A DNA stretch of 64,000 nt from Hymenobacter artigasi (lineage in GTDB: Bacteria; Bacteroidota; Bacteroidia; Cytophagales; Hymenobacteraceae). The position numbers were made by a program, and so were the translations under genes. The notes under the pieces were generated by a model. It made no database searches. It worked only from the letters and a program-made list of their open reading frames with translations, and was not told the DNA's origin. The stretch is from assembly GCF_012275535.1 (NCBI RefSeq), contig NZ_JAAVTK010000001.1, positions 620,001 to 684,000 of the forward strand. The letters are read 5' to 3'. This document shows positions 1 through 64,000 of the stretch, piece after piece. The stretch's first letter is position 1. Each line of letters starts with the position of its first letter.

Positions 1-536
1 GCATCGGCTTCCACCAGGTAGTTGTTGGCGTTGGCGGCTTGTTGGCGATGGCGCTGCTCGTCGGTCAGGTTGGCGCGGTTGCGAAGCTTGGTGGCGAAGC
101 CAGAGGGCACGTCATTGGGCTTAAATTTCAGCGTGCCCGACATGTCGCTGCCCTTAAAGCGCACGTCCATGTCGGTGCCGGGGTCCAGAAAGAGCGGGGC
201 CACGTCGTCGCCATACACCAGGTCGGCCTTGGTGGCACCGCTCACGGGCACCACCAACTTAAAATCGCCCTTGTCGCTGAGCGGCACCCGAAACAGCTTT
301 TCCTTGGGGTCAAGCGGGTTTTCGCGCAGCGAAATCGCAACAGAGTCAGTGGTAGGACCACTCACCCGCCCGGTGAGGGTGGCCATGCCCGCCGAGGCAG
401 CAGCCGCAGCCGGAACCGCTTTGGCGGCAGCACCCACTACCGTGGTGGTCCGGCCCTGGGTGTGGCCCAGCAACGGGACCAGAACCAGAACTGCTCCGAC
501 CAGCCGGCGCGTACAAGTGACGAAAGATGATATCAT
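1..536 (-). CDS. TlpA-like thiol-disulfide protein, N-terminal part (runs off window)
   Basis: An open frame on the minus strand starts at an ATG at 534-536 and runs without a stop to base 1, giving 178 codons. The first 28 or so residues look like a signal peptide (MISSFVTCTRRLVGAVLVLV, then PLLGHTQG). After a Thr/Ala-rich linker comes a beta-rich domain (ATLTGRVSGPTTDSVAISL, then a FLDPGTDMDVRF segment) resembling the N-terminal domain of Bacteroidota TlpA-type disulfide reductases. The redox domain with its CxxC would lie outside the window, so the assignment rests on the N-terminal domain alone. It is probably periplasmic or membrane anchored. It could instead be another secreted protein sharing this beta domain. 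Confidence 0.6.
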   Translation of the reverse strand, partial: MISSFVTCTRRLVGAVLVLVPLLGHTQGRTTTVVGAAAKAVPAAAAASAGMATLTGRVSGPTTDSVAISLRENPLDPKEKLFRVPLSDKGDFKLVVPVSGATKADLVYGDDVAPLFLDPGTDMDVRFKGSDMSGTLKFKPNDVPSGFATKLRNRANLTDEQRHRQQAANANNYLVEAD

Positions 537-776
537 GACAATAAAAACCAGCCCCGAGCAGTTATTAACAACCTCAGCAGCTACCTAGACAATGGATAGA
601 ACCAACGGAGTTTACCAGGCCATTCGCGGTAAAAGCCTATCAGTACTCCGAAGATAAGGCTTTTTGGTTTATAAAATCCAAATCAAAATTCCGGCTTTTC
701 ACGGCTTGCCCAGCACTTCGGCTTCCACCAGCCGCAAACCCTTGCGGCTGATGCCTGATAATCAAGCAGGTTTTCC
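537..776. other. Intergenic gap between radA and the TlpA-like gene
   Basis: This 240-base gap lies between two minus-strand genes. It holds a hairpin with a T-rich side (631-666) and a perfect 9-bp stem with a 4-base loop at 729-750. I see no gene in it. Confidence 0.6.
631..666 (-). terminator. Probable Rho-independent terminator of radA
   Basis: The two sides (AAAAGCCTATC and GATAAGGCTTTTT on the plus strand) pair with one bulge. Read on the minus strand, the stem ends in a T run, as expected for a terminator between radA and the TlpA-like gene. Confidence 0.5.
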
Positions 777-2174
777 TTAACCGAATAATCCGTCCAGCAC
801 TTCGTCGAGCCGGCTCACCGCGTGCACTTTCAAGCCAAACCTGGCTAAGTCCAATCCCTTGCCATTAAATCGGGAGACATACATTTCCTGAAAACCCAGT
901 TTTTCGGCTTCGGCCAGGCGCTGGTCGAGGCGCGACACGGCCCGGATTTCGCCGCTCAGGCCCACTTCGGCGGCCAGGCACACGTGGCCGGGAATGGGCA
1001 CATCGTTGAGCGAGGAAACCACGGCGGCGCACACGGCCATGTCCAGGGCGGGGTCGTCGAGGCGGAGGCCACCGGCGATGTTAAGGAATACGTCGTGCTG
1101 GCCCAGGCGCAGGCCGGCGCGCTTTTCGAGCACGGCCAGCAGCATTTGCAGGCGCTTGGCGTCGAAGCCGGTGCTGCTGCGCTGCGGGGTGCCGTAGGAC
1201 GTGGGCGACACCAGGGCCTGCACCTCCACCAGCAGCGGGCGGTTGCCTTCCAGCGTAGCCCCGATGGCCATGCCGCTCAGGCTTTCGCCGCGCTGCGAGA
1301 GCAAGATTTCGCTGGGGTTGCTCACCTGGCGCAGGCCGTCGCCCTGCATCTCGTAAATACCAAGTTCCGAGGTGCTGCCGAAGCGGTTTTTGGTGGTGCG
1401 CAGGATGCGGTAGCTCATGTGCCGGTCGCCCTCAAACTGCAGCACGGTGTCTACCATATGCTCCAGAATTTTGGGGCCGGCAATGCTGCCATCCTTCGTA
1501 ATGTGGCCGATGAGCATGACCGGCGTGCTGGTTTCCTTGGCAAATTTCAGGAATTCGGCAGTGCACTCGCGCACCTGGCTCACGCTGCCCGCGCCACTCT
1601 CCACCAGCGTGGAGTGCATGGTCTGGATGGAGTCGATGACGAGGATGTTGGGCTGCACCTGGTCAATCTGCCGGAAGATGTTCTGGGTGTTTGTCTCCGT
1701 CAGGATGTAGCAGCCGGGGTGCTGGCCGTCGGCCATGCGCTCGGCGCGCATTTTTATCTGGGCTTCGCTTTCTTCACCGCTCACATACAGCACCTTCATC
1801 TGGCGCAGGCTGAGGGCAATTTGCAGCATGAGTGTACTCTTGCCAATGCCCGGCTCGCCGCCGATGAGGATAATGGAGCCCGGCACGATGCCACCGCCGA
1901 GCACACGGTTCAGCTCGCCGTCGGGCGTGATGATGCGGGGCTCGTCTTCGGCCAGAATGCTGTTGAGGGGGACGGACTTGGCAGCTTTCTTGGTGTTGCC
2001 GCCGGGCACGGTGCTGGCGGGCTTCCACTGACCGGTGGTGGTGGCCACGGTTTCCTTCTGGATAACTTCTTCAACGTAAGTATTCCACTCGCCACACACG
2101 GGGCAGCGGCCTATCCATTTCGATGACTGCGCGCCGCAGGATTGGCAGAAATAGACGGTTCTGGCTTTGGCCAT
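777..2174 (-). CDS. radA: DNA repair protein RadA
   Basis: The 465-residue protein has the full RadA (Sms) layout. A C4 zinc finger lies at residues 10-27 (CQSCG and CPVCG), Walker A GGEPGIGKST at about 105-114, a Walker B-like VIDSIQ near 179, the RadA-specific KNRFG motif at 262-266, and a Lon-protease-like C-terminal domain. RadA is a cytoplasmic RecA-like ATPase that drives branch migration of recombination intermediates. Length matches the family, and the start MAKARTVYFCQSCG is typical. It is followed on the same strand by a terminator-like hairpin, so it is probably monocistronic. Confidence 0.96.
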   Translation of the reverse strand: MAKARTVYFCQSCGAQSSKWIGRCPVCGEWNTYVEEVIQKETVATTTGQWKPASTVPGGNTKKAAKSVPLNSILAEDEPRIITPDGELNRVLGGGIVPGSIILIGGEPGIGKSTLMLQIALSLRQMKVLYVSGEESEAQIKMRAERMADGQHPGCYILTETNTQNIFRQIDQVQPNILVIDSIQTMHSTLVESGAGSVSQVRECTAEFLKFAKETSTPVMLIGHITKDGSIAGPKILEHMVDTVLQFEGDRHMSYRILRTTKNRFGSTSELGIYEMQGDGLRQVSNPSEILLSQRGESLSGMAIGATLEGNRPLLVEVQALVSPTSYGTPQRSSTGFDAKRLQMLLAVLEKRAGLRLGQHDVFLNIAGGLRLDDPALDMAVCAAVVSSLNDVPIPGHVCLAAEVGLSGEIRAVSRLDQRLAEAEKLGFQEMYVSRFNGKGLDLARFGLKVHAVSRLDEVLDGLFG

Positions 2175-2348
2175 GAAAGGGTGTTTTTTGCTAAATTGAG
2201 TGACTATTTATAAGGCCGACGGCAGCAAAAAAGTTGCCTGCTAACGAAGCATTACAGGCGGCTATCCGTCTACAATTGCCCGTGCAAGGTACGGCCAGCC
2301 CCGGCCTACGTCCACTCAACCTTCTTCCCTTCGCGGGGTTGCTTTGCC

Positions 2349-3761
2349 ATGCCTGAACCGCTCGTCCTCACCGCCGCCGACTTCGCCCCCATCATCGCCT
2401 TCGCCGGCCTGGCGCCCGACACGCTGACGTGGCTGCTGGCCCACGGCGAGGCCAACCGCTACGCACCCAATGAAGTCATTATCGAAGCAGGCGCGGCTGC
2501 CGACTTTATGATGGCCGTGGTGCGCGGCGGCATCCAGTTCTACGCCGGGCAGGGCGGGCCGGCCACGCCAGTGTTCCGCGTCGGCGCCGGCCAGGTATCG
2601 GGCGTGCTGCCTTATTCCCGGCTGCGCGAAGTAAAAAACCAGGGCACCGCCACCGGCGAAACCGTGCTCTACCTATTACATCGCGACCATTTTCCGGCCC
2701 TGGAGCAAGTCAGCCCCGAGCTGGTGCAGCGCCTCGTGGGCATTATGAACGACCGCAGCCGCGACCAGGTGCGCGGCCAGGAGCGCGACGACAAGCTGCG
2801 CGCCCTGGGCAAGCTCTCGGCCGGCCTGGCCCACGAGCTGAACAACCCCGCCGCTGCCATTGCCCGCGCCGCCCAGGCCCTGGCCAACCGCGTGGGGGCC
2901 AAGCCCGCCCTGTTTGTAGAGCTGGTGAGCCACTGCCCCTCGCCCGCCGCCATGCTGGCCCTCACCGCCTTAGCCGTACCCAGCAGCGAAGCCCAGCCCC
3001 CACAAAGCGCCCTGGCCCGTGCCGACCGCGAAGACGAGCTGGCCGACTGGCTCGCCACCCACAGCGTGCCCAACGGCTACCACCTCGCCCCGGCCCTGCT
3101 CGAAGCCGGCCTACTGCCCGCCGCTCTGGCCACCGTGGCCGGGCTGCTGCCGCCCGCCGCCCGCCCGGCGGCTTTTGCCTGGCTCGAAGGCCAACTCACC
3201 ACTATGCAGCTGGTGCGCGACGTGCAGGAGGCCGGCGGCCGCATCAGCAAGCTGGTGGCCGATGTGAAAACGTACTCGCACATGGACCGCGCCGGCATCT
3301 TCGAACCCATTGACGTAACGATTGGCTTGGAAAGCACCCTCAATATGCTCGGCTTCCAGCTGCGGCAAAAGAACGTGCGGGTTGTCCGCGATTATGCGGC
3401 CGGCCTTCCTGCTATTCGCGGGCAGGTGAGCAGCCTCAACCAGGTGTGGACCAACCTGCTTGATAATGCCATTGATGCACTGCCCGCGCAGGGCGGCGAA
3501 ATCACGCTGCGCACCGAGTTGGAAGGCAGCTTTGTGCGCGTATTTTTGATTGACAACGGCACCGGCATTCCGGCCGATGTGCTGCCGCACATCTTCGAGC
3601 CTTTTTTCACCACTAAGCAGGCTGGCGACGGCTCGGGGCTCGGCCTCGATATTGCGCAGCAAATTATCCGGCAGCACGATGGGCGGCTGGAGGTTCAGTC
3701 GGTACCTGGCCACACCGAATTCTGCGCCTGGCTGCCCGTAACAGGTGAGCTTGTAGCATAA
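2349..3761 (+). CDS. Sensor histidine kinase with N-terminal cyclic-nucleotide-binding-like domain
   Basis: This 470-residue protein has no membrane segments. Residues 1-135 resemble a Crp-type cNMP-binding fold (NEVIIEAGAAADFMMAVVRG), although the usual FGE...R phosphate-binding cassette is not evident, so the ligand may differ. The HisKA motif LSAGLAHELNNPAAAI places the phospho-accepting His at 162. The HATPase has an N box (NLLDNAIDAL, about residue 370), DNGTGIP, PFFTTK and GSGLGLDI. It is a cytoplasmic kinase. The next gene encodes a response regulator fused to a flavoprotein and is its likely partner. The last codons and stop lie inside the palindrome at 3751-3824. Confidence 0.88.
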   Translation: MPEPLVLTAADFAPIIAFAGLAPDTLTWLLAHGEANRYAPNEVIIEAGAAADFMMAVVRGGIQFYAGQGGPATPVFRVGAGQVSGVLPYSRLREVKNQGTATGETVLYLLHRDHFPALEQVSPELVQRLVGIMNDRSRDQVRGQERDDKLRALGKLSAGLAHELNNPAAAIARAAQALANRVGAKPALFVELVSHCPSPAAMLALTALAVPSSEAQPPQSALARADREDELADWLATHSVPNGYHLAPALLEAGLLPAALATVAGLLPPAARPAAFAWLEGQLTTMQLVRDVQEAGGRISKLVADVKTYSHMDRAGIFEPIDVTIGLESTLNMLGFQLRQKNVRVVRDYAAGLPAIRGQVSSLNQVWTNLLDNAIDALPAQGGEITLRTELEGSFVRVFLIDNGTGIPADVLPHIFEPFFTTKQAGDGSGLGLDIAQQIIRQHDGRLEVQSVPGHTEFCAWLPVTGELVA

Positions 3762-3824
3762 GCTTTAGCTTGTGCATCGTTGAACAAAACTCCTGACGGG
3801 CACAAGCTAAAGCTTATGCTACAA
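3751..3824. repeat. 25-bp perfect inverted repeat between kinase and response regulator
   Basis: The arms 3751-3775 and 3800-3824 are exact reverse complements (they contain TTGTAGCATAAGC and GCTTATGCTACAA) with a 24-base loop. The kinase stop codon (3759-3761) is inside the left arm. The stem could stall transcription or shape mRNA between two genes that appear to form one operon. Confidence 0.9.
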
Positions 3825-3864
3825 GGCGGTGCCCCACTTCTGCGCTTACTCAAGAAAACAACTC

Positions 3865-5523
3865 ATGTCCGACAAAAAACCCATCATCCTCGCCGTCGAT
3901 GACGACCCGCAGGTGCTGGCCGCCATTGCCCGCGACCTGCGCCAGGAATTCAGCGCCGAGTACCGTATTCTGCGCGTGGGTTCCGGCCCCGAGGCGCTGG
4001 CTACCATCAAGGAGCTGTATGAGAAGGAGGAACCGCTGGCCCTCATCGTGGCCGACCAGCGCATGCCCGAGCTGGAAGGCGTGGAGCTGCTCACGGCCTC
4101 ACGCGATTTTTTTCCGGATGCCAAGCGCGTGCTGCTCACGGCCTACGCCGATACTGAAGCCGCCGTGCGCGCCATCAACTCGGCCCGGCTCGACCATTAT
4201 TTGATGAAGCCCTGGGACCCGCCCGAAAACCTGCTTTATCCGATTCTGCACGATTTACTTACGGCCTGGCAGGCCACCTACAGGCCTGCATTTGGCGGCA
4301 TCCGGCTCATTGGTTTTCAATGGTCGCCGCTCTCACACGAGCTCAAGGATTTCCTGAGCGGCTACATGGTAGGCTACCAGTGGCTCGACTACGAAACCAG
4401 CCCCGAAGCCAAAGATTTGGTGAAAGCACGGGGCTTCACGTCCAGCGACTTACCGCTGATTATCTGCGCCGATGGCCATGCTGTGGCCAACCCCACCAAA
4501 GCCGCCTTGGCTGAGCATTTGAACATTGCCAACCAGCCCTTGCAGGACCTGTACGACGTGGTAGTAGTGGGGGCCGGGCCGTCGGGGCTGGCCGCCGCCG
4601 TGTACGGAGCCAGCGAAGGCCTCAAAACCCTTATCATCGAGCGCCAGACGCCGGGCGGGCAGGCGGGCACCAGCTCCCGCATCGAAAACTACCTGGGTTT
4701 CCCCACCGGCCTTAGCGGAGCCGACCTAGCCTTCCGCGCCTGGACGCAGGCCGTACGCCTCGGGGCCGAGTTTCTGGCCCCGCAGGAAGTGGCCAGCCTA
4801 TGCATTCAGGACGGCTACAAAGTCCTGACCCTGAGCGATGGCCGCGAAATCAGCACCAAAGCCGTGGTCCTCACTACCGGCGTGAGCTACCGCACCCTCG
4901 ACGTGCCGGGCATGGAGCGCCTGAGCGGCGCGGGCGTGTACTACGGCGCGGCCCGCACCGAAGCCCGCAGCTGCGATGAACAGGATGTGTACATTGTGGG
5001 CGGCGGCAACTCGGCCGGGCAGGCGGCCATGTACCTGGCCACCTATGCCCGCCGGGTGTTCATCGTCATTCGCGGGGCCAACCTCGCGGCCAGCATGTCG
5101 GCCTATCTCATTGAGCAGATTCGCACTACGCCCAACATCGAGCTGCTGCCGCACTCCCAAATCAAGGAAGTGTGTGGCCAGGACCACCTCGAAGCCGTGA
5201 TGGTGGACGTGAACGGCACCGTCGAGAAACGCCCCGCCCGGGCCCTGTTCGTGTTCATCGGGGCCAAACCCAGCACCGAGTGGATTTGCGACCAGGTGCT
5301 GTGCGACGGCAAAGGCTTCCTCCTCACCGGCCGCGATATTGTGACCGACCCGCGCTACACCGAAGTCTGGAAAAAAGACCGGGAGCCTTACTTACTTGAA
5401 ACCTGCGTACCCGGCATTTTCGCCGCCGGCGACAGCCGCGCCGGGGCCATGGCCCGCGTAGCCTCCGCCGTTGGCGAAGGCAGCATGGCCATCAAGTTCG
5501 TGCACCAGTATTTGGACGAGTAG
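3865..5523 (+). CDS. Response regulator fused to a thioredoxin-reductase-like flavoprotein
   Basis: The 552-residue protein starts at the ATG at 3865, because an upstream in-frame ATG at 3829 adds unlikely residues next to a palindrome. Residues 1-125 form a receiver domain (DDD at 12-14, phospho-acceptor Asp64 in VADQRMPE, LLTAYAD, LMKPW). Residues 140-225 resemble a glutaredoxin fold, but the position of the usual CPxC reads SPLS (FQWSPLSHELKDFL, then DYETSPEAKDLV). From about 232 a thioredoxin-reductase-like module follows, with FAD motif VGAGPSGLAAA, NADPH motif VGGGNSAGQAA and a final AAGDSRAGAMARVASA. The redox CxxC of true thioredoxin reductases is missing (GAARTEARSCDEQDV). It probably works with the upstream kinase as a signalling flavoprotein. 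Confidence 0.88.
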   Translation: MSDKKPIILAVDDDPQVLAAIARDLRQEFSAEYRILRVGSGPEALATIKELYEKEEPLALIVADQRMPELEGVELLTASRDFFPDAKRVLLTAYADTEAAVRAINSARLDHYLMKPWDPPENLLYPILHDLLTAWQATYRPAFGGIRLIGFQWSPLSHELKDFLSGYMVGYQWLDYETSPEAKDLVKARGFTSSDLPLIICADGHAVANPTKAALAEHLNIANQPLQDLYDVVVVGAGPSGLAAAVYGASEGLKTLIIERQTPGGQAGTSSRIENYLGFPTGLSGADLAFRAWTQAVRLGAEFLAPQEVASLCIQDGYKVLTLSDGREISTKAVVLTTGVSYRTLDVPGMERLSGAGVYYGAARTEARSCDEQDVYIVGGGNSAGQAAMYLATYARRVFIVIRGANLAASMSAYLIEQIRTTPNIELLPHSQIKEVCGQDHLEAVMVDVNGTVEKRPARALFVFIGAKPSTEWICDQVLCDGKGFLLTGRDIVTDPRYTEVWKKDREPYLLETCVPGIFAAGDSRAGAMARVASAVGEGSMAIKFVHQYLDE

Positions 5524-5524
5524 G

Positions 5525-5623
5525 TAAAATGGCAAATGAGTAAATGAGTAAAGTTGACGTTCTGTTTGCACATTTTCAGGCAGTTGAACGTCAACTTTAT
5601 TCATTTACTCATTTGCCATTTTA
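5525..5623. repeat. Word-repeat inverted repeat, 38-bp arms, between convergent genes
   Basis: Arms 5525-5562 and 5586-5623 pair with one mismatch around a 23-base loop. The arm contains the short word AAATGAGT twice in a row. It ends immediately before the rfbA stop codon and probably terminates transcription from both sides. Confidence 0.85.
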
Positions 5624-6499
5624 CTATTGTAGCATCAACTGGTCGGGTAGGTTCATCAGGTAGTCGCCGTAACCGCTTTTGCGCAGCGGGGCGGCAATGG
5701 CGCGGAGCTGGTCGGCATCGATAAATCCCTGGCGGTAAGCGGCTTCCTCAATGGAACCTACTTTTAGGCCCTGACGCTGCTCAATCACCTTCACGAATTC
5801 GCCGGCTTGCATCAGGCTTTCGAACGTGCCCGTATCGAGCCAGGCCGTGCCCCGACCCAGGATGCCCACTTTAAGCGTGCCACGCTTGAGATACTCGCGG
5901 TTCACATCCGTGATTTCGTACTCGCCGCGAGGGCTCATTTCGAGATTTTTGGCGATTTCTACCACGTCGTTGTCGTAAAAATACAGGCCGGGAACGGCGT
6001 AGTTGCTCTTAGGCTTTTCTGGCTTCTCCTCGATGCTGAGGGCCGTTTTGTTATCGTCGAATTCCACCACGCCGTAGCGCTCGGGGTCGTGAACGTGGTA
6101 GGCGAACACCACGCCGCCCTGGGGGTCGTTGTTCGATTTCAGCAATTCTTCCAAGCCTGCGCCGTAGAAAATATTGTCGCCGAGCACCAACGCTACCTTG
6201 TCTTTACCAATGAAATCGGCACCGAGCACGAAGGCCTGGGCCAAGCCATTGGGCACGTCCTGCACCACGTACTGGAAATCACAGCCCAGGTTTTTGCCGT
6301 CGCCCAACAGCTTTTTGAACTGCTCCTGGTCGTGGGGAGTGGTAATAATCAGCACTTCCCGAATACCCGCCGACAGCAGAATCGAGAGCGGATAATAAAT
6401 CATCGGCTTGTCGTACACGGGCATCAGCTGCTTCGAAACGGCCAGCGTGAGCGGGTGCAGGCGGGTGCCGGAGCCGCCGGCGAGGATAATTCCTTTCAT
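5624..6499 (-). CDS. rfbA: Glucose-1-phosphate thymidylyltransferase RfbA
   Basis: The 291-residue protein makes dTDP-glucose from dTTP and glucose-1-phosphate, the first step to dTDP-6-deoxy sugars. It has the nucleotidyltransferase signature [11 protein letters not shown] at residues 8-18, followed by [17 protein letters not shown], the VLGDNIFYG metal-binding segment and the family's [14 protein letters not shown]. Full length for RfbA. It is the last gene of the minus-strand sugar operon, whose rfbB lies two genes upstream. No rfbC or rfbD is present, so the final dTDP-sugar may not be rhamnose, or those genes lie elsewhere. Confidence 0.95.
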
Positions 6500-6508
6500 A
6501 ATACTTCT

Positions 6509-6632
6509 GTCATCCTGAGCGTAGCGAAGGACCTTATCACGTCTGCGCTACAATTATTTACTGATTCTGACGAAAGCAGCCATGATAAGATGCTTCCTTG
6601 ACTGACGCCGACCTTCGGTTCGTCAGCATGAC
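6509..6632. repeat. Degenerate copy of the GTCAT palindrome family
   Basis: The left side GTCATCCTGAGCGTAGCGAAGG and the right side ending GTCAGCATGAC resemble the outer ends of the palindromes at 27206, 60611 and 61402. The inside is imperfect. It shares ATTATTTACTGAT with the loop of the 27206 copy. It lies between rfbA and the epimerase gene in the same operon. Confidence 0.65.
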
Positions 6633-6638
6633 AACGAT

Positions 6639-7646
6639 TTAATTACGTTCCTGAATAAACGCCTGATTGGCTTTGAACCATGCCAGCGTCTGCCGCAAAC
6701 CTTCGCGGATGCGCACCTGCGGCTGGTAGCCCAGCAGGCGGTTGGCCTTCGAAATGTCAGCCAACGAGTCACGGATATCCCCCGCGCGGTCAGGCCCAAA
6801 CCTGGGCTCCAAATCCGAGCCGGCCTCCTCGCGCAGAATGTCGTACATCTGCACCAAGGAGGTGCGGTCGCCTACCGCAATGTTGTAGACCTGGCCCAGC
6901 GCCTCGGGGTTGGTGACCAGGGCGGCACGGATGTTGGCTTCCACGCAGTTTTCCACGAAGGTAAAATCGCGGGTCTGGCCGCCGTCGCCGTTCAGCGTGG
7001 GCGGCGTGTTTTGCAGAATAGCGTCGATGAACAGCGGAATGACCGCCGCGTAAGCTCCGCCGGGGTCCTGGCGCGGGCCGAAGATATTAAAGTAGCGCAG
7101 GCCAACGATTTCCATGCCGTAGGTTTTCGCAAATACGTCGGCATACAGCTCGTTGGCATACTTCGTAACCGCATAGGGCGAAAGCGGCTTGCCGATGCGG
7201 TCCTCCACCTTGGGCAGGCCGGGGTGGTCGCCGTAGGTCGAGCTGGAAGCCGCGTACACGAAGCGCTTCACGCCCGCGTCTTTGGCAGCGGTCAGCATCT
7301 GTACGAAGCCACCCACGTTCACGTCATTCGTCAGCACCGGGTCCTTAATGGAGCGCGGCACCGAGCCGAGGGCGGCTTCGTGCAGCACCACGTCTACGCC
7401 TGCGCAGGCAGCGGCGCAGGTGGCCGCATCGCGGATGTCGCCCTCGATTATTTCCAGCCGGTTATCATCCGAAAATAGCGCCAGGTTCTTGTGAAAGCCG
7501 TTGGAATAGTTGTCCAGCGTCCGCACTTTTTTCACGCCGTACTTCAGCAGGTACTCCACGATGTTGGAGCCGATGAAGCCCGCGCCGCCGGTAATGAGAA
7601 AGGTCAGATTATCGAGCGGCTGCTCGTGGAAGGGGTTTTCGTACAC
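6639..7646 (-). CDS. NAD-dependent UDP-hexosamine 4-epimerase, WbpP/TviC-like
   Basis: This 335-residue extended short-chain dehydrogenase has the NAD-binding TGGAGFIGSNIVEYLL near residue 18 and the catalytic YAVTKYANE (YxxxK) near 168. The extended N-terminus and the EALGQVYNIAVGDRTSL segment suit the WbpP/TviC branch that interconverts UDP-GlcNAc(A) and UDP-GalNAc(A). That role fits the UDP-HexNAc dehydrogenase encoded upstream in the operon. Substrate is inferred from this context; a UDP-glucose epimerase is the alternative. Confidence 0.85.
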   Translation of the reverse strand: MYENPFHEQPLDNLTFLITGGAGFIGSNIVEYLLKYGVKKVRTLDNYSNGFHKNLALFSDDNRLEIIEGDIRDAATCAAACAGVDVVLHEAALGSVPRSIKDPVLTNDVNVGGFVQMLTAAKDAGVKRFVYAASSSTYGDHPGLPKVEDRIGKPLSPYAVTKYANELYADVFAKTYGMEIVGLRYFNIFGPRQDPGGAYAAVIPLFIDAILQNTPPTLNGDGGQTRDFTFVENCVEANIRAALVTNPEALGQVYNIAVGDRTSLVQMYDILREEAGSDLEPRFGPDRAGDIRDSLADISKANRLLGYQPQVRIREGLRQTLAWFKANQAFIQERN

Positions 7647-7654
7647 TTTTTTTG

Positions 7655-7753
7655 AATTATAAATTGTGAATTATAAATTATAAATTGCTCATTATAAATG
7701 CGTTCAAGATTACTCGAACCACATTTATAATTTATAATTCACAATTTATAATT
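7655..7753. repeat. AT-rich word-repeat inverted repeat, 32-bp arms
   Basis: Arms 7655-7686 and 7722-7753 are nearly perfect reverse complements made of repeated AATTATAAATT words. The 35-base loop is unique. It lies inside the sugar operon between rfbB and the epimerase and is very AT-rich against GC-rich surroundings. Confidence 0.85.
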
Positions 7754-7764
7754 AGCGCGTAGCG

Positions 7765-8820
7765 CTAGCGGCCCGCGTACTGCTTCTGGTTGTAGTCTTG
7801 GTACGCGCCGCTCGTTACGCTGTTCAGCCACTCTTCGTTGGCGAGGTACCAGTCCACGGTCTGGGCCAGGCCCTGTTCGAAGGTCACGGAGGGCTTCCAG
7901 CCCAGCTCGTTCATGATTTTGCTGCTGTCGATGGCATAGCGCATGTCGTGGCCGGCGCGGTCGGTCACAAACTTGATAAGCTTGCGCGAGGTGCCCACCT
8001 CCTGGCCGGTTTTCTCGTCTACCACGTCGCAGAGCAGCTCGATGAGCTTGAGGTTCTGCCACTCGTTCACGCCACCGATGTTGTAGGTTTCGCCGTTTTT
8101 GCCGTTGTGGAACACCGCGTCGATGGCCGTGGCGTGGTCTTTCACGAAAAGCCAGTCGCGCACGTTTTCGCCTTTGCCGTACACGGGCACCGGCTGGCCG
8201 GTGCGCAGGCGGTGGATAGCCAGCGGAATCAGCTTCTCGGGGAAGTGGTTGGGGCCGTAGTTGTTCGAGCAGTTGCTCAGCTTGATGGGCAGGCCGTAGG
8301 TGTGGTGCCAGGCGCGCACAAAGTGGTCGGAGCTGGCTTTCGAAGCCGAGTAGGGCGAGCGGGGGTCGTAAGAAGTTTCCTCCGTGAACATCTCGGGGCC
8401 GAAATCCAGCGAGCCGTACACTTCGTCGGTGCTCACGTGGTAGAATACGTGTCCGTCGTAGCCGCCGGGCTGCCACAGGTTGCGGGCCGCGTTCAGCAGA
8501 TTCACCGTGCCGATGACGTTGGTTTTCACGAAAGCCATCGGGTCCGTAATGCTGCGGTCGACGTGCGATTCGGCCGCGAGGTGAATCACAGAATCGGGCT
8601 CCTCGTTGGCAAACAGCTGGTCGATAAACGACTGGTCAGAAATATCGCCCTTAATGAAGCGGTAGTTTCCAGCCTTCTCAATATCGCGCAGGTTTTCCAG
8701 GTTGCCGGCGTAGGTCAGCGCGTCGAGGTTGATAATCTGGTGCTCGGGATATTTCGTAACGAAGAGCCGAACTACGTGAGAGCCAATGAAGCCGGCGCCG
8801 CCAGTGATGAGGATTTTCAT
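7765..8820 (-). CDS. rfbB: dTDP-glucose 4,6-dehydratase RfbB
   Basis: The 351-residue enzyme converts dTDP-glucose to dTDP-4-keto-6-deoxyglucose. It starts with the NAD-binding motif ILITGGAGFIGSHVV. It also has the RfbB signature HLAAESHVDRSI, the catalytic region STDEVYGSL, YSASKASSDHFVRA (YxxxK) and NCSNNYGP. Length and motif order are those of RfbB. It works directly after RfbA, which is encoded two genes downstream. Confidence 0.96.
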   Translation of the reverse strand: MKILITGGAGFIGSHVVRLFVTKYPEHQIINLDALTYAGNLENLRDIEKAGNYRFIKGDISDQSFIDQLFANEEPDSVIHLAAESHVDRSITDPMAFVKTNVIGTVNLLNAARNLWQPGGYDGHVFYHVSTDEVYGSLDFGPEMFTEETSYDPRSPYSASKASSDHFVRAWHHTYGLPIKLSNCSNNYGPNHFPEKLIPLAIHRLRTGQPVPVYGKGENVRDWLFVKDHATAIDAVFHNGKNGETYNIGGVNEWQNLKLIELLCDVVDEKTGQEVGTSRKLIKFVTDRAGHDMRYAIDSSKIMNELGWKPSVTFEQGLAQTVDWYLANEEWLNSVTSGAYQDYNQKQYAGR

Positions 8821-8916
8821 GTTTTCAGATGTGAAAATGTAGTTGATGTGAGAATATGAAAATGATGGCGCTGGCTATTTATTCAGCACATTTCCACATT
8901 TTCCCATTTCCCATAT
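8820..8916. repeat. Imperfect word-repeat region between galE and rfbB
   Basis: The gap is filled with repeated GAAAATG/ATGTG words on the left and their approximate complements (CACATTT, CCACATTTTCCCATTTCCC) on the right. Pairing is much weaker than in the neighbouring gaps, so it may be a decayed member of the same structural class. Confidence 0.45.
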
Positions 8917-9936
8917 TTATTTCAGGGTTTGCTGCCACTTCCAGGAGCTGGCTAGCGAATCAACCAGGGAAGTTTCGGTTTTAAAGCCCAGCACCTGCGC
9001 GGCCTTGGTGGCATCGGCGTAGATGGCGGGCACATCGCCGGGGCGACGCGGGCCGATGCTGTAGTTGAGCTTCTGGCCGCTGGCCTTTTCGAAGGCCTGC
9101 ACCACTTCGAGTACCGAATTGCCGTGCCCGGTACCCACGTTGAATGTTTCGACAGACTCGCTGGCTTTGCGGTCCAGCAGGCGCTGCACGGCCACGATGT
9201 GCGCTTTGGCTAAATCCACCACGTGGATGTAGTCGCGTACGTTGGTGCCATCGGGCGTTTCGTAGTCGCTGCCATTGATGGTCAGCTTCTCGCGGATGCC
9301 GGCCGCCGTTTGGGTGATGTATGGTACCAGGTTGTTCGGTACGCCCAAGGGCAATTCGCCGATTTTAGCCGATTCGTGCGCCCCGATGGGGTTGAAGTAG
9401 CGCAGCAAAATGGTGCGCAGCTTGTTGGTCGGGGCCGCCGAAACATCGTGCACGATTTCCTCACACATCTGCTTGGTGCGGCCGTAGGGCGACGAGGCCG
9501 GCTTGGTGGGCGTAGCCTCGGTCACAGGCAGCGCATCGGGAATGCCATACACGGTGCACGACGACGAGAACACCAGGTTTTCGACGCCAAAATCGGGCAT
9601 TACTGCCAGCAGGGTAAGCAACGACCCCACGTTATTCTGGAAGTAAGCCAACGGCTTAGCCACCGACTCGCCTACGGCTTTGTAAGCCGCGAAATGAATC
9701 ACGCCTTTGATATCCTTCTCGGCCTCAAACACGCCGCGTAGCGCAGCTTCATTGCCGCAGTCGATGCGGTAAGTCGGCACCTTAACGCCCAGAATTGACT
9801 CGATACCGGCCAAAGCTGACTCTTCCGAGTTGCTGAAATTATCCACAATAACCGGTTGGTAGCCAGCCTGCTGGAGCGCCACCACCGTATGGGAGCCAAT
9901 ATAGCCGGCTCCGCCGGTAACAAGAATCTTTTTCAT
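8917..9936 (-). CDS. galE: UDP-glucose 4-epimerase GalE
   Basis: This 339-residue protein interconverts UDP-glucose and UDP-galactose. It has the N-terminal VTGGAGYIGSHTVVALQQAG, the FSSSCTVYG serine region, catalytic YGRTKQMCE (YxxxK), and the GalE-typical RYFNPIGAHESAKIGE and DGTNVRDYIHVVDLAKAH. These last segments separate GalE from the other epimerases in this operon. It is flanked on both sides by intergenic inverted repeats. Confidence 0.95.
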   Translation of the reverse strand: MKKILVTGGAGYIGSHTVVALQQAGYQPVIVDNFSNSEESALAGIESILGVKVPTYRIDCGNEAALRGVFEAEKDIKGVIHFAAYKAVGESVAKPLAYFQNNVGSLLTLLAVMPDFGVENLVFSSSCTVYGIPDALPVTEATPTKPASSPYGRTKQMCEEIVHDVSAAPTNKLRTILLRYFNPIGAHESAKIGELPLGVPNNLVPYITQTAAGIREKLTINGSDYETPDGTNVRDYIHVVDLAKAHIVAVQRLLDRKASESVETFNVGTGHGNSVLEVVQAFEKASGQKLNYSIGPRRPGDVPAIYADATKAAQVLGFKTETSLVDSLASSWKWQQTLK

Positions 9937-9941
9937 GGTTG

Positions 9942-10040
9942 GTGCTTAGTTGTTGGTGCTTGGTGCTTGGTTTTTAATCAGTGCTTGCAAAAGCCGCCAA
10001 GCCGTGAACAGCCAAGCACCAAGCACCAACAACCACGCAC
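9942..10040. repeat. Word-repeat inverted repeat, 29-bp arms, upstream of galE
   Basis: Arms 9942-9970 and 10012-10040 pair with two mismatches. The arm is built from tandem GGTGCTT words. The 41-base loop is unique. It fills the gap between the dehydrogenase gene and galE. Confidence 0.85.
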
Positions 10041-10044
10041 TAGT

Positions 10045-11340
10045 TTACAGGCTCCAGTATTGCAGGTCCTTCATTTTACCCCGGAACAGGCCTTTGATGT
10101 CGACCAGCACGGCGTTGTCGGAGGTGATGGACTGGAAGTAGGCCTCGTCTTTGGCGGCGTAGGGCGCGTGGCTCACGGCCACAATCACGGCATCGTAGTC
10201 GGTGCGCACGTCGTCGTTGTGGGTCAGGCGGAAGCCGTACTCGTGGTGCAGCTCGTCGGAGTCGGCGTGCGGGTCCACGATGTCGACGTTGACCGAGAAG
10301 TTTTTCAGCTCCTGGATTACGTCGGCTACTTTCGAATTGCGGATATCTTCCACGTTCTCCTTGAAGGTGGCACCCATCACCAGCACGCGGCTTTTGGCTA
10401 CGTCCTTGCCTTTCTTAATCATCATCTGCACCGTTTTGCGGGCGATGTAGGCTCCCATATTGTCGTTGGTGGTGCGGCCCGACAGAATAACTTTGGCGTC
10501 GTAGCCCAGCTCCTTCGCCTTGTACGTCAGGTAGTACGGGTCCACGCCAATGCAGTGGCCGCCCACCAGGCCGGGCGAGAATTTCAGGAAATTCCACTTG
10601 GTGCCCGCGGCTTCCAGCACCTCGTAGGTGTTGATGTTCATGCGGTCGAAAATCATCGACAGCTCGTTCATCAGCGCGATGTTGACGTCGCGCTGGGTGT
10701 TTTCGATGATTTTGGCGGCCTCGGCCACGCGGATGCTGCTGGCGCGGTGCACGCCGGCATCGACCACCAGCTCGTACACTTTGGCCACGGTATCGAGGGC
10801 TTCCTCGTCGTTGCCGGACACCACTTTCACGATGCGGCGCAACGTGTGCTCCTTATCGCCGGGGTTGATGCGCTCGGGCGAGTAGCCCACTTTAAAATCA
10901 GTCGGGAATTTCAGGCCCGAGAGGCGCTCCATTACCGGAATGCAGTCCTCCTCGGTGCAGCCGGGGTATACAGTGCTCTCAAACACCACGTAGTCGCCCT
11001 TTTTCAGCACTTTACCCACCGAGCCCGAGGCCCCCAGCAGGGGCTTGAGGTCGGGCTGCGCGTGCTCATCAATGGGCGTGGGCACGGCCACGATGTAGAA
11101 TTGCGCCTGGCGCAGCACCTCCAGCGAATCGGTGAAGGTGATGTCGCAGCCTTCGAAATCCTTCTTTTCCAGCTCACCGCTCGGGTCAATGCCTTCTTTC
11201 ATCTGGGCCACGCGGCCGGCGTTGATGTCGAAGCCAATCACCTTGAGTTGCTTGGCAAATTCGAGGGCAATAGGAAGGCCTACGTAACCGAGGCCGATAA
11301 CGGCCAGCGTGGCCTCTTTGCGCAATAGTTGGTCGTACAC
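10045..11340 (-). CDS. UDP-N-acetylhexosamine 6-dehydrogenase (WbpA/TviB-like)
   Basis: The 431-residue NAD-dependent enzyme oxidises C6 of a UDP-sugar to the uronic acid. The Rossmann motif is VIGLGYVGLPIALEFAKQ near residue 14, YSPERINPGDKEH is typical of the UDP-GlcNAc branch, and the catalytic Cys lies in GGHCIGVDPYYLTYKAKELG near residue 266. With the WbpP-like epimerase it could supply UDP-GalNAcA, a component of acidic capsular or O polysaccharides. The substrate is inferred from family resemblance. Confidence 0.92.
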   Translation of the reverse strand: MYDQLLRKEATLAVIGLGYVGLPIALEFAKQLKVIGFDINAGRVAQMKEGIDPSGELEKKDFEGCDITFTDSLEVLRQAQFYIVAVPTPIDEHAQPDLKPLLGASGSVGKVLKKGDYVVFESTVYPGCTEEDCIPVMERLSGLKFPTDFKVGYSPERINPGDKEHTLRRIVKVVSGNDEEALDTVAKVYELVVDAGVHRASSIRVAEAAKIIENTQRDVNIALMNELSMIFDRMNINTYEVLEAAGTKWNFLKFSPGLVGGHCIGVDPYYLTYKAKELGYDAKVILSGRTTNDNMGAYIARKTVQMMIKKGKDVAKSRVLVMGATFKENVEDIRNSKVADVIQELKNFSVNVDIVDPHADSDELHHEYGFRLTHNDDVRTDYDAVIVAVSHAPYAAKDEAYFQSITSDNAVLVDIKGLFRGKMKDLQYWSL

Positions 11341-11346
11341 TGCTAA

Positions 11347-11379
11347 AATTATGAGTTATGAATTATGAATTATGAATTC
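11347..11379. repeat. Single word-repeat arm without partner
   Basis: The sequence repeats TATGAAT/TATGAGT about four times and overlaps the 3' end of the acetyltransferase gene. It looks like one arm of the word-repeat palindromes found in the neighbouring gaps, but I found no complementary arm. Confidence 0.5.
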
Positions 11380-12002
11380 CCCCTGGGCCGTTTGGCGGTG
11401 GTTGTTACCACGGGCCGCACCGATTGCTCGTCGGTGCTCAGCTCATATTTTTCGGCACTTTCGGGGCAGGTGGCGTGCCCTTGCTGGTCGAAGTTGAGGC
11501 GGTGGCCGTAGGCACTCATCCAGCCTTGTGGGCGGGCGGGCGTGCCGTATACGAGGGCATACGCCGGAACGTCGTGCGTGACTACGCTGCCTGCGCCCAC
11601 GAAGGCGTAGCGGCCCAGCCGCGTGCCACACACGATGGTGGCGTTGGCCCCAATCGTGACGCCCTGCTCCAGGTAAGTGGTCTGGTACTGGCCGGGGCCT
11701 TTGCGGGGCACGGCGCTGCGCGGGTTTTTCACGTTGGTGAATACCACGGAGGGGCCCAGGAATACGTCGTCCTCGCAAACTACGCCACCGTAGAGGCTCA
11801 CGTTGTTCTGCACCTTCACGTTGCGGCCCAGGGTCACGCCATCGGCCACAAACACGTTCTGACCCAGGTTGCAATCTTCGCCGATATCGGCCCCGGCGCA
11901 AACGTGGCTAAAGTGCCAGATGCGGCTACCCCGGCCTATCTGGCACCCCTCGTCGAGGATGGCCGTGGGATGGGCGTAATAATCGGGGGTAGTATGGGGC
12001 AT
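11370..12002 (-). CDS. Left-handed beta-helix acetyltransferase, WbpD-like
   Basis: This 210-residue protein is made mainly of hexapeptide repeats (AILDEGCQIGRGSRIWHFSH, then NLGQNVFVADGVTLGRNVKV), typical of trimeric acyltransferases. WbpD-type enzymes N-acetylate UDP-3-amino-GlcNAcA, which fits the dehydrogenase encoded next. The WbpB and WbpE partners are not in the window. It opens the minus-strand sugar operon and has a -7 box (12029-12036) 26 bases upstream. The Ser/Thr-rich last 30 residues extend past the helix. Confidence 0.82.
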   Translation of the reverse strand: MPHTTPDYYAHPTAILDEGCQIGRGSRIWHFSHVCAGADIGEDCNLGQNVFVADGVTLGRNVKVQNNVSLYGGVVCEDDVFLGPSVVFTNVKNPRSAVPRKGPGQYQTTYLEQGVTIGANATIVCGTRLGRYAFVGAGSVVTHDVPAYALVYGTPARPQGWMSAYGHRLNFDQQGHATCPESAEKYELSTDEQSVRPVVTTTAKRPRGNS

Positions 12003-12028
12003 TCGGGGCGGTCGGGCGGTTCAGCCCG

Positions 12029-12036
12029 CAAAGGTA
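12029..12036 (-). promoter_or_regulatory. -7 box for the nucleotide-sugar operon
   Basis: TACCTTTG on the minus strand matches the Bacteroidota TAnnTTTG box, 26 bases before the acetyltransferase start. No clear -33 TTG is visible. Confidence 0.55.
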
Positions 12037-12060
12037 AGGAGAAGGGCGGGGTTAGCTTCG

Positions 12061-12068
12061 TACTTTTG
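12061..12068 (+). promoter_or_regulatory. -7 box for the Uma2-family gene
   Basis: TACTTTTG fits TAnnTTTG and lies 26 bases before the ATG at 12095. It is back to back with the sugar-operon box at 12029-12036. Confidence 0.55.
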
Positions 12069-12094
12069 GGTAATTCCCTTATTGTCCTTGTATT

Positions 12095-12682
12095 ATGGCT
12101 CAGCCCGCCTTCCAAACCGAACCCACCAGCTACGTTTCGCCCGAAGAATACCTGCGCCTGGAGCGCGAGGCGGAATTTAAACACGAATATTTTCAGGGTG
12201 AAATCCGCGCTATGGCCGGAGCGGGTTACATGCACAATTTGATTTGCATGAATCTTGGCGGCGAAATACGCAGCCAGCTACGCGGCAAAGGCTGCTCGGT
12301 GGTGGGCAGCGACCAGCGCCTGCAAATCATGAGCGGCAGCGCCTTCGTGTACCCCGACCTGACGGTGGTGTGCGGCAAGCCGGAATTCAACGAAGAAAAA
12401 AAGCCCGACACCCTGCTGAACCCCACGCTGCTGGTCGAAGTGCTTTCGCCCACCACCAGCCAGTACGACCGCAGCGAGAAGTTCATGCTCTACCGCCAGG
12501 TGCCCAGCCTGCGCCAATACATCACGCTGGATGCCCAGGCCATCCACGCCGAGCTACATACGCTGGACGACTTGGGCCGCTGGGTCCTCACCGAAACCCG
12601 CGACCTGAGCGCCGTACTGGATTTGAGCAGCATCAGCTGCCAGGTGCCGCTGGCCGAGGTATATGCGGGGGTGCCTTTTTAA
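12095..12682 (+). CDS. Uma2 family protein (PD-(D/E)xK nuclease-like)
   Basis: The 195-residue protein has the Uma2/DUF820 pattern: YLRLEREAEFKHEYFQGEIRAMAGA at residues 19-43, VYPDLTVVCGKP (the PD element), LLVEVLSPTTSQYDRSEKF (the ExK-like element) and YRQVPSLRQYITLDAQ. The fold is that of restriction-type endonucleases, but the cellular role is not known. The gene stands alone with its own promoter. Its stop codon overlaps the stop of the convergent aldehyde dehydrogenase gene by four bases. Confidence 0.88.
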   Translation: MAQPAFQTEPTSYVSPEEYLRLEREAEFKHEYFQGEIRAMAGAGYMHNLICMNLGGEIRSQLRGKGCSVVGSDQRLQIMSGSAFVYPDLTVVCGKPEFNEEKKPDTLLNPTLLVEVLSPTTSQYDRSEKFMLYRQVPSLRQYITLDAQAIHAELHTLDDLGRWVLTETRDLSAVLDLSSISCQVPLAEVYAGVPF

Positions 12683-14121
12683 AGCTTCACGCACACGTTC
12701 TGCGCCTCGGTGAAAAACCGCAGGGCCTCCAAGCCGCCCTCGCGGCCGACGCCGGAGTTTTTCATGCCGCCGAAGGGCGTGCGCAGGTCGCGGTGCAGCC
12801 AGGTGTTTATCCAGACGATGCCGCTGTGTAGCTGGTGGGCCACGCGGTGGGCGCGCTGCAAATCACGGGTCCAGATGGTAGCCGAGAGGCCGTAGTCGGT
12901 GCTGTTGGCCATTAGCAGGGCTTCCTCATCGGTATCGAAGGGCGTGAGGGTGACCACGGGGCCGAATATTTCCTCCTGGTTGGTGCGGCAGTCGAAGGGC
13001 AGGTTTTCGAACACAGTGGGCTCCAGAAAGTAGCCGCCCTCGCAGCGGCCGGGCACGGTGACGCGGTGGCCGCCGGCGAGGAGCGTGCCGCCTTCTTCGT
13101 GGGCCAGCTTGATGTAGGCCAGCACTTTGTGCAGGTGGGCTTCGCTCACCAGCGCCCCTTGTTTGGTATCGGCTTCAAGCGGGTCACCTATTTTCTGGTC
13201 CTGCAGCTGCTTGAGAAACTCGGTTTTGAAGGCCTCGTAAATGGGGCGCTCGATGAAGATGCGGGAGCCACACAGGCAAATCTGGCCCTGGTTGGCGAAG
13301 CTGCTGCGGATGCTGGTGGCCACGGCTGCGGCCAGGTCGCAATCGGCGAAGATGATGTTCGGATTTTTGCCGCCCAACTCCAGGCTGAGCTTTTTGAACA
13401 TGGGCGCGGCCGTGCGGGCCAGGTGCCGCCCGGTGGCCGTGCCGCCCGTGAAGCTGATGGCCTTGATGCTCGGATGCTCCACAATGGCCTGCCCGCAGTT
13501 GGGGCCGTTGCCGTGGATGATGTTGAGCACGCCCGCCGGCAGGCCGGCTTCAATGCACAGTTCACTCAATAAAAAAGCCGTGGCCGGGGTAATTTCCGAG
13601 GGCTTGGCCACCACGCAGCAGCCCACGGCCAGGGCCGGCGCAATCTTCCAGGTGAAGAGGTAGAGCGGCAGGTTCCAGGGCGAGATGCAGCCCACCACGC
13701 CCACGGGGTGGCGCACGGTGTAGTTCACGGCCACGCCTTCCTGCACGTGGGCCTCGGTGGCGAAGTGGCCGGCGGCGGTGCCGAAAAAATGGAAATTGGA
13801 GGCGGCGCGGGGGATGTCCATCACGCGGGCCAGGCTAAGGGGCTTGCCGTTGTCCTGGCTTTCGGCGCGGGCCAGGTGGTCGAGGCTGGCATCGATGAGG
13901 TCGGCGATTTTTACCAGCAGGCGGCCCCGGTCTTCGGCGGGCAGCGCGCGCCAAGCGGGCAAAGCGGCTTCGGCGGCGGCTACGGCGGCAGCCACGTCCT
14001 CCGGGCCGGAGTCGGGAATCTGGCCGTAGACCTGGCCGGTGGCGGGGTCTACGTTATCGAGGTAGCGGCCGGCCTGCGGCGGCACGAGCTGGCCGTTGAG
14101 GTAATTCTGGATGCGGAGCAT
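12679..14121 (-). CDS. Aldehyde dehydrogenase, probably 2-aminomuconic semialdehyde dehydrogenase
   Basis: This 480-residue NAD-dependent enzyme shows SPWNLPLYLFTWKIAPALA, the glutamate motif LELGGKNPNIIFAD, the catalytic Cys in GQICLCGSRIF near residue 284, and EEIFGPVVTLTPFDTDEEAL. The N-terminus NYLNGQLVPPQAGRYLDNVD and the whole length resemble aminomuconate/hydroxymuconate semialdehyde dehydrogenases. The genes for ACMS decarboxylase, hydroxyanthranilate dioxygenase and kynureninase lie 12-20 kb away, so oxidation of 2-aminomuconate semialdehyde in tryptophan breakdown is the best inference. Other aldehydes remain possible. Confidence 0.85.
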   Translation of the reverse strand: MLRIQNYLNGQLVPPQAGRYLDNVDPATGQVYGQIPDSGPEDVAAAVAAAEAALPAWRALPAEDRGRLLVKIADLIDASLDHLARAESQDNGKPLSLARVMDIPRAASNFHFFGTAAGHFATEAHVQEGVAVNYTVRHPVGVVGCISPWNLPLYLFTWKIAPALAVGCCVVAKPSEITPATAFLLSELCIEAGLPAGVLNIIHGNGPNCGQAIVEHPSIKAISFTGGTATGRHLARTAAPMFKKLSLELGGKNPNIIFADCDLAAAVATSIRSSFANQGQICLCGSRIFIERPIYEAFKTEFLKQLQDQKIGDPLEADTKQGALVSEAHLHKVLAYIKLAHEEGGTLLAGGHRVTVPGRCEGGYFLEPTVFENLPFDCRTNQEEIFGPVVTLTPFDTDEEALLMANSTDYGLSATIWTRDLQRAHRVAHQLHSGIVWINTWLHRDLRTPFGGMKNSGVGREGGLEALRFFTEAQNVCVKL

Positions 14122-14188
14122 AATGATTCGGCCGTAAACGCAAGCTCGCGTTGAGATTTCAACGGAGCTAACAAAGCAGCGTGATTTG

Positions 14189-15511
14189 CTACCCTGGCTG
14201 GTAGCCGAGGGATAAGTCAGGAACGATTTTCGGAGGCGCTGGCCGACTGATAAGGTGCCACTCCTTACGCCAGGCCGTGAGGCGGTACAGCTTTACCAGG
14301 CCAACCACAATGGCCAGTGCAAACAAGCTGGCCACGAAACGCGGTTCAAACACCAGGACGGAATATTTTCTCAACTCCAGGTATCGCAACACCGATTCGA
14401 GGTTCAGGAAATAAGCCACCGAAACGATAATATAAAGAATGTAATCGCTCCGCAGGAAACCGTAGGCCGCTAAAAAGAGCACGGCCGCGTGCCAGTAGCG
14501 CTCGTGCATCTGGGTATTAAAGAACGCGAACAGAAGCGGAATCAGCCCGATGCTGAGCAGGACCTGCGCGAAGTCGTCCTGAGAGTAGACAGCGGCCATG
14601 GCCGGCGCTGTGCGCTGCTGGCGCAGGTTACGCACCGTGAGCAGCAACAGCGGCAGCAATGCCAGCGCCGACGCCACAAAGAACATCAAAAGCCCCCAGG
14701 CCCGGTACGTGATTCCGGCAAACAGCTGAGAATCAAGAGCCGTCAGCGGGTCGGGGGTCGGAGCCAGAATGTGCCAGATGTTGAAGGCATTCATGGATAG
14801 GTACGGAAAGAAATTCGCCGCGCCCAAGTTAATTTCCATAATGCGCGGCAGGTAGTTCTCTTCGCCACCCCAAATGAAGGGAGCCAGAATTAAGGTCATC
14901 AGTGCCGCCCCGGCCACAAGGGCCACTGCCAGCTGCCGCGGCCGGTGCCACCACAGCGGGGCCCACAGCAGCAGCAGCGGTGGCAGGAAAATCATGGCCT
15001 GGGGCTTGGCGGCCAGCGAAAGCACGAAAAGCAGCATGCTGGCCACGGCTCGCTGCCGCACGGCCAGCACAACGGCCCCAAAAGCAAAAAACGTGTAGAC
15101 GGCATCTACCTGAATCCACACCAGCGTGTCGTAGAGGTAGCCGATGTTGAGCAACAGCAACAGTACCAAGCCAAAGCGCCGGTCGCGCTCGCGCACCAGC
15201 GAAGCCGCCCAGAAGGCCCCCGCAAAGTCGAACACCAGAGTAAACGCCTTGAGCCAGTGCCGGTAGTAGATGAACTTATCGACATCGCCCAACGCCCACC
15301 CAAAAAACCATAAAATGTAGTGGTACAAGGGATTATAGGAGTTACTGGGCGTTTTATACACATTGCCCAGCCCCTGGTAAAAAATATCTTTGCCCCAGGC
15401 CACCCAAAAGCTCATGTCGCTGTCGTGGCCCGCGCGGGGCACCAGCAGCAGCAGCAGCGAGAAAAGCAGAATAGTATAGGCCGCCTGCCGACGAAATGAA
15501 AGAGTACCCAT
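14189..15511 (-). CDS. Multi-spanning membrane protein, GT-C glycosyltransferase-like
   Basis: The 440-residue protein has about ten hydrophobic segments. It begins with AAYTILLFSLLLLLVPRAGHDSDMSFWVAWGK, in which acidic residues follow the first membrane segment as in GT-C transferases. YKTPSNSYNPLYHYILWFFG follows. Such enzymes take sugars from polyprenyl-phosphate donors at the outer face of the inner membrane. The GT2 synthase gene upstream (15563-16537) is 51 bases away on the same strand and probably makes the donor. Acceptor and sugar cannot be read from the sequence. Confidence 0.65.
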   Translation of the reverse strand: MGTLSFRRQAAYTILLFSLLLLLVPRAGHDSDMSFWVAWGKDIFYQGLGNVYKTPSNSYNPLYHYILWFFGWALGDVDKFIYYRHWLKAFTLVFDFAGAFWAASLVRERDRRFGLVLLLLLNIGYLYDTLVWIQVDAVYTFFAFGAVVLAVRQRAVASMLLFVLSLAAKPQAMIFLPPLLLLWAPLWWHRPRQLAVALVAGAALMTLILAPFIWGGEENYLPRIMEINLGAANFFPYLSMNAFNIWHILAPTPDPLTALDSQLFAGITYRAWGLLMFFVASALALLPLLLLTVRNLRQQRTAPAMAAVYSQDDFAQVLLSIGLIPLLFAFFNTQMHERYWHAAVLFLAAYGFLRSDYILYIIVSVAYFLNLESVLRYLELRKYSVLVFEPRFVASLFALAIVVGLVKLYRLTAWRKEWHLISRPAPPKIVPDLSLGYQPG

Positions 15512-15562
15512 TGGTGTCAGAAAAACAGGTGCCCGAACAAGCCGGGCATTAAAATACTGCGG

Positions 15563-16537
15563 TTAGCGAGTGAGTAACGGTTGGGCCGGCGTGCTTTCGA
15601 GGGCGGCGGGCGTTTGGTTCGATTCGGCAATGATGTAGAGCGGGCGCTGGCGCACGTTGGCACTGAGGCGAGCCATGTACTCGCCGATGACCCCCACGGC
15701 AATGAGCTGCACCCCGCCCAGAAACAGGATGCTCATCATGAGCGAAGCCCAGCCGGGCTCGTAGTCGTGCCGCACCAGGCGGGCATACAGGGTGTAAAGC
15801 ATGAGCAAAAACGCCACGCCCGATACCGTGAAGCCCATTACCGTGGCCGCCTTCAGCGGCGCGTCGGAGAAGCTGGTGATGCCGTCGAGGGCAAAGCTGA
15901 GCATCTTGCGGTAGGTGTAGCCCGTTTCGCCCCCGGCACGCTCGGCCCGGTCGTATTCCACGAAGGTTTGGCGGAAGCCTACCCAGGCAATCTGCCCCCG
16001 CAGGAACTTGTGCTGCTCGGGCATCTGGCGCAGGGTGAGCACAATGCGGCGCGAAATGATGCGAAAGTCGCCGGTATCGACGGGAATGGAAACCCGCGTG
16101 ATTCGCGCCAAAATTCGATAAAAGAGCTTCGCGGTCAGCTTCTTGGCGTAGCTCTCGCCCTGGCGCGAGCGGCGCTTGGCATACACTACGTCGTAGCCCT
16201 GCTGCAGCTTGGCGTACAGGTCCACGATGAGCTCGGGCGGGTCCTGCAGGTCGGCGTCGATGATGGAAATGGCTTCGCCCCGCGCGTGGTCGAGCCCGGC
16301 CGAAACGGCAATCTGGTGGCCGAAATTGCGGCTGAAATCGAAGTAGCGCACCCGCTCGTCCTGCTCGGCCAAGGCTTTCAGCATGGTGAGCGACTGGTCG
16401 TGCGAGCCATCGTTGACAAAAATCAACTCGTAGCCGCCGGGCAGGCTCATGCCGTCGAGCACGCCTTGCAGGCGGCGGTACAGCTCGGCTATGTTGGACT
16501 CTTCGTTGTAAATGGGAATAATGACGGATAAGTCCAT
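15563..16537 (-). CDS. Glycosyltransferase family 2, polyprenyl-phosphate sugar synthase-like
   Basis: This 324-residue protein has an N-terminal GT-A domain (LSVIIPIYNEESNIAELYRR, FVNDGSHDQS, and DADLQDPPE near residue 96). Two C-terminal membrane segments follow at about 230-255 and 266-290. The layout matches GtrB/ArnC/DPM1-type enzymes that move a sugar from a nucleotide donor to undecaprenyl phosphate on the cytoplasmic face. Its same-strand neighbour is a GT-C-like protein that could use this lipid-linked sugar. Confidence 0.9.
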   Translation of the reverse strand: MDLSVIIPIYNEESNIAELYRRLQGVLDGMSLPGGYELIFVNDGSHDQSLTMLKALAEQDERVRYFDFSRNFGHQIAVSAGLDHARGEAISIIDADLQDPPELIVDLYAKLQQGYDVVYAKRRSRQGESYAKKLTAKLFYRILARITRVSIPVDTGDFRIISRRIVLTLRQMPEQHKFLRGQIAWVGFRQTFVEYDRAERAGGETGYTYRKMLSFALDGITSFSDAPLKAATVMGFTVSGVAFLLMLYTLYARLVRHDYEPGWASLMMSILFLGGVQLIAVGVIGEYMARLSANVRQRPLYIIAESNQTPAALESTPAQPLLTR

Positions 16538-16635
16538 GCGGGCAAGTTATTGAATAGCAATGGTTCCAAAGCGCAGCCGATACCTATCCGGCGCTTTCCG
16601 CCGCATCATAGCTGCCGGGCGGGGCCGCTGATGCG

Positions 16636-16643
16636 CAAAAGTA
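16636..16643 (-). promoter_or_regulatory. Candidate -7 box for the GT2/GT-C pair
   Basis: TACTTTTG on the minus strand matches TAnnTTTG about 100 bases before the GT2 start. No -33 element is evident. Confidence 0.35.
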
Positions 16644-16674
16644 TGGTTTCGCCCCGAAAAGCCCACTCGCGCCC

Positions 16675-18981
16675 TCAGGGCGTGAGCGGGTAGGTGTTTT
16701 TGATTAGGCGACGATGGCTACCGGTGCCAACGTAGTAATAGACATCGGTATTGAGCGGCCGAATAAGCAGGTCATCGGCCAGCAGGTCCCGGTTTTGGTA
16801 GATGACTTCGATGCGTACGACCTCCGGCGTTACCCGGAACGGCACGATTATCCGCACCCAGTTGCCCAGCACCTCGGTGGCTTTGCGCCCGTCGACCACG
16901 GTTGTGGTGGCTTCGCCTTTGGCGTTGTAGGCCTTCACCTGCATGTTGCCGTAGCCATAGTCCGACTTCCCGTTCATCCACACCGAGGCTTCGTAGCGGC
17001 CGGTATCGGCGGGGGCCGGCACGGGGCCATCATACAGCGTCGAGAAGCCGTCGGCGGCCTGATAATAAGCTCCCGCCCCGAGCCGCCCCCGCCGGTCGGG
17101 CGCCTGGTCGAACGACTGCACCAGCACTCCGGCCGGGGTAGTAGCTCGCAGCCCCCCGGCGCGCACCGGCAGCGTGGGCAGCAGCGAATCGGCGAGGATG
17201 CGCGCGCGGGGCAGGGCCGTGGCCGCCAGGGCCGCAATCGGCAGCTCGTAGAGCGAAGCCTCGGGCGTTTCCACCAGCAGATGGCCCAGCTTGATGAGGC
17301 GCTGCTCGGCTTCGGTATAATAGTCGGGGGTGACGAGCAGCAGAATGGGCTTATCGTTGGGAAAATGGGCCAGTAGCTCTTTAGGAACCATGTCGCTGCT
17401 GAACAGCTGAATATGCTGCATGGCCTGGCCCACCGAAGCCCGCGACACGTATGTGGCTAGCAGGGGCAGGCCGGTGATGGCCGCCGCCTTATCGCCCTGG
17501 TAAATAGAGTTGCTGCTACCGCTCAGGTCAAACTTGTCGGTGCCCATGTTGTAGTACGGCACCGGCAGAATGGCCTGAAAATCGGAAAGCTGACGCCCCA
17601 CCCACGACAGCCGGGAGACCACGCCAGTGGAGGGGTCCAGAAAGGTGCTGGCCCCGGTGCCCACCGTCACCTGCTCGGCCTTGGTGGATACCTGCAGCCA
17701 GGCCTCGGTGGCCCAGAACAGCAGCAGCGGCAGTCCCACCCACGCCAGGGCGGGTACGCGCTGGCGGCGCAGGTAGCGCCACATGCGGTACAGGCAGTAG
17801 GCCGTGTAGGTAGTGGCTACGTAGTAAAAAGGCCAAGCAAAGCGGCCCAGCGAGCGGAACTGCTTCACGGGTCCCGCATGGTCCGTCACCCACGCGAACC
17901 ACTCCCACTTAAACGGCATGCCGAAGGCCAGCAGCAGTAGCAGGCTGGCCGCCCACAGCCCCGTCCGCAGGTGCAGCGGCAGGGCCGGCCGCCACAGCCG
18001 CTGCCACTGGCGGCGGCGCACCACGGCCACCAGGCCCAGCACCACCGACACCGCCAGAGTGAGCGTACTCACCAGCCCGACATAGGCAAACCCTTCATCG
18101 TTGTACTCGTCGCTCGGCCAGTGCGCCTGCCACCAGTCGTGCAGCGGCCCCAGCACGGGCGTAAATACCGATTGGGTGTTCGAGATGTACACCGTTAGCC
18201 CGTAGGGATTGGGGGGGCGGTCGGCGACGTGGTCGGTGGCCCAGATGTAGCCCCGGAACAGCAGCAGCGGCAGCAGTGCCGCCAGCACCATGCGCCCCAG
18301 CCAGGGCCGCATACGGGGCTGCTGCCAGGCCAGCACCGCAATGTGGCCCATCAGAAAAAAGCAGCCGCAGGCCAGAAAGTACAGCATCATGCCGCCCATC
18401 AGCAGGGTACCCACCCCAAACAGCACGTACCAGCGCCACTGCCGCGGGGCCTCCTGCATGCGGATGATGCAGTACCAGAGCAGGGGCACGAAGCAGGCGT
18501 AGCTGAGCGAAATGTGGCCGTCGAGCCGCAGAATCTGCGGCGACATGAAGCCGATTAGCAGGGCCATCACCGCCGCGTAGAGCACCGGCAGCCGCGTGCG
18601 GCGCAGAATGGCGTACATCACCACCGGCGTGAAGGCGACCGAAACCAGGGGCAGCAGGTTGGTTATGGCCACCGTGTAGCGGCCCGTGGGCACCCCGTGC
18701 CGCTGCAAAAACGCCATAATGGCCGCCAGCAGGGGCTGGAGGTTGGGGTAGTTGAAATGCTCGCCGTAGGGATAGTTCATGCCCGTGAAGCGGTTGCCCA
18801 CATCGTGCATGGTGTAGAAAGCCGTGGCGAAATAGCTTTGCAGCGCATCGCCGCCATCTTTGAAAAAGTAGTCGTTCGGGTTGACCAGTATCGGCCAGAA
18901 CAGCACGGCCGTTAGCAGGGCAGCCACCAGGGCCACCCCGGCCATACCCAGCCGGTGCGCGTTGCGGAAAGTTGGACTCAT
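16675..18981 (-). CDS. Large membrane protein with GT-C-like core and extracytoplasmic C-terminal domain
   Basis: The ATG at 18979-18981 (MSPTFRNAHRLGMAG) is preferred over an upstream one that adds 19 residues, giving 768 residues. The first two thirds carry about ten membrane segments, with the early loop NPNDYFFKDGGDALQSYFAT holding acidic residues as in GT-C enzymes. From about residue 470 the protein is soluble, with a beta-rich region (PAPADTGRYEASVWMNGKSD) that may bind carbohydrate. I do not recognise a characterised family. It is divergent from the GH16 gene. Confidence 0.6.
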   Translation of the reverse strand: MSPTFRNAHRLGMAGVALVAALLTAVLFWPILVNPNDYFFKDGGDALQSYFATAFYTMHDVGNRFTGMNYPYGEHFNYPNLQPLLAAIMAFLQRHGVPTGRYTVAITNLLPLVSVAFTPVVMYAILRRTRLPVLYAAVMALLIGFMSPQILRLDGHISLSYACFVPLLWYCIIRMQEAPRQWRWYVLFGVGTLLMGGMMLYFLACGCFFLMGHIAVLAWQQPRMRPWLGRMVLAALLPLLLFRGYIWATDHVADRPPNPYGLTVYISNTQSVFTPVLGPLHDWWQAHWPSDEYNDEGFAYVGLVSTLTLAVSVVLGLVAVVRRRQWQRLWRPALPLHLRTGLWAASLLLLLAFGMPFKWEWFAWVTDHAGPVKQFRSLGRFAWPFYYVATTYTAYCLYRMWRYLRRQRVPALAWVGLPLLLFWATEAWLQVSTKAEQVTVGTGASTFLDPSTGVVSRLSWVGRQLSDFQAILPVPYYNMGTDKFDLSGSSNSIYQGDKAAAITGLPLLATYVSRASVGQAMQHIQLFSSDMVPKELLAHFPNDKPILLLVTPDYYTEAEQRLIKLGHLLVETPEASLYELPIAALAATALPRARILADSLLPTLPVRAGGLRATTPAGVLVQSFDQAPDRRGRLGAGAYYQAADGFSTLYDGPVPAPADTGRYEASVWMNGKSDYGYGNMQVKAYNAKGEATTTVVDGRKATEVLGNWVRIIVPFRVTPEVVRIEVIYQNRDLLADDLLIRPLNTDVYYYVGTGSHRRLIKNTYPLTP

Positions 18982-19237
18982 ACGGAAAGGAATACGTGGC
19001 CGGTAGACCGTCTGGAAACAGCAAAGAATACCTGGCACTTTTCAGCCCGCTTTCAAATGCGGCTTGAACACTCGGTATTTACACGCTTCAAAACTACAGC
19101 CCAATCCCCGAGCGCGCATTATTCATGCGGGTTGCGCTTCTACTTTTGCCCAGCGGCGGGCAGCGCGAGCAATGACTTCGGGCGCATCCTCCAACTACCA
19201 GCTCTGCATCGCCTCCTGCCCCTCCCCTGCATTTGCC
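18982..19237. other. Divergent intergenic region before the GH16 gene
   Basis: This gap separates the large membrane protein from the GH16 hydrolase. It holds one TACTTTTG box at 19141-19148 and no other feature I can support. Confidence 0.5.
19141..19148 (+). promoter_or_regulatory. -7 box for the GH16 gene
   Basis: TACTTTTG matches TAnnTTTG. It lies 89 bases before the ATG at 19238 and downstream of the alternative ATG at 19064, which supports the shorter start. Confidence 0.45.
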
Positions 19238-20593
19238 ATGGCGCTGAATTCTGTAACCCGAGCTATTATCCTCATCGCCCTGCTGGGAGCCGGCACCCTG
19301 GCCCCCGGCCGTGCCCAGGGCCCGGTGCGCTACGCCGACTGGCGCCTAGAGTGGGCCGAGGAATTCAATACCCCCATCGACACCGCCAAGCTGGCCGAGC
19401 GGTGGCGCTTCTACTACCCTTGGGGCCACGTCATCAACCCATCGTTTGAGGCGGGCTACTACACCGGCGAGGGCCTGCATACCGGCGATGGCCTGCTCAA
19501 CATGACCATGCGCGAGCTGGCCGAGCCGCGGCCTTACCGGGGCAAAAACATGCGCTACGATACCCCCATGCTCATGAGCCGGCACCCCGCCGATTCGCTC
19601 CTGCCCTACAACTGCCACGCCGGCGAGGGCTTCAGCTACGGTCTGTTTGAGGTGCGGCTGCGACAGCCACTGCACCGGGAGTCATTTCCCGCGTTCTGGC
19701 TCTTTGGGGGGGTGCCCGATGAGATTGATATCTTCGAAGCCGCCGCCGACAACTTCAGCAACAATTTTCATCTGGCGGCGAACGAGTACTGGCGGCCGAC
19801 AAGGCGAACATCGATGGACTGCCAGTGCGAATACTACAACGTGGACCCCTCCGGCAACCTGCACGACCAGTTTCATACCTACGGCATGAGCTGGATGCCC
19901 GACGGGGTTATTTTCTATTACGACGGCATCCCCATTCGCCACGAAACCCGGTACATTCCAACCGGTTGCGGCATGGCCGTTATCCTGAATCTGGGCGTGG
20001 TGGACTGGGCCCGGCATGCCACCGATACCATGGCCGTGGACTACATCCGCATTTACCGGCCCCGCCGGCTGCCGCCCGTGCCCGTGGTGCAGCGCCCGGG
20101 GGCCGAGTACCCGCACAACGAACAGGACTGGATGCCGGCCGAAACGCAGCCCGGTCGGGCCGACCAGGCCACCCGCCAGGACTGGCTCCTGGCCCCGGCC
20201 CGCCGCGCCCCGCAGCAGCTCACGCTGCAGCTCACGGACAACTACAATCCAACCTGCGATTTGCACATGTCGCTGCCCGTGGCCGGCCGCTGGGCCCCCA
20301 CCTGGACGCAAACCTATGGCACCCCCGAGCTGCGCGTGCGTATTCCCGCGTCCGACTCGCTGCATTGGACGGTGCGTGATGCCTTTGGGCAATTTGTTGG
20401 CAGTGGCACCAGCCCGGGCGGCGGCACGTGGCGGCCCAGCCTGGCGGCGCTCCCGCCCGGGGCCTACGCCCTGCACCTGCGCCAGGGCGCGGCAGTTACC
20501 GTGCAGCCCCTCAACATCATCGGCCGGGCCGTCCATTCGGCACCCGATAGTGTGTGGCAGAAGCCGGCCATAGTCCCACTGGACGCCGAATGA
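19238..20593 (+). CDS. Secreted glycoside hydrolase family 16 protein
   Basis: Starting at ATG 19238, the 451-residue protein has a signal peptide (MALNSVTRAIILIALLGAGT, cleaved near GRAQG). The GH16 domain runs through WAEEFNTP, GEGFSYGLFEVRLRQP, PAFWLFGG and the catalytic signature DEIDIFEA near residue 164, in which the two outer acids are nucleophile and acid/base. FHTYGMSWMPDGVIFYYDG and a closing YIRIYRP follow. GH16 enzymes cleave beta-1,3/1,4 glucans and galactans. The C-terminal 130 residues form a further beta domain. Neighbouring lipoproteins and membrane glycosyltransferases suggest work on a surface polysaccharide. Confidence 0.88.
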   Translation: MALNSVTRAIILIALLGAGTLAPGRAQGPVRYADWRLEWAEEFNTPIDTAKLAERWRFYYPWGHVINPSFEAGYYTGEGLHTGDGLLNMTMRELAEPRPYRGKNMRYDTPMLMSRHPADSLLPYNCHAGEGFSYGLFEVRLRQPLHRESFPAFWLFGGVPDEIDIFEAAADNFSNNFHLAANEYWRPTRRTSMDCQCEYYNVDPSGNLHDQFHTYGMSWMPDGVIFYYDGIPIRHETRYIPTGCGMAVILNLGVVDWARHATDTMAVDYIRIYRPRRLPPVPVVQRPGAEYPHNEQDWMPAETQPGRADQATRQDWLLAPARRAPQQLTLQLTDNYNPTCDLHMSLPVAGRWAPTWTQTYGTPELRVRIPASDSLHWTVRDAFGQFVGSGTSPGGGTWRPSLAALPPGAYALHLRQGAAVTVQPLNIIGRAVHSAPDSVWQKPAIVPLDAE

Positions 20594-20764
20594 GCAGCCC
20601 CGCCAGTGCCGGGGGCGCGGGTCGGCTGCACCCTTTTTTCGACGGTCCGCAACCCGGCAGCTGGTGGTAGTTGCCAAATTCACAATTCCTTATTCCCTCG
20701 TATTTATTTGGGCGGGCTGCTAATTCTCGTTCGCATAAGAACAAGGAGAGTGGGTTGAATGCCG

Positions 20765-20772
20765 TAGTTTTG
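20765..20772 (+). promoter_or_regulatory. -7 box before the tandem lipoproteins
   Basis: TAGTTTTG matches TAnnTTTG and lies 29 bases before the ATG at 20802. No -33 TTG at the right distance is seen. Confidence 0.5.
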
Positions 20773-20801
20773 CCCCATTATTCTCCATCCACTTCAATAC
20801 A

Positions 20802-21353
20802 ATGAGAAAAAATATTCTCAATTCGCTGGTCGTACTGGCCGGTACCAGTCTGCTGTTGGTTTCCTGCTCCAAAGACGAAGACAAGGTGAAGGGCACCCTG
20901 GTAACCCACAACGATTTTGAAGCGGTACTGGGCTGGGGCGGCACGGCCGACGTCAGCGTAAATACCGAAAAGGCGCATTCGGGCAAATATTCGATAAAAG
21001 TTGGGCCCCAAAACGAGTATGCCTATACCTACTCGCAGACCCTGGGCCAGATGAGCCCGACGAAAATAAAGGAGCTGACCCTCTCGGCTTGGGTATGGTC
21101 GCCTAATGCACAAGCGTCCAGCACCCTGGTGGTTTCCATCAACCACTCTACCACGGTAAATACTGCGGTGTTCTACGGTGGCATTGACCTGAGCAAGGAA
21201 GTGACCAAGTACAAGACTTGGCAGCACGTATCGAAGACCTTTACCCTGCCCGATTCGGTGCAGTCGACCAACCACCTGAAATGCTACCTGTGGCGGGCCG
21301 GCAACAGCGAAGCGGTCTACGTTGATGATATGACCCTGAGCGTTGGCGAATAA
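20802..21353 (+). CDS. Lipoprotein with jelly-roll-like domain, first of a tandem pair
   Basis: This 183-residue protein starts with a lipoprotein signal (MRKNILNSLVVLAGTSLLLVS before Cys22). The remainder is one beta-rich domain: THNDFEAVLGWGG, KAHSGKYSIKVGPQNEYAY, LTLSAWVWSP and a final EAVYVDDMTLSVGE. That pattern is common in galactose-binding/CBM-like folds. The next protein is its paralogue, with the same landmarks in the same order. The pair lies between a GH16 hydrolase and a membrane glycosyltransferase, which suggests surface glycan binding. Function is otherwise unknown. Confidence 0.75.
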   Translation: MRKNILNSLVVLAGTSLLLVSCSKDEDKVKGTLVTHNDFEAVLGWGGTADVSVNTEKAHSGKYSIKVGPQNEYAYTYSQTLGQMSPTKIKELTLSAWVWSPNAQASSTLVVSINHSTTVNTAVFYGGIDLSKEVTKYKTWQHVSKTFTLPDSVQSTNHLKCYLWRAGNSEAVYVDDMTLSVGE

Positions 21354-21900
21354 ACTTCCCCAAATAATCGGCCGGCTGGCCGCAGCGGGGCTCCTGAGCT
21401 TCGTTGCGGCCTGCTCCGGGTCTGACGCCGGCCATTGGGTGGGCGACTACGTGACGGACAACGACTTTGAGGCCATGCGCGGCTGGCTGCCCGATGCCTC
21501 CAGCCTCACCCGCGACCACGCGCACTCCGGGCAGTTTGCCACCTACGTGGGCCCCGAGCGCGAATACGGCCTGACCTTCGACCTGCCCCTGCGCGATGCC
21601 AGCGTGCACACGCTGAAGGGCGTGGCCGTGGAGGCCTGGGTTTATCTGCCCACGCCGGAGTCTGCCGCTTCGCTCGAAGTGCAGGTACCCCTGGCTGGCC
21701 CCGACAGCCGCATGGGCTTTGCGGGCAGCATCAAGCTGGCCGACCAGGTAAAGGAAACCGCGAAGTGGACCCGCGTGCGGCAGGAATTTGCCTTTCCGGC
21801 GGGTCTGCCCGGCGATGCGCACCTGCGCATTTTCCTGTGGCGCAATGCTACCCAGGCAACGGCTTACCTTGACGACTTGCGGGTGAAGGCCCTGGAGTAA
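21343..21900 (+). CDS. Lipoprotein with jelly-roll-like domain, second of a tandem pair
   Basis: The 185-residue frame starts at a TTG (21343) inside the last codons of the previous gene, an 11-base overlap that points to translational coupling; no in-frame ATG lies upstream. The signal AAAGLLSFVAACSGSDAG has the lipobox VAAC. The mature part mirrors its neighbour: TDNDFEAMRGW, HAHSGQFATYVGPEREYGL, VEAWVYLP and YLDDLRVKALE. A recent tandem duplication followed by divergence explains the pair. Ligand unknown. Confidence 0.72.
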   Translation: MANKLPQIIGRLAAAGLLSFVAACSGSDAGHWVGDYVTDNDFEAMRGWLPDASSLTRDHAHSGQFATYVGPEREYGLTFDLPLRDASVHTLKGVAVEAWVYLPTPESAASLEVQVPLAGPDSRMGFAGSIKLADQVKETAKWTRVRQEFAFPAGLPGDAHLRIFLWRNATQATAYLDDLRVKALE

Positions 21901-21945
21901 TTGCTGCCGGGCCGGCGCGTTGCGCGGGCCACATCCTTTCTGCTG

Positions 21946-23316
21946 ATGCGTTTTCTTCCGACTTTGGGGGCCGTGGGCCCATTCCGGCGCGCCTGGCTGT
22001 GGCAGGCGGGACTCTACCTCAGCTTCTGGGCCGAGCTGCGCCTGTTCACGGACCTGCGCCTGAACTATGGCCCGTTTCTGAACCCGGTGCTGTTCTACCT
22101 GTCCTCGGTGCTCATGTGCGTATTCGCGGGCCTCTACTGGCTCGACCGCCCTGTGGCTCCCGCCGACGCGGAGCGCACCAGCCGCCGCTTTCCGCTGGCC
22201 TGGATTGGGCTGCTGCTCGGTGCCGTGCAGGTGCTATACGTGCAGGCCCCGATTATCGCGACGCAGGCCATCGACGTGCGCTCGTCCGACATCATCCCCA
22301 TTCTCCAGGCCGACGTGAGCCGGTTTCGCGCGGGCGAGGTGGTGTACCGCTACATCACTACCCTGCCGTACCCGCTGTTTCCGAACCACTTGCCGCTCCA
22401 GTGGCTGCCCTACGTGCCCGCCGACCAGCTGGGCATCGACTACCGCTGGTGGGCGCTGGGCATTTTGCTGTTGGTGGGTTTTGGCGCTTACCAGGCCACG
22501 CTGGCGCGGCAGCCCCTCAGCCTGGTCAATTTCCTGCTGAAGGTGGCCCTGCCGGCCTACGTGCTCTACCGCCTCATTTCCCGCGACGGACAGCTGTACG
22601 CGCACCCCGTCGAGCCCACCATCATTGCCTACTACTGCATTCTGGCGGCCAGTGTGCTGAGCCGGTCGGCGCTGTTGCAGGGGGCGGCCCTGGTGCTGTG
22701 CCTGTTGTCGCGCTACTCGGTGGTGTTCTGGGTGCCGTTTTACCTGTGGGTGCTGTGGCGTGAAGAGGGCCGCCGCCACGCCCTGCTGGTGGCCGGGCTG
22801 GTGCTGGCCGGCATTGTGGGCATCTACGTGGTGCCCTTCCTGAGCAAAGACTGGACGATTTTCACCCACGCGCTGAGCGAATACCGCATCTCGACCCTCG
22901 GCGAGTGGGGCCGCACCGACGGGGCCGGGGGCCTGCCGCCGCAGCTGTTCGGCGGCGTGGGCCTGGCCGCGTGGTTCTTCACCTACGGCCCCGAGGATTT
23001 GAATGCCCGCATCAGTCTTATTCAGGCAGCCGATGCCCTGCTTTCAATAGGAGCAGTACTGCTGGCAGCCGGGGTGTACTACTACTTCCGCCACCGCTTC
23101 GACTACCGCATTTTCGCCCTCATCGCGCTAAAGTTTTACCTGGCCACGTTCTACGCTTTTATCCAGACGCCCTACGCCTACCTGGAGTCGCTGGGCCTGT
23201 TCATCTCCGTATTTGTGGTGATGATGACCGGGGCCGGGCTGGCCACCACCACGCCCCGGGCCGATAAGCGCGCCCCGGCGGTCCTGCCGCCGCTGGTGCC
23301 GGCCACCGCAGCGTAG
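21946..23316 (+). CDS. Multi-spanning membrane protein, GT-C glycosyltransferase-like
   Basis: The ATG at 21946 gives 456 residues; a TTG directly after the preceding stop codon (21901) would add 15. About ten hydrophobic segments are visible. The loop IDVRSSDIIPILQADVSRFRAGEVVY holds conserved-looking acidic residues near the first periplasmic loop, as in DUF2029/GT87-type mannosyltransferases. It follows the lipoprotein pair with almost no gap and is probably in the same operon. The gene ends before a nested palindrome. Confidence 0.6.
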   Translation: MRFLPTLGAVGPFRRAWLWQAGLYLSFWAELRLFTDLRLNYGPFLNPVLFYLSSVLMCVFAGLYWLDRPVAPADAERTSRRFPLAWIGLLLGAVQVLYVQAPIIATQAIDVRSSDIIPILQADVSRFRAGEVVYRYITTLPYPLFPNHLPLQWLPYVPADQLGIDYRWWALGILLLVGFGAYQATLARQPLSLVNFLLKVALPAYVLYRLISRDGQLYAHPVEPTIIAYYCILAASVLSRSALLQGAALVLCLLSRYSVVFWVPFYLWVLWREEGRRHALLVAGLVLAGIVGIYVVPFLSKDWTIFTHALSEYRISTLGEWGRTDGAGGLPPQLFGGVGLAAWFFTYGPEDLNARISLIQAADALLSIGAVLLAAGVYYYFRHRFDYRIFALIALKFYLATFYAFIQTPYAYLESLGLFISVFVVMMTGAGLATTTPRADKRAPAVLPPLVPATAA

Positions 23317-23335
23317 CGCCGCCGGGCCGGGCCCG

Positions 23336-23429
23336 CCGGTCTGACCGCCCTAGGCGGTCTGACCGGTTGAAGCACCCCCGATTTCGCTTCAACAACAACC
23401 GGTCAGACCGCCTAGGGCGGTCGGACCGG
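23336..23429. repeat. Nested inverted repeat between convergent genes
   Basis: Arms 23336-23373 and 23386-23429 pair over most of their length; the right arm has six extra bases. Each arm is itself nearly palindromic around CCGCCCTAGGCGG, so it can also fold into two separate hairpins. It separates a plus-strand and a minus-strand glycosyltransferase gene and probably acts as a two-way terminator. Confidence 0.8.
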
Positions 23430-23491
23430 GGCATACGCTCACTTCTGCCCTTTTATTGCGCCCCGCGCTAGGGCGGGGTAAGCCCGGCAGC

Positions 23492-24217
23492 CTACTGACC
23501 CAGCAGGCCGTATTTAAGGATGCAGTAGATGGCCCGAAACCCGTCGCGCCAGCCAATTTTTTTGCCCTCGGCGTAGGTGCGACCGTAGTAGCTGATGCCG
23601 ACTTCGTAAATGCGGGCATCCTTCACGCGGGCCACTTTAGCGGTTACCTCGGGCTCGAAGCCGAACCGATTTTCGACCAGGACCAGGCCCTGAATGATGT
23701 CGCGCCGAAACATCTTGTAGCAGGTTTCCATGTCGGTCAGGTTCAGGTCGGTCATCATGTTCGACATGAAGGTGAGCATCTTGTTGCCGATGCTGTGCCA
23801 GAAGAACAGGATGCGGTGCGGGTTGCCGCCCATAAACCGGGAGCCGAACACCACATCGGCAAAGCCCTTCAGTACCGGCCTTATCAATAGGTTATACTCT
23901 TCGGGGTCGTACTCCAGGTCGGCATCCTGAATAATGACGTAGTCGCCGGTGGCCTCGCGGATGCCCGTGTGCAGGGCCGCGCCTTTGCCCTTGTTCACGG
24001 GATGCTCCAGCAGGCGCAGGCCCATTTCGGGGTAGCGCGCCGCGTAGGCCCGGATGGTATCGGCCGACCCGTCGGTCGAGCAGTCGTTGACGAGGATAAT
24101 TTCCTTCCCAATGTTATTCACCAGCTTCAGCTCGCGCAGCAAATCCAGAATCTGATGGATAGTACGGGCCTCGTTGTATACTGGAATGACGATGGATAGA
24201 GTGTCGAATTTTACCAC
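23492..24217 (-). CDS. Glycosyltransferase family 2, dolichyl-phosphate-mannose synthase-like
   Basis: The 241-residue protein is a single GT-A domain: [43 protein letters not shown], and [12 protein letters not shown] near residue 97. [15 protein letters not shown] and a C-terminal [18 protein letters not shown] follow. It lacks the two C-terminal membrane segments of the other GT2 protein in the window, matching short DPM1-type enzymes that charge polyprenyl phosphate. A -7 box lies at 24249-24256. Confidence 0.9.
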
Positions 24218-24248
24218 AGGAAAGGGGTTGGACGCAGCCGGAAAGCAG

Positions 24249-24256
24249 CAAAGGTA
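24249..24256 (-). promoter_or_regulatory. -7 box for the GT2 gene
   Basis: TACCTTTG on the minus strand, 31 bases before the ATG at 24217, fits TAnnTTTG. Confidence 0.5.
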
Positions 24257-24354
24257 AACGCTTCGCTTAATGAGGAATGAAGGCCGGGGAAGGAAGACCT
24301 GGAAAAGGGCTCCGGAAACCGCAGCCCCTCCGTCTTACAGTTATGCCGCAGGGG

Positions 24355-25146
24355 CTACAGCGCGCCCGTGCGGCCGCCATCCACGGGCACGCTGGTACCG
24401 TTGATGTAGCCGGCGGCGGGCGAGGCCAGGAACGCCACGGCGGCGGCCACTTCCTCGGCCAGACCGAAGCGACGGGCCGGAATGGTCTTCAGCATGTCGG
24501 CTTCGATGGCTTCGGCCGACTGGCCGGTTTGGGCCACCTTCTTCTCGATGAGGGAGGTGTGGCGCTGGGTGAGCGTGGCCCCGGGCAGCACGTTGTTGAC
24601 GGTAATGCCGGCCGGCCCCAGCTCGTTGGCCAGCGTTTTGGCCCAGCTGGCCACTGCCCCGCGAATGGTGTTGCTCACGCCCAGGCCCGGCAGCGGAATT
24701 TTCACCGAAGTGCTGATAATGTTGATAATGCGCCCGAAACCTGCCGCCCGCATCCCCGGCACCACGGCCTGCGCCAATAGATGGTTGCACACAATATGTT
24801 GGCTGAAGGCCGCCTGCAACGCCTCTACCGGGGCATCGATGAGCGGGCCACCGGCTGGGCCGCCGGTGTTGTTCACCAGAATGTCGAAGCCGGCTCCGGC
24901 TTCTTTCAGGTACGCGTGCACCGTGGCAGCCAGGGCCTCGGGATTGGTAAAATCGGCCACCAGGAAGTTATGTGCCTGCCCGGCCGGCGTGGGCAGGGCG
25001 GCAGCCACTTCGCGCAGGCGGGCCGCGTCGCGGGCCAGCAGCGTGACGGTGGCTCCCTGGCTGGCCAGGGTTTCGGCAATGGCCCGGCCAATGCCTTGGG
25101 TAGAGCCGCCCACCAGGGCACGGCGGGAAGAGAGCGGAAAATTCAT
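24355..25146 (-). CDS. SDR-family oxidoreductase with atypical active site
   Basis: This 263-residue protein is FabG-like in layout: GGSTQGIGRAIAETLASQGA at 13-32, LVNNTGGPAGGPL, FGRIINIISTSVK, ASWAKTLANELGPAGITVNNVLPG and GYINGTSVPVDGG. At the place of the usual YxxxK catalytic pair it reads SNTIR, so Tyr is replaced by Ser and Lys by Arg. It may therefore use a different mechanism or serve another role. It lies 1.5 kb from the hydroxyanthranilate dioxygenase gene on the opposite strand, so a part in tryptophan breakdown is possible but unproven. Confidence 0.85.
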   Translation of the reverse strand: MNFPLSSRRALVGGSTQGIGRAIAETLASQGATVTLLARDAARLREVAAALPTPAGQAHNFLVADFTNPEALAATVHAYLKEAGAGFDILVNNTGGPAGGPLIDAPVEALQAAFSQHIVCNHLLAQAVVPGMRAAGFGRIINIISTSVKIPLPGLGVSNTIRGAVASWAKTLANELGPAGITVNNVLPGATLTQRHTSLIEKKVAQTGQSAEAIEADMLKTIPARRFGLAEEVAAAVAFLASPAAGYINGTSVPVDGGRTGAL

Positions 25147-25330
25147 ACGCGCAAAAACAGAAGTTGACAGGATTGGGGAGCAGCCCGTTGGGACCGGGCC
25201 GGGCCGGGGACGAACTTGGCTGTAAAAGTGCGAAATTGCCCCTTAATTCCTGCCCGAAGGCAATGCAAGGACCCCGCCGATACGCCGGCGCGGCATTGCC
25301 GGTGCCTGCCGGGCAGCCCGCCGCTGCTTC

Positions 25331-26611
25331 ATGTTTGCTTCCCTATCTGTATTAACGCCCGAGGTGCCCGTTGAGAATGGCCCCGTCGGGCTTTCTTTTG
25401 GCCAATGCCTGGCCCGAACTCTGGCCTGGTGTGCCCTGCTGAGCGTGGCCGCCGTGGTGGTGGGCCGGGTTTGGCCGGCGGCGGGCGCGCTCACCCAGGC
25501 CACGTTCAGCCGGTGGGACGTCGAGCATTACCGCTACATCCGGGACTACGGCTATGATGTGCAGCGGACGGCTTTCTTCCCGCTGTTTCCCTTTTTGTGG
25601 CGGTGGCTGGCGGTGCCGCCCATTGCCATGGGCCTGATTAACCTGGGCATTTTTGCCCTCAGCTTTGCCTGGCTGGCGTGGCAGCTGGCATGGTCGGGGC
25701 GGCAGCAGGCCTTGTTGCTGGCAGTGCCGTCGCTCGTTTTTATGGCTCTGCCGTATAGCGAGGCCGTTTTTTTTCTTAGCGGGGCGCTGGTATTGGTGGG
25801 GCTGCGGCGCAACATGTTGGGCCTGTATTTCCTGGGGCTGCTGCTGAGCTGCGTGAGCCGCTCGGCGGCATTTGTGCTGCTGCCCGCCGTGCTGGCCACC
25901 GAGTGGCTGGCCCCCGAAAGCCGCGACCGGGGCCCGGGCCGCACGATGGCCGCAGCGGCGGCTACGCTGCTGGGGCTGGGCATCAGCGTGGGGGTGCACT
26001 ATTGGTACACCGGGCGCTGGTTTGTATTTTTCGCGGCGCAGCGCCTGTGGAACAACCAGTTGCGTTGGCCGTCGCTGCCCTTATCCAACTGGGGCGGGTC
26101 GTTTCCTACGCGCTACGAGGCGCCGGCCCTGCTCATTGGGCTGGCCTGTGCGGCTGGCCTGGTGGGGCTGATGTACCGGCACTGGCGGCGGCCCCTGCCG
26201 GCGGCCGACCGACCCGCCGTGTTTTCGCTGGCCTACGTGGCGGGCATCACGCTCATCACCCTGGCTACCAAGGGCGGCGAGCTGGTGAGCCTGAGCCGCT
26301 ACGTGTACGCAACGCCTTATTTCCTGCTGCTGCTGGCTGATTTCACCGGCCGGCCGCGCCTGTCTACCCGGCAGCTGCTGGCGCTATTTGGCCTGATGGA
26401 GCTGACCTGGCTGGGCCTGTTTGCGGCCTATGGCCACATCCGGACCTTGCTGGGCTTCACGCTGGTGAGTGGCGGCGTGCTGCTGTGGCTGGCCAATGCC
26501 CACTGCCACCCGCGCGTGCGGCGCTATGCGCTGCTGCCCACCGTAGCGGGCGGCGCGGCGCTGCTGTTGGTTTTATTATTTCGTTTCTTACGTCACGAAT
26601 GGGTGGCGTAG
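25331..26611 (+). CDS. PIG-V/Gpi18-like mannosyltransferase (GT-C)
   Basis: The 426-residue membrane protein carries the family's first-loop signature FSRWDVEHYRYIRDYGYD, followed by RTAFFPLFPFLWRWL and MALPYSEAVFFLSGALVLVG. About ten membrane segments are visible. Bacterial PIG-V relatives are thought to transfer mannose from polyprenyl-phosphate-mannose at the outer face of the membrane, and a DPM1-like gene lies about 1.1 kb away. It directly precedes the dioxygenase gene on the same strand with a 49-base gap. Confidence 0.8.
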   Translation: MFASLSVLTPEVPVENGPVGLSFGQCLARTLAWCALLSVAAVVVGRVWPAAGALTQATFSRWDVEHYRYIRDYGYDVQRTAFFPLFPFLWRWLAVPPIAMGLINLGIFALSFAWLAWQLAWSGRQQALLLAVPSLVFMALPYSEAVFFLSGALVLVGLRRNMLGLYFLGLLLSCVSRSAAFVLLPAVLATEWLAPESRDRGPGRTMAAAAATLLGLGISVGVHYWYTGRWFVFFAAQRLWNNQLRWPSLPLSNWGGSFPTRYEAPALLIGLACAAGLVGLMYRHWRRPLPAADRPAVFSLAYVAGITLITLATKGGELVSLSRYVYATPYFLLLLADFTGRPRLSTRQLLALFGLMELTWLGLFAAYGHIRTLLGFTLVSGGVLLWLANAHCHPRVRRYALLPTVAGGAALLLVLLFRFLRHEWVA

Positions 26612-26660
26612 CCCCACCTGCCCGTGCGTTGCTCCTCTCCCTCACTTTTTAGCCGCCCCC

Positions 26661-27200
26661 ATGCCCGTCGCCCGCCCCTTCAACATCCAGCAGTGGATTG
26701 ATGAACACCGCCATTTGCTGAAGCCCCCGGTGGGCAACCAACAGGTTTTCAAAGACAACCAGGATTTCATCGTGATGGTGGTGGGTGGTCCCAACGCCCG
26801 CAAAGACTACCACGTAGACGCCGGCGAGGAGCTGTTCTGGCAAATGGAAGGCACGATGACCGTCAAAATAATTGAGGACGGAAAGCCGGTCGATATCACC
26901 ATTGGCCCCGGCGAGATGTTTCTGCTGCCGCCCAACGTGCCCCACTCGCCGCGCCGCCCGGCCGGCACCGTGGGCCTGGTGCTGGAGCGCTACCGCACCG
27001 CCGGCGAGCTCGACGGCTTCCAGTGGTACTGCGAAAACTGCGGCAACAAGCTATATGAGGAATTTGCCGAAATCACCGACATCGTGACCCAGCTGCCGCC
27101 CATCATGAATGCCTTTTGGGCGAATGAGGACCTGCGCACCTGCAAGGTGTGCGGCACTTACATGGAGGCGCCCGCGCCGGTAGTGCCCGCCGCCGAATAA
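26661..27200 (+). CDS. 3-hydroxyanthranilate 3,4-dioxygenase
   Basis: This 179-residue cupin converts 3-hydroxyanthranilate to 2-amino-3-carboxymuconate semialdehyde. The iron ligands lie in DYHVDAGEELFWQMEG (His51 and the nearby Glu) and NVPHSPRRPAGTVGLV (His near 95). A C-terminal rubredoxin-like site has CENC and CKVC, as in the bacterial enzyme. The final EAPAPVVPAAE tail is extra. The next gene encodes the enzyme that uses its product. Confidence 0.95.
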   Translation: MPVARPFNIQQWIDEHRHLLKPPVGNQQVFKDNQDFIVMVVGGPNARKDYHVDAGEELFWQMEGTMTVKIIEDGKPVDITIGPGEMFLLPPNVPHSPRRPAGTVGLVLERYRTAGELDGFQWYCENCGNKLYEEFAEITDIVTQLPPIMNAFWANEDLRTCKVCGTYMEAPAPVVPAAE

Positions 27201-27205
27201 TTGCC

Positions 27206-27305
27206 GACCGTCATGCTGAGCGCAGTCGAAGCAGCTCTACTGTGTTAGTAATTAATTATTTACTGATGCGGTAGAGATGCTTCGGCTGCGCTCAGCATGA
27301 CGGTC
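27206..27305. repeat. GTCAT-family palindrome, 35-bp arms
   Basis: Arms 27206-27240 and 27271-27305 pair with few mismatches and carry GACCGTCATGCTGAGCGCAG at the outer end. The loop TGTGTTAGTAATT is shared with the copy at 61402. The right arm contains the first ATG of the ACMS decarboxylase frame. Confidence 0.88.
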
Positions 27306-28385
27306 TTTTTCCCCACCCCCCTCGCCCGCCCCGCCGTGTTGCCCCACCCTCTCAGCATCGACATCCATACCCACATTCTGCCCGAGCGCTGGCCCGACCT
27401 GCACGAGCGGTATGGCTACGGCGGCTTCATCCGGCTCGACCACCACAAGCCCTGCTGTGCCCGCATGATGCAGGACGACAAGTTCTTCCGCGAAGTGCAG
27501 GACAACTGCTGGGACCCGCAGGTGCGGATGCGCGAGTACGACCAGTTTGGCGTGCAGGTGCAGGTGCTGAGCACGGTGCCCGTGATGTTCAGCTACTGGG
27601 CCAAGCCGCTGGACTGCCTCGACCTCAGCCAGCTGCTGAACGACCATATTGCCGGGGTAGTGGCCCGCTACCCCACCCGCTTCGTGGGCCTGGGCACCAT
27701 CCCGATGCAGGCCCCCGACCTGGCCATCCGGGAGCTGGAGCGCTGCATGAAAATCGGGCTGGCCGGCGTGCAGATTGGCTCGCACGTGAACGACTGGAAC
27801 CTCGACGCGCCGGAATTATTCGAAATCTTCGCCGCCGCCGAGGAGCTGGGGGCCTGCGTATTTGTACACCCCTGGGACATGATGGCCCAGCAGAAAATGC
27901 CCAAATACTGGCTGCCCTGGCTGGTGGGCATGCCCGCCGAAAGTACGCTGGCGCTCTGCTCCCTCATCTTTGGCGGGGTGCTGGAGCGCCTGCCCAACCT
28001 GCGCGTGGCCGTGGCCCACGGCGGGGGTTCCTTCGCCAGCACCATCGGGCGCATCGAGCACGGCTGGCAGGTCCGGCCCGACCTGTGCGCCATCGACAAT
28101 CCGCACAACCCGCGCCGGTACCTCGGCAAGTTCTGGGTCGATTCGCTGGTGCACGACCCGCTCATGCTGGACTACCTGGTGAAAACCCTGGGAGCCGATA
28201 AAATCACGCTCGGCACCGACTACCCGTTTCCGCTGGGCGAGCTGGAGCCGGGCCAGCTCATCAAGTCCATGCCTTTTTCGGCCGACATTAAAGCCCGGAT
28301 GCTGGGCCAGAACGCGCTGGACTGGCTGGGGCTGACGGCCGGGCAGTTTGGGCACCCCTCTCATCCGTTGTCTGCCGCGCGGTAA
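27297..28385 (+). CDS. 2-amino-3-carboxymuconate-6-semialdehyde decarboxylase (ACMSD)
   Basis: The amidohydrolase-fold enzyme decarboxylates ACMS, steering it away from quinolinate. It has the metal-binding [45 protein letters not shown] and [12 protein letters not shown] motifs. The first ATG at 27297 lies in the arm of a palindrome and gives 362 residues, with 20 ahead of [10 protein letters not shown]; a GTG (27336) or TTG (27339) is a plausible true start. It acts directly after the hydroxyanthranilate dioxygenase. Confidence 0.94.
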
Positions 28386-28521
28386 ACGGCTGCCCCCGCC
28401 ACAAAGGGCGTTGTTGAGCGGGAATACTAACGCCGGGCTCATCTCTGCGTGGTGGCACGTTATTTTGTTACGGATTCCCCTTTCCTGCTGCCAGGCGCAA
28501 GCCTTCTATCCTTCCAACCAC

Positions 28522-30015
28522 TTGTCACAAGTCCTCCCTCCTGCCCCCGTCGCGCCCCAATCGGCGCGGAAGCGCGCTGCCGCCTGGTTTGCTCAGCACC
28601 CTTCCTGGGGGGCGGTTGTATTGCTCGGCATTCTCTTCGGTATTCACCTGTATACCAACCGGTACCACGAAAACCGGTACGATGCCCAGGGCTACTGGGA
28701 ATTGGCCAATAAATACTGGAGCACCGGCGGCTTCGAGTTGCTGTCCTTCGATAATATCCTGCGGGGCTATTTATTTCCCCTGATAATTTCGCCTTTCACC
28801 CTGCTCACGGCCTACTATGGCTGGGAGCCGATTAACATCACCCGGGGCTTTGGGCTCGTCACGGCGGTGCTGCTGTTTGGCGTGGTGGGGCCCGGCTTGT
28901 GGCGCGCGCTGCGCGGGCCATTGGCCCCGGCCGTGCCGCTGGGCCGCCGGATGGTATTTGGCCTGCTGGGCTTTTTGATGTGGCGCGACTATTTCAACTT
29001 TGCCCTCACCGATTTTCCGGCGTTACTGGCCCTGCTGGCGGGCATCTGGGCATTATTGCGGCACCGGCGGTTAGTTTGGGGCGGCTTATTAGCCGGTATC
29101 GCGGTGGCGGCGGCCCTCAATTTTCGGCCCGTGTATGCGGCCACCCTGCCATTGGTGCTGATATTATGCGTGTGGCCCCGCGAGCGGCCCGTTACGGGTG
29201 GCGGGTGGCTCGGGGCGCTGCATTGGGTGCGGGGAGCCACTTTTCTGTTCGGCGTCGGCCTGGTGCTGGCTCCCCAGCTGCTCATCAATCAGGCGCATTT
29301 CAATAGTAATAGCCCGCTGGTGCTCACGGCCCCGCCCGACAGCCCCAACCTGTACCTCTCGCAGGTGCACGGGGGGCTGTTCATCCAGAAATACGAAACC
29401 ACGGTGGGGGTAGACTATCCCACTCCCAGCGTGGTGTTTCGGGATGCCACCGGCGATGCCCTGGCCACCGAGGCCCAACTGCCGCCCGACATGTCGTTTG
29501 CGGACTACCTGGCCATGGCCGGCCACTACCCGGGGCCGCTGCTGGCGCTCTGGCTCCGGCACCTTTTCAACGGGCTCGACCTGCAATACCCCACCCCCTA
29601 CCCGCAGGCCATATTTGTCAACACCTTTGCCCTGGCCCTCACCAACTACCTGGTGCTCATTACCGGGCTATTGGTGCTGGTTCGGCTGGGCTGGCGGCGG
29701 CTGGCATGGTCCCGCGTCCCGGCCATTATCGTGTTGCTCATTTTGCTGGGGCCGTGCGCCGCTACCTTGCCGGTGGTGATGGAATGCCGGTTTCTGATGC
29801 CGCTGCACCTGCTGCTGTGCGCCATGGTGGCCTTTGGGGCCCATCCGCTGCGGCAATGGCGGGCGGCTTCGCTGGGCCGCCGGGCGGCAGGCTTTACTCT
29901 CTACGGGCTGTTGGTGGTGGGTAGTTTTGCGGTTTCGGCCAGCACCCAGCGCCAGCTGGAAGCCAAGCCCCGCCTGCTTTTCAAGTGGCAGGAGCCCGTG
30001 CCGGGGTCGTGGTAG
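28522..30015 (+). CDS. GT-C-like membrane protein, first of two paralogues
   Basis: The open frame extends upstream to 28348 inside the ACMSD gene, but the TTG at 28522 gives 497 residues that align end to end with the 492-residue paralogue at 30219. Shared landmarks are YDAQGYWELANKYWSTGGF, FDNILRGYLFPL, FRPVYAATLPLVL, FIQKYETTVGVDYP and FNGLDLQYPTPY. About ten membrane segments fit a GT-C-like or related carrier role. The start is uncertain. A decayed kynureninase piece follows, so this gene belongs to a duplicated unit. Confidence 0.7.
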   Translation: MSQVLPPAPVAPQSARKRAAAWFAQHPSWGAVVLLGILFGIHLYTNRYHENRYDAQGYWELANKYWSTGGFELLSFDNILRGYLFPLIISPFTLLTAYYGWEPINITRGFGLVTAVLLFGVVGPGLWRALRGPLAPAVPLGRRMVFGLLGFLMWRDYFNFALTDFPALLALLAGIWALLRHRRLVWGGLLAGIAVAAALNFRPVYAATLPLVLILCVWPRERPVTGGGWLGALHWVRGATFLFGVGLVLAPQLLINQAHFNSNSPLVLTAPPDSPNLYLSQVHGGLFIQKYETTVGVDYPTPSVVFRDATGDALATEAQLPPDMSFADYLAMAGHYPGPLLALWLRHLFNGLDLQYPTPYPQAIFVNTFALALTNYLVLITGLLVLVRLGWRRLAWSRVPAIIVLLILLGPCAATLPVVMECRFLMPLHLLLCAMVAFGAHPLRQWRAASLGRRAAGFTLYGLLVVGSFAVSASTQRQLEAKPRLLFKWQEPVPGSW

Positions 30016-30061
30016 GCCATATTTTGTTAGCATCAGCCCGGCCTTTACCCCGACCTTTACA

Positions 30062-30190
30062 CCCCTGGAGTAGTGGTGATGAACACCCTGACTGTGAATC
30101 CGCACCTGCTGCTAATATTGTTTTACTGCCCCACCAGTGCCCTACAATATTTTGATGGAAGGCGGCACGCTCCCATCGGACCAGTACGCT
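30062..30190 (+). pseudogene. Kynureninase relic (internal fragment)
   Basis: This stretch aligns with bases 32045-32174 of the intact kynureninase gene. GTGGTGATGAAC, GCACCTGCTGCT, TGATGGAAGGCGGC and CGGACCAGTACGC recur in the same order and spacing. Three missing bases break the frame, and no start or PLP lysine region remains. It lies directly after the first membrane paralogue, as the intact gene lies after the second, which marks it as the remnant of a tandem duplicate. Confidence 0.88.
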
Positions 30191-30218
30191 TGACTTAATG
30201 TGAATAACGCCTTTTAGA

Positions 30219-31697
30219 ATGCTACCCAATTCCGCTGCAACCACTTCCCCTTCCCGTGTCACTGCCTGGGTCGGCCGCCATCCGGGCGGGCTGGCCTGGC
30301 TGGTCCTGACCCTCCTGTTTTCCATTTATTTACTTAGCAGTGAGCCGCTACCTATTATCTACGATGCGAAAGAGTACTGGCAGCTAGCCGAGAAATACCG
30401 GGCCGGCGGAGATTTCCGCTTTCTGGCTTTCGACAGCGTGTTGCGGGGGTACCTGTTCCCGTTGCTGCTCTCGGGGTTGGTTTGGCTGCTTCAGCACGTC
30501 GCCCTGACCCCGCTCGATTTGACCAGGGCCATGGGGGCGGTTACGGCGGGCCTGCTCTTTGGCGTGGTGATGCCCGGCCTGTGGCGGGCGCTCCAGCCGA
30601 TGGGCAGCCCACCAGTGCCCCTGGGCCGGCGCCTGCTGCTTGGCGCCCTGGGCTTTGTGTTCTGGCGCGGTTATTTCAATTTTCCGCTCAGCGATTTTCC
30701 GGCCCTGCTGGCACTGGCCGGCGGCCTGTGGATGGCCGTGCGGAGCCGGTCGGTGGGGAGCGGGCTGCTGGTAGGTCTGTGCGTGGCGGCGGCGGCTAAT
30801 TTCCGGCCGGTATATGCGGCCACTCTGCCGCTAGTGCTTCTGCTCAGCCTGTGGCCCCAGCCCGGGGCCGCCCGGCCCCAATGGCTGGCCTGGCTCCGTG
30901 GGCTGGCCGTGGTAGCGGGCATGGCCCTGGTAATGGCTCCCCAGGCAGCCGTCAACCAAGAGCATTTTGGCGTTCGCAGCCCATTTGTGCTCACCGACCG
31001 GCCCGGGAAGCCCAGCTTATATCTTAACCAGCTGGAATGGGGGCTGCGCTACCAGAAATACGAAACCAGCATAGCCGCCGACTACCCGATTCCGCCCATG
31101 GTTTTTGGGAGTAGAGAAGGGTATCAGCTGTGGACAGATAGTGGCCTGAAAAGACTAACCACCTATGCGCAGTACGGGCAAATTGCCCAATCGGCCCCGT
31201 TCACGGTGGCTTCCATATGGTTGGTCCACTTGTTCAATGGCCTGGATTTACAGTATACCACCCCGTACGTTCAGCGGGTTTATGCTTCTACTTGGGGCCT
31301 GGCCTGGTTGAATTACACGGTTTTATTTGGGGGCTTCTGTGTGCTCGCCAGTCGGGTGCGCCGTCGGCCCTGGCGCAGCTATGTGCCCATTGCGCTGGTG
31401 TTGGCCGCCTTGCTCGGCCCGTGCCTGGCTACGCTGCCGGTGGCCATGGAATGCCGCTTTCTATTGCCGATACACCTCCTTCTTTACGCGGGCTTTGCGT
31501 TTGGAGCGCAGCCGCTGGCCTTCTGGCGGCGTAGCGACCTGCGTCAGCGCCTGGCCGGCGTGGCCCTGTATGCCACCGTGGTAGTGAGCTGCTTCATCGT
31601 ATCGACCAACATGCAGCTCAGCCTGGACAAAGCTCCGCGCTACGTTTTCAAATGGCAGCGGCCGGAAGTTGGGCCGCCAAAAGTCGTGACGTGGTAA
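30219..31697 (+). CDS. GT-C-like membrane protein, second of two paralogues
   Basis: This 492-residue protein has about ten membrane segments. It matches the 28522 protein throughout: YDAKEYWQLAEKYRAGGDF, FDSVLRGYLFPLLLSG, FRPVYAATLPLVLLLSLWP, YQKYETSIAADYPIPP, FNGLDLQYTTPY and a C-terminal FKWQ. An early acidic residue (YDAKEYW) fits the GT-C pattern, but no characterised family is recognised. It directly precedes kynureninase. A glycan role fits the region; a pathway transporter is an alternative. Confidence 0.72.
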   Translation: MLPNSAATTSPSRVTAWVGRHPGGLAWLVLTLLFSIYLLSSEPLPIIYDAKEYWQLAEKYRAGGDFRFLAFDSVLRGYLFPLLLSGLVWLLQHVALTPLDLTRAMGAVTAGLLFGVVMPGLWRALQPMGSPPVPLGRRLLLGALGFVFWRGYFNFPLSDFPALLALAGGLWMAVRSRSVGSGLLVGLCVAAAANFRPVYAATLPLVLLLSLWPQPGAARPQWLAWLRGLAVVAGMALVMAPQAAVNQEHFGVRSPFVLTDRPGKPSLYLNQLEWGLRYQKYETSIAADYPIPPMVFGSREGYQLWTDSGLKRLTTYAQYGQIAQSAPFTVASIWLVHLFNGLDLQYTTPYVQRVYASTWGLAWLNYTVLFGGFCVLASRVRRRPWRSYVPIALVLAALLGPCLATLPVAMECRFLLPIHLLLYAGFAFGAQPLAFWRRSDLRQRLAGVALYATVVVSCFIVSTNMQLSLDKAPRYVFKWQRPEVGPPKVVTW

Positions 31698-31761
31698 CCC
31701 CCTGCCAAACAACGCTATTTTTTGCCCGCCTCCCGTTTCGGCGGCTTGTTACTACTTCGCC

Positions 31762-33045
31762 ATGAATTCTCTAGTTCCCACCACCACCCACCCCGACGCT
31801 GCCGACCCGCTGGCCGCTTTCCGCCAGGAATTTCACCTGCCGCCCGGCCCCGATGGGCAGCCCTGCGCCTACTTCTGCGGCAACTCCTTGGGCCTGATGC
31901 CGAAAGCTGCCCGCGCCGCCGTGGAGCAGGAGTTTGAAAGCTGGGAGCGGCTGGGCGTGGAAGGCCATTTCCAGGCCCCCTCGTTCTGGATGCACTTTCA
32001 CGACACCCTCACCGAGGCCACGGCCCGGCTGGTGGGCGCTCTGCCCCTGGAGGTGGTGGTGATGAACAACCTGACCGTGAACCTGCACCTGCTGCTGGTG
32101 TCGTTTTACCGCCCCACGGGCTCGCGCTACAAGATTCTGATGGAAGGCGGCGCGTTCCCGTCCGACCAGTACGCCATCGAGAGCCAGGCCCGCCTGCACG
32201 GCCTCGACCCCGCCGAGGCCATTGTGGAGCTGGTGCCGCGCCCCGGCGAGCACACCCTGCGCACCGAGGACATTGAAGCCAAAATCGCGGAGCTGGGCGA
32301 CTCACTGGCCACCGTCCTCATCGGCGGGGTGAACTACTACACCGGGCAGGCCTTCGACATGGCCGCCATTGCCCGGGCGGGCCACGCCGTGGGGGCCTAC
32401 GTGGGCTTCGACCTGGCCCATGCCGCCGGCAATCTGGAGCTGCACCTGCACGACTGGGACGTGGATTTTGCCTGCTGGTGCACCTATAAGTACCTCAACT
32501 CCGGCCCCGGCGGCACCTCGGGCGTGTTTGTGCACGAGCGGTTTGCCAACCGGCCCGACCTTGTGCGGCTGGCCGGCTGGTGGGGGCACGATGCGTCCGT
32601 ACGCTTCCAGATGAAAAAAGGCTTCCGGCCCATGGCCGGCGCGGCCGGCTGGCAGCTCTCCAACGCCCAGATTTTCCCAATGGCCATTCACCGCGCCAGC
32701 CTCGAAATCGTGGACCGGGCCGGGGGCATGGCCGCGCTGCGCCGCAAAAGCGAGCAGCTCACCGCCCGCCTCGAAAGCCTCATCCACGGCCTGGGCCTGC
32801 CGGCCGATAAGCTCGAAATTATCACGCCCGCCGACCCCACCCAGCGCGGCTGCCAGCTCTCGGTGCTGGTGCACGAGCGCGGGCGCGAGCTGTTCGATTT
32901 CCTGGCCGCCCAGGGCATCATCGCCGACTGGCGCGAGCCCAATGTCATCCGCCTGGCACCCGTGCCGCTCTATAATTCGTTTGAGGACGTGGAACGGGTG
33001 GGCGCGGCGCTTACCCAATGGGTGAATGAGCGAATGGGTGAATGA
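31762..33045 (+). CDS. kynU: Kynureninase
   Basis: This 427-residue PLP enzyme hydrolyses kynurenine or 3-hydroxykynurenine to anthranilate or 3-hydroxyanthranilate plus alanine. It shows YFCGNSLGLMPKAARAAVEQE, GVNYYTGQAFDMAAI, GFDLAHAAGNLELHLHDWDV and the PLP lysine in CTYKYLNSGPGG, followed by RPMAGAAGWQLSN. Its product feeds the dioxygenase at 26661. The last eight or so residues (VNERMGE and stop) are encoded by the left arm of the palindrome at 33016, so the natural C-terminus may have been altered by that insertion. Confidence 0.96.
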   Translation: MNSLVPTTTHPDAADPLAAFRQEFHLPPGPDGQPCAYFCGNSLGLMPKAARAAVEQEFESWERLGVEGHFQAPSFWMHFHDTLTEATARLVGALPLEVVVMNNLTVNLHLLLVSFYRPTGSRYKILMEGGAFPSDQYAIESQARLHGLDPAEAIVELVPRPGEHTLRTEDIEAKIAELGDSLATVLIGGVNYYTGQAFDMAAIARAGHAVGAYVGFDLAHAAGNLELHLHDWDVDFACWCTYKYLNSGPGGTSGVFVHERFANRPDLVRLAGWWGHDASVRFQMKKGFRPMAGAAGWQLSNAQIFPMAIHRASLEIVDRAGGMAALRRKSEQLTARLESLIHGLGLPADKLEIITPADPTQRGCQLSVLVHERGRELFDFLAAQGIIADWREPNVIRLAPVPLYNSFEDVERVGAALTQWVNERMGE

Positions 33046-33113
33046 GCGACTATTTTTCTCGTACATCCCACAAACTCATTCACCCATTCACTCATTCACC
33101 CATTCACCCATTG
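33016..33113. repeat. Word-repeat inverted repeat overlapping the kynU stop
   Basis: The left arm (33016-33046) and right arm (33075-33113) pair; the right arm has one extra 8-base unit. Both are made of GAATGGGTGAATGAG-type words. The kynU stop (33043-33045) lies in the left arm and the next gene starts four bases after the right arm. Confidence 0.85.
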
Positions 33114-33116
33114 ATA

Positions 33117-33815
33117 ATGGAAGATTACGCCGCTAAGATGCTGCTCAAGACCGACGCGGCCCTGCGCGAATACGTGACCGGCCATGTCCAGTACCGCGAG
33201 GCCGCCGTGCTCGCCGCGCTCGATGAGCTGCGCCGCCGGGGCCAGCCCGCCCCCGAGGAAGCCGCCCTGCGTCCCAGCCTCGAGGCGGGGGCCGCCGCAC
33301 AGCGCCCCCTCGATGAAGCCGCCGCCGAAGCCGCGCAGGAGCGCACCCGGCCGGCCGAAACCCCCGACGCTGTTGAACCCGACGAAACTGCGCCCGCGCT
33401 GTATTCGCCGGTGACCATCGTGCTGTTTTCCGTTCCGTTCACCTTTATCGCAGGCGGCGTGCTGCTGGGCCTCAACCTGTGGCGGCTGGGCCGCAAGCGG
33501 GCCTTACTGGGGCTGGTGGCTTTCATTGTGGCCTATCTGCTGGCCGGGGTGCTGGCCCTGAGCTGGGCCCTGCCCCGCTACGGCCTGAGCCCGTGGTACG
33601 GGCCGCTGTTTAACCTGCCCGCTATTCTGGCTTATGTGCTGTGGTTCTGGCCGCGCTACGTGGGGCAGCCCGTATACCGCAGCCGCAGCTGGCTGCCGCC
33701 GCTGCTGGTCTGCTTTGCCCTGGCCTACGGGGCCCAGCGCTTCCAATCCTATATGCTGAAGCAGCAGCCGAAGGAAATGCAGCAGGAATTTGAGCGCATG
33801 ATGCCGAAGGAGTAA
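33117..33815 (+). CDS. Hypothetical membrane protein, four predicted spans
   Basis: From ATG 33117 the protein has 232 residues; an earlier ATG would read through the palindrome. Residues 1-95 are soluble, helical and charged (TDAALREYVTGHVQYREAAV). Four hydrophobic segments then begin with VTIVLFSVPFTFIAGGVLLG. The C-terminal LKQQPKEMQQEFERMMPKE is charged. I do not recognise the family. It follows kynU on the same strand. Confidence 0.7.
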   Translation: MEDYAAKMLLKTDAALREYVTGHVQYREAAVLAALDELRRRGQPAPEEAALRPSLEAGAAAQRPLDEAAAEAAQERTRPAETPDAVEPDETAPALYSPVTIVLFSVPFTFIAGGVLLGLNLWRLGRKRALLGLVAFIVAYLLAGVLALSWALPRYGLSPWYGPLFNLPAILAYVLWFWPRYVGQPVYRSRSWLPPLLVCFALAYGAQRFQSYMLKQQPKEMQQEFERMMPKE

Positions 33816-33858
33816 AGCCGTCGGCTTAGAGCCTATCCAATACAGGCGCTGAAAAACA

Positions 33859-33952
33859 CGTCATGCAGGGCGGAGCGAAGCATCTTTACTGCTCAATGCA
33901 ATCCAATTGTCAGGATTAGTATTGAGGTAAAGATGCTCCGCTCTGCATGACG
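33859..33952. repeat. GTCAT-family palindrome
   Basis: The left arm (33859-33889) begins CGTCATGCAGGGCGGAGCG and pairs with the right arm (33927-33952), which is five bases shorter. The loop GCAATCCAATT...AGGATTA is shared with the copy at 60611. It lies between convergent genes. Confidence 0.85.
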
Positions 33953-33983
33953 ACCGTTTTTACTACGGCTACTTTTGCACCAC

Positions 33984-35624
33984 TTACCACGCGTGCAGCA
34001 CCGACAGCGCCGTGACCCCGTAGGGCTTCAGGGTGTATATCTCGCCCCCCAAGCTCGGCGGATACGCCTCGGGATGGGTGCGGTAAGCTCCCAGAAAGTA
34101 GAGCTGCTTGCCTGCCTCCTGCTCCTGGCCCGGCTGCCACACCCGGAAACGCGCCCGCACCTCGGGCTTCATAATGGCGAGGTTGTTCTCGATAAGGCCC
34201 CCGTTCTGGCCCATCACGTTGAGCTGAGGCGCGGGGTCGTGCTGCGCCACCCACTCCAGTCCCTGCCGGTACGAGAGGCCCCAATAATCGCGCTCAAACA
34301 ACCGGTCAGCTTCCTCGCCCGGCAGGAAGGAGAAGTACACCTGCTCCTGGGGGTGGGCCTGCACCATGCGCCCAACGGTGTACACCATTTCGAGCCCGGC
34401 CAGCCCGGCGGCCCCTACCGCCACCGGCCGCATCCAGCGCAGCCGCTGCCCCTGCTGCCACAGCGCCCAGGCTCCGCGCAAGGCCACCAGCAGCAGCGCC
34501 GGGTACACAAAATACAGGTGCCGCCAGCCGTCGTAAATGACCGAGTGCAGCGCAATTACCATCACAATGGGAAGCGCAAACCAGCCGATGAACAACACGT
34601 TCAGCCGCCCCTCGAAAGTGCGTAGTGCGGCAATGGGATGCCGCAGCACTGCAAAGGCGGTGGCCAACGAGCCCAGCAGGAAGGCCCCGATGTAGGCCAC
34701 GGGCGTGGTAACGGCAATCCAGACCGGTGCGTAATGCCACGGCAGGGCCAGCGTCGAAACCCGCTCGCCCAGGTAGATTACCTCCCCATTCCAGCGGAAA
34801 CGCTTCATGTTTTCGAGCGAGGTCAGGAAATTGTCAATCGGGGCCTCCCATAGGTAGGGCCAGCCGATGATAACGGCCACCACCACCACCACGCCAAAAA
34901 CCGGCAGCGCCCGGGCAAACTGCCAGCGCCGGGCCCTGGCATCGGCCCCGAACAGCACCTCCAGGCCCACCATACCCACGGTGAGCGCAATGAGCAGAAC
35001 GCCCAGAATACGCACGTCGATGGCCGCCGCCGTGGCCACGCCGTGCACCGCCGCACGGGCCAGCGACGGCCGTTGCAGCAGGCGCACCAGCGTGTAGACC
35101 CCCATCGTAAAAAACGCCAGAAACACAATGTCCTTGCCGTTGTAGAAGGCTTCGGCAAAAAAGCGGGGCGATAGTACCAGCAGCGTGCTCAGCAGCAGGC
35201 CCAGCCGCCAGCTGTTGAAGCGCACGCGCCCAATATTGTACAAGGCCCAGACACCCACCACAAATACGAGAAATACGGCAAAGTGCCGGAGCAGGTAGTA
35301 GGTGCGCGAGTCGCGGATATCAATGAGCTGGTCGACAAAGGCCAGCGGCATTTCAAAGAGCACGCCGTGGTCGTTCTCCCGGTAGCCGTGGATGTCGGGC
35401 GTGTCGGTAAACGCCGCCTGGTTGCTGGTCCATTCCGGGGCCACAAGCCCGCCCACGTACTTGGCACTCACCATGCCGTTGGTACGGTCCACCGGCTCGT
35501 CCCATGATACCCCGTAGTCTTTGTAGCAGAACAGGCCCACCAACAGCAGCAGCCCAAAATAAAGCCGTACGTAGAAGGAGCGCTGCCGAGCGGCAAAAAA
35601 AGTACGCAGGGGGATAGGAAGCAT
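33984..35624 (-). CDS. GT39-like membrane glycosyltransferase (GT-C)
   Basis: This 546-residue protein has a first membrane segment followed by YKDYGVSWDEPVDRTNGM, where the acidic pair in the first outer loop is characteristic of PMT/ArnT-type GT-C enzymes. About eleven further segments follow, with MVIALHSVIYDGWRHLYFVY typical of this group, and then a short soluble tail. Such enzymes transfer a sugar from polyprenyl phosphate to protein or lipid at the outer membrane face. Acceptor unknown. A candidate -7 box lies at 35679-35686. Confidence 0.72.
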   Translation of the reverse strand: MLPIPLRTFFAARQRSFYVRLYFGLLLLVGLFCYKDYGVSWDEPVDRTNGMVSAKYVGGLVAPEWTSNQAAFTDTPDIHGYRENDHGVLFEMPLAFVDQLIDIRDSRTYYLLRHFAVFLVFVVGVWALYNIGRVRFNSWRLGLLLSTLLVLSPRFFAEAFYNGKDIVFLAFFTMGVYTLVRLLQRPSLARAAVHGVATAAAIDVRILGVLLIALTVGMVGLEVLFGADARARRWQFARALPVFGVVVVVAVIIGWPYLWEAPIDNFLTSLENMKRFRWNGEVIYLGERVSTLALPWHYAPVWIAVTTPVAYIGAFLLGSLATAFAVLRHPIAALRTFEGRLNVLFIGWFALPIVMVIALHSVIYDGWRHLYFVYPALLLVALRGAWALWQQGQRLRWMRPVAVGAAGLAGLEMVYTVGRMVQAHPQEQVYFSFLPGEEADRLFERDYWGLSYRQGLEWVAQHDPAPQLNVMGQNGGLIENNLAIMKPEVRARFRVWQPGQEQEAGKQLYFLGAYRTHPEAYPPSLGGEIYTLKPYGVTALSVLHAW

Positions 35625-35678
35625 AAGGGCTGACCAGTAGGAAAGGCGGTTTTAGGTAGTACCGGCCAAAAAACTTCT

Positions 35679-35686
35679 CAAAAGTA
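35679..35686 (-). promoter_or_regulatory. -7 box for the GT39-like gene
   Basis: TACTTTTG on the minus strand fits TAnnTTTG, 54 bases before the start at 35624. No -33 element is clear. Confidence 0.4.
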
Positions 35687-35824
35687 CTTTCGCCGGGGCC
35701 TAGCCTTCCCACTCGGGCAGCAATTTTACCTGGCGGGCCGGCCTGTTATCGGCCGGGGCTGCCACCTACCGGGGCAGTTTCGCGTACAGTCCCAGAGTAC
35801 TCCCTGCTTCTGCTCCCTCCCATC

Positions 35825-36214
35825 ATGGCCAAGAAACCCGTCAAACCCAAAAAAGCTGCTACCGACCCCGCCAAAAAAGCCCGCGTGCACAAAGAGCTCG
35901 AAGGCTTCGAGATTGGGGTGAACCCCCTGGGCGAAATCACTTCCAACTACTCCATCGAGCAGATAAACCAGTTTCTGGGCCGCCACGTGCGCGACAAAAA
36001 GCTGGTGGACCGCGCCGGCCAGTTCGGCGAAAAGGCCGGCGATGATGACCCCGAAGATGAAAACTTCCCCATCGAAGACGGCCAGGCCGAGCCCGAAGAG
36101 TCGGACGAGGACTTCATCAAGCGCACCAGCCGCGAGGCCAAACGCAAAAAAGCCGTCGGCGACCCCGAAAAGGAAGCCGCCGACACCCGCGGCGAGCTGC
36201 CTTCGGAGGAATAG
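35825..36214 (+). CDS. Hypothetical small charged protein
   Basis: The 129-residue soluble protein has a Lys-rich N-terminus (MAKKPVKPKKAATDP), a central patch GFEIGVNPLGEITSNYSIEQ followed by INQFLGRHVRDKKL, and a very acidic tail (DDDPEDENFPIEDGQAEPEE). The central patch looks folded and conserved, while the ends look disordered. I do not recognise a function. It converges on the YwqK-like gene. Confidence 0.72.
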   Translation: MAKKPVKPKKAATDPAKKARVHKELEGFEIGVNPLGEITSNYSIEQINQFLGRHVRDKKLVDRAGQFGEKAGDDDPEDENFPIEDGQAEPEESDEDFIKRTSREAKRKKAVGDPEKEAADTRGELPSEE

Positions 36215-36228
36215 GCCTGGGCCGGTAG

Positions 36229-36807
36229 CTATAGCGTATTGGTGGTGCCGGTGCGCAGGCCTTTTTCAAAGGACTCTACTTTGATGAGCTGGCCGTCGGC
36301 ATAGGTTTCGAGGCGGGTGCGCTTGTTCCGGTCGAAGGTTTCAATCTGCGTGAGCTGGCCGTTCTCGTAAGTTTCGGCGCGGGTGATGTTGCCATCGGTA
36401 TAGGTTTGCACGGCCGAAATCTGCCCATCGGGCTCGTAGCTCGTCCAGGTGCCGTACCAGTAGAAGCGCGGGGCCTGGCTCTTGCCGGTCACCCACTGGG
36501 CGGGGCCGCGCCGGGCCAGCTGCCCGCCCGGGTGCCAGTAGCTCACCTCGCAGTAGCCCTCCTTGCGGTAGGTTTCGGTGCGGTCGAGCTGGCCCGTGGG
36601 GTCGTAGTACCGAAAGGTTTGTACCGGTTGGCCGTGGCGGTAGCGGCCGGCGGTGTAGGGCCGGTGGCGGCCATCGTCGTAGTAGGTGCGCCAGCGGCCG
36701 GTTTCGAGGCCGTGCCGGTCGAAGCGGTTGGGCAGCCAGAAGGCCCACGCGGGCGGCGCGAGCGCGAAGCGCGAGCCGGCGCAGCCGCTCAAAGGCACTG
36801 AACACAA
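36229..36807 (-). CDS. YwqK-type MORN-repeat lipoprotein, start probably frameshifted
   Basis: The 192-residue frame contains repeated YxxGxxxxxETY units (TGRWRTYYDDGRHRPYTAG, QISAVQTYTDGNITRAETYE, QLTQIETFDRNKRTRLETY), the MORN-like pattern of YwqK-family proteins. The only in-frame start is a TTG at 36807, giving MCSVPLSGCAGS with a lipobox but no basic or hydrophobic lead. An ATG at 36833-36835 in the neighbouring frame gives MMSFRLPLLLV, the missing first half of the signal peptide. One extra base around 36806-36818 would explain this, either as a true frameshift or a sequencing error. Confidence 0.65.
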   Translation of the reverse strand: MCSVPLSGCAGSRFALAPPAWAFWLPNRFDRHGLETGRWRTYYDDGRHRPYTAGRYRHGQPVQTFRYYDPTGQLDRTETYRKEGYCEVSYWHPGGQLARRGPAQWVTGKSQAPRFYWYGTWTSYEPDGQISAVQTYTDGNITRAETYENGQLTQIETFDRNKRTRLETYADGQLIKVESFEKGLRTGTTNTL

Positions 36808-36930
36808 GCAGTAACGGGAGTCGGAAGGACATCATCGGCGGAAGAAAAAGGTGCTAACTATAAAGCTAGTTAACAGAAGCCTGTTCAACGCATTTGCAAA
36901 AAAATATTGCGCCCGTCGCCATTCATCCCA

Positions 36931-36959
36931 TTGCAAATAGCCCTTCACCTATATCTTTG
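36931..36959 (+). promoter_or_regulatory. Promoter of the AIM24-family gene
   Basis: A TTG at 36931-36933 and TATCTTTG at 36952-36959 fit the Bacteroidota -33/-7 pair with an 18-base spacer. It lies 24 bases before the ATG at 36984 and downstream of an alternative ATG at 36894, which supports the shorter protein. Confidence 0.6.
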
Positions 36960-36983
36960 GCCACCCCAACCATTCCCGCTGCC

Positions 36984-37766
36984 ATGACTTCCCACGACGT
37001 TGACTACCGCATCCTCGGCTCCGATATTCAGGTGCTCGAAATTGAGCTCGACCCCAACGAAACCGTCATTGCCGAGGCCGGGGCCATGGTGTACATGGAA
37101 GAAGCCATTGCCTTTGAAACCAAGATGGGCGACGGCTCCGAGCCCGACCAGGGCCTGATGGGCAAGCTATTCTCGGCCGGCACGCGCCTCATCACCGGCG
37201 AGTCGCTGTTTCTCACGCACTTCACGCACCGGGGCAGCTTTGGCAAGAGCAAAGTGGCCTTTTCGGCCCCCTACCCCGGCACCATCATCGCGGTCGATTT
37301 GCGCGAAATGCCCGCCGGCCTCATCGTGCAGAAAGACGGGTTCCTGGCCGCCGCGCGGGGCACCAAAATCAGCCTGCACTTCAACCAGAAACTGGGCGCC
37401 GGCCTGTTTGGCGGCGAGGGCTTCATCCTTCAAAAGCTGACTGGCGACGGCAAGGCCTTCGTGCACGCGGGCGGCACCATCATCGAAAAGCGCCTCAACA
37501 ACGAGTTGCTGCGCGTGGATACCGGCTGCGTGGTGGCCTTCGAGCCGGGCATTGATTTCAGCGTGGCCCGGGCGGGCGGCCTCAAGTCCATGATATTTGG
37601 TGGCGAAGGGCTACTGCTGGCCACGCTGCGCGGCAGTGGCCGCGTGTGGCTGCAATCCATGCCCGTCAAAAAGCTCATCCGGGCGCTGGCCCCGGGCGGC
37701 GGCAATTCCCAGAAAGAAAGCGGCGGCGTATTGGGCGGCCTGTTTAATGGGATGATGGACGAATAG
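36984..37766 (+). CDS. AIM24/TIGR00266 family protein
   Basis: The 260-residue protein starts at ATG 36984, downstream of a recognisable promoter. It shows the family's [53 protein letters not shown] and [20 protein letters not shown], ending with a Gly-rich [18 protein letters not shown]. The fold is a beta-helix related to yeast Aim24. The bacterial role is not known. It is cytoplasmic and probably transcribed alone. Confidence 0.9.
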
Positions 37767-37783
37767 CAGCGCCTCCGGGGCTG

Positions 37784-38017
37784 CTATTGCTGCGCTTCGG
37801 TAGCCACGGGCTCGGCGGGGCTCATGGCCCCCTTGAGCATAAATGCCAGGGCCAGGGCCAGCACGAGGGCCACACCCACGCCTACGCGCACCAAAAACTT
37901 AACATCGCTGGATTCGTCATGCTTGCGGCGGTCGGTTTCGCGACGCTGCTGACGGGACTTATAAGGGCGCTTATAAGCTGACTTCTGGACAGTTGGTAAT
38001 TCGGTGGTATAAGACAT
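37784..38017 (-). CDS. Hypothetical single-span membrane protein
   Basis: Starting at ATG 38017, the 77-residue protein has a basic N-terminal half (SAYKRPYKSRQQRRETDRRK) and one membrane segment (FLVRVGVGVALVLALALAFM), then a short tail. A longer reading from 38089 would add unlikely residues. It resembles a small inner-membrane protein with a positively charged cytoplasmic part. No function recognised. Confidence 0.6.
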   Translation of the reverse strand: MSYTTELPTVQKSAYKRPYKSRQQRRETDRRKHDESSDVKFLVRVGVGVALVLALALAFMLKGAMSPAEPVATEAQQ

Positions 38018-38153
38018 TGGGCGGGAATGTAACGGTAATATTACCACTTTGAATCCGATATATACCACTATGATTCGACTAAAGTCCAAATAATCTTTAC
38101 CAAACGCCTATTTGGCTCCGCAAATGATGATTAGCTGGTTATCAAATTGATTA

Positions 38154-39704
38154 CTACGCCTGTCGTGCGGCTAAGCCGGCAGCCCGCAGCACGGCCTCCA
38201 GCACCTCGCGCGAGTTGAGCAGGCGCGGCACTTTGTGCTGGCCGCCCAGCTTGCCCTGGTGGGCCAGCCACGCTTCGAAGGTGCCGCCGGGCACGGCCCG
38301 CACCTTGGGCGGGGCCAGGGCCAGGCTGCGGTGGCGCTTGGCCGCATAGTCGGAGTTGAGCGCACAGAGGGTGGCATCGAGCACGGCCCCGAACCGGGCC
38401 AGGTCGGGCGCAACGGGCGCGTCGGCAAATTCAATCACCCACTCGTGCCCGCCCCGCGAAGTGGCGCTGTCGGCCGTGAACCAGACCGGGGCCGCCGTGA
38501 AATCGCGTACCAGCAGGCCGGTGGCGTGGCTGGCGGCGGCTACGGCGGCCTCGGCCGTTTCAATTACCACCTCTTCGCCAAAGGCATTGAGAAAGTGCTT
38601 GGTACGGCCGGTAATGCGCACCCGGTACGGGGCCAGCGAAGTGAATCGCACAGTGTCGCCCACCATGTAGCGCCACAGGCCGGCGTTGGTGCTGATAACC
38701 AAGGCATAGGGCCGATGCAGTTCCACTTCGGCCAGGGGCACGGGGCGCGGGTCGGGGGCGGCCCACTGGTCGGCGGGCAGGAATTCGTAGTAGATGCCGT
38801 GGTCGAGCAGCAGCAGCAGGTCTTCGCCCTCGGGCTCGTCCTGCAGAGCGAAGTAGCCTTCTGAAGCGTTGTAGATTTCGAGGTAGCGCATGCGCGCATC
38901 CGGAATGAGCTGCCGAAACAGCTCCCGGTACGGCCCAAACGCCACCGCGCCGTGCAAAAACAGCCGCAGCTGCGGCCACACCTGGGTAATGTTGTCGGCC
39001 CCGGCCAGGGCCACCACGCGGCGCAGCAGCACCACCATCCAGGTGGGCACCCCGGCCAGCACCCGCACATCCTGCCGCAGGGCGTGCCGGGCAATGCGCT
39101 CAATCTTCTCTTCCCACTCTTCTAATAGCGCCAGTTTGAGCGGCGGCGTGCGCAGCCGCTCGGCCCAGCCCGGCAGCTGCGCCATGATGACGGCCGACAC
39201 GTCGCCCACCCGCGAGGCCGGCTCGTGGGGCCGGAACGGGTTGGGCGCATGCGCCCCGCCCAACGACAAGGTTTTGCCAGCCAGCACCCGCTCGCGGGGG
39301 TAGAGGTGCGTGCTCAGGGCTAGCATGTCGCGCCCGGCGCGGTAGTGGCAGTGGTGCAGGGCTTCGGCCGTGACGGGGATAAACTTGCTGCGGGCATTGG
39401 TGGTGCCGCTGCTCTTGGCAAACCACTGCGGGCGGCCGGGCCACAGCACATCGGGCTGCCCCCGCAGCACCTTTTCCAGCTCGGGGTATAGCTGCTCGTA
39501 GGTGTTGGCGGGCACGCGCCGGGCAAACTCGGCAGGCGTCATTTTCTCGCCAAAGCCGTAGCGCCGGCCCCATTCCGTGCCCTTCGCCCGGCCCAACAGT
39601 CCCCGCAGCAGCCGCGCCTGCACCTCATGCGGCTGCTGCCGGATGCGGGCCAGCCGCGGCAGGCTGCTGAGTTGAACGGCGTGGGCGACGAACTGGTCGA
39701 GCAT
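38154..39704 (-). CDS. GH3 auxin-responsive promoter family protein
   Basis: The 516-residue protein resembles bacterial members of the GH3/JAR1 acyl-adenylating family: PDVLWPGRPQWFAKSSGTTN has the Ser/Thr-rich ATP loop (with RSKFIPVT following), LRYLEIYNASEGYFALQDEP is the second motif, and GLWRYMVGDTVRFTSLAPYR is the adenylate site. Plant GH3 enzymes conjugate amino acids to acids; the bacterial substrate is unknown. It follows lptB on the same strand, separated by an AT-rich inverted repeat. Confidence 0.9.
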   Translation of the reverse strand: MLDQFVAHAVQLSSLPRLARIRQQPHEVQARLLRGLLGRAKGTEWGRRYGFGEKMTPAEFARRVPANTYEQLYPELEKVLRGQPDVLWPGRPQWFAKSSGTTNARSKFIPVTAEALHHCHYRAGRDMLALSTHLYPRERVLAGKTLSLGGAHAPNPFRPHEPASRVGDVSAVIMAQLPGWAERLRTPPLKLALLEEWEEKIERIARHALRQDVRVLAGVPTWMVVLLRRVVALAGADNITQVWPQLRLFLHGAVAFGPYRELFRQLIPDARMRYLEIYNASEGYFALQDEPEGEDLLLLLDHGIYYEFLPADQWAAPDPRPVPLAEVELHRPYALVISTNAGLWRYMVGDTVRFTSLAPYRVRITGRTKHFLNAFGEEVVIETAEAAVAAASHATGLLVRDFTAAPVWFTADSATSRGGHEWVIEFADAPVAPDLARFGAVLDATLCALNSDYAAKRHRSLALAPPKVRAVPGGTFEAWLAHQGKLGGQHKVPRLLNSREVLEAVLRAAGLAARQA

Positions 39705-39711
39705 TTTTTTG

Positions 39712-39843
39712 AATTAAAAATTAAAAATGAAGAATTAAAAATGACGAGAGAAACCGGTCTGCTCCGAAAAAACTGGATTTTAACAGAAGGCTGGCATTCA
39801 GCTCCTCTACCCATTTTTAATTTTTAATTCTTAATTTTTAATT
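39712..39843. repeat. AT-rich word-repeat inverted repeat, about 32-bp arms
   Basis: Arms 39712-39743 and 39812-39843 are made of repeated AATTAAAAATT words and pair with a slight register shift. The loop is about 68 bases of unique sequence. It lies between lptB and the GH3-like gene. Confidence 0.8.
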
Positions 39844-39848
39844 ACCCT

Positions 39849-40580
39849 TCACACATTTCGCTTCAGCTCGAAATTCTTGCCCAGGTACACGCGGCGCACG
39901 GTTTCGTCGCCGGCCAGTTCCTCGGCGGTGCCGGCTTTAAGGAGCTTGCCCTCGAAGAGCAGGTAGGCGCGGTCCACGATGCTGAGGGTGGAGTTCACGT
40001 CGTGGTCGGTGATGAGCACGCCGATATTACGGTGCTTGAGCTTGGACACGATGCCCTGGATTTCCTCGGTGGCAATGGGGTCGACGCCGGCAAAGGGCTC
40101 GTCGAGGAGCACGAATTTGGGGTCTACGGCCAGGGCGCGGGCTATTTCGGTGCGGCGGCGCTCGCCCCCGCTCAATACTTTGCCCAGATTTTTGCGCACA
40201 TGGGTCAGGCTGAACTCTTCGAGCATTTCCTCCACCTTATCCTGCCGGGCCTGTTTTTTCATGCTCGTCATTTCGAGCACGGCCATGATGTTTTCCTCCA
40301 CGCTCAGGTCGCGGAACACGCTGGCCTCTTGGGCCAGATACCCCACCCCGAGGCGGGCCCGCTGGTAGATGGGCATCGTCGTTATCTCGGTGGCATCCAA
40401 GAATATACGGCCAGAATTGGGCTTCACCATGCCCACCATCATATAGAAGCAGGTGGTTTTGCCGGCCCCGTTGGGCCCGAGCAGGCCCACGATTTCGCCC
40501 TGCTCCACGGTCACCGACATGTCGTTGACGACGGTGCGGGCTTTGTATTTTTTAACGAGGTGGTCGGCGCGAAGAATCAT
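39849..40580 (-). CDS. lptB: LPS export ABC transporter ATP-binding protein LptB
   Basis: From the ATG at 40578-40580 the protein has 243 residues. Walker A is [19 protein letters not shown], the signature is [16 protein letters not shown] and Walker B is [33 protein letters not shown] completes the fold. [13 protein letters not shown] and [20 protein letters not shown] are typical of LptB. It powers lipopolysaccharide transport by LptFG. A TACCTTTG box lies five bases before the ATG, so the mRNA may be leaderless and the upstream ATG at 40700 is unlikely. Confidence 0.94.
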
Positions 40581-40585
40581 GGGAG

Positions 40586-40593
40586 CAAAGGTA
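40586..40593 (-). promoter_or_regulatory. -7 box almost adjoining the lptB start
   Basis: TACCTTTG on the minus strand ends five bases before the lptB ATG. A start of transcription at or next to the ATG would give a leaderless mRNA. Confidence 0.5.
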
Positions 40594-40730
40594 CGGGCTG
40601 GGCCGAAGGCGGGCGAATGCCGCAACAAACGATTGAAAGGGGTGAAATATTCGGCTTGCCTAACAAATGGCGTGAAATTTTCCCCTACTTTTAAGCCCAC
40701 GAATCAACCCCACCTAAATTTCTTTTTTTT

Positions 40731-42062
40731 ATGACGGTAAAAACACTACTCCTTGCGGGGGGCACGCTGCTGGTCAGCGCGTCGGCCGCGTCTGCCAGTG
40801 GCTTCCAGGTGAACCTGGGCGGGCAGAAAAACATCGGCATGGGCGGTGTCGGAGTGGGCTTGTCGCTCGACCAGGCCGCGATGTTCTACAACCCCGGTGC
40901 CCTGGCCATGGTGCGCGAAAACGGTGTGCAGTTCGGCGTGAACGCTGCCTTGGCCCGCATCAGCTTCCGCGGCGACAACGGCGACCCCCAGCGCTCCCTG
41001 CAGAATGGGATTGTAACGCCCTTTAACTTTTATGCCGGCTTTGGGCCTAAAGACGCCAAGTACAAATTCGGCGTGGCCGTGTACACCCCCTACGGCAACA
41101 AAGTGAAGTACGCCGACGGCTGGGAAGGCCGCTATGCGCTCACCGAAATCAACCTGGAGTCGGTTTATGTGCAGCCTACGTTTTCCTACGCCATCACCCC
41201 GCAGCTGAGTGTGGGTGCGGGCCTGACGATTCTGGCTTACGGCTCGGTAAACCTGCAAAAGGACCTGCCCCTGCCCACCGGCCCCGGCCACATTGAGCTT
41301 GATGGCAAGACCAAAACGCAGTTTGGCTTCAACGCAGGCGTTTTCTTCAAGCCTTCGGAGAAGATGAGCGTAGGTATAAGCTACCGCTCACAGATTGATG
41401 CTAAAGTGGAAAGCGGCAAAATAACCTATACTGGCTTGCCCACCGGCGCCAGTGCCAACATCATTAACCGCAGCTTCACGGCAACGAATTTTGCGGCCAC
41501 CCTGCCGCTGCCGGCCGTGGCCAGCATTGGCGTGGGCATCATGCCTACGGATAAGCTGACTATCGGCCTGGATGCGTCGCTCACGTTCTGGAGCCAGTAC
41601 CGCACCCTGGACTTTAATTTCAGCGGCAACAACGGCAATGCCACCGCGACAGCCCTGCCCGGCGAAAACACCGATGGCCGCGTGGGCGGCACCTCGGCAA
41701 CCAGCAACTTCAGCACTTCGAAGCGCTACTACCAGGACGCCGTGGCTTTCCGCCTCGGTGGCCAGTACAAAGTGAGCGACAAGCTCACGGTACGTGCCGG
41801 TGCGGCCTATGACCTCACGGCTGTGCGCGATGGCTACATCACCCCCGAAACGCCCGACGCCAACCGCCTGGGCCTGTCGACCGGTCTTTCTTACCAGATT
41901 ACGGACCACTTGGGAGTAGATGGCTCCTTCCTGTTTGAGGCGCTGCTGAAGCGCACCCAAACCCAGCAGGACCTGCTGAACGTGGGCACTACCGACCGCG
42001 TGGCCGGCACCTACCGCACCAATGCTTACGTGCCCGGCATCGGCCTGCACTACAAGTTCTAA
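40731..42062 (+). CDS. OmpP1/FadL-family outer membrane transporter
   Basis: The 443-residue protein has a signal peptide (MTVKTLLLAGGTLLVSASAA) and the family's start of the mature barrel, SGFQVNLGGQKNIGMGGVGVGLSLDQAAMFYNPGALAMV. Alternating beta strands continue to a terminal YVPGIGLHYKF with the aromatic C-terminal residue of outer membrane barrels. FadL relatives import hydrophobic compounds. The GDSL lipase-like lipoprotein gene starts 31 bases downstream, suggesting joint use of a lipid or ester substrate. Confidence 0.9.
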   Translation: MTVKTLLLAGGTLLVSASAASASGFQVNLGGQKNIGMGGVGVGLSLDQAAMFYNPGALAMVRENGVQFGVNAALARISFRGDNGDPQRSLQNGIVTPFNFYAGFGPKDAKYKFGVAVYTPYGNKVKYADGWEGRYALTEINLESVYVQPTFSYAITPQLSVGAGLTILAYGSVNLQKDLPLPTGPGHIELDGKTKTQFGFNAGVFFKPSEKMSVGISYRSQIDAKVESGKITYTGLPTGASANIINRSFTATNFAATLPLPAVASIGVGIMPTDKLTIGLDASLTFWSQYRTLDFNFSGNNGNATATALPGENTDGRVGGTSATSNFSTSKRYYQDAVAFRLGGQYKVSDKLTVRAGAAYDLTAVRDGYITPETPDANRLGLSTGLSYQITDHLGVDGSFLFEALLKRTQTQQDLLNVGTTDRVAGTYRTNAYVPGIGLHYKF

Positions 42063-42092
42063 TTTCCCACCCGAACCATAGTCTTTGCTCTT

Positions 42093-43553
42093 ATGAAATT
42101 GTTTATCAAACGTTCGGCGCCCGTACTTGGCTTATTGGGCTTGGGATTGGCGGGCTGCCAGCCCGATATTGAAGCGCCGGCGGCCTCGGCTGGCTCGGCT
42201 AACTTTTCCAGCTATATCGCTGTGGGCAACTCGCTCACGGCTGGCTACTCCGATGGCGGCCTCTACCGCGAAGGGCAGCTGAGCTCCTACCCCAGCATCC
42301 TGGCCAGCCAGTTTGCCCAGGTTGGGGGCGGCAGCTTCGTGCAGCCTCTCTTCACCGAGGCCCAGAGCAACGGCTCGGGCTACCTGCGCCTCACCGGCTT
42401 CACGGCCGCGGGCTCGCCCATTACGGCCCCCGTGACAACCAGCCTGGCCGTGCGCGGCGGCACGGCAGCCGCCCCGCTCTACACTCAGTTCCTCGACCCG
42501 GTGAATAATCTGGGCGTGCCCGGCATTCGCATGTCGGACATCAATACCGCCGGCTACGGCAGCACGCAGGGCAACCCGTATTTCGAGCGCATCACGCCTG
42601 CTGCTTCGGCAGGGCAAACCTACCTGCAACGCGTGCAGGCTACCGTAGCTTCGCTGAAGCCAACCTTCTTCACGGAGTGGCTGGGCAACAACGACGTGCT
42701 GGGCTACGCTACGGCCGGCGGGGCCGCCAGTTCCATCACCCCGGCTACAACCTTCACGGCCAATACCAAGCTGGTACTCGATGCCCTGATTGCTGGCGGT
42801 GCCAAAGGGGTGGTAGCCACCATTCCGGACGTGACGGGCATCCCGTTCTTCACCACGGTTGGCCCGTCGTTCCGGGCCACGCTGGCGCTGAGTAACGTGC
42901 CAAGTGCCGCGCCGTTTATTTACACCACCGGTACGCTGGCCCCCAGTGCTACGCCTGGCGCCAACGCCCGGGTAGTTGGCAAGCTGTCGGACATCCGCGA
43001 CGCCAGCGGCACTGGCGCCCTGCTGCTGACCCTGACGTCTTCGCCCTACGTGAGCCTCTACGGCCGCCCCGGCGGGAAATACTGGCGCGACTTTTACCGG
43101 CAGGCCACGGGCGCAGCGCCCACCGGTCCGGTTTTTAGCGGCTTCCTGCTCGGTATTGGAGTCACTGACACCACGCAGGCCTTTGGGCAGAGTGCCGCCA
43201 ATCCCTTCCCCAGCACCCTGGTATTGGACGTAGCGGAGCAAAAGGCAACGGTCGACGCCACCAACGCTTTCAACACTACCCTCACCACAGAAGCGAGCAC
43301 CCGCGGTCTGGCCGTGTTCGATGCCAACGTATTCTTCAAATCGGTGGCCATCAGCGGCTATGCCACCAACGCCGCCAACAACACGGCCGGCTACCTGTCG
43401 GGCAACCTGTTCAGCCTCGACGGCGTGCACCCCACGCCCCGTGGCTACGCCGTGATTGCCAACGAGATGCTGAGAGTGATTAATGTCAAGTACGGCAGTT
43501 CCTTCTCGGGCGTGAACGCCAACAATTACCGCGGCGTCGTTTTCCCGCAGTAA
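42093..43553 (+). CDS. SGNH/GDSL-hydrolase-like lipoprotein
   Basis: This 486-residue protein has a lipoprotein signal (APVLGLLGLGLAGCQPD, lipobox LAGC at residues 20-23). It also has a GDSL-like nucleophile block YIAVGNSLTAGYSDGGLY, in which GDS is replaced by GNS, a WLGNNDVLGYA block (Asn motif) and the final DGVHPTPRGYAVIANEML with the Asp/His pair. It is likely an outer-membrane-anchored esterase or lipase acting with the FadL-type channel encoded upstream. It ends before a strong terminator hairpin. Confidence 0.87.
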   Translation: MKLFIKRSAPVLGLLGLGLAGCQPDIEAPAASAGSANFSSYIAVGNSLTAGYSDGGLYREGQLSSYPSILASQFAQVGGGSFVQPLFTEAQSNGSGYLRLTGFTAAGSPITAPVTTSLAVRGGTAAAPLYTQFLDPVNNLGVPGIRMSDINTAGYGSTQGNPYFERITPAASAGQTYLQRVQATVASLKPTFFTEWLGNNDVLGYATAGGAASSITPATTFTANTKLVLDALIAGGAKGVVATIPDVTGIPFFTTVGPSFRATLALSNVPSAAPFIYTTGTLAPSATPGANARVVGKLSDIRDASGTGALLLTLTSSPYVSLYGRPGGKYWRDFYRQATGAAPTGPVFSGFLLGIGVTDTTQAFGQSAANPFPSTLVLDVAEQKATVDATNAFNTTLTTEASTRGLAVFDANVFFKSVAISGYATNAANNTAGYLSGNLFSLDGVHPTPRGYAVIANEMLRVINVKYGSSFSGVNANNYRGVVFPQ

Positions 43554-43573
43554 CCTACGGGTGGGCAACCACC

Positions 43574-43615
43574 AGCAAAAAGCGCCTTTCCCGGCTGGGG
43601 AAGGCGCTTTTTTTA
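43574..43615. terminator. Bidirectional terminator
   Basis: AAAAAGCGCCTT and AAGGCGCTTTTTTT form a GC stem with A and T runs on the two sides. It lies between convergent genes and suits both strands. Confidence 0.85.
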
Positions 43616-43634
43616 TGATGAAATTCGCCGAAAA

Positions 43635-44609
43635 TCAGGCCGCCACAGTAGCCTGCGTGGCCAGATGCGCGGCAATGAGTTGGGCGTGGTGCCGGCCGTT
43701 CTCGATAAACCAGCGGCTGGTGGCGCGGCCGCCGCACACGGTGCCGGCCACGAACACCCCGGGGCGGGTGGTCTGGTGGGTGGCGGGGTCGAAGAGGGGG
43801 GCGCGGGCTTCGTCGGCGGGGTCGGGCTCGATGCCGAGGCGGCCGAGCAGGGCCTCGTCGGGGTGGTAGCCGGTGAGGGCGTACACGAAATCGGTGGGGA
43901 TGGTGCGCGGGCCGTCGGGCGTGAGTACTTCGATGGCCTCGGGCGTGATGGTGGCCACGGTAGTATTGAAGTGCGCCGTGATGCGGCCCTCGGCAATGCG
44001 GTTGACGAGGTCGGGGCGAATCCAGTACTTCACGGAATCGCTGATTTCGGAGCCGCGCACGATAAGCGTGACCTTGGCCCCGGCGCGGGTCATTTGCAGC
44101 GCGGCTTTGGCCGAGGAGTTTTTGGCCCCGATAACCACGACGTGCTGTAGCACGTGCTGGTAAGGCTCCTTGTAGTAGTGGCTGACGTGGGGCAGGTCCT
44201 CGCCGGGCACGCCCAGCGGGTTGGGCAGGTCGTAGAAGCCGGTGGCTACCACCACGTTGCGGGTCGGGATTTCGCCTTTATCGGTGGTAATGATGAAGTT
44301 ATCCTGCTCGCCACTTAGGCTCAGCACTTTTTGGTGCAGGCGGATGTCGATTTTTTCGTCGCGGGCCACGCGCTGGTAGTAGTCGAGGGCATCTTCACGC
44401 AGGGGCTTGTAGTGCGCCGTGGGAAAGGGGTAGCCGCCAATTTCGAGCAGCTCGGGCGTGGAGAAAAACTCCATGTTGGTGGGGTAGCCGACCAGGGAAT
44501 TGACCAGCGCTCCCTTTTCGATAATGGCCACTTTAAGCCCTTTGCGCTGGGTTTCGAGGGCGCAGGCCAGGCCCACGGGGCCGGCTCCGATGATGAGAAC
44601 GTCGAGCAT
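43635..44609 (-). CDS. YpdA-family bacillithiol disulfide reductase-like flavoprotein
   Basis: The 324-residue protein has FAD motif IIGAGPVGLACALETQRKG near residue 6, the YpdA segment LVGYPTNMEFFSTPELLEIG, NADPH motif VVIGAKNSSAKAALQMTRAG and the final PGVFVAGTVCGGRATSRWFI with the Cys used in YpdA enzymes. YpdA reduces bacillithiol disulfide with NADPH. This suggests, without proving, that the organism makes bacillithiol. The start lies close to a palindrome that separates it from the divergent methyltransferase gene. Confidence 0.9.
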   Translation of the reverse strand: MLDVLIIGAGPVGLACALETQRKGLKVAIIEKGALVNSLVGYPTNMEFFSTPELLEIGGYPFPTAHYKPLREDALDYYQRVARDEKIDIRLHQKVLSLSGEQDNFIITTDKGEIPTRNVVVATGFYDLPNPLGVPGEDLPHVSHYYKEPYQHVLQHVVVIGAKNSSAKAALQMTRAGAKVTLIVRGSEISDSVKYWIRPDLVNRIAEGRITAHFNTTVATITPEAIEVLTPDGPRTIPTDFVYALTGYHPDEALLGRLGIEPDPADEARAPLFDPATHQTTRPGVFVAGTVCGGRATSRWFIENGRHHAQLIAAHLATQATVAA

Positions 44610-44622
44610 AAGAATCTTGGGC

Positions 44623-44713
44623 GAAGTAGCGCGAACTTTGCAGCTCGCGTCCCCGCGTTGTTGTTACGAATTTGACCGTGCGGCAACGCGAACTACAAAG
44701 TTCGCGCTACTTC
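44623..44713. repeat. GTAGCGCGAAC-family palindrome, copy 1
   Basis: Arms 44623-44650 and 44686-44713 (28 bp) pair with two mismatches. Each arm is itself nearly palindromic (GCGCGAAC...GTTCGCG type). It fills the divergent gap between ypdA and the methyltransferase gene and ends one base before the methyltransferase ATG. Confidence 0.88.
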
Positions 44714-44714
44714 C

Positions 44715-45629
44715 ATGCGTACCTGCGACCTGTGCGGCAGCACCGATTTTAAGAAGCTGCCCTTTTACTACGAATTTGAAGGCCAAAAGCTGCAAGGCAC
44801 CCAATGCCGCAGCTGCAACCTGATGTTCCTCGACCCGCAGCCCACGCCGGCGCAGCTGGAGCGGCTCTACGGCAAAGACTATTTCACCGAGCGCCCCAAC
44901 TACGACCGCACGCAGCAGGAGGTCGTTTTCATCGAGGAAGGCCAGAAGCAGGCTGCTTTAAACCAGGTTCGGCCCGACAAGTTCACCAATTACATTCTAG
45001 CCAAGTACCCCGGTCGCAAGTTCCGCTACCTCGACGTGGGCTGCGGCCCGGGCTACACCCTCAAAAGCCTGGAGGCCCTGGGCTGGGAAGCGCACGGCCT
45101 CGAAATATCCGAGCACGCGGCCGACTTCGCCCGTCGTGAGCTACACCTGCCCGTGGTAACGGGCAACATCGAAACCACCGAGGACTTCCACGAAAACCAG
45201 TTCGACCTCGCCTACATGGGCGACGTGCTGGAGCATCTACTCTCGCCCAGCGCCACGCTGGCCAAGTTCCACCGCATTCTGGAGCCGGGCGGGCTGCTGG
45301 TGCTGGCCCTGCCCGCCACGCTCAATCTGCCCACCGTGCGCCTGGGTTTCGCGGCCTACGGCGCGCTGGGCAAGGAGCGTAAGATGGATATTCCGCCCTA
45401 TCACCTGTTCGAATTCACGCCGGCCACCATCACCAAAATGCTGAAGAAGCAGGGATTTGAAGTGGTGGAGCTGCTGAACCCGGTGAAGCCGCCGAAGAAC
45501 ATTCGCCTCGGCGGCAGCGTGGTGGAGAAGGTGAGCAAGCTGGCCGGGCAGTACCCGACATACTATCTCAACAAGCTGACGGGAAGGTTTGGCGACCGGA
45601 TGTTTGTGGTGGCGCGGAACGTGAAGTAG
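44715..45629 (+). CDS. Class I SAM-dependent methyltransferase with N-terminal zinc ribbon
   Basis: The 304-residue protein starts with a putative zinc site (CDLCGS at residues 4-9 and CRSCNLMFLDPQP near 36). The SAM-binding motif is YLDVGCGPGYTLKSLEALGW near residue 111, DLAYMGDVLEHLLSP follows, and the C-terminus has a basic segment. Many members of this group methylate sugars or lipids in surface-polymer synthesis. Substrate unknown. The upstream gap is filled by a palindrome, so its promoter must lie in or across that element. Confidence 0.87.
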   Translation: MRTCDLCGSTDFKKLPFYYEFEGQKLQGTQCRSCNLMFLDPQPTPAQLERLYGKDYFTERPNYDRTQQEVVFIEEGQKQAALNQVRPDKFTNYILAKYPGRKFRYLDVGCGPGYTLKSLEALGWEAHGLEISEHAADFARRELHLPVVTGNIETTEDFHENQFDLAYMGDVLEHLLSPSATLAKFHRILEPGGLLVLALPATLNLPTVRLGFAAYGALGKERKMDIPPYHLFEFTPATITKMLKKQGFEVVELLNPVKPPKNIRLGGSVVEKVSKLAGQYPTYYLNKLTGRFGDRMFVVARNVK

Positions 45630-45637
45630 CGGCGTCA

Positions 45638-45799
45638 CCTCACCCCCGGCCCCTCTCCTGCGGAGAGGGGAGCCACGGCGAAACAGCATATAAAAGCGGA
45701 ACAGAGCGTAAAAAAAAGTCCCGGCTCAAAAATGAGCCGGGACTTTTTCGTTGAAGTCGTTAGGCTCCCCTCTCTGCAGGAGAGGGGCCGGGGGTGAGG
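45638..45799. repeat. Composite inverted repeat flanking a terminator
   Basis: Outer arms 45638-45674 and 45763-45799 (37 bp, one mismatch) start with CCTCACCCCCGGCCCCTCTC, a sequence type I recall from many bacterial genomes. A separate terminator hairpin lies between them. The right arm ends directly at the stop codon of the alkaline phosphatase gene. Confidence 0.9.
45711..45747. terminator. Bidirectional terminator inside the composite repeat
   Basis: AAGTCCCGGCTCA and TGAGCCGGGACTT pair around a four-base loop, with A and T runs outside. It suits termination of both convergent genes. Confidence 0.88.
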
Positions 45800-47899
45800 T
45801 TACAGCTTTATCGTGCGCTTGCTCACCACCTGCCCATTCACCGTGACGGCGGCGATGTAAAGCCCGGCGCGCAGGCTGCTGCCATCTACCGTTACCGATT
45901 GGCTGCCGGCCCCGAAGGCTTTGTTAGTGAGTACGGTTTGCACGCGGCGGCCCATTTCATCGAACAGCTCAACCGTAACGGCCCCGGCCGTCGGCAGCGT
46001 GAAGCCGACTTCGAACTGGTTTACGAACGGTACCGGGCTGAGCTGGAGCTGGGCTTTGGGGTCGGCGCTGCTGGTGCGCAGGCCGAGCGCAGTACCGAAG
46101 GCGCTGAGGTTCAGAAAGTCGGCCATGATGGGCGTGATGGCGGTATTGTCGAGCAGGCCGCGGCCGGTAATCTGCTGGGCGTGGGTGTTGGTGTTGTCTT
46201 CGGCTCCCACCCAAATGTCCTGCGGGGTGTGGTTGCCGGGCGTGGCGCCCTGGTTGCTGCCCACGCCGGTGCTGGCGCGGGTGCCGTTGCCGTTGGTGAG
46301 GGGGTTGGAGCCGTAGGCCACCACGATGCGACGGCCGGTAGCCGAAGCCGGCTGCGGGTAGTCCTTGCCCTGGAAGGTATTCATCACGTAATCAGGAAAC
46401 CAGCCGCCCGCGCCGCCGTCGCCGCGCACCAGGTTGGTGGGGGTGGCGTAGCCGGCTTCGGCCGCTACCGACTTGGTAATCTGGCCCGAGTAAGTGCGGA
46501 TTTTGGTACCGTTCTGCTGGGCATCGGCCTCGTCGTGCAGGCCCGTGACGGTGAAGCCGCCGCACTCGTGGTCGGACGTGCTAAAGACCAGCGTTTTGCC
46601 GGTAGTAGTGGGCGTGGCGAGCAGGGCCCGTCCCTCGGCCACGGCGTAGTCGAAGGCCATTACCTCCTTAATCATGTAATCGGAAGCGTACACGCTGGTG
46701 GTGCGGGGCGTGGCGGGCGTGGCGATGTAGTTGGCCTCGCCGCCGCCCGTCAGGTAGGCCGGCTTGTCCGAATCGACGGTGTACTGGTTGCCGCCGGCGG
46801 GGTTGGCCACCACCGTGATGCCGCCGGTGTTGGCGTGCTCCAGGTGGTCGATGCGGCCGGCCTCCACCATCAGGAAAAAGCCTTTGCCGTTGCTCTTGGC
46901 CTTGAGGACTTCGATGGCCATGTGGGTCATCTCGGCCAGCGAGGGCTCCCAGGCGGCGCTGGTCTGGCGGTCCTGCTCGTAGTTGACGTGCGAGGAGTTG
47001 AACAAGCCCAGCAGCTTCTTGCCGCCGGGGCCGTACTGGCTGAGGTTGATGTTGTTGAGGGCGTCGCGGCTGTTCACATAGCCGTAGTTGCGCTGGTTTA
47101 CGGCGTAGCCCACGAGGTCCACGTCATCGGCGCGGTTGCCTTTCAGGGTGGCGGCCACGCCGGTGGCGGGGTCAATGATGGCCGCGCCGTTGCGGTCCAC
47201 GATGGTTTCGTAGGAGCTGGCGGCCGTGCGGGTGCGGGGCATGAAATGGCGAGCCCCGCCGCCGAGAATTACGTCCAGCTCCACCCCTACTTTGGGCGTG
47301 GGCAGCACCCAGTCGCGGGCCGCCGTGTAGCGGTACGATGTGGTGGGGCTGCTGTTGAAAATGGCTTCGTACTGCGTCTGCGTCGAGGCAATGTACTGGG
47401 CCGAGATGTAGTCCTCCAGGTCGCGGTACCAGATGTGGCTGGCAAAGGCAGCCGGCGTGGCGTGCGTGATGCGGGCCGTACTCACGAGGCCCACGGCGTA
47501 GCCCTGCTTCTTGGCGGCTTCGAGAATGGTTTCAATGGCCGCGCCCGAACCGGGGTTCAGCGAAATCACCTCATTGTCCTGCTTGCCGGGCTTGCCGCAG
47601 GCGTACACCGCCGCGCCGGGGGCCGAGTCGGTAATCCAGGAGTTGAGCGAGTGGGTGGTGACGGTAGCGTTGTACTTGAGCTTATCGAGCGCCAGCACTT
47701 GGAACCCAGCATCGGACGTGAAGCGCTTGCCCGTGGTGCCCTGGCCCATGGCCATGCGCGCCGCCGTTTTGGGGGCCAGCCCAAAGCCATCGCCGATGTA
47801 GATGATAACGTTGTTGTTGGTGGCCGAGGCCTGGGCCCGGGCCTCCCGCCCTGCCAGCGCCGCCAGCACCAGGCCACTGAGTAAAATTTTCGCTTTCAT
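45800..47899 (-). CDS. Alkaline phosphatase with type IX secretion C-terminal domain
   Basis: From the ATG at 47897-47899 the protein has 699 residues and a signal peptide (MKAKILLSGLVLAALAGREA). The phosphatase core shows NNVIIYIGDGFG (metal Asp), WITDSAPGAAVYACG (nucleophile Ser), MVEAGRIDHLEHAN and STSDHECGGFTVTGL. The last 85 or so residues (QLSPVPFVNQFEVGFTLP to VVSKRTIKL) match the Por secretion system sorting domain, so the enzyme is probably exported by type IX secretion to the surface or medium to release phosphate. Confidence 0.92.
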   Translation of the reverse strand: MKAKILLSGLVLAALAGREARAQASATNNNVIIYIGDGFGLAPKTAARMAMGQGTTGKRFTSDAGFQVLALDKLKYNATVTTHSLNSWITDSAPGAAVYACGKPGKQDNEVISLNPGSGAAIETILEAAKKQGYAVGLVSTARITHATPAAFASHIWYRDLEDYISAQYIASTQTQYEAIFNSSPTTSYRYTAARDWVLPTPKVGVELDVILGGGARHFMPRTRTAASSYETIVDRNGAAIIDPATGVAATLKGNRADDVDLVGYAVNQRNYGYVNSRDALNNINLSQYGPGGKKLLGLFNSSHVNYEQDRQTSAAWEPSLAEMTHMAIEVLKAKSNGKGFFLMVEAGRIDHLEHANTGGITVVANPAGGNQYTVDSDKPAYLTGGGEANYIATPATPRTTSVYASDYMIKEVMAFDYAVAEGRALLATPTTTGKTLVFSTSDHECGGFTVTGLHDEADAQQNGTKIRTYSGQITKSVAAEAGYATPTNLVRGDGGAGGWFPDYVMNTFQGKDYPQPASATGRRIVVAYGSNPLTNGNGTRASTGVGSNQGATPGNHTPQDIWVGAEDNTNTHAQQITGRGLLDNTAITPIMADFLNLSAFGTALGLRTSSADPKAQLQLSPVPFVNQFEVGFTLPTAGAVTVELFDEMGRRVQTVLTNKAFGAGSQSVTVDGSSLRAGLYIAAVTVNGQVVSKRTIKL

Positions 47900-48016
47900 A
47901 AAAGCCGGTTGAGGTTGATGAATGGAATAATAACCGGCCGCAAAATTGGGCGAGTGCCGTGAGGCCATGGTTACTCCTTCATCAAGCCTGCATTATGAAA
48001 GTCGCACCAGCCAAAC

Positions 48017-48035
48017 ACTTAATTAATCATTAAGT
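48017..48035. promoter_or_regulatory. Short palindrome, possible operator
   Basis: ACTTAAT-TAATC-ATTAAGT is a 7-5-7 inverted repeat in the divergent region between the alkaline phosphatase and propeller genes, 26 bases before the box at 48061. No regulator is assigned. Confidence 0.3.
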
Positions 48036-48060
48036 AATCAGCTGGTTGCGCAGGCAATTC

Positions 48061-48068
48061 TACCTTTG
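48061..48068 (+). promoter_or_regulatory. -7 box for the propeller protein gene
   Basis: TACCTTTG fits TAnnTTTG and lies 27 bases before the ATG at 48096. Confidence 0.55.
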
Positions 48069-48095
48069 CACGAATCATCAAACTGTCCTGGCACC

Positions 48096-49151
48096 ATGCT
48101 TTTTTTCCTGAAATTTCCGTGTTTTCGCCAGTGGCTGCCGGGGCTGTTACTGCTCAGCGTCAGCCCGGCGGTGCAGGCCCGCCCCCGCCCGCCCTACGCG
48201 GTGCCCGGCCACGAGCAGCCCGTCGCCCTGCTGCACGCCGGCAAGGCTACCTACCTGGTCACCCAGCACAGCGTGCTGCGGCTCGAAGGCCGGCGGCTCG
48301 TGAGTCACTTCCGGAGCGAAGCCACCATTCAGTGCGCCACGACCCACGATACGGCCCTGTGGCTGGGCACGCGCCAGGGCCTGCTGCGGCTGAGCACGCG
48401 CACCTTCCGCCCGCAGCAGCTGGCTCTGCCCGGCGTGGCCGCGCCCAACGTAACGGCGCTGTTTGGCGATGCCCGGGGCCAGCTCTGGGTGGGCGCCAAC
48501 GGCGCGGGCGTATTCCGCCGGGCCGGCCAGGCCTTCGAGCAGGAGCTGCACACGCCCGCCATCAACGGCGGCGTGGCCACGGCCGACAGCGCTGTCTGGA
48601 TTGCCACCAGCATCGGCCTCAGCCGCAAGCAGGGCCCCGAGTGGACGCGCTACAACGAGGAAGGCGTGGCCAACCACGAAATCCCCGACAACATCGTGGA
48701 AAAGCTGCTGCCCGACAACGACGGCAACCTCTGGGTGGTGATGTCAGACGCCATTTGCGTGTTCGAAAAGGGCGGCCAGCGCGGCGCGGCCGAAGCCGAG
48801 CTGCCCACCGTGAAGTTCATCGGCCGGCCCGGCAACGAGGTGTTCGGCGTGGCCCACGTGCCCGGCGCGGGCCGCCTGTTTGCCACCGCCCAGGGCCTGC
48901 TGCTGCTACCCGATGCGCCCGCCACGCCCCTCCCCGGCTTCGTCGCCGCTACCGATAAAATCGAGCCGCAGCGCCTGTTACAGCCGCTGCCCGCGTTGCC
49001 GGGCGTGGGCAACCCTACTCTGCTGGCCATGGACAAGCAGCAACGGCTGTGGCTGGCGGGACCGGAGGGCTTGGTGGTGCTCACAGCTAAGGAGTTTAGG
49101 CAGTTTGCGCGGGAGCAAAATGCCGCCAGCAATACCACCGCGCAACGCTAG
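48096..49151 (+). CDS. Secreted two-component-regulator-propeller-like protein
   Basis: The 351-residue protein from ATG 48096 has a signal peptide (FPCFRQWLPGLLLLSVSPAV, then QARP). It is followed by beta-propeller blades of the Reg_prop type: LWLGTRQGLLRLSTRTFRP, LWVGANGAGVFRRAGQAFEQ, VWIATSIGLSRKQGP, LWVVMSDAICVF and LWLAGPEGLVVL. Full hybrid sensors of this class go on to a kinase; here only the propeller is present, so it may be a stand-alone binding protein in the periplasm. Function unknown. Confidence 0.75.
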   Translation: MLFFLKFPCFRQWLPGLLLLSVSPAVQARPRPPYAVPGHEQPVALLHAGKATYLVTQHSVLRLEGRRLVSHFRSEATIQCATTHDTALWLGTRQGLLRLSTRTFRPQQLALPGVAAPNVTALFGDARGQLWVGANGAGVFRRAGQAFEQELHTPAINGGVATADSAVWIATSIGLSRKQGPEWTRYNEEGVANHEIPDNIVEKLLPDNDGNLWVVMSDAICVFEKGGQRGAAEAELPTVKFIGRPGNEVFGVAHVPGAGRLFATAQGLLLLPDAPATPLPGFVAATDKIEPQRLLQPLPALPGVGNPTLLAMDKQQRLWLAGPEGLVVLTAKEFRQFAREQNAASNTTAQR

Positions 49152-49212
49152 AATATGCACCGCGAAATTTCACCTCGCGCCCGCGCCTTTCCTTCCAGAT
49201 AGGCTACAACAG

Positions 49213-49252
49213 AAAATGCCCAGCGTTGCACTGACGCTGGGCATTTTGCATT
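49213..49252. terminator. Bidirectional terminator
   Basis: AAAATGCCCAGCG and CGCTGGGCATTTT form a 13-bp stem with a 9-base loop between the convergent propeller and htpG genes. Confidence 0.85.
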
Positions 49253-49312
49253 TATTGGCGCACTACTATCGGCGCAGACGCGGGGCGAAATAAAATTTCG
49301 CTATACAGGTGT

Positions 49313-51130
49313 TTACAGCAGCTCCGTGCTACGCTTCACAAACGCCGTCAGGGCTTCGCCTTTCAGCATCCCCTGGGCCAGTAGCGCCAAATCAAACGCT
49401 TGCTTGGCGAGCTTCTCGCCGCCGTCGGCCAGCACTTTGGCTACCAGCGGGTGATTGGCGTTCACGGTCACGTCGTACGACTCGGGGAAGGCCCCGAACA
49501 TCTGCATGCCGCCGCCGCCGCCGGTGCGCTGCATGTCCTTCATGCGGCGCATGAATTCGTTCTGGGTGATGGTAACCGGGGCGTCCTGCGGGCTGAGGGC
49601 GGCCACTTTCACGTGCATGGCCGGGTTGGCAATGGCCGTGCTAAAGGTTTCCTCCAGCTTCTTGGTGTCGTCCTCGGTCAGCACGCTTTCGGTGGTGCCT
49701 TCCTTCTCGATGAGCTTGCTCACCGTGTCGGCATCTACGCGCTTGAAGCTGGTTTTTTCCAGCTTCTGCTCTAGCTGGCCGATGAAGTGCGGGTCGAGGA
49801 TGTGGTCGAAGTTCAGCACGTCGTAGCCGCGCTCTTTGGCGGCGGCCACGTAGCCGTGCTGCTGCTCGGCATCGTTGGTATAAAGCACCACGGTGTTGCC
49901 GTCCTTGTCCTGCTGGTTGGCCTGAATATGCTCGGTGTACTCGCTGATGGTGAATAGCTTGCCGTCCACATTCTTGAGCAGCACGAAGTCCTTGCCCTTA
50001 TCGTAGAACTTCTCATCGCTCAGCATGCCGTACTTCACGAACATGCCAATGTCGGACCACTTCTCCTCGTAGCCGGGCCGGTCCTGCTTGAACAGGCTAC
50101 TCAGCTTATCGGCCACCTTTTTGGTGATGTAGGTATTGATTTTGCGCACTGCCGCGTCGGCCTGCAGGAAGCTGCGGCTCACGTTCAGCGGGATGTCGGG
50201 CGAGTCAATCACGCCGTGCAGCAGCATCAGGAACTCGGGCACCACGTCCTTCACCTCGTCGGTGATGAAGACCTGGCGCGAGTAGAGCTGAATCTTGTTG
50301 CGCGAGAACTGCAGCTCGTCCTTCACCTTCGGGAAGTACAGAATACCAGTGAGATTGAACGGATAATCTACGTTCAGGTGAATCCAGAACAGGGGCTCGT
50401 CCATGCTCATGGGGTAGAGTTCCTGGTAGAATTTCTTGTAGTCCTCATCGGTCAGCTCCGAGGGCTGCTTGGTCCAGATGGGGTTTGTGTCGTTGATGAG
50501 CTCGCCCTCGAACTCAATCGGGATAGGCAGGAACTTGCAGTACTTGGTAAGGATGGTGCGCAGGCGGGCCTCCTCCAGAAACTCGTCCGAATCTTCGGCC
50601 ACGTTGAGCACCACGTCGGTGCCGCGCTCGGCCTTGTCGGTACTTTCCAGGGTGAACGACGTACTACCGTCGCAGGTCCAGTGGGCGGCTTCGGTGCCTT
50701 CCTTGTAGCTCTGCGAGAATATTTCAACCTCCTTGGCCACCATGAACGCGGAGTAGAAACCCAGGCCGAACTGCCCGATAATCTGGTCCTTAGTGGTGGC
50801 ATCCTTGTCCTTGTACTGCTCCACAAACTCAGTGGCGCCGCTGAAGGCAATCTGGTTGATGTACTTCTTGATTTCCTCGCCGGTCATGCCCAGGCCGTGG
50901 TCAGAAATTGTGATTTTGCGGGCTTCCTTGTCCACGGTCACGCGCACTTTCAGCTCGCCGAGCTCGCCTTTGTACTCGCCCAGCTGGGCCAGGCTTTTCA
51001 GCTTTTGGGTGGCATCAACGGCATTGCTGACCAGTTCCCGCAGGAAAATCTCGTGGTCGGAATACAAGAACTTCTTAATAATCGGGAAGATGTTCTCGGT
51101 GTGGATGGAGATGGAGCCGGTTTCTTGCAT
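49313..51130 (-). CDS. htpG: Molecular chaperone HtpG (Hsp90)
   Basis: From the ATG at 51130 the protein has 605 residues. The N-terminal ATPase shows FLRELVSNAVDATQKLK (ATP-site Asn), ISDHGLGMTGEEIKKYINQI and IGQFGLGFYSAFMVA. The middle domain has LFWIHLNVDYPFNLTG and LNVSRSFLQADAAVRKI, which is typical of HtpG. An ATG upstream at 51220 would add 30 residues that do not fit the family. HtpG refolds client proteins in the cytoplasm. It is transcribed on its own. Confidence 0.96.
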   Translation of the reverse strand: MQETGSISIHTENIFPIIKKFLYSDHEIFLRELVSNAVDATQKLKSLAQLGEYKGELGELKVRVTVDKEARKITISDHGLGMTGEEIKKYINQIAFSGATEFVEQYKDKDATTKDQIIGQFGLGFYSAFMVAKEVEIFSQSYKEGTEAAHWTCDGSTSFTLESTDKAERGTDVVLNVAEDSDEFLEEARLRTILTKYCKFLPIPIEFEGELINDTNPIWTKQPSELTDEDYKKFYQELYPMSMDEPLFWIHLNVDYPFNLTGILYFPKVKDELQFSRNKIQLYSRQVFITDEVKDVVPEFLMLLHGVIDSPDIPLNVSRSFLQADAAVRKINTYITKKVADKLSSLFKQDRPGYEEKWSDIGMFVKYGMLSDEKFYDKGKDFVLLKNVDGKLFTISEYTEHIQANQQDKDGNTVVLYTNDAEQQHGYVAAAKERGYDVLNFDHILDPHFIGQLEQKLEKTSFKRVDADTVSKLIEKEGTTESVLTEDDTKKLEETFSTAIANPAMHVKVAALSPQDAPVTITQNEFMRRMKDMQRTGGGGGMQMFGAFPESYDVTVNANHPLVAKVLADGGEKLAKQAFDLALLAQGMLKGEALTAFVKRSTELL

Positions 51131-51279
51131 GATATAAAGGGGAAACGGTTGAATACAGACGGAATGGCCGGGCGCACGGGCACCAGCCACGGTTTCCGTA
51201 GCTTTCAAAGGACGTTCCAAGGGGTACTTGGCTGTCAGATTGACAGCGACGAGCGAAGAGGCACTTCGAATCGGAGTCG

Positions 51280-51360
51280 CTTGTCATTCCGACGCAGGAG
51301 GAATCTGAATGTCATCCGCGACCGGGTTTATCCAGATTTCTCCTGCGTCGGAATGACAAG
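51280..51360. repeat. Palindrome of the GTCATTCCGACG type
   Basis: Arms 51280-51307 and 51333-51360 (28 bp, one mismatch) read CTTGTCATTCCGACGCAGG outward. Its outer end resembles the GTCAT palindromes elsewhere in the window, but the inner sequence differs. It lies upstream of htpG and downstream of the next minus-strand gene. Confidence 0.88.
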
Positions 51361-51375
51361 CTGTTGACCAGGCTA

Positions 51376-51879
51376 CTACCGCTCGGACTGGTGCCGGTAC
51401 GGGGCTTCGAGCGGGCTGGCCGGGGCTGGGCCGGGACCGAACACGGCATCCCACTCGGCTTGCAGCGCAGGCAGGCGGGCCGAGTAGTCGGTCAGCCACT
51501 GCAGGCCGGGCTCGGGCTGGGGGAAATACTGAATATCAAACTTTATGATGCTGCGGAACATGGCCAGCAGCGAGTCGATGGCCAGCTGGTTGTGCACGCG
51601 GTGGCGGTGGTTCACGAGTACCAGCCGCTCCAGGGGCAGCTTCATGATGCCCGGCATCCAGCTTACGCCAAGCCACACCTGGTCGTAGACCGAGATGTCG
51701 GGAAAGGTATTCATGTTGAGCAACAAATTGCGGACGCCCAACTCCCGGTCCAGAGCCAGGAGCTGCTCAGCGCTTTGGCGCAATGTACGGGTGTCGGCCC
51801 CGGAGGCCCATTCAATGCGTAACAGACTCAGCTGTTCGTCGTATTGCAAAGAAAAGTCAGGAATATTGCTAATTATCAC
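51376..51879 (-). CDS. Hypothetical STAS-like protein
   Basis: A GTG at 51877-51879 gives 167 residues; the open frame runs further upstream to 52041 through an unlikely Cys-rich stretch. The protein starts VIISNIPDFSLQYDEQLSLLRIEW, then RNLLLNMNTFPDISVYDQVW and LERLVLVNHRHRVHNQLAID. The alternating strands and helices recall STAS-type domains, but the match is loose. No partner kinase or phosphatase lies nearby. Confidence 0.55.
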   Translation of the reverse strand: MIISNIPDFSLQYDEQLSLLRIEWASGADTRTLRQSAEQLLALDRELGVRNLLLNMNTFPDISVYDQVWLGVSWMPGIMKLPLERLVLVNHRHRVHNQLAIDSLLAMFRSIIKFDIQYFPQPEPGLQWLTDYSARLPALQAEWDAVFGPGPAPASPLEAPYRHQSER

Positions 51880-52020
51880 AAAAAAAGGCGCTAAAAGGCC
51901 GCTCGGGCAGCAAGGTAGTGCACCGATACGGGAAATGCGCCGCCCAGGATTTGTGAACAGTTGCAACGTGTAACATTTATTTACGGAGCAACTTTCGGCG
52001 TTTACCTCCATCTTTGTATT

Positions 52021-52371
52021 GTGCAAGCCCTGCGTTCCCATTTAGCCCTCCTCCTGTTGCTCTGCCTCGTGCGGACGCTGCTGCCCGAGGCGTGGATTCT
52101 GGCCCTGCATCCCCACGCCCACACCACGGAGGAGCCGGCCCAGGCTCCGGCCTTTCGCCACAAGGGCAAGGCCCTCGTCAGCGCCCGGCACCAGCACTGC
52201 GACGTAGAGCAGTTCTACGATGTGGCGTTTCAGGGGGCCGTACCGGTGGCGGTGCCTCAGCCCCGGGTGGCCATGCGCTACGCCGCTATGCCTGCCCTGC
52301 CGCCCGTGCGGCCGGCGGCCGGCGAGGTGCTTTTTGCGCGGTCGTTGCGCGGCCCGCCCAGCCGCGCCTAA
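52021..52371 (+). CDS. Small secreted His-containing protein ahead of a TonB receptor
   Basis: A GTG at 52021 gives 116 residues starting with a signal-like stretch (QALRSHLALLLLLCLVRTLL). The mature part holds ALHPHAHTTEEPAQAPAF and ARHQHCDVEQFYDVAFQGAV, with His and Cys residues that could bind metal. CATCTTTG at 52009-52016, a near match to the -7 box, ends four bases before the GTG. The TonB-dependent receptor starts 97 bases downstream. Small proteins of this kind often precede metal-linked receptors in Bacteroidota; this role is inferred. Confidence 0.6.
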   Translation: MQALRSHLALLLLLCLVRTLLPEAWILALHPHAHTTEEPAQAPAFRHKGKALVSARHQHCDVEQFYDVAFQGAVPVAVPQPRVAMRYAAMPALPPVRPAAGEVLFARSLRGPPSRA

Positions 52372-52468
52372 CCTCCGGCGCATTCTTTTTTCTTCCTGAT
52401 AATACCCTGCTTTGCCCGCAGCCACGCTTTTGCAGCGGCTGGCGGGCTAGGCTGCTTTGGCTTTTTTT

Positions 52469-54934
52469 ATGTCATTCAATCTTTCCCGTTTTTCTTTATT
52501 GGTGTGCCTGACGGCGGTGCCCACGGCGCTTATTGCCCAAACAGCCCCACCCGTGGCGGCGCGGGTGCGCCCGGCCGCCCTGCCCCTCACCGGCCGCGTT
52601 ACCGATGCGGCCACTGGCGAGGGCCTGCCCGGGGCCAACATTATTTTCGACGACCTGAAGCAGGGCACCGCTGCCGGTCCGGATGGCTCGTTCCGCTTCA
52701 GCAGCCTGCCCCGGGGGCGCTTCACGGTGCAGGTGCGCTCGCTGGGCTACAACACCGTGACGCAGACCGTGGACACGGGCAGCGGCCAGCCGCTCGATTT
52801 CAAGCTGACGGTGGCCGCCACTGAGATTGGGCAGGTGGTGGTGACGGGCGTGTCGCAGGCCACCCAGCTGCGGCGCTCGCCCATCCCCACCTCGGTAGTG
52901 GACCACACGCGGCTGAACCAGACGGCCGGCTCGAACCTGGTGGATGCCATTGCGCATACGCCCGGCGTGAGCCAGATTACCACCGGCGCGGCCATCAGCA
53001 AGCCCGTGGTGCGCGGGCTGGGCTACAACCGCGTCATCACCCTGAACAACGGGGCCAAGCAGGAAGGCCAGCAGTGGGGCGACGAGCACGGCATTGAGAT
53101 TGACGAGTTTAGCGTGGACCGGGCCGAGATTATCAAAGGTCCGGGCTCGCTGCTGTACGGCTCCGATGCCATGGCCGGCGTTATCAACTTCGTGGCCCCC
53201 GACCCCATTGCCGAAGGCCACATCACAGGCACGGCCACGGCCAACTACCAGACTAATAACCACCTGCAGGCCTACTCTTTCCAGAACGCGGGCAATATCA
53301 ACGGCTTCAACTGGCTGGCGCGGGGCACCCGCAAGGTGGCCGGCGACTACCAGAACCGCTACGACGGCCGGGTGTACAACTCGGGCTTTAACGAGTGGGA
53401 CGCCAATGGCTACGTGGGCGTGAACAAAAGCTGGGGCTATTCGCACCTCACGTTCAGCACGTTCAACCAGCGGCTGGGGCTGACGGAGGGCGCGCGCGAC
53501 CCGCAAACCGGCCGCTTCCTGAAAGACGTGCCCAGCGGCGACTCGACCCAAAGCGTGCCCGTGACCGACGGCGACCTGCGCGGCTATGGCCTGGCCGTGC
53601 CTCAGCAGCAGATTAACCACCTGCGCATCGGCACCGACAACAGCTTTATCCTAGGCTCGAATGGCGGCCGCATCGGGCTGCAGGTGAGCTACCAGCAGAA
53701 CCTGCGCCGCGAGTACGGCAACGTGCTCGACCCCACCGAAACCTCGCTTTACTTCCAGCTGCGCACCGTGGACTACTCGCTGCGCTATTTCCTGCCCGAA
53801 CGCAACGGCTGGAACCTGACCGTGGGCACCAGCGGCCTGCACCAGCAAAACCAGAACCTGGGCCAGGAATTCCTGATTCCGGCCTACCGCGTGAGCGAGG
53901 GCGGCGTGTTTGGCGTGGCCAAGAAAACCATTGGGGCGCTGGATATCAGCGGTGGACTGCGGTACGATGTGCGCCAGATTGCGGCCGACAAGCTGCTGCT
54001 CGACGGCAATGAGCGGCCCACCACCGGCACCAACCCCGATGCCGAAACCAAGTTTCCGGGCTTCCTGAGCACCTTTCGCAACTACAGCGGCAGCCTGGGG
54101 GCAGCCTACAATTTGAATGAGAAGCTCACGGTGAAGGCCAACCTCTCACGCGGCTTCCGGGCTCCCAACATCGCGGAGCTGGGCTCGAACGGCAAGCACG
54201 AGGGTACCATTCGCTACGAAATCGGCAACGACAACCTCCGCCCCGAAACCAGCCTGCAGGTGGATGCCGGCGTGAGCTACGTCACGGACCACGTCCGGTT
54301 CAGTGTCGATGCGTTTGAGAACAGCATCAGCAACTACATTTTCACGCGGCGGCTGCTCACGGCCAGCGGGGGCGACTCCCTGCGCAACGACACCCGGGCC
54401 TACCAATATGACCAGGGCCAGGCCCGCCTGGTGGGCGGCGAAGTCAGCCTCGATTTCCACCCCCACCCGCTGGATTGGCTGCACTTCGAGAACTCGTTCT
54501 CGATGGTGCGCGCCGAGCAGCTGAACGTGGCCGCCGCCGAGAAATACCTGCCGTTCATCCCCGGCGACCGGCTGCAATCGGAGCTGCGGGCCAATTTCCG
54601 CCGCCAGGGCCAGCGCATCACCAATCCCTACGCCCGCGTGCAGCTGGAGCACACCTTCGCCCAGAACCGCTACTTCTCGGCCTTCGACACCGAAACGGCC
54701 ACGCCGGGCTACACGCTCATCAACGCCGGCATCGGCACCGATTTGGCCGATGCGCAGGGTCGTACGCTATTCTCGCTGTTCATCACGGCCAACAACCTGT
54801 TCGACGTGGGCTACCAGAGCCACCTGAGCCGCCTGAAATATGCCGATTTCAACGCCTCAAACGGGCGCTACGGTGTGTTCAACCAAGGCCGGAACGTGAG
54901 CGTGCGGCTGGTGGTACCGCTGGCGTTCAAGTAA
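52469..54934 (+). CDS. TonB-dependent outer membrane receptor
   Basis: From ATG 52469 (MSFNLSRFSLLVCLTAVPTA) the protein has 821 residues. Residues 40-130 form a carboxypeptidase-regulatory-like domain (LTGRVTDAATGEGLPGANII, then DGSFRFSSLPRGRFTVQVRS). The plug domain follows (PIPTSVVDHTRLNQT, KPVVRGLGYNRVITL, QQWGDEHGIEIDEF, IIKGPGSLLYGSDAMAGVI), then a long barrel ending SVRLVVPLAFK. It imports a ligand using the TonB system. The small His-containing protein upstream hints at a metal or metal complex, which is unproven. A terminator follows. Confidence 0.93.
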   Translation: MSFNLSRFSLLVCLTAVPTALIAQTAPPVAARVRPAALPLTGRVTDAATGEGLPGANIIFDDLKQGTAAGPDGSFRFSSLPRGRFTVQVRSLGYNTVTQTVDTGSGQPLDFKLTVAATEIGQVVVTGVSQATQLRRSPIPTSVVDHTRLNQTAGSNLVDAIAHTPGVSQITTGAAISKPVVRGLGYNRVITLNNGAKQEGQQWGDEHGIEIDEFSVDRAEIIKGPGSLLYGSDAMAGVINFVAPDPIAEGHITGTATANYQTNNHLQAYSFQNAGNINGFNWLARGTRKVAGDYQNRYDGRVYNSGFNEWDANGYVGVNKSWGYSHLTFSTFNQRLGLTEGARDPQTGRFLKDVPSGDSTQSVPVTDGDLRGYGLAVPQQQINHLRIGTDNSFILGSNGGRIGLQVSYQQNLRREYGNVLDPTETSLYFQLRTVDYSLRYFLPERNGWNLTVGTSGLHQQNQNLGQEFLIPAYRVSEGGVFGVAKKTIGALDISGGLRYDVRQIAADKLLLDGNERPTTGTNPDAETKFPGFLSTFRNYSGSLGAAYNLNEKLTVKANLSRGFRAPNIAELGSNGKHEGTIRYEIGNDNLRPETSLQVDAGVSYVTDHVRFSVDAFENSISNYIFTRRLLTASGGDSLRNDTRAYQYDQGQARLVGGEVSLDFHPHPLDWLHFENSFSMVRAEQLNVAAAEKYLPFIPGDRLQSELRANFRRQGQRITNPYARVQLEHTFAQNRYFSAFDTETATPGYTLINAGIGTDLADAQGRTLFSLFITANNLFDVGYQSHLSRLKYADFNASNGRYGVFNQGRNVSVRLVVPLAFK

Positions 54935-54969
54935 GCTTCTTGCTGCAATCTGCAATAAGCTTTCATTTT

Positions 54970-55012
54970 AAGCCGTTTGCCTCCCGTCGGGGAAGCAAAC
55001 GGCTTTTTTTGG
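54970..55012 (+). terminator. Terminator after the TonB receptor gene
   Basis: AAGCCGTTTGC and GCAAACGGCTT form an 11-bp stem followed by a T run. Confidence 0.87.
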
Positions 55013-55055
55013 CCTCGCCGGGTGATAGTTAAGCCGGAAATGGATTAATTAGTAC

Positions 55056-55646
55056 ATGCCTGCTCCGATGACTACTTCCCTCCTTTCCGCGCCGGCTGCC
55101 ACCGCCCTGCGCGACGCCCTGCTCACCGACCGCGAGCGGGCCCTGACGCGGCTCTACCGCCGGGCTTTCCCGCTGGTGCGGCGCTACGTGTGCGGCCACG
55201 GCGGTACGGCCCAGGACGCGCAGGATGTATTTCACGATGCGCTGGTGGTGCTTTACGAGCAGGCCGTGGGCGGCACGCTCGTGCTCACGGCCTCGGCCAG
55301 CACCTACCTGGTGGGCATTGCCCGCAACCTGTGGCACCACGAATTGCGCCGCCGCGACCGTCTGCCGCACGAGGCCCTGCCGGCTGAACTGGAACTCCAG
55401 GCCGCCGAAGAGTCGGCAGATACGGCCGAGCCCGCTTTCGCCGTGCTGGACTACGTGGAGCGCCTGGGCGAAAAATGCCGGAACGTGCTGCTGGCCTTCT
55501 ACTACTTCCAGCAGCCCCTCACGCAGATTGCCGCAGCCAACGGCTACCGCTCGGTGCGCTCGGCCACGGTGCAGAAATTCAAGTGCCTGGAGCGGCTGCG
55601 CAACTCGGTGCGCCGGGCTTTCACGGCTGAAACCATCGAGTATTAA
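55056..55646 (+). CDS. ECF-type RNA polymerase sigma factor
   Basis: The 196-residue protein has sigma region 2 (ALTRLYRRAFPLVRRYVCGH, then AQDVFHDALVVLYEQA) and region 4 (LLAFYYFQQPLTQIAAANGY, then SATVQKFKCLERLRNSV), with no region 1 or 3. That is the ECF layout. The ATG at 55056 or the one at 55068 could be used. The next gene starts three bases after its stop and encodes a small protein that may work with it. Confidence 0.87.
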   Translation: MPAPMTTSLLSAPAATALRDALLTDRERALTRLYRRAFPLVRRYVCGHGGTAQDAQDVFHDALVVLYEQAVGGTLVLTASASTYLVGIARNLWHHELRRRDRLPHEALPAELELQAAEESADTAEPAFAVLDYVERLGEKCRNVLLAFYYFQQPLTQIAAANGYRSVRSATVQKFKCLERLRNSVRRAFTAETIEY

Positions 55647-55649
55647 GGT

Positions 55650-55904
55650 ATGCGCCCTGAACTCGAACGTCTGCAGCTGATTGAACAGCAACTGCTCAAC
55701 AACCCGGCCGCCCTCCCGGCCCAGGACTGGAACGTGCGCCTGCTGATTGATGGCGAGCTGGCCGCTGATGCGCAAGCGCAGCAGCAGCTCTACCACGGAC
55801 TGCGCGTGGCCGGCCGCCGGCAGCTACGGCAGGAGCTGCGACTGATTCATGAGCGGCTGCACGCGGGCCGGTTTGCCTGGCTCCGCCGCCTCTGGCCGGG
55901 ATAA
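55650..55904 (+). CDS. Small hypothetical protein coupled to the sigma factor
   Basis: This 84-residue Gln- and Leu-rich helical protein ([20 protein letters not shown], then [20 protein letters not shown]) starts three bases after the sigma-factor stop codon, so translation is probably coupled. The first half resembles the start of an anti-sigma factor, but there is no membrane segment. It may be a short anti-sigma or accessory protein. This is inferred from context only. Confidence 0.6.
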
Positions 55905-55999
55905 CAACACTTCCATTCATTACGGGCCAGCTCCTTCCTGCTTTTCAGCAAGAGTGGCACCACTATGCCTTTTCCACCCAATCTCACAACTCTTTCCTC

Positions 56000-56707
56000 A
56001 TGCTCAATCAAACCGAATTCCGAAAATTTGCCGTGCACGGCCGGGGCCTCAACGGCCTCACCGTGGACCAATACCTGACCCGCACCGAAGCCCTGGCCCG
56101 GCCCTACATCACCAACATGACTCGCTCAGTCATCGAAGAACGGCCGCAGAACTTCCGCGAAATCGACGTTTTCTCCCGCCTGATTATGGACCGCATCATC
56201 TTCCTGGGCCAGGCCGTGGACGACAACATTGCCAACATCATCAACGCCCAGCTGCTGTTTCTCGAATCGGCCGATGCCCGCAAGGACATTCTGCTCTACA
56301 TCAACTCGCCGGGCGGCTCGGTGTACGCCGGCTTCGGGATGTATGACACCATGCAGTACGTGACGCCCGACGTGGCCACCATCTGCACCGGGCTGGCGGC
56401 CAGCATGGGCGCGTTTCTGCTGTGCGGCGGGGCCATTGGTAAACGCTCGGCCCTGCCCCACGCCCGCATCATGATTCACCAACCCTCGGGCGGCGTGCAG
56501 GGGCCGTCGGCCGACATCGAAATCACGGCCCGCGAGGTCATCAAAATCCGCGAAGAGCTCTACGGCATCTACGCCGAGCGCACTGGCAAAACCTACCAGC
56601 AAATCCACACTGACTCGGACCGCGACTACTGGCTGCGGGCCGATGAGGCCAAGGAATACGGCCTGATTGACGAAGTGCTGACGCGCCCAGTAGCGCGAAC
56701 TTTGTAG
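56000..56707 (+). CDS. clpP: ClpP-family ATP-dependent protease subunit
   Basis: The 235-residue protein has the ClpP active site: [20 protein letters not shown], catalytic Ser in [12 protein letters not shown], His in [15 protein letters not shown], and [18 protein letters not shown] at the end. ClpP forms a tetradecameric barrel that degrades proteins fed by ClpX or ClpA. It is slightly longer than usual at the N-terminus. The last residues VARTL and the stop codon are encoded by the palindrome at 56689, so its native C-terminus may have been replaced. Confidence 0.93.
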
Positions 56708-56776
56708 TTCGCGTCACCGCGCTGCTGACACGATTTCGAAATGCGCCGGGACGCGAACTACAAAGTTCGCGCTACT
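56689..56776. repeat. GTAGCGCGAAC-family palindrome, copy 2
   Basis: Arms 56689-56714 and 56751-56776 are perfect 26-bp reverse complements. The left arm supplies the codons for VARTL and the stop of the protease gene. It lies between that gene and the CDF transporter gene. Confidence 0.92.
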
Positions 56777-56833
56777 ACCCGCACCCAAAGCCCAACCGTT
56801 TACGTTCTCCGCGTAGCGCCAACGCTTCGCCTC

Positions 56834-57790
56834 ATGCCCCACGACCACGACCATTCCGCCCCCGGCCACCAGCACGCCGCGCCGCCGCCCGGCGGGGCCT
56901 TCAACGCCGCTTTTGCCATCGGCATTGCCCTCAATATAATCTTCGTGATTGCCGAAACGGCCGGCGGGCTGTGGGCTCACTCGGCCGCCCTGCTCTCCGA
57001 TGCCGGCCACAACCTGAGCGACGTGCTGAGCCTGGCCCTGGCCTGGGGCGCGGCCTGGCTGGCGGGCCGGCCGGCTACGCGGCGCTACACGTTTGGCTAC
57101 CGGGGCGCGACCATTCAGGCCGCGCTGCTGAACACGGCGCTGCTCTATGCTGCAGTAGGCTTTATCCTCTGGGAAACCATCGACCACCTGCGCCACCCCG
57201 AGCCGGTGAACGGCCGCTGGGTGATGCTGCTGGCCGGCGTAGGCATTTTGGTGAACGGCGTGACGGCCCTGCTGTTTCGCAGTGGGCAGAAGGCCGACGT
57301 GAACGTGCGCGGGGCCTACCTGCACATGATGGTGGATGCGCTGGTGAGCGTGGGCGTGGTGGCCGGCGGCGGCCTCGTGCTGCTTACCGGCTGGACCTGG
57401 CTCGACCCGGCCATCAGCTTCATCATTCTGGGCATCATTGCCTTCAGCTCGTGGGGGCTGCTGCGCGACAGCCTGCGCCTGGGCCTGCAGGCCGTGCCCG
57501 ACGGCATCGACCCCGAAGCCGTGCGCGACTACCTGCTACAGCAGCCCGAAGTAGAATCCGTGCACGACCTCCACATCTGGAGCCTGAGCAGCGCCGGCCA
57601 CGATGCCGCCCTCATGGCCCACCTCGTGCGTCCCGGCGGGGCCGATGCGGCGTGGCTCGGTGCCCTCACGAAGGGTTTGGAAACCGAATTCAACATCCGC
57701 CACAGCACCGTGCAGGTGGAGGATGGCCCCTTGCCCGGCGGCTGCCACAGCCATTGCGAAATGACGGCTGAAGTAGCGCGAACTTTGTAG
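56834..57790 (+). CDS. Cation diffusion facilitator (CDF) metal exporter
   Basis: From ATG 56834 the protein has 318 residues. A His-rich start (MPHDHDHSAPGHQH) precedes six membrane segments. The paired metal-binding motifs DAGHNLSDVLSL and HMMVDALVSVGV follow the CDF HxxxD pattern, and the C-terminal domain (LQQPEVESVHDLHIWSLSSA) is the usual cytoplasmic metal-sensing part. It exports divalent cations such as zinc in exchange for protons. As with the ClpP-family protein, its last residues VARTL come from a palindrome. Confidence 0.92.
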   Translation: MPHDHDHSAPGHQHAAPPPGGAFNAAFAIGIALNIIFVIAETAGGLWAHSAALLSDAGHNLSDVLSLALAWGAAWLAGRPATRRYTFGYRGATIQAALLNTALLYAAVGFILWETIDHLRHPEPVNGRWVMLLAGVGILVNGVTALLFRSGQKADVNVRGAYLHMMVDALVSVGVVAGGGLVLLTGWTWLDPAISFIILGIIAFSSWGLLRDSLRLGLQAVPDGIDPEAVRDYLLQQPEVESVHDLHIWSLSSAGHDAALMAHLVRPGGADAAWLGALTKGLETEFNIRHSTVQVEDGPLPGGCHSHCEMTAEVARTL

Positions 57791-57859
57791 TTCGCGTCCC
57801 CGAGCCGTTAGCACGATTGTGGGATGCGCGAGGACGCGAACTACAGAGTTCGCGCTACT
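57772..57859. repeat. GTAGCGCGAAC-family palindrome, copy 3
   Basis: Arms 57772-57797 and 57834-57859 (26 bp, one mismatch) match copy 2 closely. The left arm encodes VARTL and the stop of the CDF gene. The MFS gene starts 18 bases after the right arm. Confidence 0.92.
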
Positions 57860-57877
57860 GCTTGCTACATTTCGGCC

Positions 57878-59116
57878 ATGCAAGCCTCCCACCCTACTAA
57901 AACCACTGTGCTCACCGCTGCCGTCGTCGTGGCGGCGCTGGGCTATTTCGTTGATATCTACGACCTGATTCTGTTCAGCATCGTGCGGGTTAAAAGCCTG
58001 AATGACCTGGGCATTATCGACAAAGCCGCCGTCACGGACCGGGGCTTATTCCTGATAAACATGCAGATGGGCGGCATGCTGGTCGGCGGCATCCTGTGGG
58101 GAATATTGGGCGATAAAAAGGGCCGGCTCTCGGTGCTATTCGGCTCCATCCTGCTCTATTCGCTGGCCAATATTGCCAACGGCTTCGTCCAAACCATCGA
58201 CCAGTATGCCTGGCTGCGGCTCATTGCGGGCGTGGGGCTGGCCGGCGAGTTGGGCGCGGGCATCACCCTGGTGAGCGAAAGCCTGCCCAAGGAAAAGCGC
58301 GGCTACGGCACCATGATAGTGGCTACCGTGGGCGTGAGCGGGGCCATGCTGGGCTACTGGGTGGGCGAGAAACTGGGCTGGCGCAATGCCTATTTCGTGG
58401 GCGGCGGGCTGGGCCTGGCGCTGCTGCTGTTGCGCGTGAGCGTATTCGAGTCGGGCATGTTCCGGCAGCTGCAGGCCCAGGCGGCGGTATCGCGGGGCGA
58501 TTTCCTGAGCCTGTTTACCAACCCGGCGCGGCTGGGCAAGTACCTGCGCATTTTGCTGATTGGGGTACCGCTGTGGTTCGTGGTGGGCATTCTGGTGACG
58601 CTGGCGCCCGAGTTTGGGCGGGAGCTGGGGCTCACGGGCGAGGTCACGGCCGGACTGGCGGTGTTCTGGTGCTACTTCGGGCTGGTGTTTGGCGATTTTA
58701 TCAGCGGGGCGCTCAGCCAGCTGTGGCACTCGCGCAACAAGGCGCTGCAGGTGTTTCTGGTGTTTTGCGCCGTGCTGGTGGGCGTGTACCTGTTCGGAAT
58801 TGAGGGCGCTTCGCCCACTACCTTTTATGCCGTGTGCTTTGTGATGGGTATTTCGGTGGGCTTCTGGGCCTTGTTTGTGACGGTGGCGGCCGAGCAGTTT
58901 GGCACCAACCTGCGGGCCACGGTGGCCACCACCGCGCCCAACTTTGCACGGGGCGCGGTGGTGGGCCTGGTGCCGGCCTTCAAGTACCTGAGCGGGCAGT
59001 TAGGCTTTGTGCCGGGCGCGGCGGTGCTGGGCGGCATTTCGCTGCTGGTAGCCTTCTGGGCCGTGAGCACCCTGCCCGAGAGCTATGGCAAAGACCTGGA
59101 CTACGTGGAAGAATAG
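57878..59116 (+). CDS. MFS transporter, metabolite:H+ symporter-like
   Basis: From ATG 57878 the protein has 412 residues and twelve predicted membrane segments. The first-loop motif GGMLVGGILWGILGDKKGRL is the MFS signature, and LRLIAGVGLAGELGAGITLV with SESLPKEKRGYGTMIVATVG resembles the sugar/metabolite:proton symporter families. Substrate cannot be told. Reading from 57824 would add residues encoded by the palindrome and is unlikely. A hairpin without a clear T run follows at 59123-59147. Confidence 0.88.
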   Translation: MQASHPTKTTVLTAAVVVAALGYFVDIYDLILFSIVRVKSLNDLGIIDKAAVTDRGLFLINMQMGGMLVGGILWGILGDKKGRLSVLFGSILLYSLANIANGFVQTIDQYAWLRLIAGVGLAGELGAGITLVSESLPKEKRGYGTMIVATVGVSGAMLGYWVGEKLGWRNAYFVGGGLGLALLLLRVSVFESGMFRQLQAQAAVSRGDFLSLFTNPARLGKYLRILLIGVPLWFVVGILVTLAPEFGRELGLTGEVTAGLAVFWCYFGLVFGDFISGALSQLWHSRNKALQVFLVFCAVLVGVYLFGIEGASPTTFYAVCFVMGISVGFWALFVTVAAEQFGTNLRATVATTAPNFARGAVVGLVPAFKYLSGQLGFVPGAAVLGGISLLVAFWAVSTLPESYGKDLDYVEE

Positions 59117-59219
59117 CCGGCGGCTTCGGCTGCACTTTAGCCGAAGCTACAATTCTGAGAACCTTGTTTTGGGCCCGGCGTACACAGGCCGAATCTAACG
59201 GGTTTTACCCCCATTCCCC

Positions 59220-59618
59220 ATGAAAAAAATACTCGGCCTCCTGGCCATTATCGCAGCTTCGGCCTTTTCGGCCCACGCCCAGACTACCCCAGCTCCCATG
59301 CCCGCCACTGCTGAGCCGGCTCTCACGCCGGAGATGCAGCAGCAGCGCGCCACCGATGCCAAAGCAACCTACGACGCCCAGAAGCAGCAGACCAACAACA
59401 GCGACCAGGCCGTGCGTGACAGCCGCAACCAGCTGAAAGAAACCGCCAACCAGCAATCGGACTTGAAAAAGCAGCTCCGCGAGCAGCGCAAGCAGGAAAA
59501 GGCCCAGAAATCCCAGCTCAAAGAGCAGCGCACCGCCGCTAAAGAAGCCAAGAAGCAGGAGCGCGCCGCCCGCGACATGGCCAGGGCCGAAAAGAAACGC
59601 GCCAAGGAAATGAAATAA
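59220..59618 (+). CDS. Secreted small charged coiled-coil-like protein
   Basis: The 132-residue protein has a signal peptide (MKKILGLLAIIAASAFSAHA). A low-complexity Lys/Gln/Glu/Ala-rich stretch follows (ATDAKATYDAQKQQTNNSDQ, RDSRNQLKETANQQSDLKKQ, KQERAARDMARAEKKRAK), suggesting a long helix. I do not recognise a family. It is probably periplasmic. A terminator follows. Confidence 0.7.
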   Translation: MKKILGLLAIIAASAFSAHAQTTPAPMPATAEPALTPEMQQQRATDAKATYDAQKQQTNNSDQAVRDSRNQLKETANQQSDLKKQLREQRKQEKAQKSQLKEQRTAAKEAKKQERAARDMARAEKKRAKEMK

Positions 59619-59644
59619 CGAAGCGGCCATTCCGTCGTATTCAG

Positions 59645-59674
59645 AAAGACTCCGGCTTCGGCCGGAGTTTTTTA
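59645..59674 (+). terminator. Terminator with UUCG loop
   Basis: ACTCCGGC-TTCG-GCCGGAGT is followed by a T run, a stable UUCG tetraloop hairpin. Confidence 0.87.
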
Positions 59675-59731
59675 TTGCCCGCTTATCAGTCCGCCCCCCT
59701 ACTTTCGCCCACCTCAACCCCTCTTACCCGT

Positions 59732-60178
59732 ATGGCCACGCCCACCAAAAACACCGCCATGTATTATCCGTGGCACCATTTTGTGCTGCTGCCGCTGGCC
59801 CTGCTCATGGCCGGCTACACCATACTGCGCTATACCAAAGTGGCCGGCGACGACGACCAGACGGCCCGGCTCTGGTTCAGCGTGGCGGCGCTGGCCGTCA
59901 TCGGCTTCGGGGTGCTCGTGATGCTGCGCCAGCACTACGCCCTGCAATTGCAGGACCGCATCTGCCGGCTCGAAGTGCGCCAGCGCTATTTTGAGGTGAG
60001 CGGCCAGCGCTTCGCCCCGCTCGAAAAGCAGCTCAGCATTGGCCAAATCCTGAGCCTGCGCCTGGCCGGCGACGCCGAGCTGCCCGCCCTGGCCCAGGCC
60101 GCCGCCACGTCCAACCTCACACCCAAAGACATTCAGGCCCGTATCACCGACTTTCAGTTCGACGCCATGCGCGTTTGA
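59732..60178 (+). CDS. DUF6526-like membrane protein
   Basis: From ATG 59732 the 148-residue protein begins with MATPTKNTAMYYPWHHFVLL and has two membrane segments (FVLLPLALLMAGYTILRY and WFSVAALAVIGFGVLVML). A soluble C-terminal part follows, with IGQILSLRLAGDAELPALAQ. The YYPWHHF start resembles the DUF6526 family. Function unknown. Confidence 0.75.
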   Translation: MATPTKNTAMYYPWHHFVLLPLALLMAGYTILRYTKVAGDDDQTARLWFSVAALAVIGFGVLVMLRQHYALQLQDRICRLEVRQRYFEVSGQRFAPLEKQLSIGQILSLRLAGDAELPALAQAAATSNLTPKDIQARITDFQFDAMRV

Positions 60179-60180
60179 TT

Positions 60181-60275
60181 TGATGGATTGGTGAGTTAGT
60201 GGAATGGTGGATTTTTACCTGATTGGTCCCATTGTTCCAGAAAAGTCACCAATTCACCAGCCCACCAATCCACTA
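60181..60275. repeat. Imperfect word-repeat inverted repeat
   Basis: The left part (60181-60216) repeats GGATTGGTGAG/GGAATGGTGG words and the right part (60241-60275) holds their approximate complements (CACCAATTCACCAGCCCACC). Pairing is imperfect. It lies just before the DUF4286 gene. Confidence 0.65.
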
Positions 60276-60284
60276 CCCCGAATT

Positions 60285-60587
60285 ATGATTCTCTACAACG
60301 TCACCAGCAGCCTCGAGCCCACCGCCGCCGACGAATGGCTCGACTACATGCGCACCACCCACATTCCTGAAGTAATGGAAACCGGGTTTTTCATCAAGAG
60401 CCAGCTTCTGCGCCTGCTCGATGAGGAAGAGGGCGGCATCACCTACGCCGCCCAATACTACTGCCTCAGCCTGGAGCAGTTGGAAGAATACCAGGCCATC
60501 TGCGCCCCGGCCCTGCGCGCCGACATGGAAAAGCACTTCGCCGGCAAGTACGTCTCGTTCCGCACCGTGCTGGAAGTGGTGGAATAA
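60285..60587 (+). CDS. DUF4286 family protein
   Basis: From ATG 60285 the 100-residue protein reads MILYNVTSSLEPTAADEWLD, then IPEVMETGFFIKSQLLRLLD and CLSLEQLEEYQAICAPALRA, ending FAGKYVSFRTVLEVVE. This is the ferredoxin-like alpha/beta DUF4286 family common in Bacteroidota, whose function is not known. A palindrome lies on each side. Confidence 0.88.
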   Translation: MILYNVTSSLEPTAADEWLDYMRTTHIPEVMETGFFIKSQLLRLLDEEEGGITYAAQYYCLSLEQLEEYQAICAPALRADMEKHFAGKYVSFRTVLEVVE

Positions 60588-60610
60588 ATCTGTTTACACA
60601 GGTCCTGCTG

Positions 60611-60724
60611 AAAAGAACGTCATGCAGAGCGCAGCGAAGCATCTTTACCGCACAACGCAATCCAATTAAAAGGATTACTGATGGCGGGCAAGATGCTTCG
60701 CTGCGCTCTGCATGACGTTCTTTT
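60611..60724. repeat. GTCAT-family palindrome, perfect 35-bp arms
   Basis: Arms 60611-60645 and 60690-60724 are exact reverse complements (AAAAGAACGTCATGCAGAGC outward). The loop shares GCAATCCAATT...AGGATTA with the copy at 33859. Confidence 0.93.
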
Positions 60725-60800
60725 TTTGCCCTACTACTTATAATCCCCAGTGTACCAGTTGGGCACGAAAACGCCTCCCGTGCTGTTAAATCAGCAATCC

Positions 60801-61391
60801 ATGAAAAACATCATCTTCTTCGGCGACAGCCTTACCGCCGGCCACGGCCTGCCGGCCGCCAACAGCTTCCCCAGCATCTTACAGCAGCGGCTCGATAACC
60901 AGTCGCTTCCTTATAAAGCCTACAACTACGGCGCGAGTGGCGAAACCAGCGCCGGCGGCCGCCAGCGTCTGTCCGCCGTGCTGGCCCGCCACCCGATTGA
61001 CTTATTTGTGCTGGCCCTGGGGGCCAACGACGGCATCCGGGGCATCCCGGTCCGCGAAACCACCCAAAACCTGCAGTTCATCATCGATGCCGTGCGGCGG
61101 CAGTACCCGGAGGCCCAGCTGGTGCTGGCCGGCCTGGAGTTTCCCTTCGACCTTGGCCCGCTCGGTGGCCACCGCCTGGCCCACTACGCCACCGAGTTCA
61201 AAGCCCTCTTCCGCACCCTGGCCGATAAAAACGCCCTGCCCTTCGTGCCCTTCCTACTACAAGGCGTGCTGGGAAACCGTGCGCTGAACCTGGCCGACGG
61301 CGTTCACCCCAACGCGGCGGGCCAGAAAATTCTGGCCGAAAACGTGTGGCAGGTGCTGGGGCCGCTGTTGCAACAGCCAGTTGCTCAGTAG
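60801..61391 (+). CDS. SGNH/GDSL hydrolase (TesA-like arylesterase)
   Basis: From ATG 60801 the protein has 196 residues: block I FFGDSLTAGHGLP (nucleophile Ser), Gly block YNYGASGETSAGG, block III LALGANDGIRGIP (Asn) and block V LADGVHPNAAGQKI (Asp/His). This is the TesA/arylesterase pattern. There is no clear signal peptide, so it may be cytoplasmic, unlike the lipoprotein relative at 42093. Confidence 0.92.
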   Translation: MKNIIFFGDSLTAGHGLPAANSFPSILQQRLDNQSLPYKAYNYGASGETSAGGRQRLSAVLARHPIDLFVLALGANDGIRGIPVRETTQNLQFIIDAVRRQYPEAQLVLAGLEFPFDLGPLGGHRLAHYATEFKALFRTLADKNALPFVPFLLQGVLGNRALNLADGVHPNAAGQKILAENVWQVLGPLLQQPVAQ

Positions 61392-61401
61392 TATAGTGAT
61401 T

Positions 61402-61515
61402 ATCGAACCGTCATGCCGAGCGCAGCCGAGGCATCTCGCGTGTGTTAGTAATTCATTCGATTGAGTCACTGCAGCACGCGAGATGCCTCGGCTGCGCTCG
61501 GCATGACGGTTCGAT
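61402..61515. repeat. GTCAT-family palindrome, perfect 41-bp arms
   Basis: Arms 61402-61442 and 61475-61515 are exact reverse complements (ATCGAACCGTCATGCCGAGC outward). The loop begins near TGTGTTAGTAATT, as in the copy at 27206. It separates convergent genes. Confidence 0.94.
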
Positions 61516-61524
61516 TAGCCGGCC

Positions 61525-62451
61525 CTAAAACCCAAACAAATTCCCCTGCACCGGCTGCGGAATAATGTGCGGCGGCGGCACCACAATCCCCGTCAGCCCC
61601 CGGATTTTCTCCAGTAAGTACTGGGCGAAAACCGGCGCGTGGCGCACGTCCTTCTGGTGAATGAAGAAGTAGACTTCGTGCACGCCCTGGGCCACCCAGG
61701 CGGCAATGCGTTCGGCCCAGGCATCGGCGCGCTGATAGTCGGTGCTGTGCAGGCCGTGGCCGTTGAAGCGGATGAAGGCTGTGGGCGTGGTGAGGCGCAG
61801 GGGCAGCACGTCGCGCCGGCCGGCCACGTCGGTTATCACCAGCGTTTTGCCCAGAGCTTCGAGGGTGGCGAATACGGCATCGGTCAAAACCGGGTCGGCA
61901 AACCAGCGCGGGTGGCGCAGCTCCACGGCCAGCGGCACGGTAGTGGGGAAGTCGACGAGGAAGCGTTCCAGGCGCGGCAGGTGCTCGGGGCCGAAGTGCG
62001 GCGGCAGCTGCAAAAAGGCCCAGCCTAGGTTCTCGCCCAGCCCTTCGAAGGCCCGCGCCGTGGTCACCACCAAGTCGTCGGCCTGGAATAGCTCCCGCTC
62101 GTGGCTGATGCTGCGCGGCAGCTTGGGGCAGAACTTAAAGCCGGAATTCGGCCCCACGGCCTCGCGCCAGCGCCGCACGGTGGTGGCATCCGGGATGCGG
62201 TAGTGCGTGGTATTCAGCTCGATGCTATTGAACTGCTGCGCGTAGTAGCGCAGGTAATCGGGCTCCCTGATGCCGGCGGGGAAGTACGTGCCGAGCCACT
62301 CCTTGTTCGTCCAGATGGGGCAGCCCACGTAAATGCGGGCCGGCGTGGGCTGCGTGGGCCGGGCGCGGGCCAGCACGCGGGCCGTCTCGGGGTGGTCGGG
62401 CGGCAGGCTGAAATCAACGTAGCGAAGGTCGGGCAAGCGGCCAAAATCCAT
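61525..62451 (-). CDS. DUF72 domain-containing protein
   Basis: The 308-residue protein has the DUF72 TIM-barrel landmarks: ARIYVGCPIWTNKEWLGTYF near residue 37, FNSIELNTTHYRIPDATTVR, FKFCPKLPRSISHERELF, GWAFLQLPPHFGP, AVELRHPRWF and a YFFIHQKDVRHAPVFAQYLL end. The family's biochemical role is not established. A TACCTTTG box ends four bases before its ATG, which suggests a leaderless mRNA. Confidence 0.9.
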   Translation of the reverse strand: MDFGRLPDLRYVDFSLPPDHPETARVLARARPTQPTPARIYVGCPIWTNKEWLGTYFPAGIREPDYLRYYAQQFNSIELNTTHYRIPDATTVRRWREAVGPNSGFKFCPKLPRSISHERELFQADDLVVTTARAFEGLGENLGWAFLQLPPHFGPEHLPRLERFLVDFPTTVPLAVELRHPRWFADPVLTDAVFATLEALGKTLVITDVAGRRDVLPLRLTTPTAFIRFNGHGLHSTDYQRADAWAERIAAWVAQGVHEVYFFIHQKDVRHAPVFAQYLLEKIRGLTGIVVPPPHIIPQPVQGNLFGF

Positions 62452-62797
62452 GGGGCAAAGGTAGGGTTAGGGCCCGGCGGCGGGCTACTACTCTTACGAA
62501 AAAAACCGGACTTGCGCAACCCGGTTCCGAAGGTAGTCGTAGGGCCGATGCCCAAATTTTACACCCGTCGCATAATCTAATTTTCGCACCTACGCAATGC
62601 CAAAGGCCTCATTCGGCAAAATATACTTTGAGGCAACCTCACGGCTACTTTTAACCCCAACATGAAGATTAATTAAATGCAAAATTTCTGGATAAAGGAC
62701 AATTTTTAACCTAATTCGGTTAGTAGAGGTCAGTGGATTTTTAGCATTGCTCAAATGGATGGGTCTATGTTTGTCCTGCTCACCATCTGCGAATCGC
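62452..62797. other. Divergent intergenic region
   Basis: This 346-base gap holds the -7 box of the DUF72 gene at its left end and is AT-rich between about 62630 and 62720. A short frame crosses it on the minus strand but has no coding support. No promoter for rlpA is clear. Confidence 0.5.
62456..62463 (-). promoter_or_regulatory. -7 box almost adjoining the DUF72 start
   Basis: TACCTTTG on the minus strand ends four bases before the ATG, as for lptB; this suggests leaderless transcription. Confidence 0.5.
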
Positions 62798-63685
62798 ATG
62801 ATTTTATTTCGCCGCCTACAAGTACTCGTCCTTTCCAGTTGCTTCTTTTTTCTGCTGACTTTGTTGAGCGCCTCAGCGCGCACCGCCCCCGGTACCACCA
62901 AAGCAGCTTCCGCCTCTCGCCACGCTACCACGGTGTTGCGGGGCCGGGCCTCCTGGTATGGCAGTTACTTCCAAGGCCGGCGCACCACCAGCGGCGAGCG
63001 CTACAACCGCTTTCAATACACCTGCGCCCACAAGACGCTGCCCTTCGGCACCCGCCTGCGGGTTACGAACGTGAAGAACGGCAAGTCGGTCGTGGTGCGG
63101 GTTTCCGACCGGGGCCCGTTCCGTCACCAGCGCATCATTGATTTGTCGGAAGCCGCCGCCAAGCCCCTGGGCGTGGTTGAGTGCGGTGCCGCCACCGTGG
63201 TAGCCGAAGTAGTAGCCCCCGAAACGCCCCTTGGCCCCGCTTCCACCCCCGAAAACCTGGCCGCCCTCTTCGCCGCCGACCCCAACCCCGACGCCGCCTT
63301 CACCACCTACTCCGTAACCCCGGAAGCCCCCATCAGCCCCGCCGACTCAGTGGCCCGGGTTGGCGCCACGGCAAAGCTCATCGCGGCTGCCACCACCAGC
63401 AAGGCCGAGGTCATCACGGCCACCGAATCGGTGAACTGCCCGGCGGGCTTCCTCATTCAGGCCGGCTCTTTTATTGATGCCGCCAATGCCCAAACGGTGC
63501 AGGCCCGCATCAAGGCGCTGCTGCCCGAGCTCACCGTGAGCATTTCCCAGGATTTGCTCGATGGCCGCCAGCGCAGCCGCGTGCTCGTGGGCCAGTTTGG
63601 TGAGCGCCCCGAGGCCGAAGCCATTCGCCAGCAATTGCTGGTCTGGGGCATTGGTGGGCTGGTGCGCGAAGTCGCGCTGCGGTGA
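62798..63685 (+). CDS. RlpA-like protein with SPOR domain
   Basis: From ATG 62798 the protein has 295 residues: a signal peptide (FRRLQVLVLSSCFFFLLTLL), then a double-psi beta-barrel (GRASWYGSYFQGRRTTSGER, then CAHKTLPFGTRLRVTN and VVRVSDRGPFRHQRIIDLSE) with the conserved Asp in DRGPF. A Pro/Ala-rich linker leads to a C-terminal SPOR domain (FLIQAGSFIDAANAQTVQAR), which binds denuded peptidoglycan at division sites. RlpA enzymes are lytic transglycosylases. A terminator follows. Confidence 0.92.
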   Translation: MILFRRLQVLVLSSCFFFLLTLLSASARTAPGTTKAASASRHATTVLRGRASWYGSYFQGRRTTSGERYNRFQYTCAHKTLPFGTRLRVTNVKNGKSVVVRVSDRGPFRHQRIIDLSEAAAKPLGVVECGAATVVAEVVAPETPLGPASTPENLAALFAADPNPDAAFTTYSVTPEAPISPADSVARVGATAKLIAAATTSKAEVITATESVNCPAGFLIQAGSFIDAANAQTVQARIKALLPELTVSISQDLLDGRQRSRVLVGQFGERPEAEAIRQQLLVWGIGGLVREVALR

Positions 63686-63763
63686 AAATAGCATTGCTCT
63701 GATACGCCAATACTAGCCGCAGAGCGGCGACATATCGGTAGCAGCACCGCTCCCAATCATTTT

Positions 63764-63819
63764 AAAGCCCCGGCGGGGCGACACTTGAATCAACGAGTGT
63801 CGCCCCGCTGGGGCTTTTG
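63764..63819 (+). terminator. Inverted repeat acting as terminator of rlpA
   Basis: Arms 63764-63785 and 63796-63817 (22 bp, one mismatch; AAAGCCCCGGCGGGGCGACA outward) are followed by T residues. Confidence 0.8.
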
Positions 63820-63910
63820 CTATTTTGACTTTTCTGCTTCCTACCAACATGCCGCCGCGCTGCGGCTTCGGGCAGTAGCTTGCGCCCGGAAACCCAACTC
63901 ACTATCTGCC

Positions 63911-64000
63911 ATGATAAAAGCGCTTCTGACTCTGGCCGCGTGCCTCACCCTTATCTGGGTGCTGAATACCAAACAGGGCAACCTGCCGCCCTTCGGCAAG
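63911..64000 (+). CDS. Penicillin acylase family protein, N-terminus (runs off window)
   Basis: Thirty codons are present before the window ends: MIKALLTLAACLTLIWVLNT, then KQGNLPPFGK. The hydrophobic lead and the LNTKxGxxPPxGK pattern match the start of Bacteroidota penicillin-acylase-type Ntn hydrolases. The catalytic parts are outside the window, so the call rests only on this short segment. Confidence 0.6.
   Translation, partial: MIKALLTLAACLTLIWVLNTKQGNLPPFGK

Follow-up and report, generated by a model that had tools for sequence, protein, structure and literature searches.

A kynureninase gene relic between two membrane-protein genes of Hymenobacter artigasi probably records the stacking of separately evolved genes

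In Hymenobacter artigasi, a decayed piece of the kynureninase gene kynU lies between two homologous membrane-protein genes, mem1 and mem2, upstream of an intact kynU. The locus was analyzed within a stretch of 64,000 nucleotides (the window; its genome is denoted G000, and other G-numbers denote relatives within Hymenobacter). The original prediction explained the arrangement by tandem duplication of a unit of membrane gene and kynU, followed by loss of one kynU. We found that the relic is a real kynU fragment preceded by a kynU leader, that the membrane genes are far more diverged from each other than the relic is from kynU, that a clade of mem1 and mem2 is rejected, that the contents of the same slot are scattered across the genus, and that a second relic arose independently in H. 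negativus. These results point to a slot that is probably a site where membrane genes resembling glycosyltransferases of the GT-C class are added or exchanged between lineages, with mem2 added inside kynU and the relic left as a scar. This corrects a natural but misleading reading, in which a pseudogene between two paralogues stands for a tandem duplication, and indicates that the succession of insertions at a metabolic locus can be read from a short relic.

All features of the locus are read on the forward strand. Its upstream part is a piece of the kynurenine cluster and contains the gene for 3-hydroxyanthranilate 3,4-dioxygenase (HAAO, 26661..27200; NCBIfam NF009763, 255.3 bits with a cut-off of 220, and Pfam PF06052). 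The following amidohydrolase gene (27297..28385; Pfam PF04909, 146.3 bits) forms the left edge of the variable slot; it had no NCBIfam match at E 0.01, and we infer its working name, ACMSD-like, from the gene neighbourhood. mem1 (28522..30015) has an uncertain start codon, its open frame beginning at 28348. Immediately 3' of its stop come an old kynU leader (30016..30058), the kynU relic (30059..30190), mem2 (30219..31697), the present kynU leader (31698..31761) and kynU itself (31762..33045). The order of mem1, relic, mem2 and kynU was thus as originally described. The kynU product is an intact kynureninase that scores above the cut-off of the equivalog model TIGR01814 (431.5 bits, cut-off 246.4). 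Downstream of it lies the gene for p257 (33120..33815), an unknown protein with no Pfam or NCBIfam match, whose ORF cluster occurs in 89 of the 111 kynU loci compared below.

The kynU origin of the relic was evident from nucleotide alignment. In a whole-genome search, 30062-30189 matched kynU at 32044-32174 with 82% identity over 131 nt (E 6.6e-30), and a gene-against-locus blastn rescan gave E 9.3e-32; the local score was 146, and 300 block shuffles reached at most 29. The relic corresponds to kynU nt 283-413, is cut at both ends, and lacks one base and a further two bases relative to kynU, so that its reading frame is broken. The predicted decayed kynU fragment with three lost bases is therefore real, and its coordinates had been correct to a few bases, with the leader extending the homology upstream to about 30016. 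Among 120 Hymenobacter genomes searched with 30016-30218, 110 gave a match, and only three had a match to the whole stretch at the same place, namely G000, G029 and G108 (Hymenobacter siberiensis PAMC 29290), the latter two being 87% identical to it. The one-base deletion is common to the relics of G000 and G029, so the relic was probably broken already in their ancestor. The relic differs from kynU by 18-20%. Between G000 and G029 the relics differ by 15%, as do the third codon positions of rpoB. In a tree of 130 columns the position of the relic was unsupported (47/0). Loci around kynU were collected from 109 other matching genomes (110 loci, two of them from G036) and combined with the window, giving 111 loci, each with a kynU match. 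When the SDR, HAAO, ACMSD-like, kynU and p257 genes, where present, were searched by blastn against their own loci in this set, kynU relics appeared only in G000, G029, G108 and G088. The same search returned two short p257 matches, at loci L122 and L194.

The two membrane proteins align end to end, as had been noted (485 aligned columns, 50% identity). Their genes differ at 41, 31 and 56% of first, second and third codon positions, respectively; compared with the 18-20% between relic and kynU, the 56% at third positions indicates that the two pairs are very different in divergence. Between G000 and G029 the corresponding values were 4, 2 and 12% for mem1 and 2, 1 and 8% for mem2. This low change between species, especially at second positions (2.2% for mem1, 1.0% for mem2), means that both genes look constrained, and with their open frames it agrees with the earlier view that both are intact. 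We then built mem trees from the best-matching loci of the genus search, their tandem partners and some genes from kynU loci; the mem gene of G063 is split in two frames, and its first part alone was entered. In a 38-row tree the kynU-adjacent mem genes formed one clade (97/96), mem1 grouped with the gene of G024 (100/99), and mem2 was left without a resolved position. An AU test on this 38-row tree rejected mem1 and mem2 as one clade (p 0.00094, at a cost of 36.6 log-likelihood units); the test was run after a first mem tree had been inspected, and the tested group was the one named in the original prediction. With tandem mem pairs taken from other loci of the genus included (50 rows), the slot clade was recovered (99/95), mem1 again joined G024, and mem2 grouped with G067, G127 and G063 with moderate support (91/92). 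The AU test covers the 38-row tree only. A single tandem duplication giving rise to both pairs, with its parts sister to each other and equal in age, was accordingly not what we found: the sister grouping was rejected, and the mem pair was much more diverged than the relic and kynU pair (56% vs 18%). Tandem pairs of the mem family were also seen elsewhere in the genus (L199, L200 and other loci away from kynU), and these fell outside the mem1/mem2 clade in the 50-row tree.

The mem genes also depart from the relationships of their genomes. The tree path from mem1 to the G024 gene was 0.79 and that to the G029 gene 0.051, a difference of about 15 times, and mem1 is 61% identical to the former and 95% to the latter. 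By rpoB, G000 differs from G024 by 6.3% and from G029 by 5.5%. G024 is thus about as near as G029, although its mem gene shares no more than 61% identity with mem1, which indicates that slot genes are not simply inherited with the genomes. GC3 was 0.73 for mem2, 0.79 for mem1, 0.81 for HAAO and 0.86 for kynU, and composition says little here. A search of plasmid records gave no match to mem2.

To the left of kynU, an ACMSD-like gene was present within the fetched stretch at 78 of the 111 loci. The slot between the two genes was empty (<500 bases, no probe genes) in 53 and occupied in 25. Occupied slots held c6 with mannC (a small protein and a membrane protein) in 12 cases, this pair twice in 2 (G003, G082), the pair with another membrane gene in 1 (G088), a single mem gene in 4 (G024, G067, G127 and G063, split in the last), mem1 with mem2 in 3, and another membrane gene in 2; 1 was unclear (G126). 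Relatives with a single mem gene before kynU do therefore exist, but they are scattered, and among the 120 genomes the relic at this place was seen in G029 and G108 besides G000. Of 30 genomes chosen for a search for rpoB, 29 yielded the gene (G011 did not); on the rpoB tree of these 29, mem presence needs 5 changes and slot content 10. In G082 (L138) and G003 (L142) two divergent c6 and mannC pairs are stacked in tandem 5' of kynU, with mannC identities to that of G011 of 60-62% and 37-45%; blastn against their own loci detected no kynU relic between these stacked pairs.

The second relic was found in H. negativus (G088, locus L092). Here a kynU piece covering about nt 26-180 (85%) is situated some 1650 to 1500 bases 5' of kynU, between c6 with mannC and another membrane gene, and the conserved leader is retained directly before the intact kynU. 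Because the two inserts flanking it belong to different protein clusters, duplication of a single unit does not explain this relic. Pieces of kynU have thus become stranded between two inserts more than once, independently in G088.

Further evidence came from the leaders. The 43-base stretch that separates the mem1 stop from the relic matches the kynU leader of G088 (85%), and also those of G025, G073, G022, G089, G097, G019, G072, G131 and G104; 8 of these 10 genomes have an empty slot. The expectation that the relic region copies the spacer between mem2 and kynU did not hold: the relic leader is not similar to that spacer (score 12, maximum of 300 shuffles 22) and is instead typical of relatives without an insert. 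Of the leaders fetched, those of G029 and G108 were the only ones outside G000 to match the present kynU leader (E 0.1). A Bacteroidetes-type −7 element is given as TANNTTTG in one report (PMC6847099). Within 75 bases around the kynU start, TANNTTTR occurred in 65 of 110 loci and the looser NANNTTTR in 88 of 110, compared with 31 and 152 of 2200 random upstream control windows. The relic leader carries GACCTTTA, a loose form of the element, and the present kynU leader of G000 contains no NANNTTTR. Overall, 6 of 7 mem-bearing loci had no NANNTTTR, whereas 63 of 68 loci whose slots were empty or held c6/mannC did have it (Fisher p 1.5e-5, overstated since the loci share ancestry); it was present in 22 of 32 loci without the ACMSD-like gene, and in 2 of 2 and 0 of 1 among the rest. 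The old kynU leader is probably a former kynU promoter, and it appears to have been stranded 5' of the relic in the lineage of G000, G029 and G108. The closeness of the element to the kynU start points to mRNAs with very short leaders; most of those in Flavobacterium johnsoniae exceed 10 nt (PMC6847099).

We propose the following course for the probable insertion of mem2. The ancestor of G000, G029 and G108 would have had a slot with mem1, ending directly at the kynU leader, and a second, long-diverged GT-C gene, mem2, would then have been inserted within kynU. With one border of the insertion inside kynU itself, kynU would have been partly duplicated, leaving a complete copy behind mem2; the other border would have been non-homologous and would have left the old kynU start severed at nt 413. 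This stranded piece would later have lost its start, so that the leader and about 131 nt remained. One homologous and one illegitimate exchange of this kind would correspond to homology-facilitated illegitimate recombination, described as homologous exchange at one end and illegitimate joining at the other (PMC3240628). That process was measured in the laboratory, whereas the Hymenobacter case is read from an old junction. A different Hymenobacter may have supplied the inserted DNA, and the succession of events is likewise a reconstruction.

In the sequence, the relic is cut at kynU nt 413 beside mem2 and a complete kynU stands behind mem2, as such an exchange would leave them. However, no parent state was seen among the 111 loci, which contained neither mem1 followed by the conserved leader and an intact kynU nor a close donor of mem2. 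A donor was also sought in kynU itself, by comparing segment distances and in trees built from kynU nt 1-300 and from nt 421-1277 in 33 fetched genomes. The 5' 300 nt of G000, G029 and G108 belonged to a 12-row group (97/95) completed by G011, G022, G073, G088, G089, G131, G097, G086 and G024. As this 5' end falls outside G063, G067 and G127, no donor sequence was detected in kynU, and the donor may be unsampled. Segment distances between G000 and G029 ranged from 2% to 10.5% without a clear donor, and a donor-derived kynU 5' end left no sign in either distances or trees. A comparable situation is described in a study on T6SS effector-immunity modules of Vibrio cholerae, where modules are displaced sequentially and the proposed mechanism resembles homology-facilitated illegitimate recombination (PMC5361080). 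The genes stranded there are orphan immunity genes, which probably bring a benefit (PMC5361080), whereas in Hymenobacter a broken piece of a metabolic gene is left stranded and the additions are GT-C-like membrane genes.

An ancient duplication is unlikely, although it accounts for part of the data. In this case the mem and kynU unit would have been duplicated in an ancestor shared by the slot carriers, with two kynU copies long kept and one of them decaying recently, while other lineages lost either one unit or both. Old paralogues with losses would give the same single clade of kynU-adjacent mem genes that both trees recovered (97/96; 99/95). In addition, three-point arithmetic placed the relic stem about 9% from kynU, a distance at least as large as the between-species kynU distances there, which leaves room for a second kynU that was functional for long. 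However, gene-against-locus blastn found no second kynU copy besides the relics in the 111 loci. Among the best 6 candidates per genome, two kynU matches occurred only in G000, G029, G108 and G036, those of G036 falling on two separate contigs, in a genome that is 6% contaminated. An ancient duplication also requires many separate losses, and it sits poorly with the path from mem1 to G024, about 15 times longer than that to G029 at similar rpoB distances, and with a relic preceded by the leader type of relatives most of which lack an insert.

It is more doubtful still that the relic has been kept for a job, with the old kynU promoter and the relic serving as promoter and 5' leader of mem2 and kynU, a role that would be compatible with the insertion of mem2 within kynU. 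The loose −7 element retained in the relic leader fits such a role, as do its absence from the present kynU leader and from 6 of 7 mem-bearing loci. Between G000 and G029, substitutions numbered 5 in 74 flanking positions and 17 in 129 positions of the relic body, but this contrast was not significant (p 0.24), and divergence in the body is about equal to that at rpoB third positions (15% each), as expected without selection. Moreover, the element is not universal, being found in 22 of 32 loci without the ACMSD-like gene, and mem2 may have a promoter of its own. A recent tandem duplication in this lineage followed by very fast mem divergence agrees with the order of the parts and the homology of both pairs, but it can hardly be credited given 56% between mem1 and mem2 at third positions vs 18% between relic and kynU, the AU rejection of a mem1 and mem2 clade (p 0.00094), and a stretch 3' of mem1 unlike the spacer 3' of mem2 (score 12, shuffle maximum 22); in its simple form we reject it on both divergence and phylogeny.

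Stacking at the slot concerns genes of a predicted enzyme class. mem1 and mem2 have no Pfam or NCBIfam match. An AlphaFold2 model of mem2 built from 22 sequences (pLDDT 85.3, pTM 0.87) resembled ArnT 5f15 (Z 18.0, rmsd 3.8, 305 residues), AglB 3waj (Z 17.7, 325 residues) and ALG12 9s6t (Z 16.9, 318 residues). The ten best VIA rows comprised ArnT, AglB, ALG12, ALG3, GPI mannosyltransferase I and OST subunits (Z 15.4-18.0); by the tool's own figure, mostly helical models that lack a clear match usually reach a best Z of about 14. Foldseek gave one match at E <= 0.001 (human OST-B, 4.8e-4), with TM-scores to solved chains of at most about 0.47. The predicted model thus has the polytopic membrane fold that GT-C enzymes share with ArnT, PMT and STT3. 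mem2 is like ArnT, AglB and ALG12 in this predicted fold but unlike them in sequence (13% identity, no Pfam or NCBIfam match). Members of the GT-C superfamily typically have a conserved acidic residue in the first extracytoplasmic loop. Asp49 of mem2 occupies an invariant column in the 22-sequence alignment and follows the first long helix of the model. Judged from fold and homology, mem1 and mem2 most likely move a sugar from a lipid carrier onto a surface molecule.

A broader reading, which we hold only tentatively, is that the kynurenine (NAD-pathway) cluster provides the homology arms of a fast exchange slot, in which slot-specific GT-C surface-glycosylation genes are swapped among species and sometimes stacked, with kynU relics as scars. 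If so, the slot would be comparable to capsule or effector-module switching, core metabolic genes would act as arms for trading cell-surface genes, and the loss of the kynU promoter would be a side effect. Among the papers searched, none mentioned both Hymenobacter and kynureninase.

Repeats were observed by eye around and downstream of the 3' end of kynU. Short tandem repeats of the type cccattcactcattcacc flank its stop codon (33018-33115), and an inverted repeat (gtcatgcag...gcatctttac / gtaaagatgc...ctgcatgac) follows p257 at 33860-33953. A stretch resembling the latter also occurs 5' of kynU in G097, and it is possibly a dispersed repeat.
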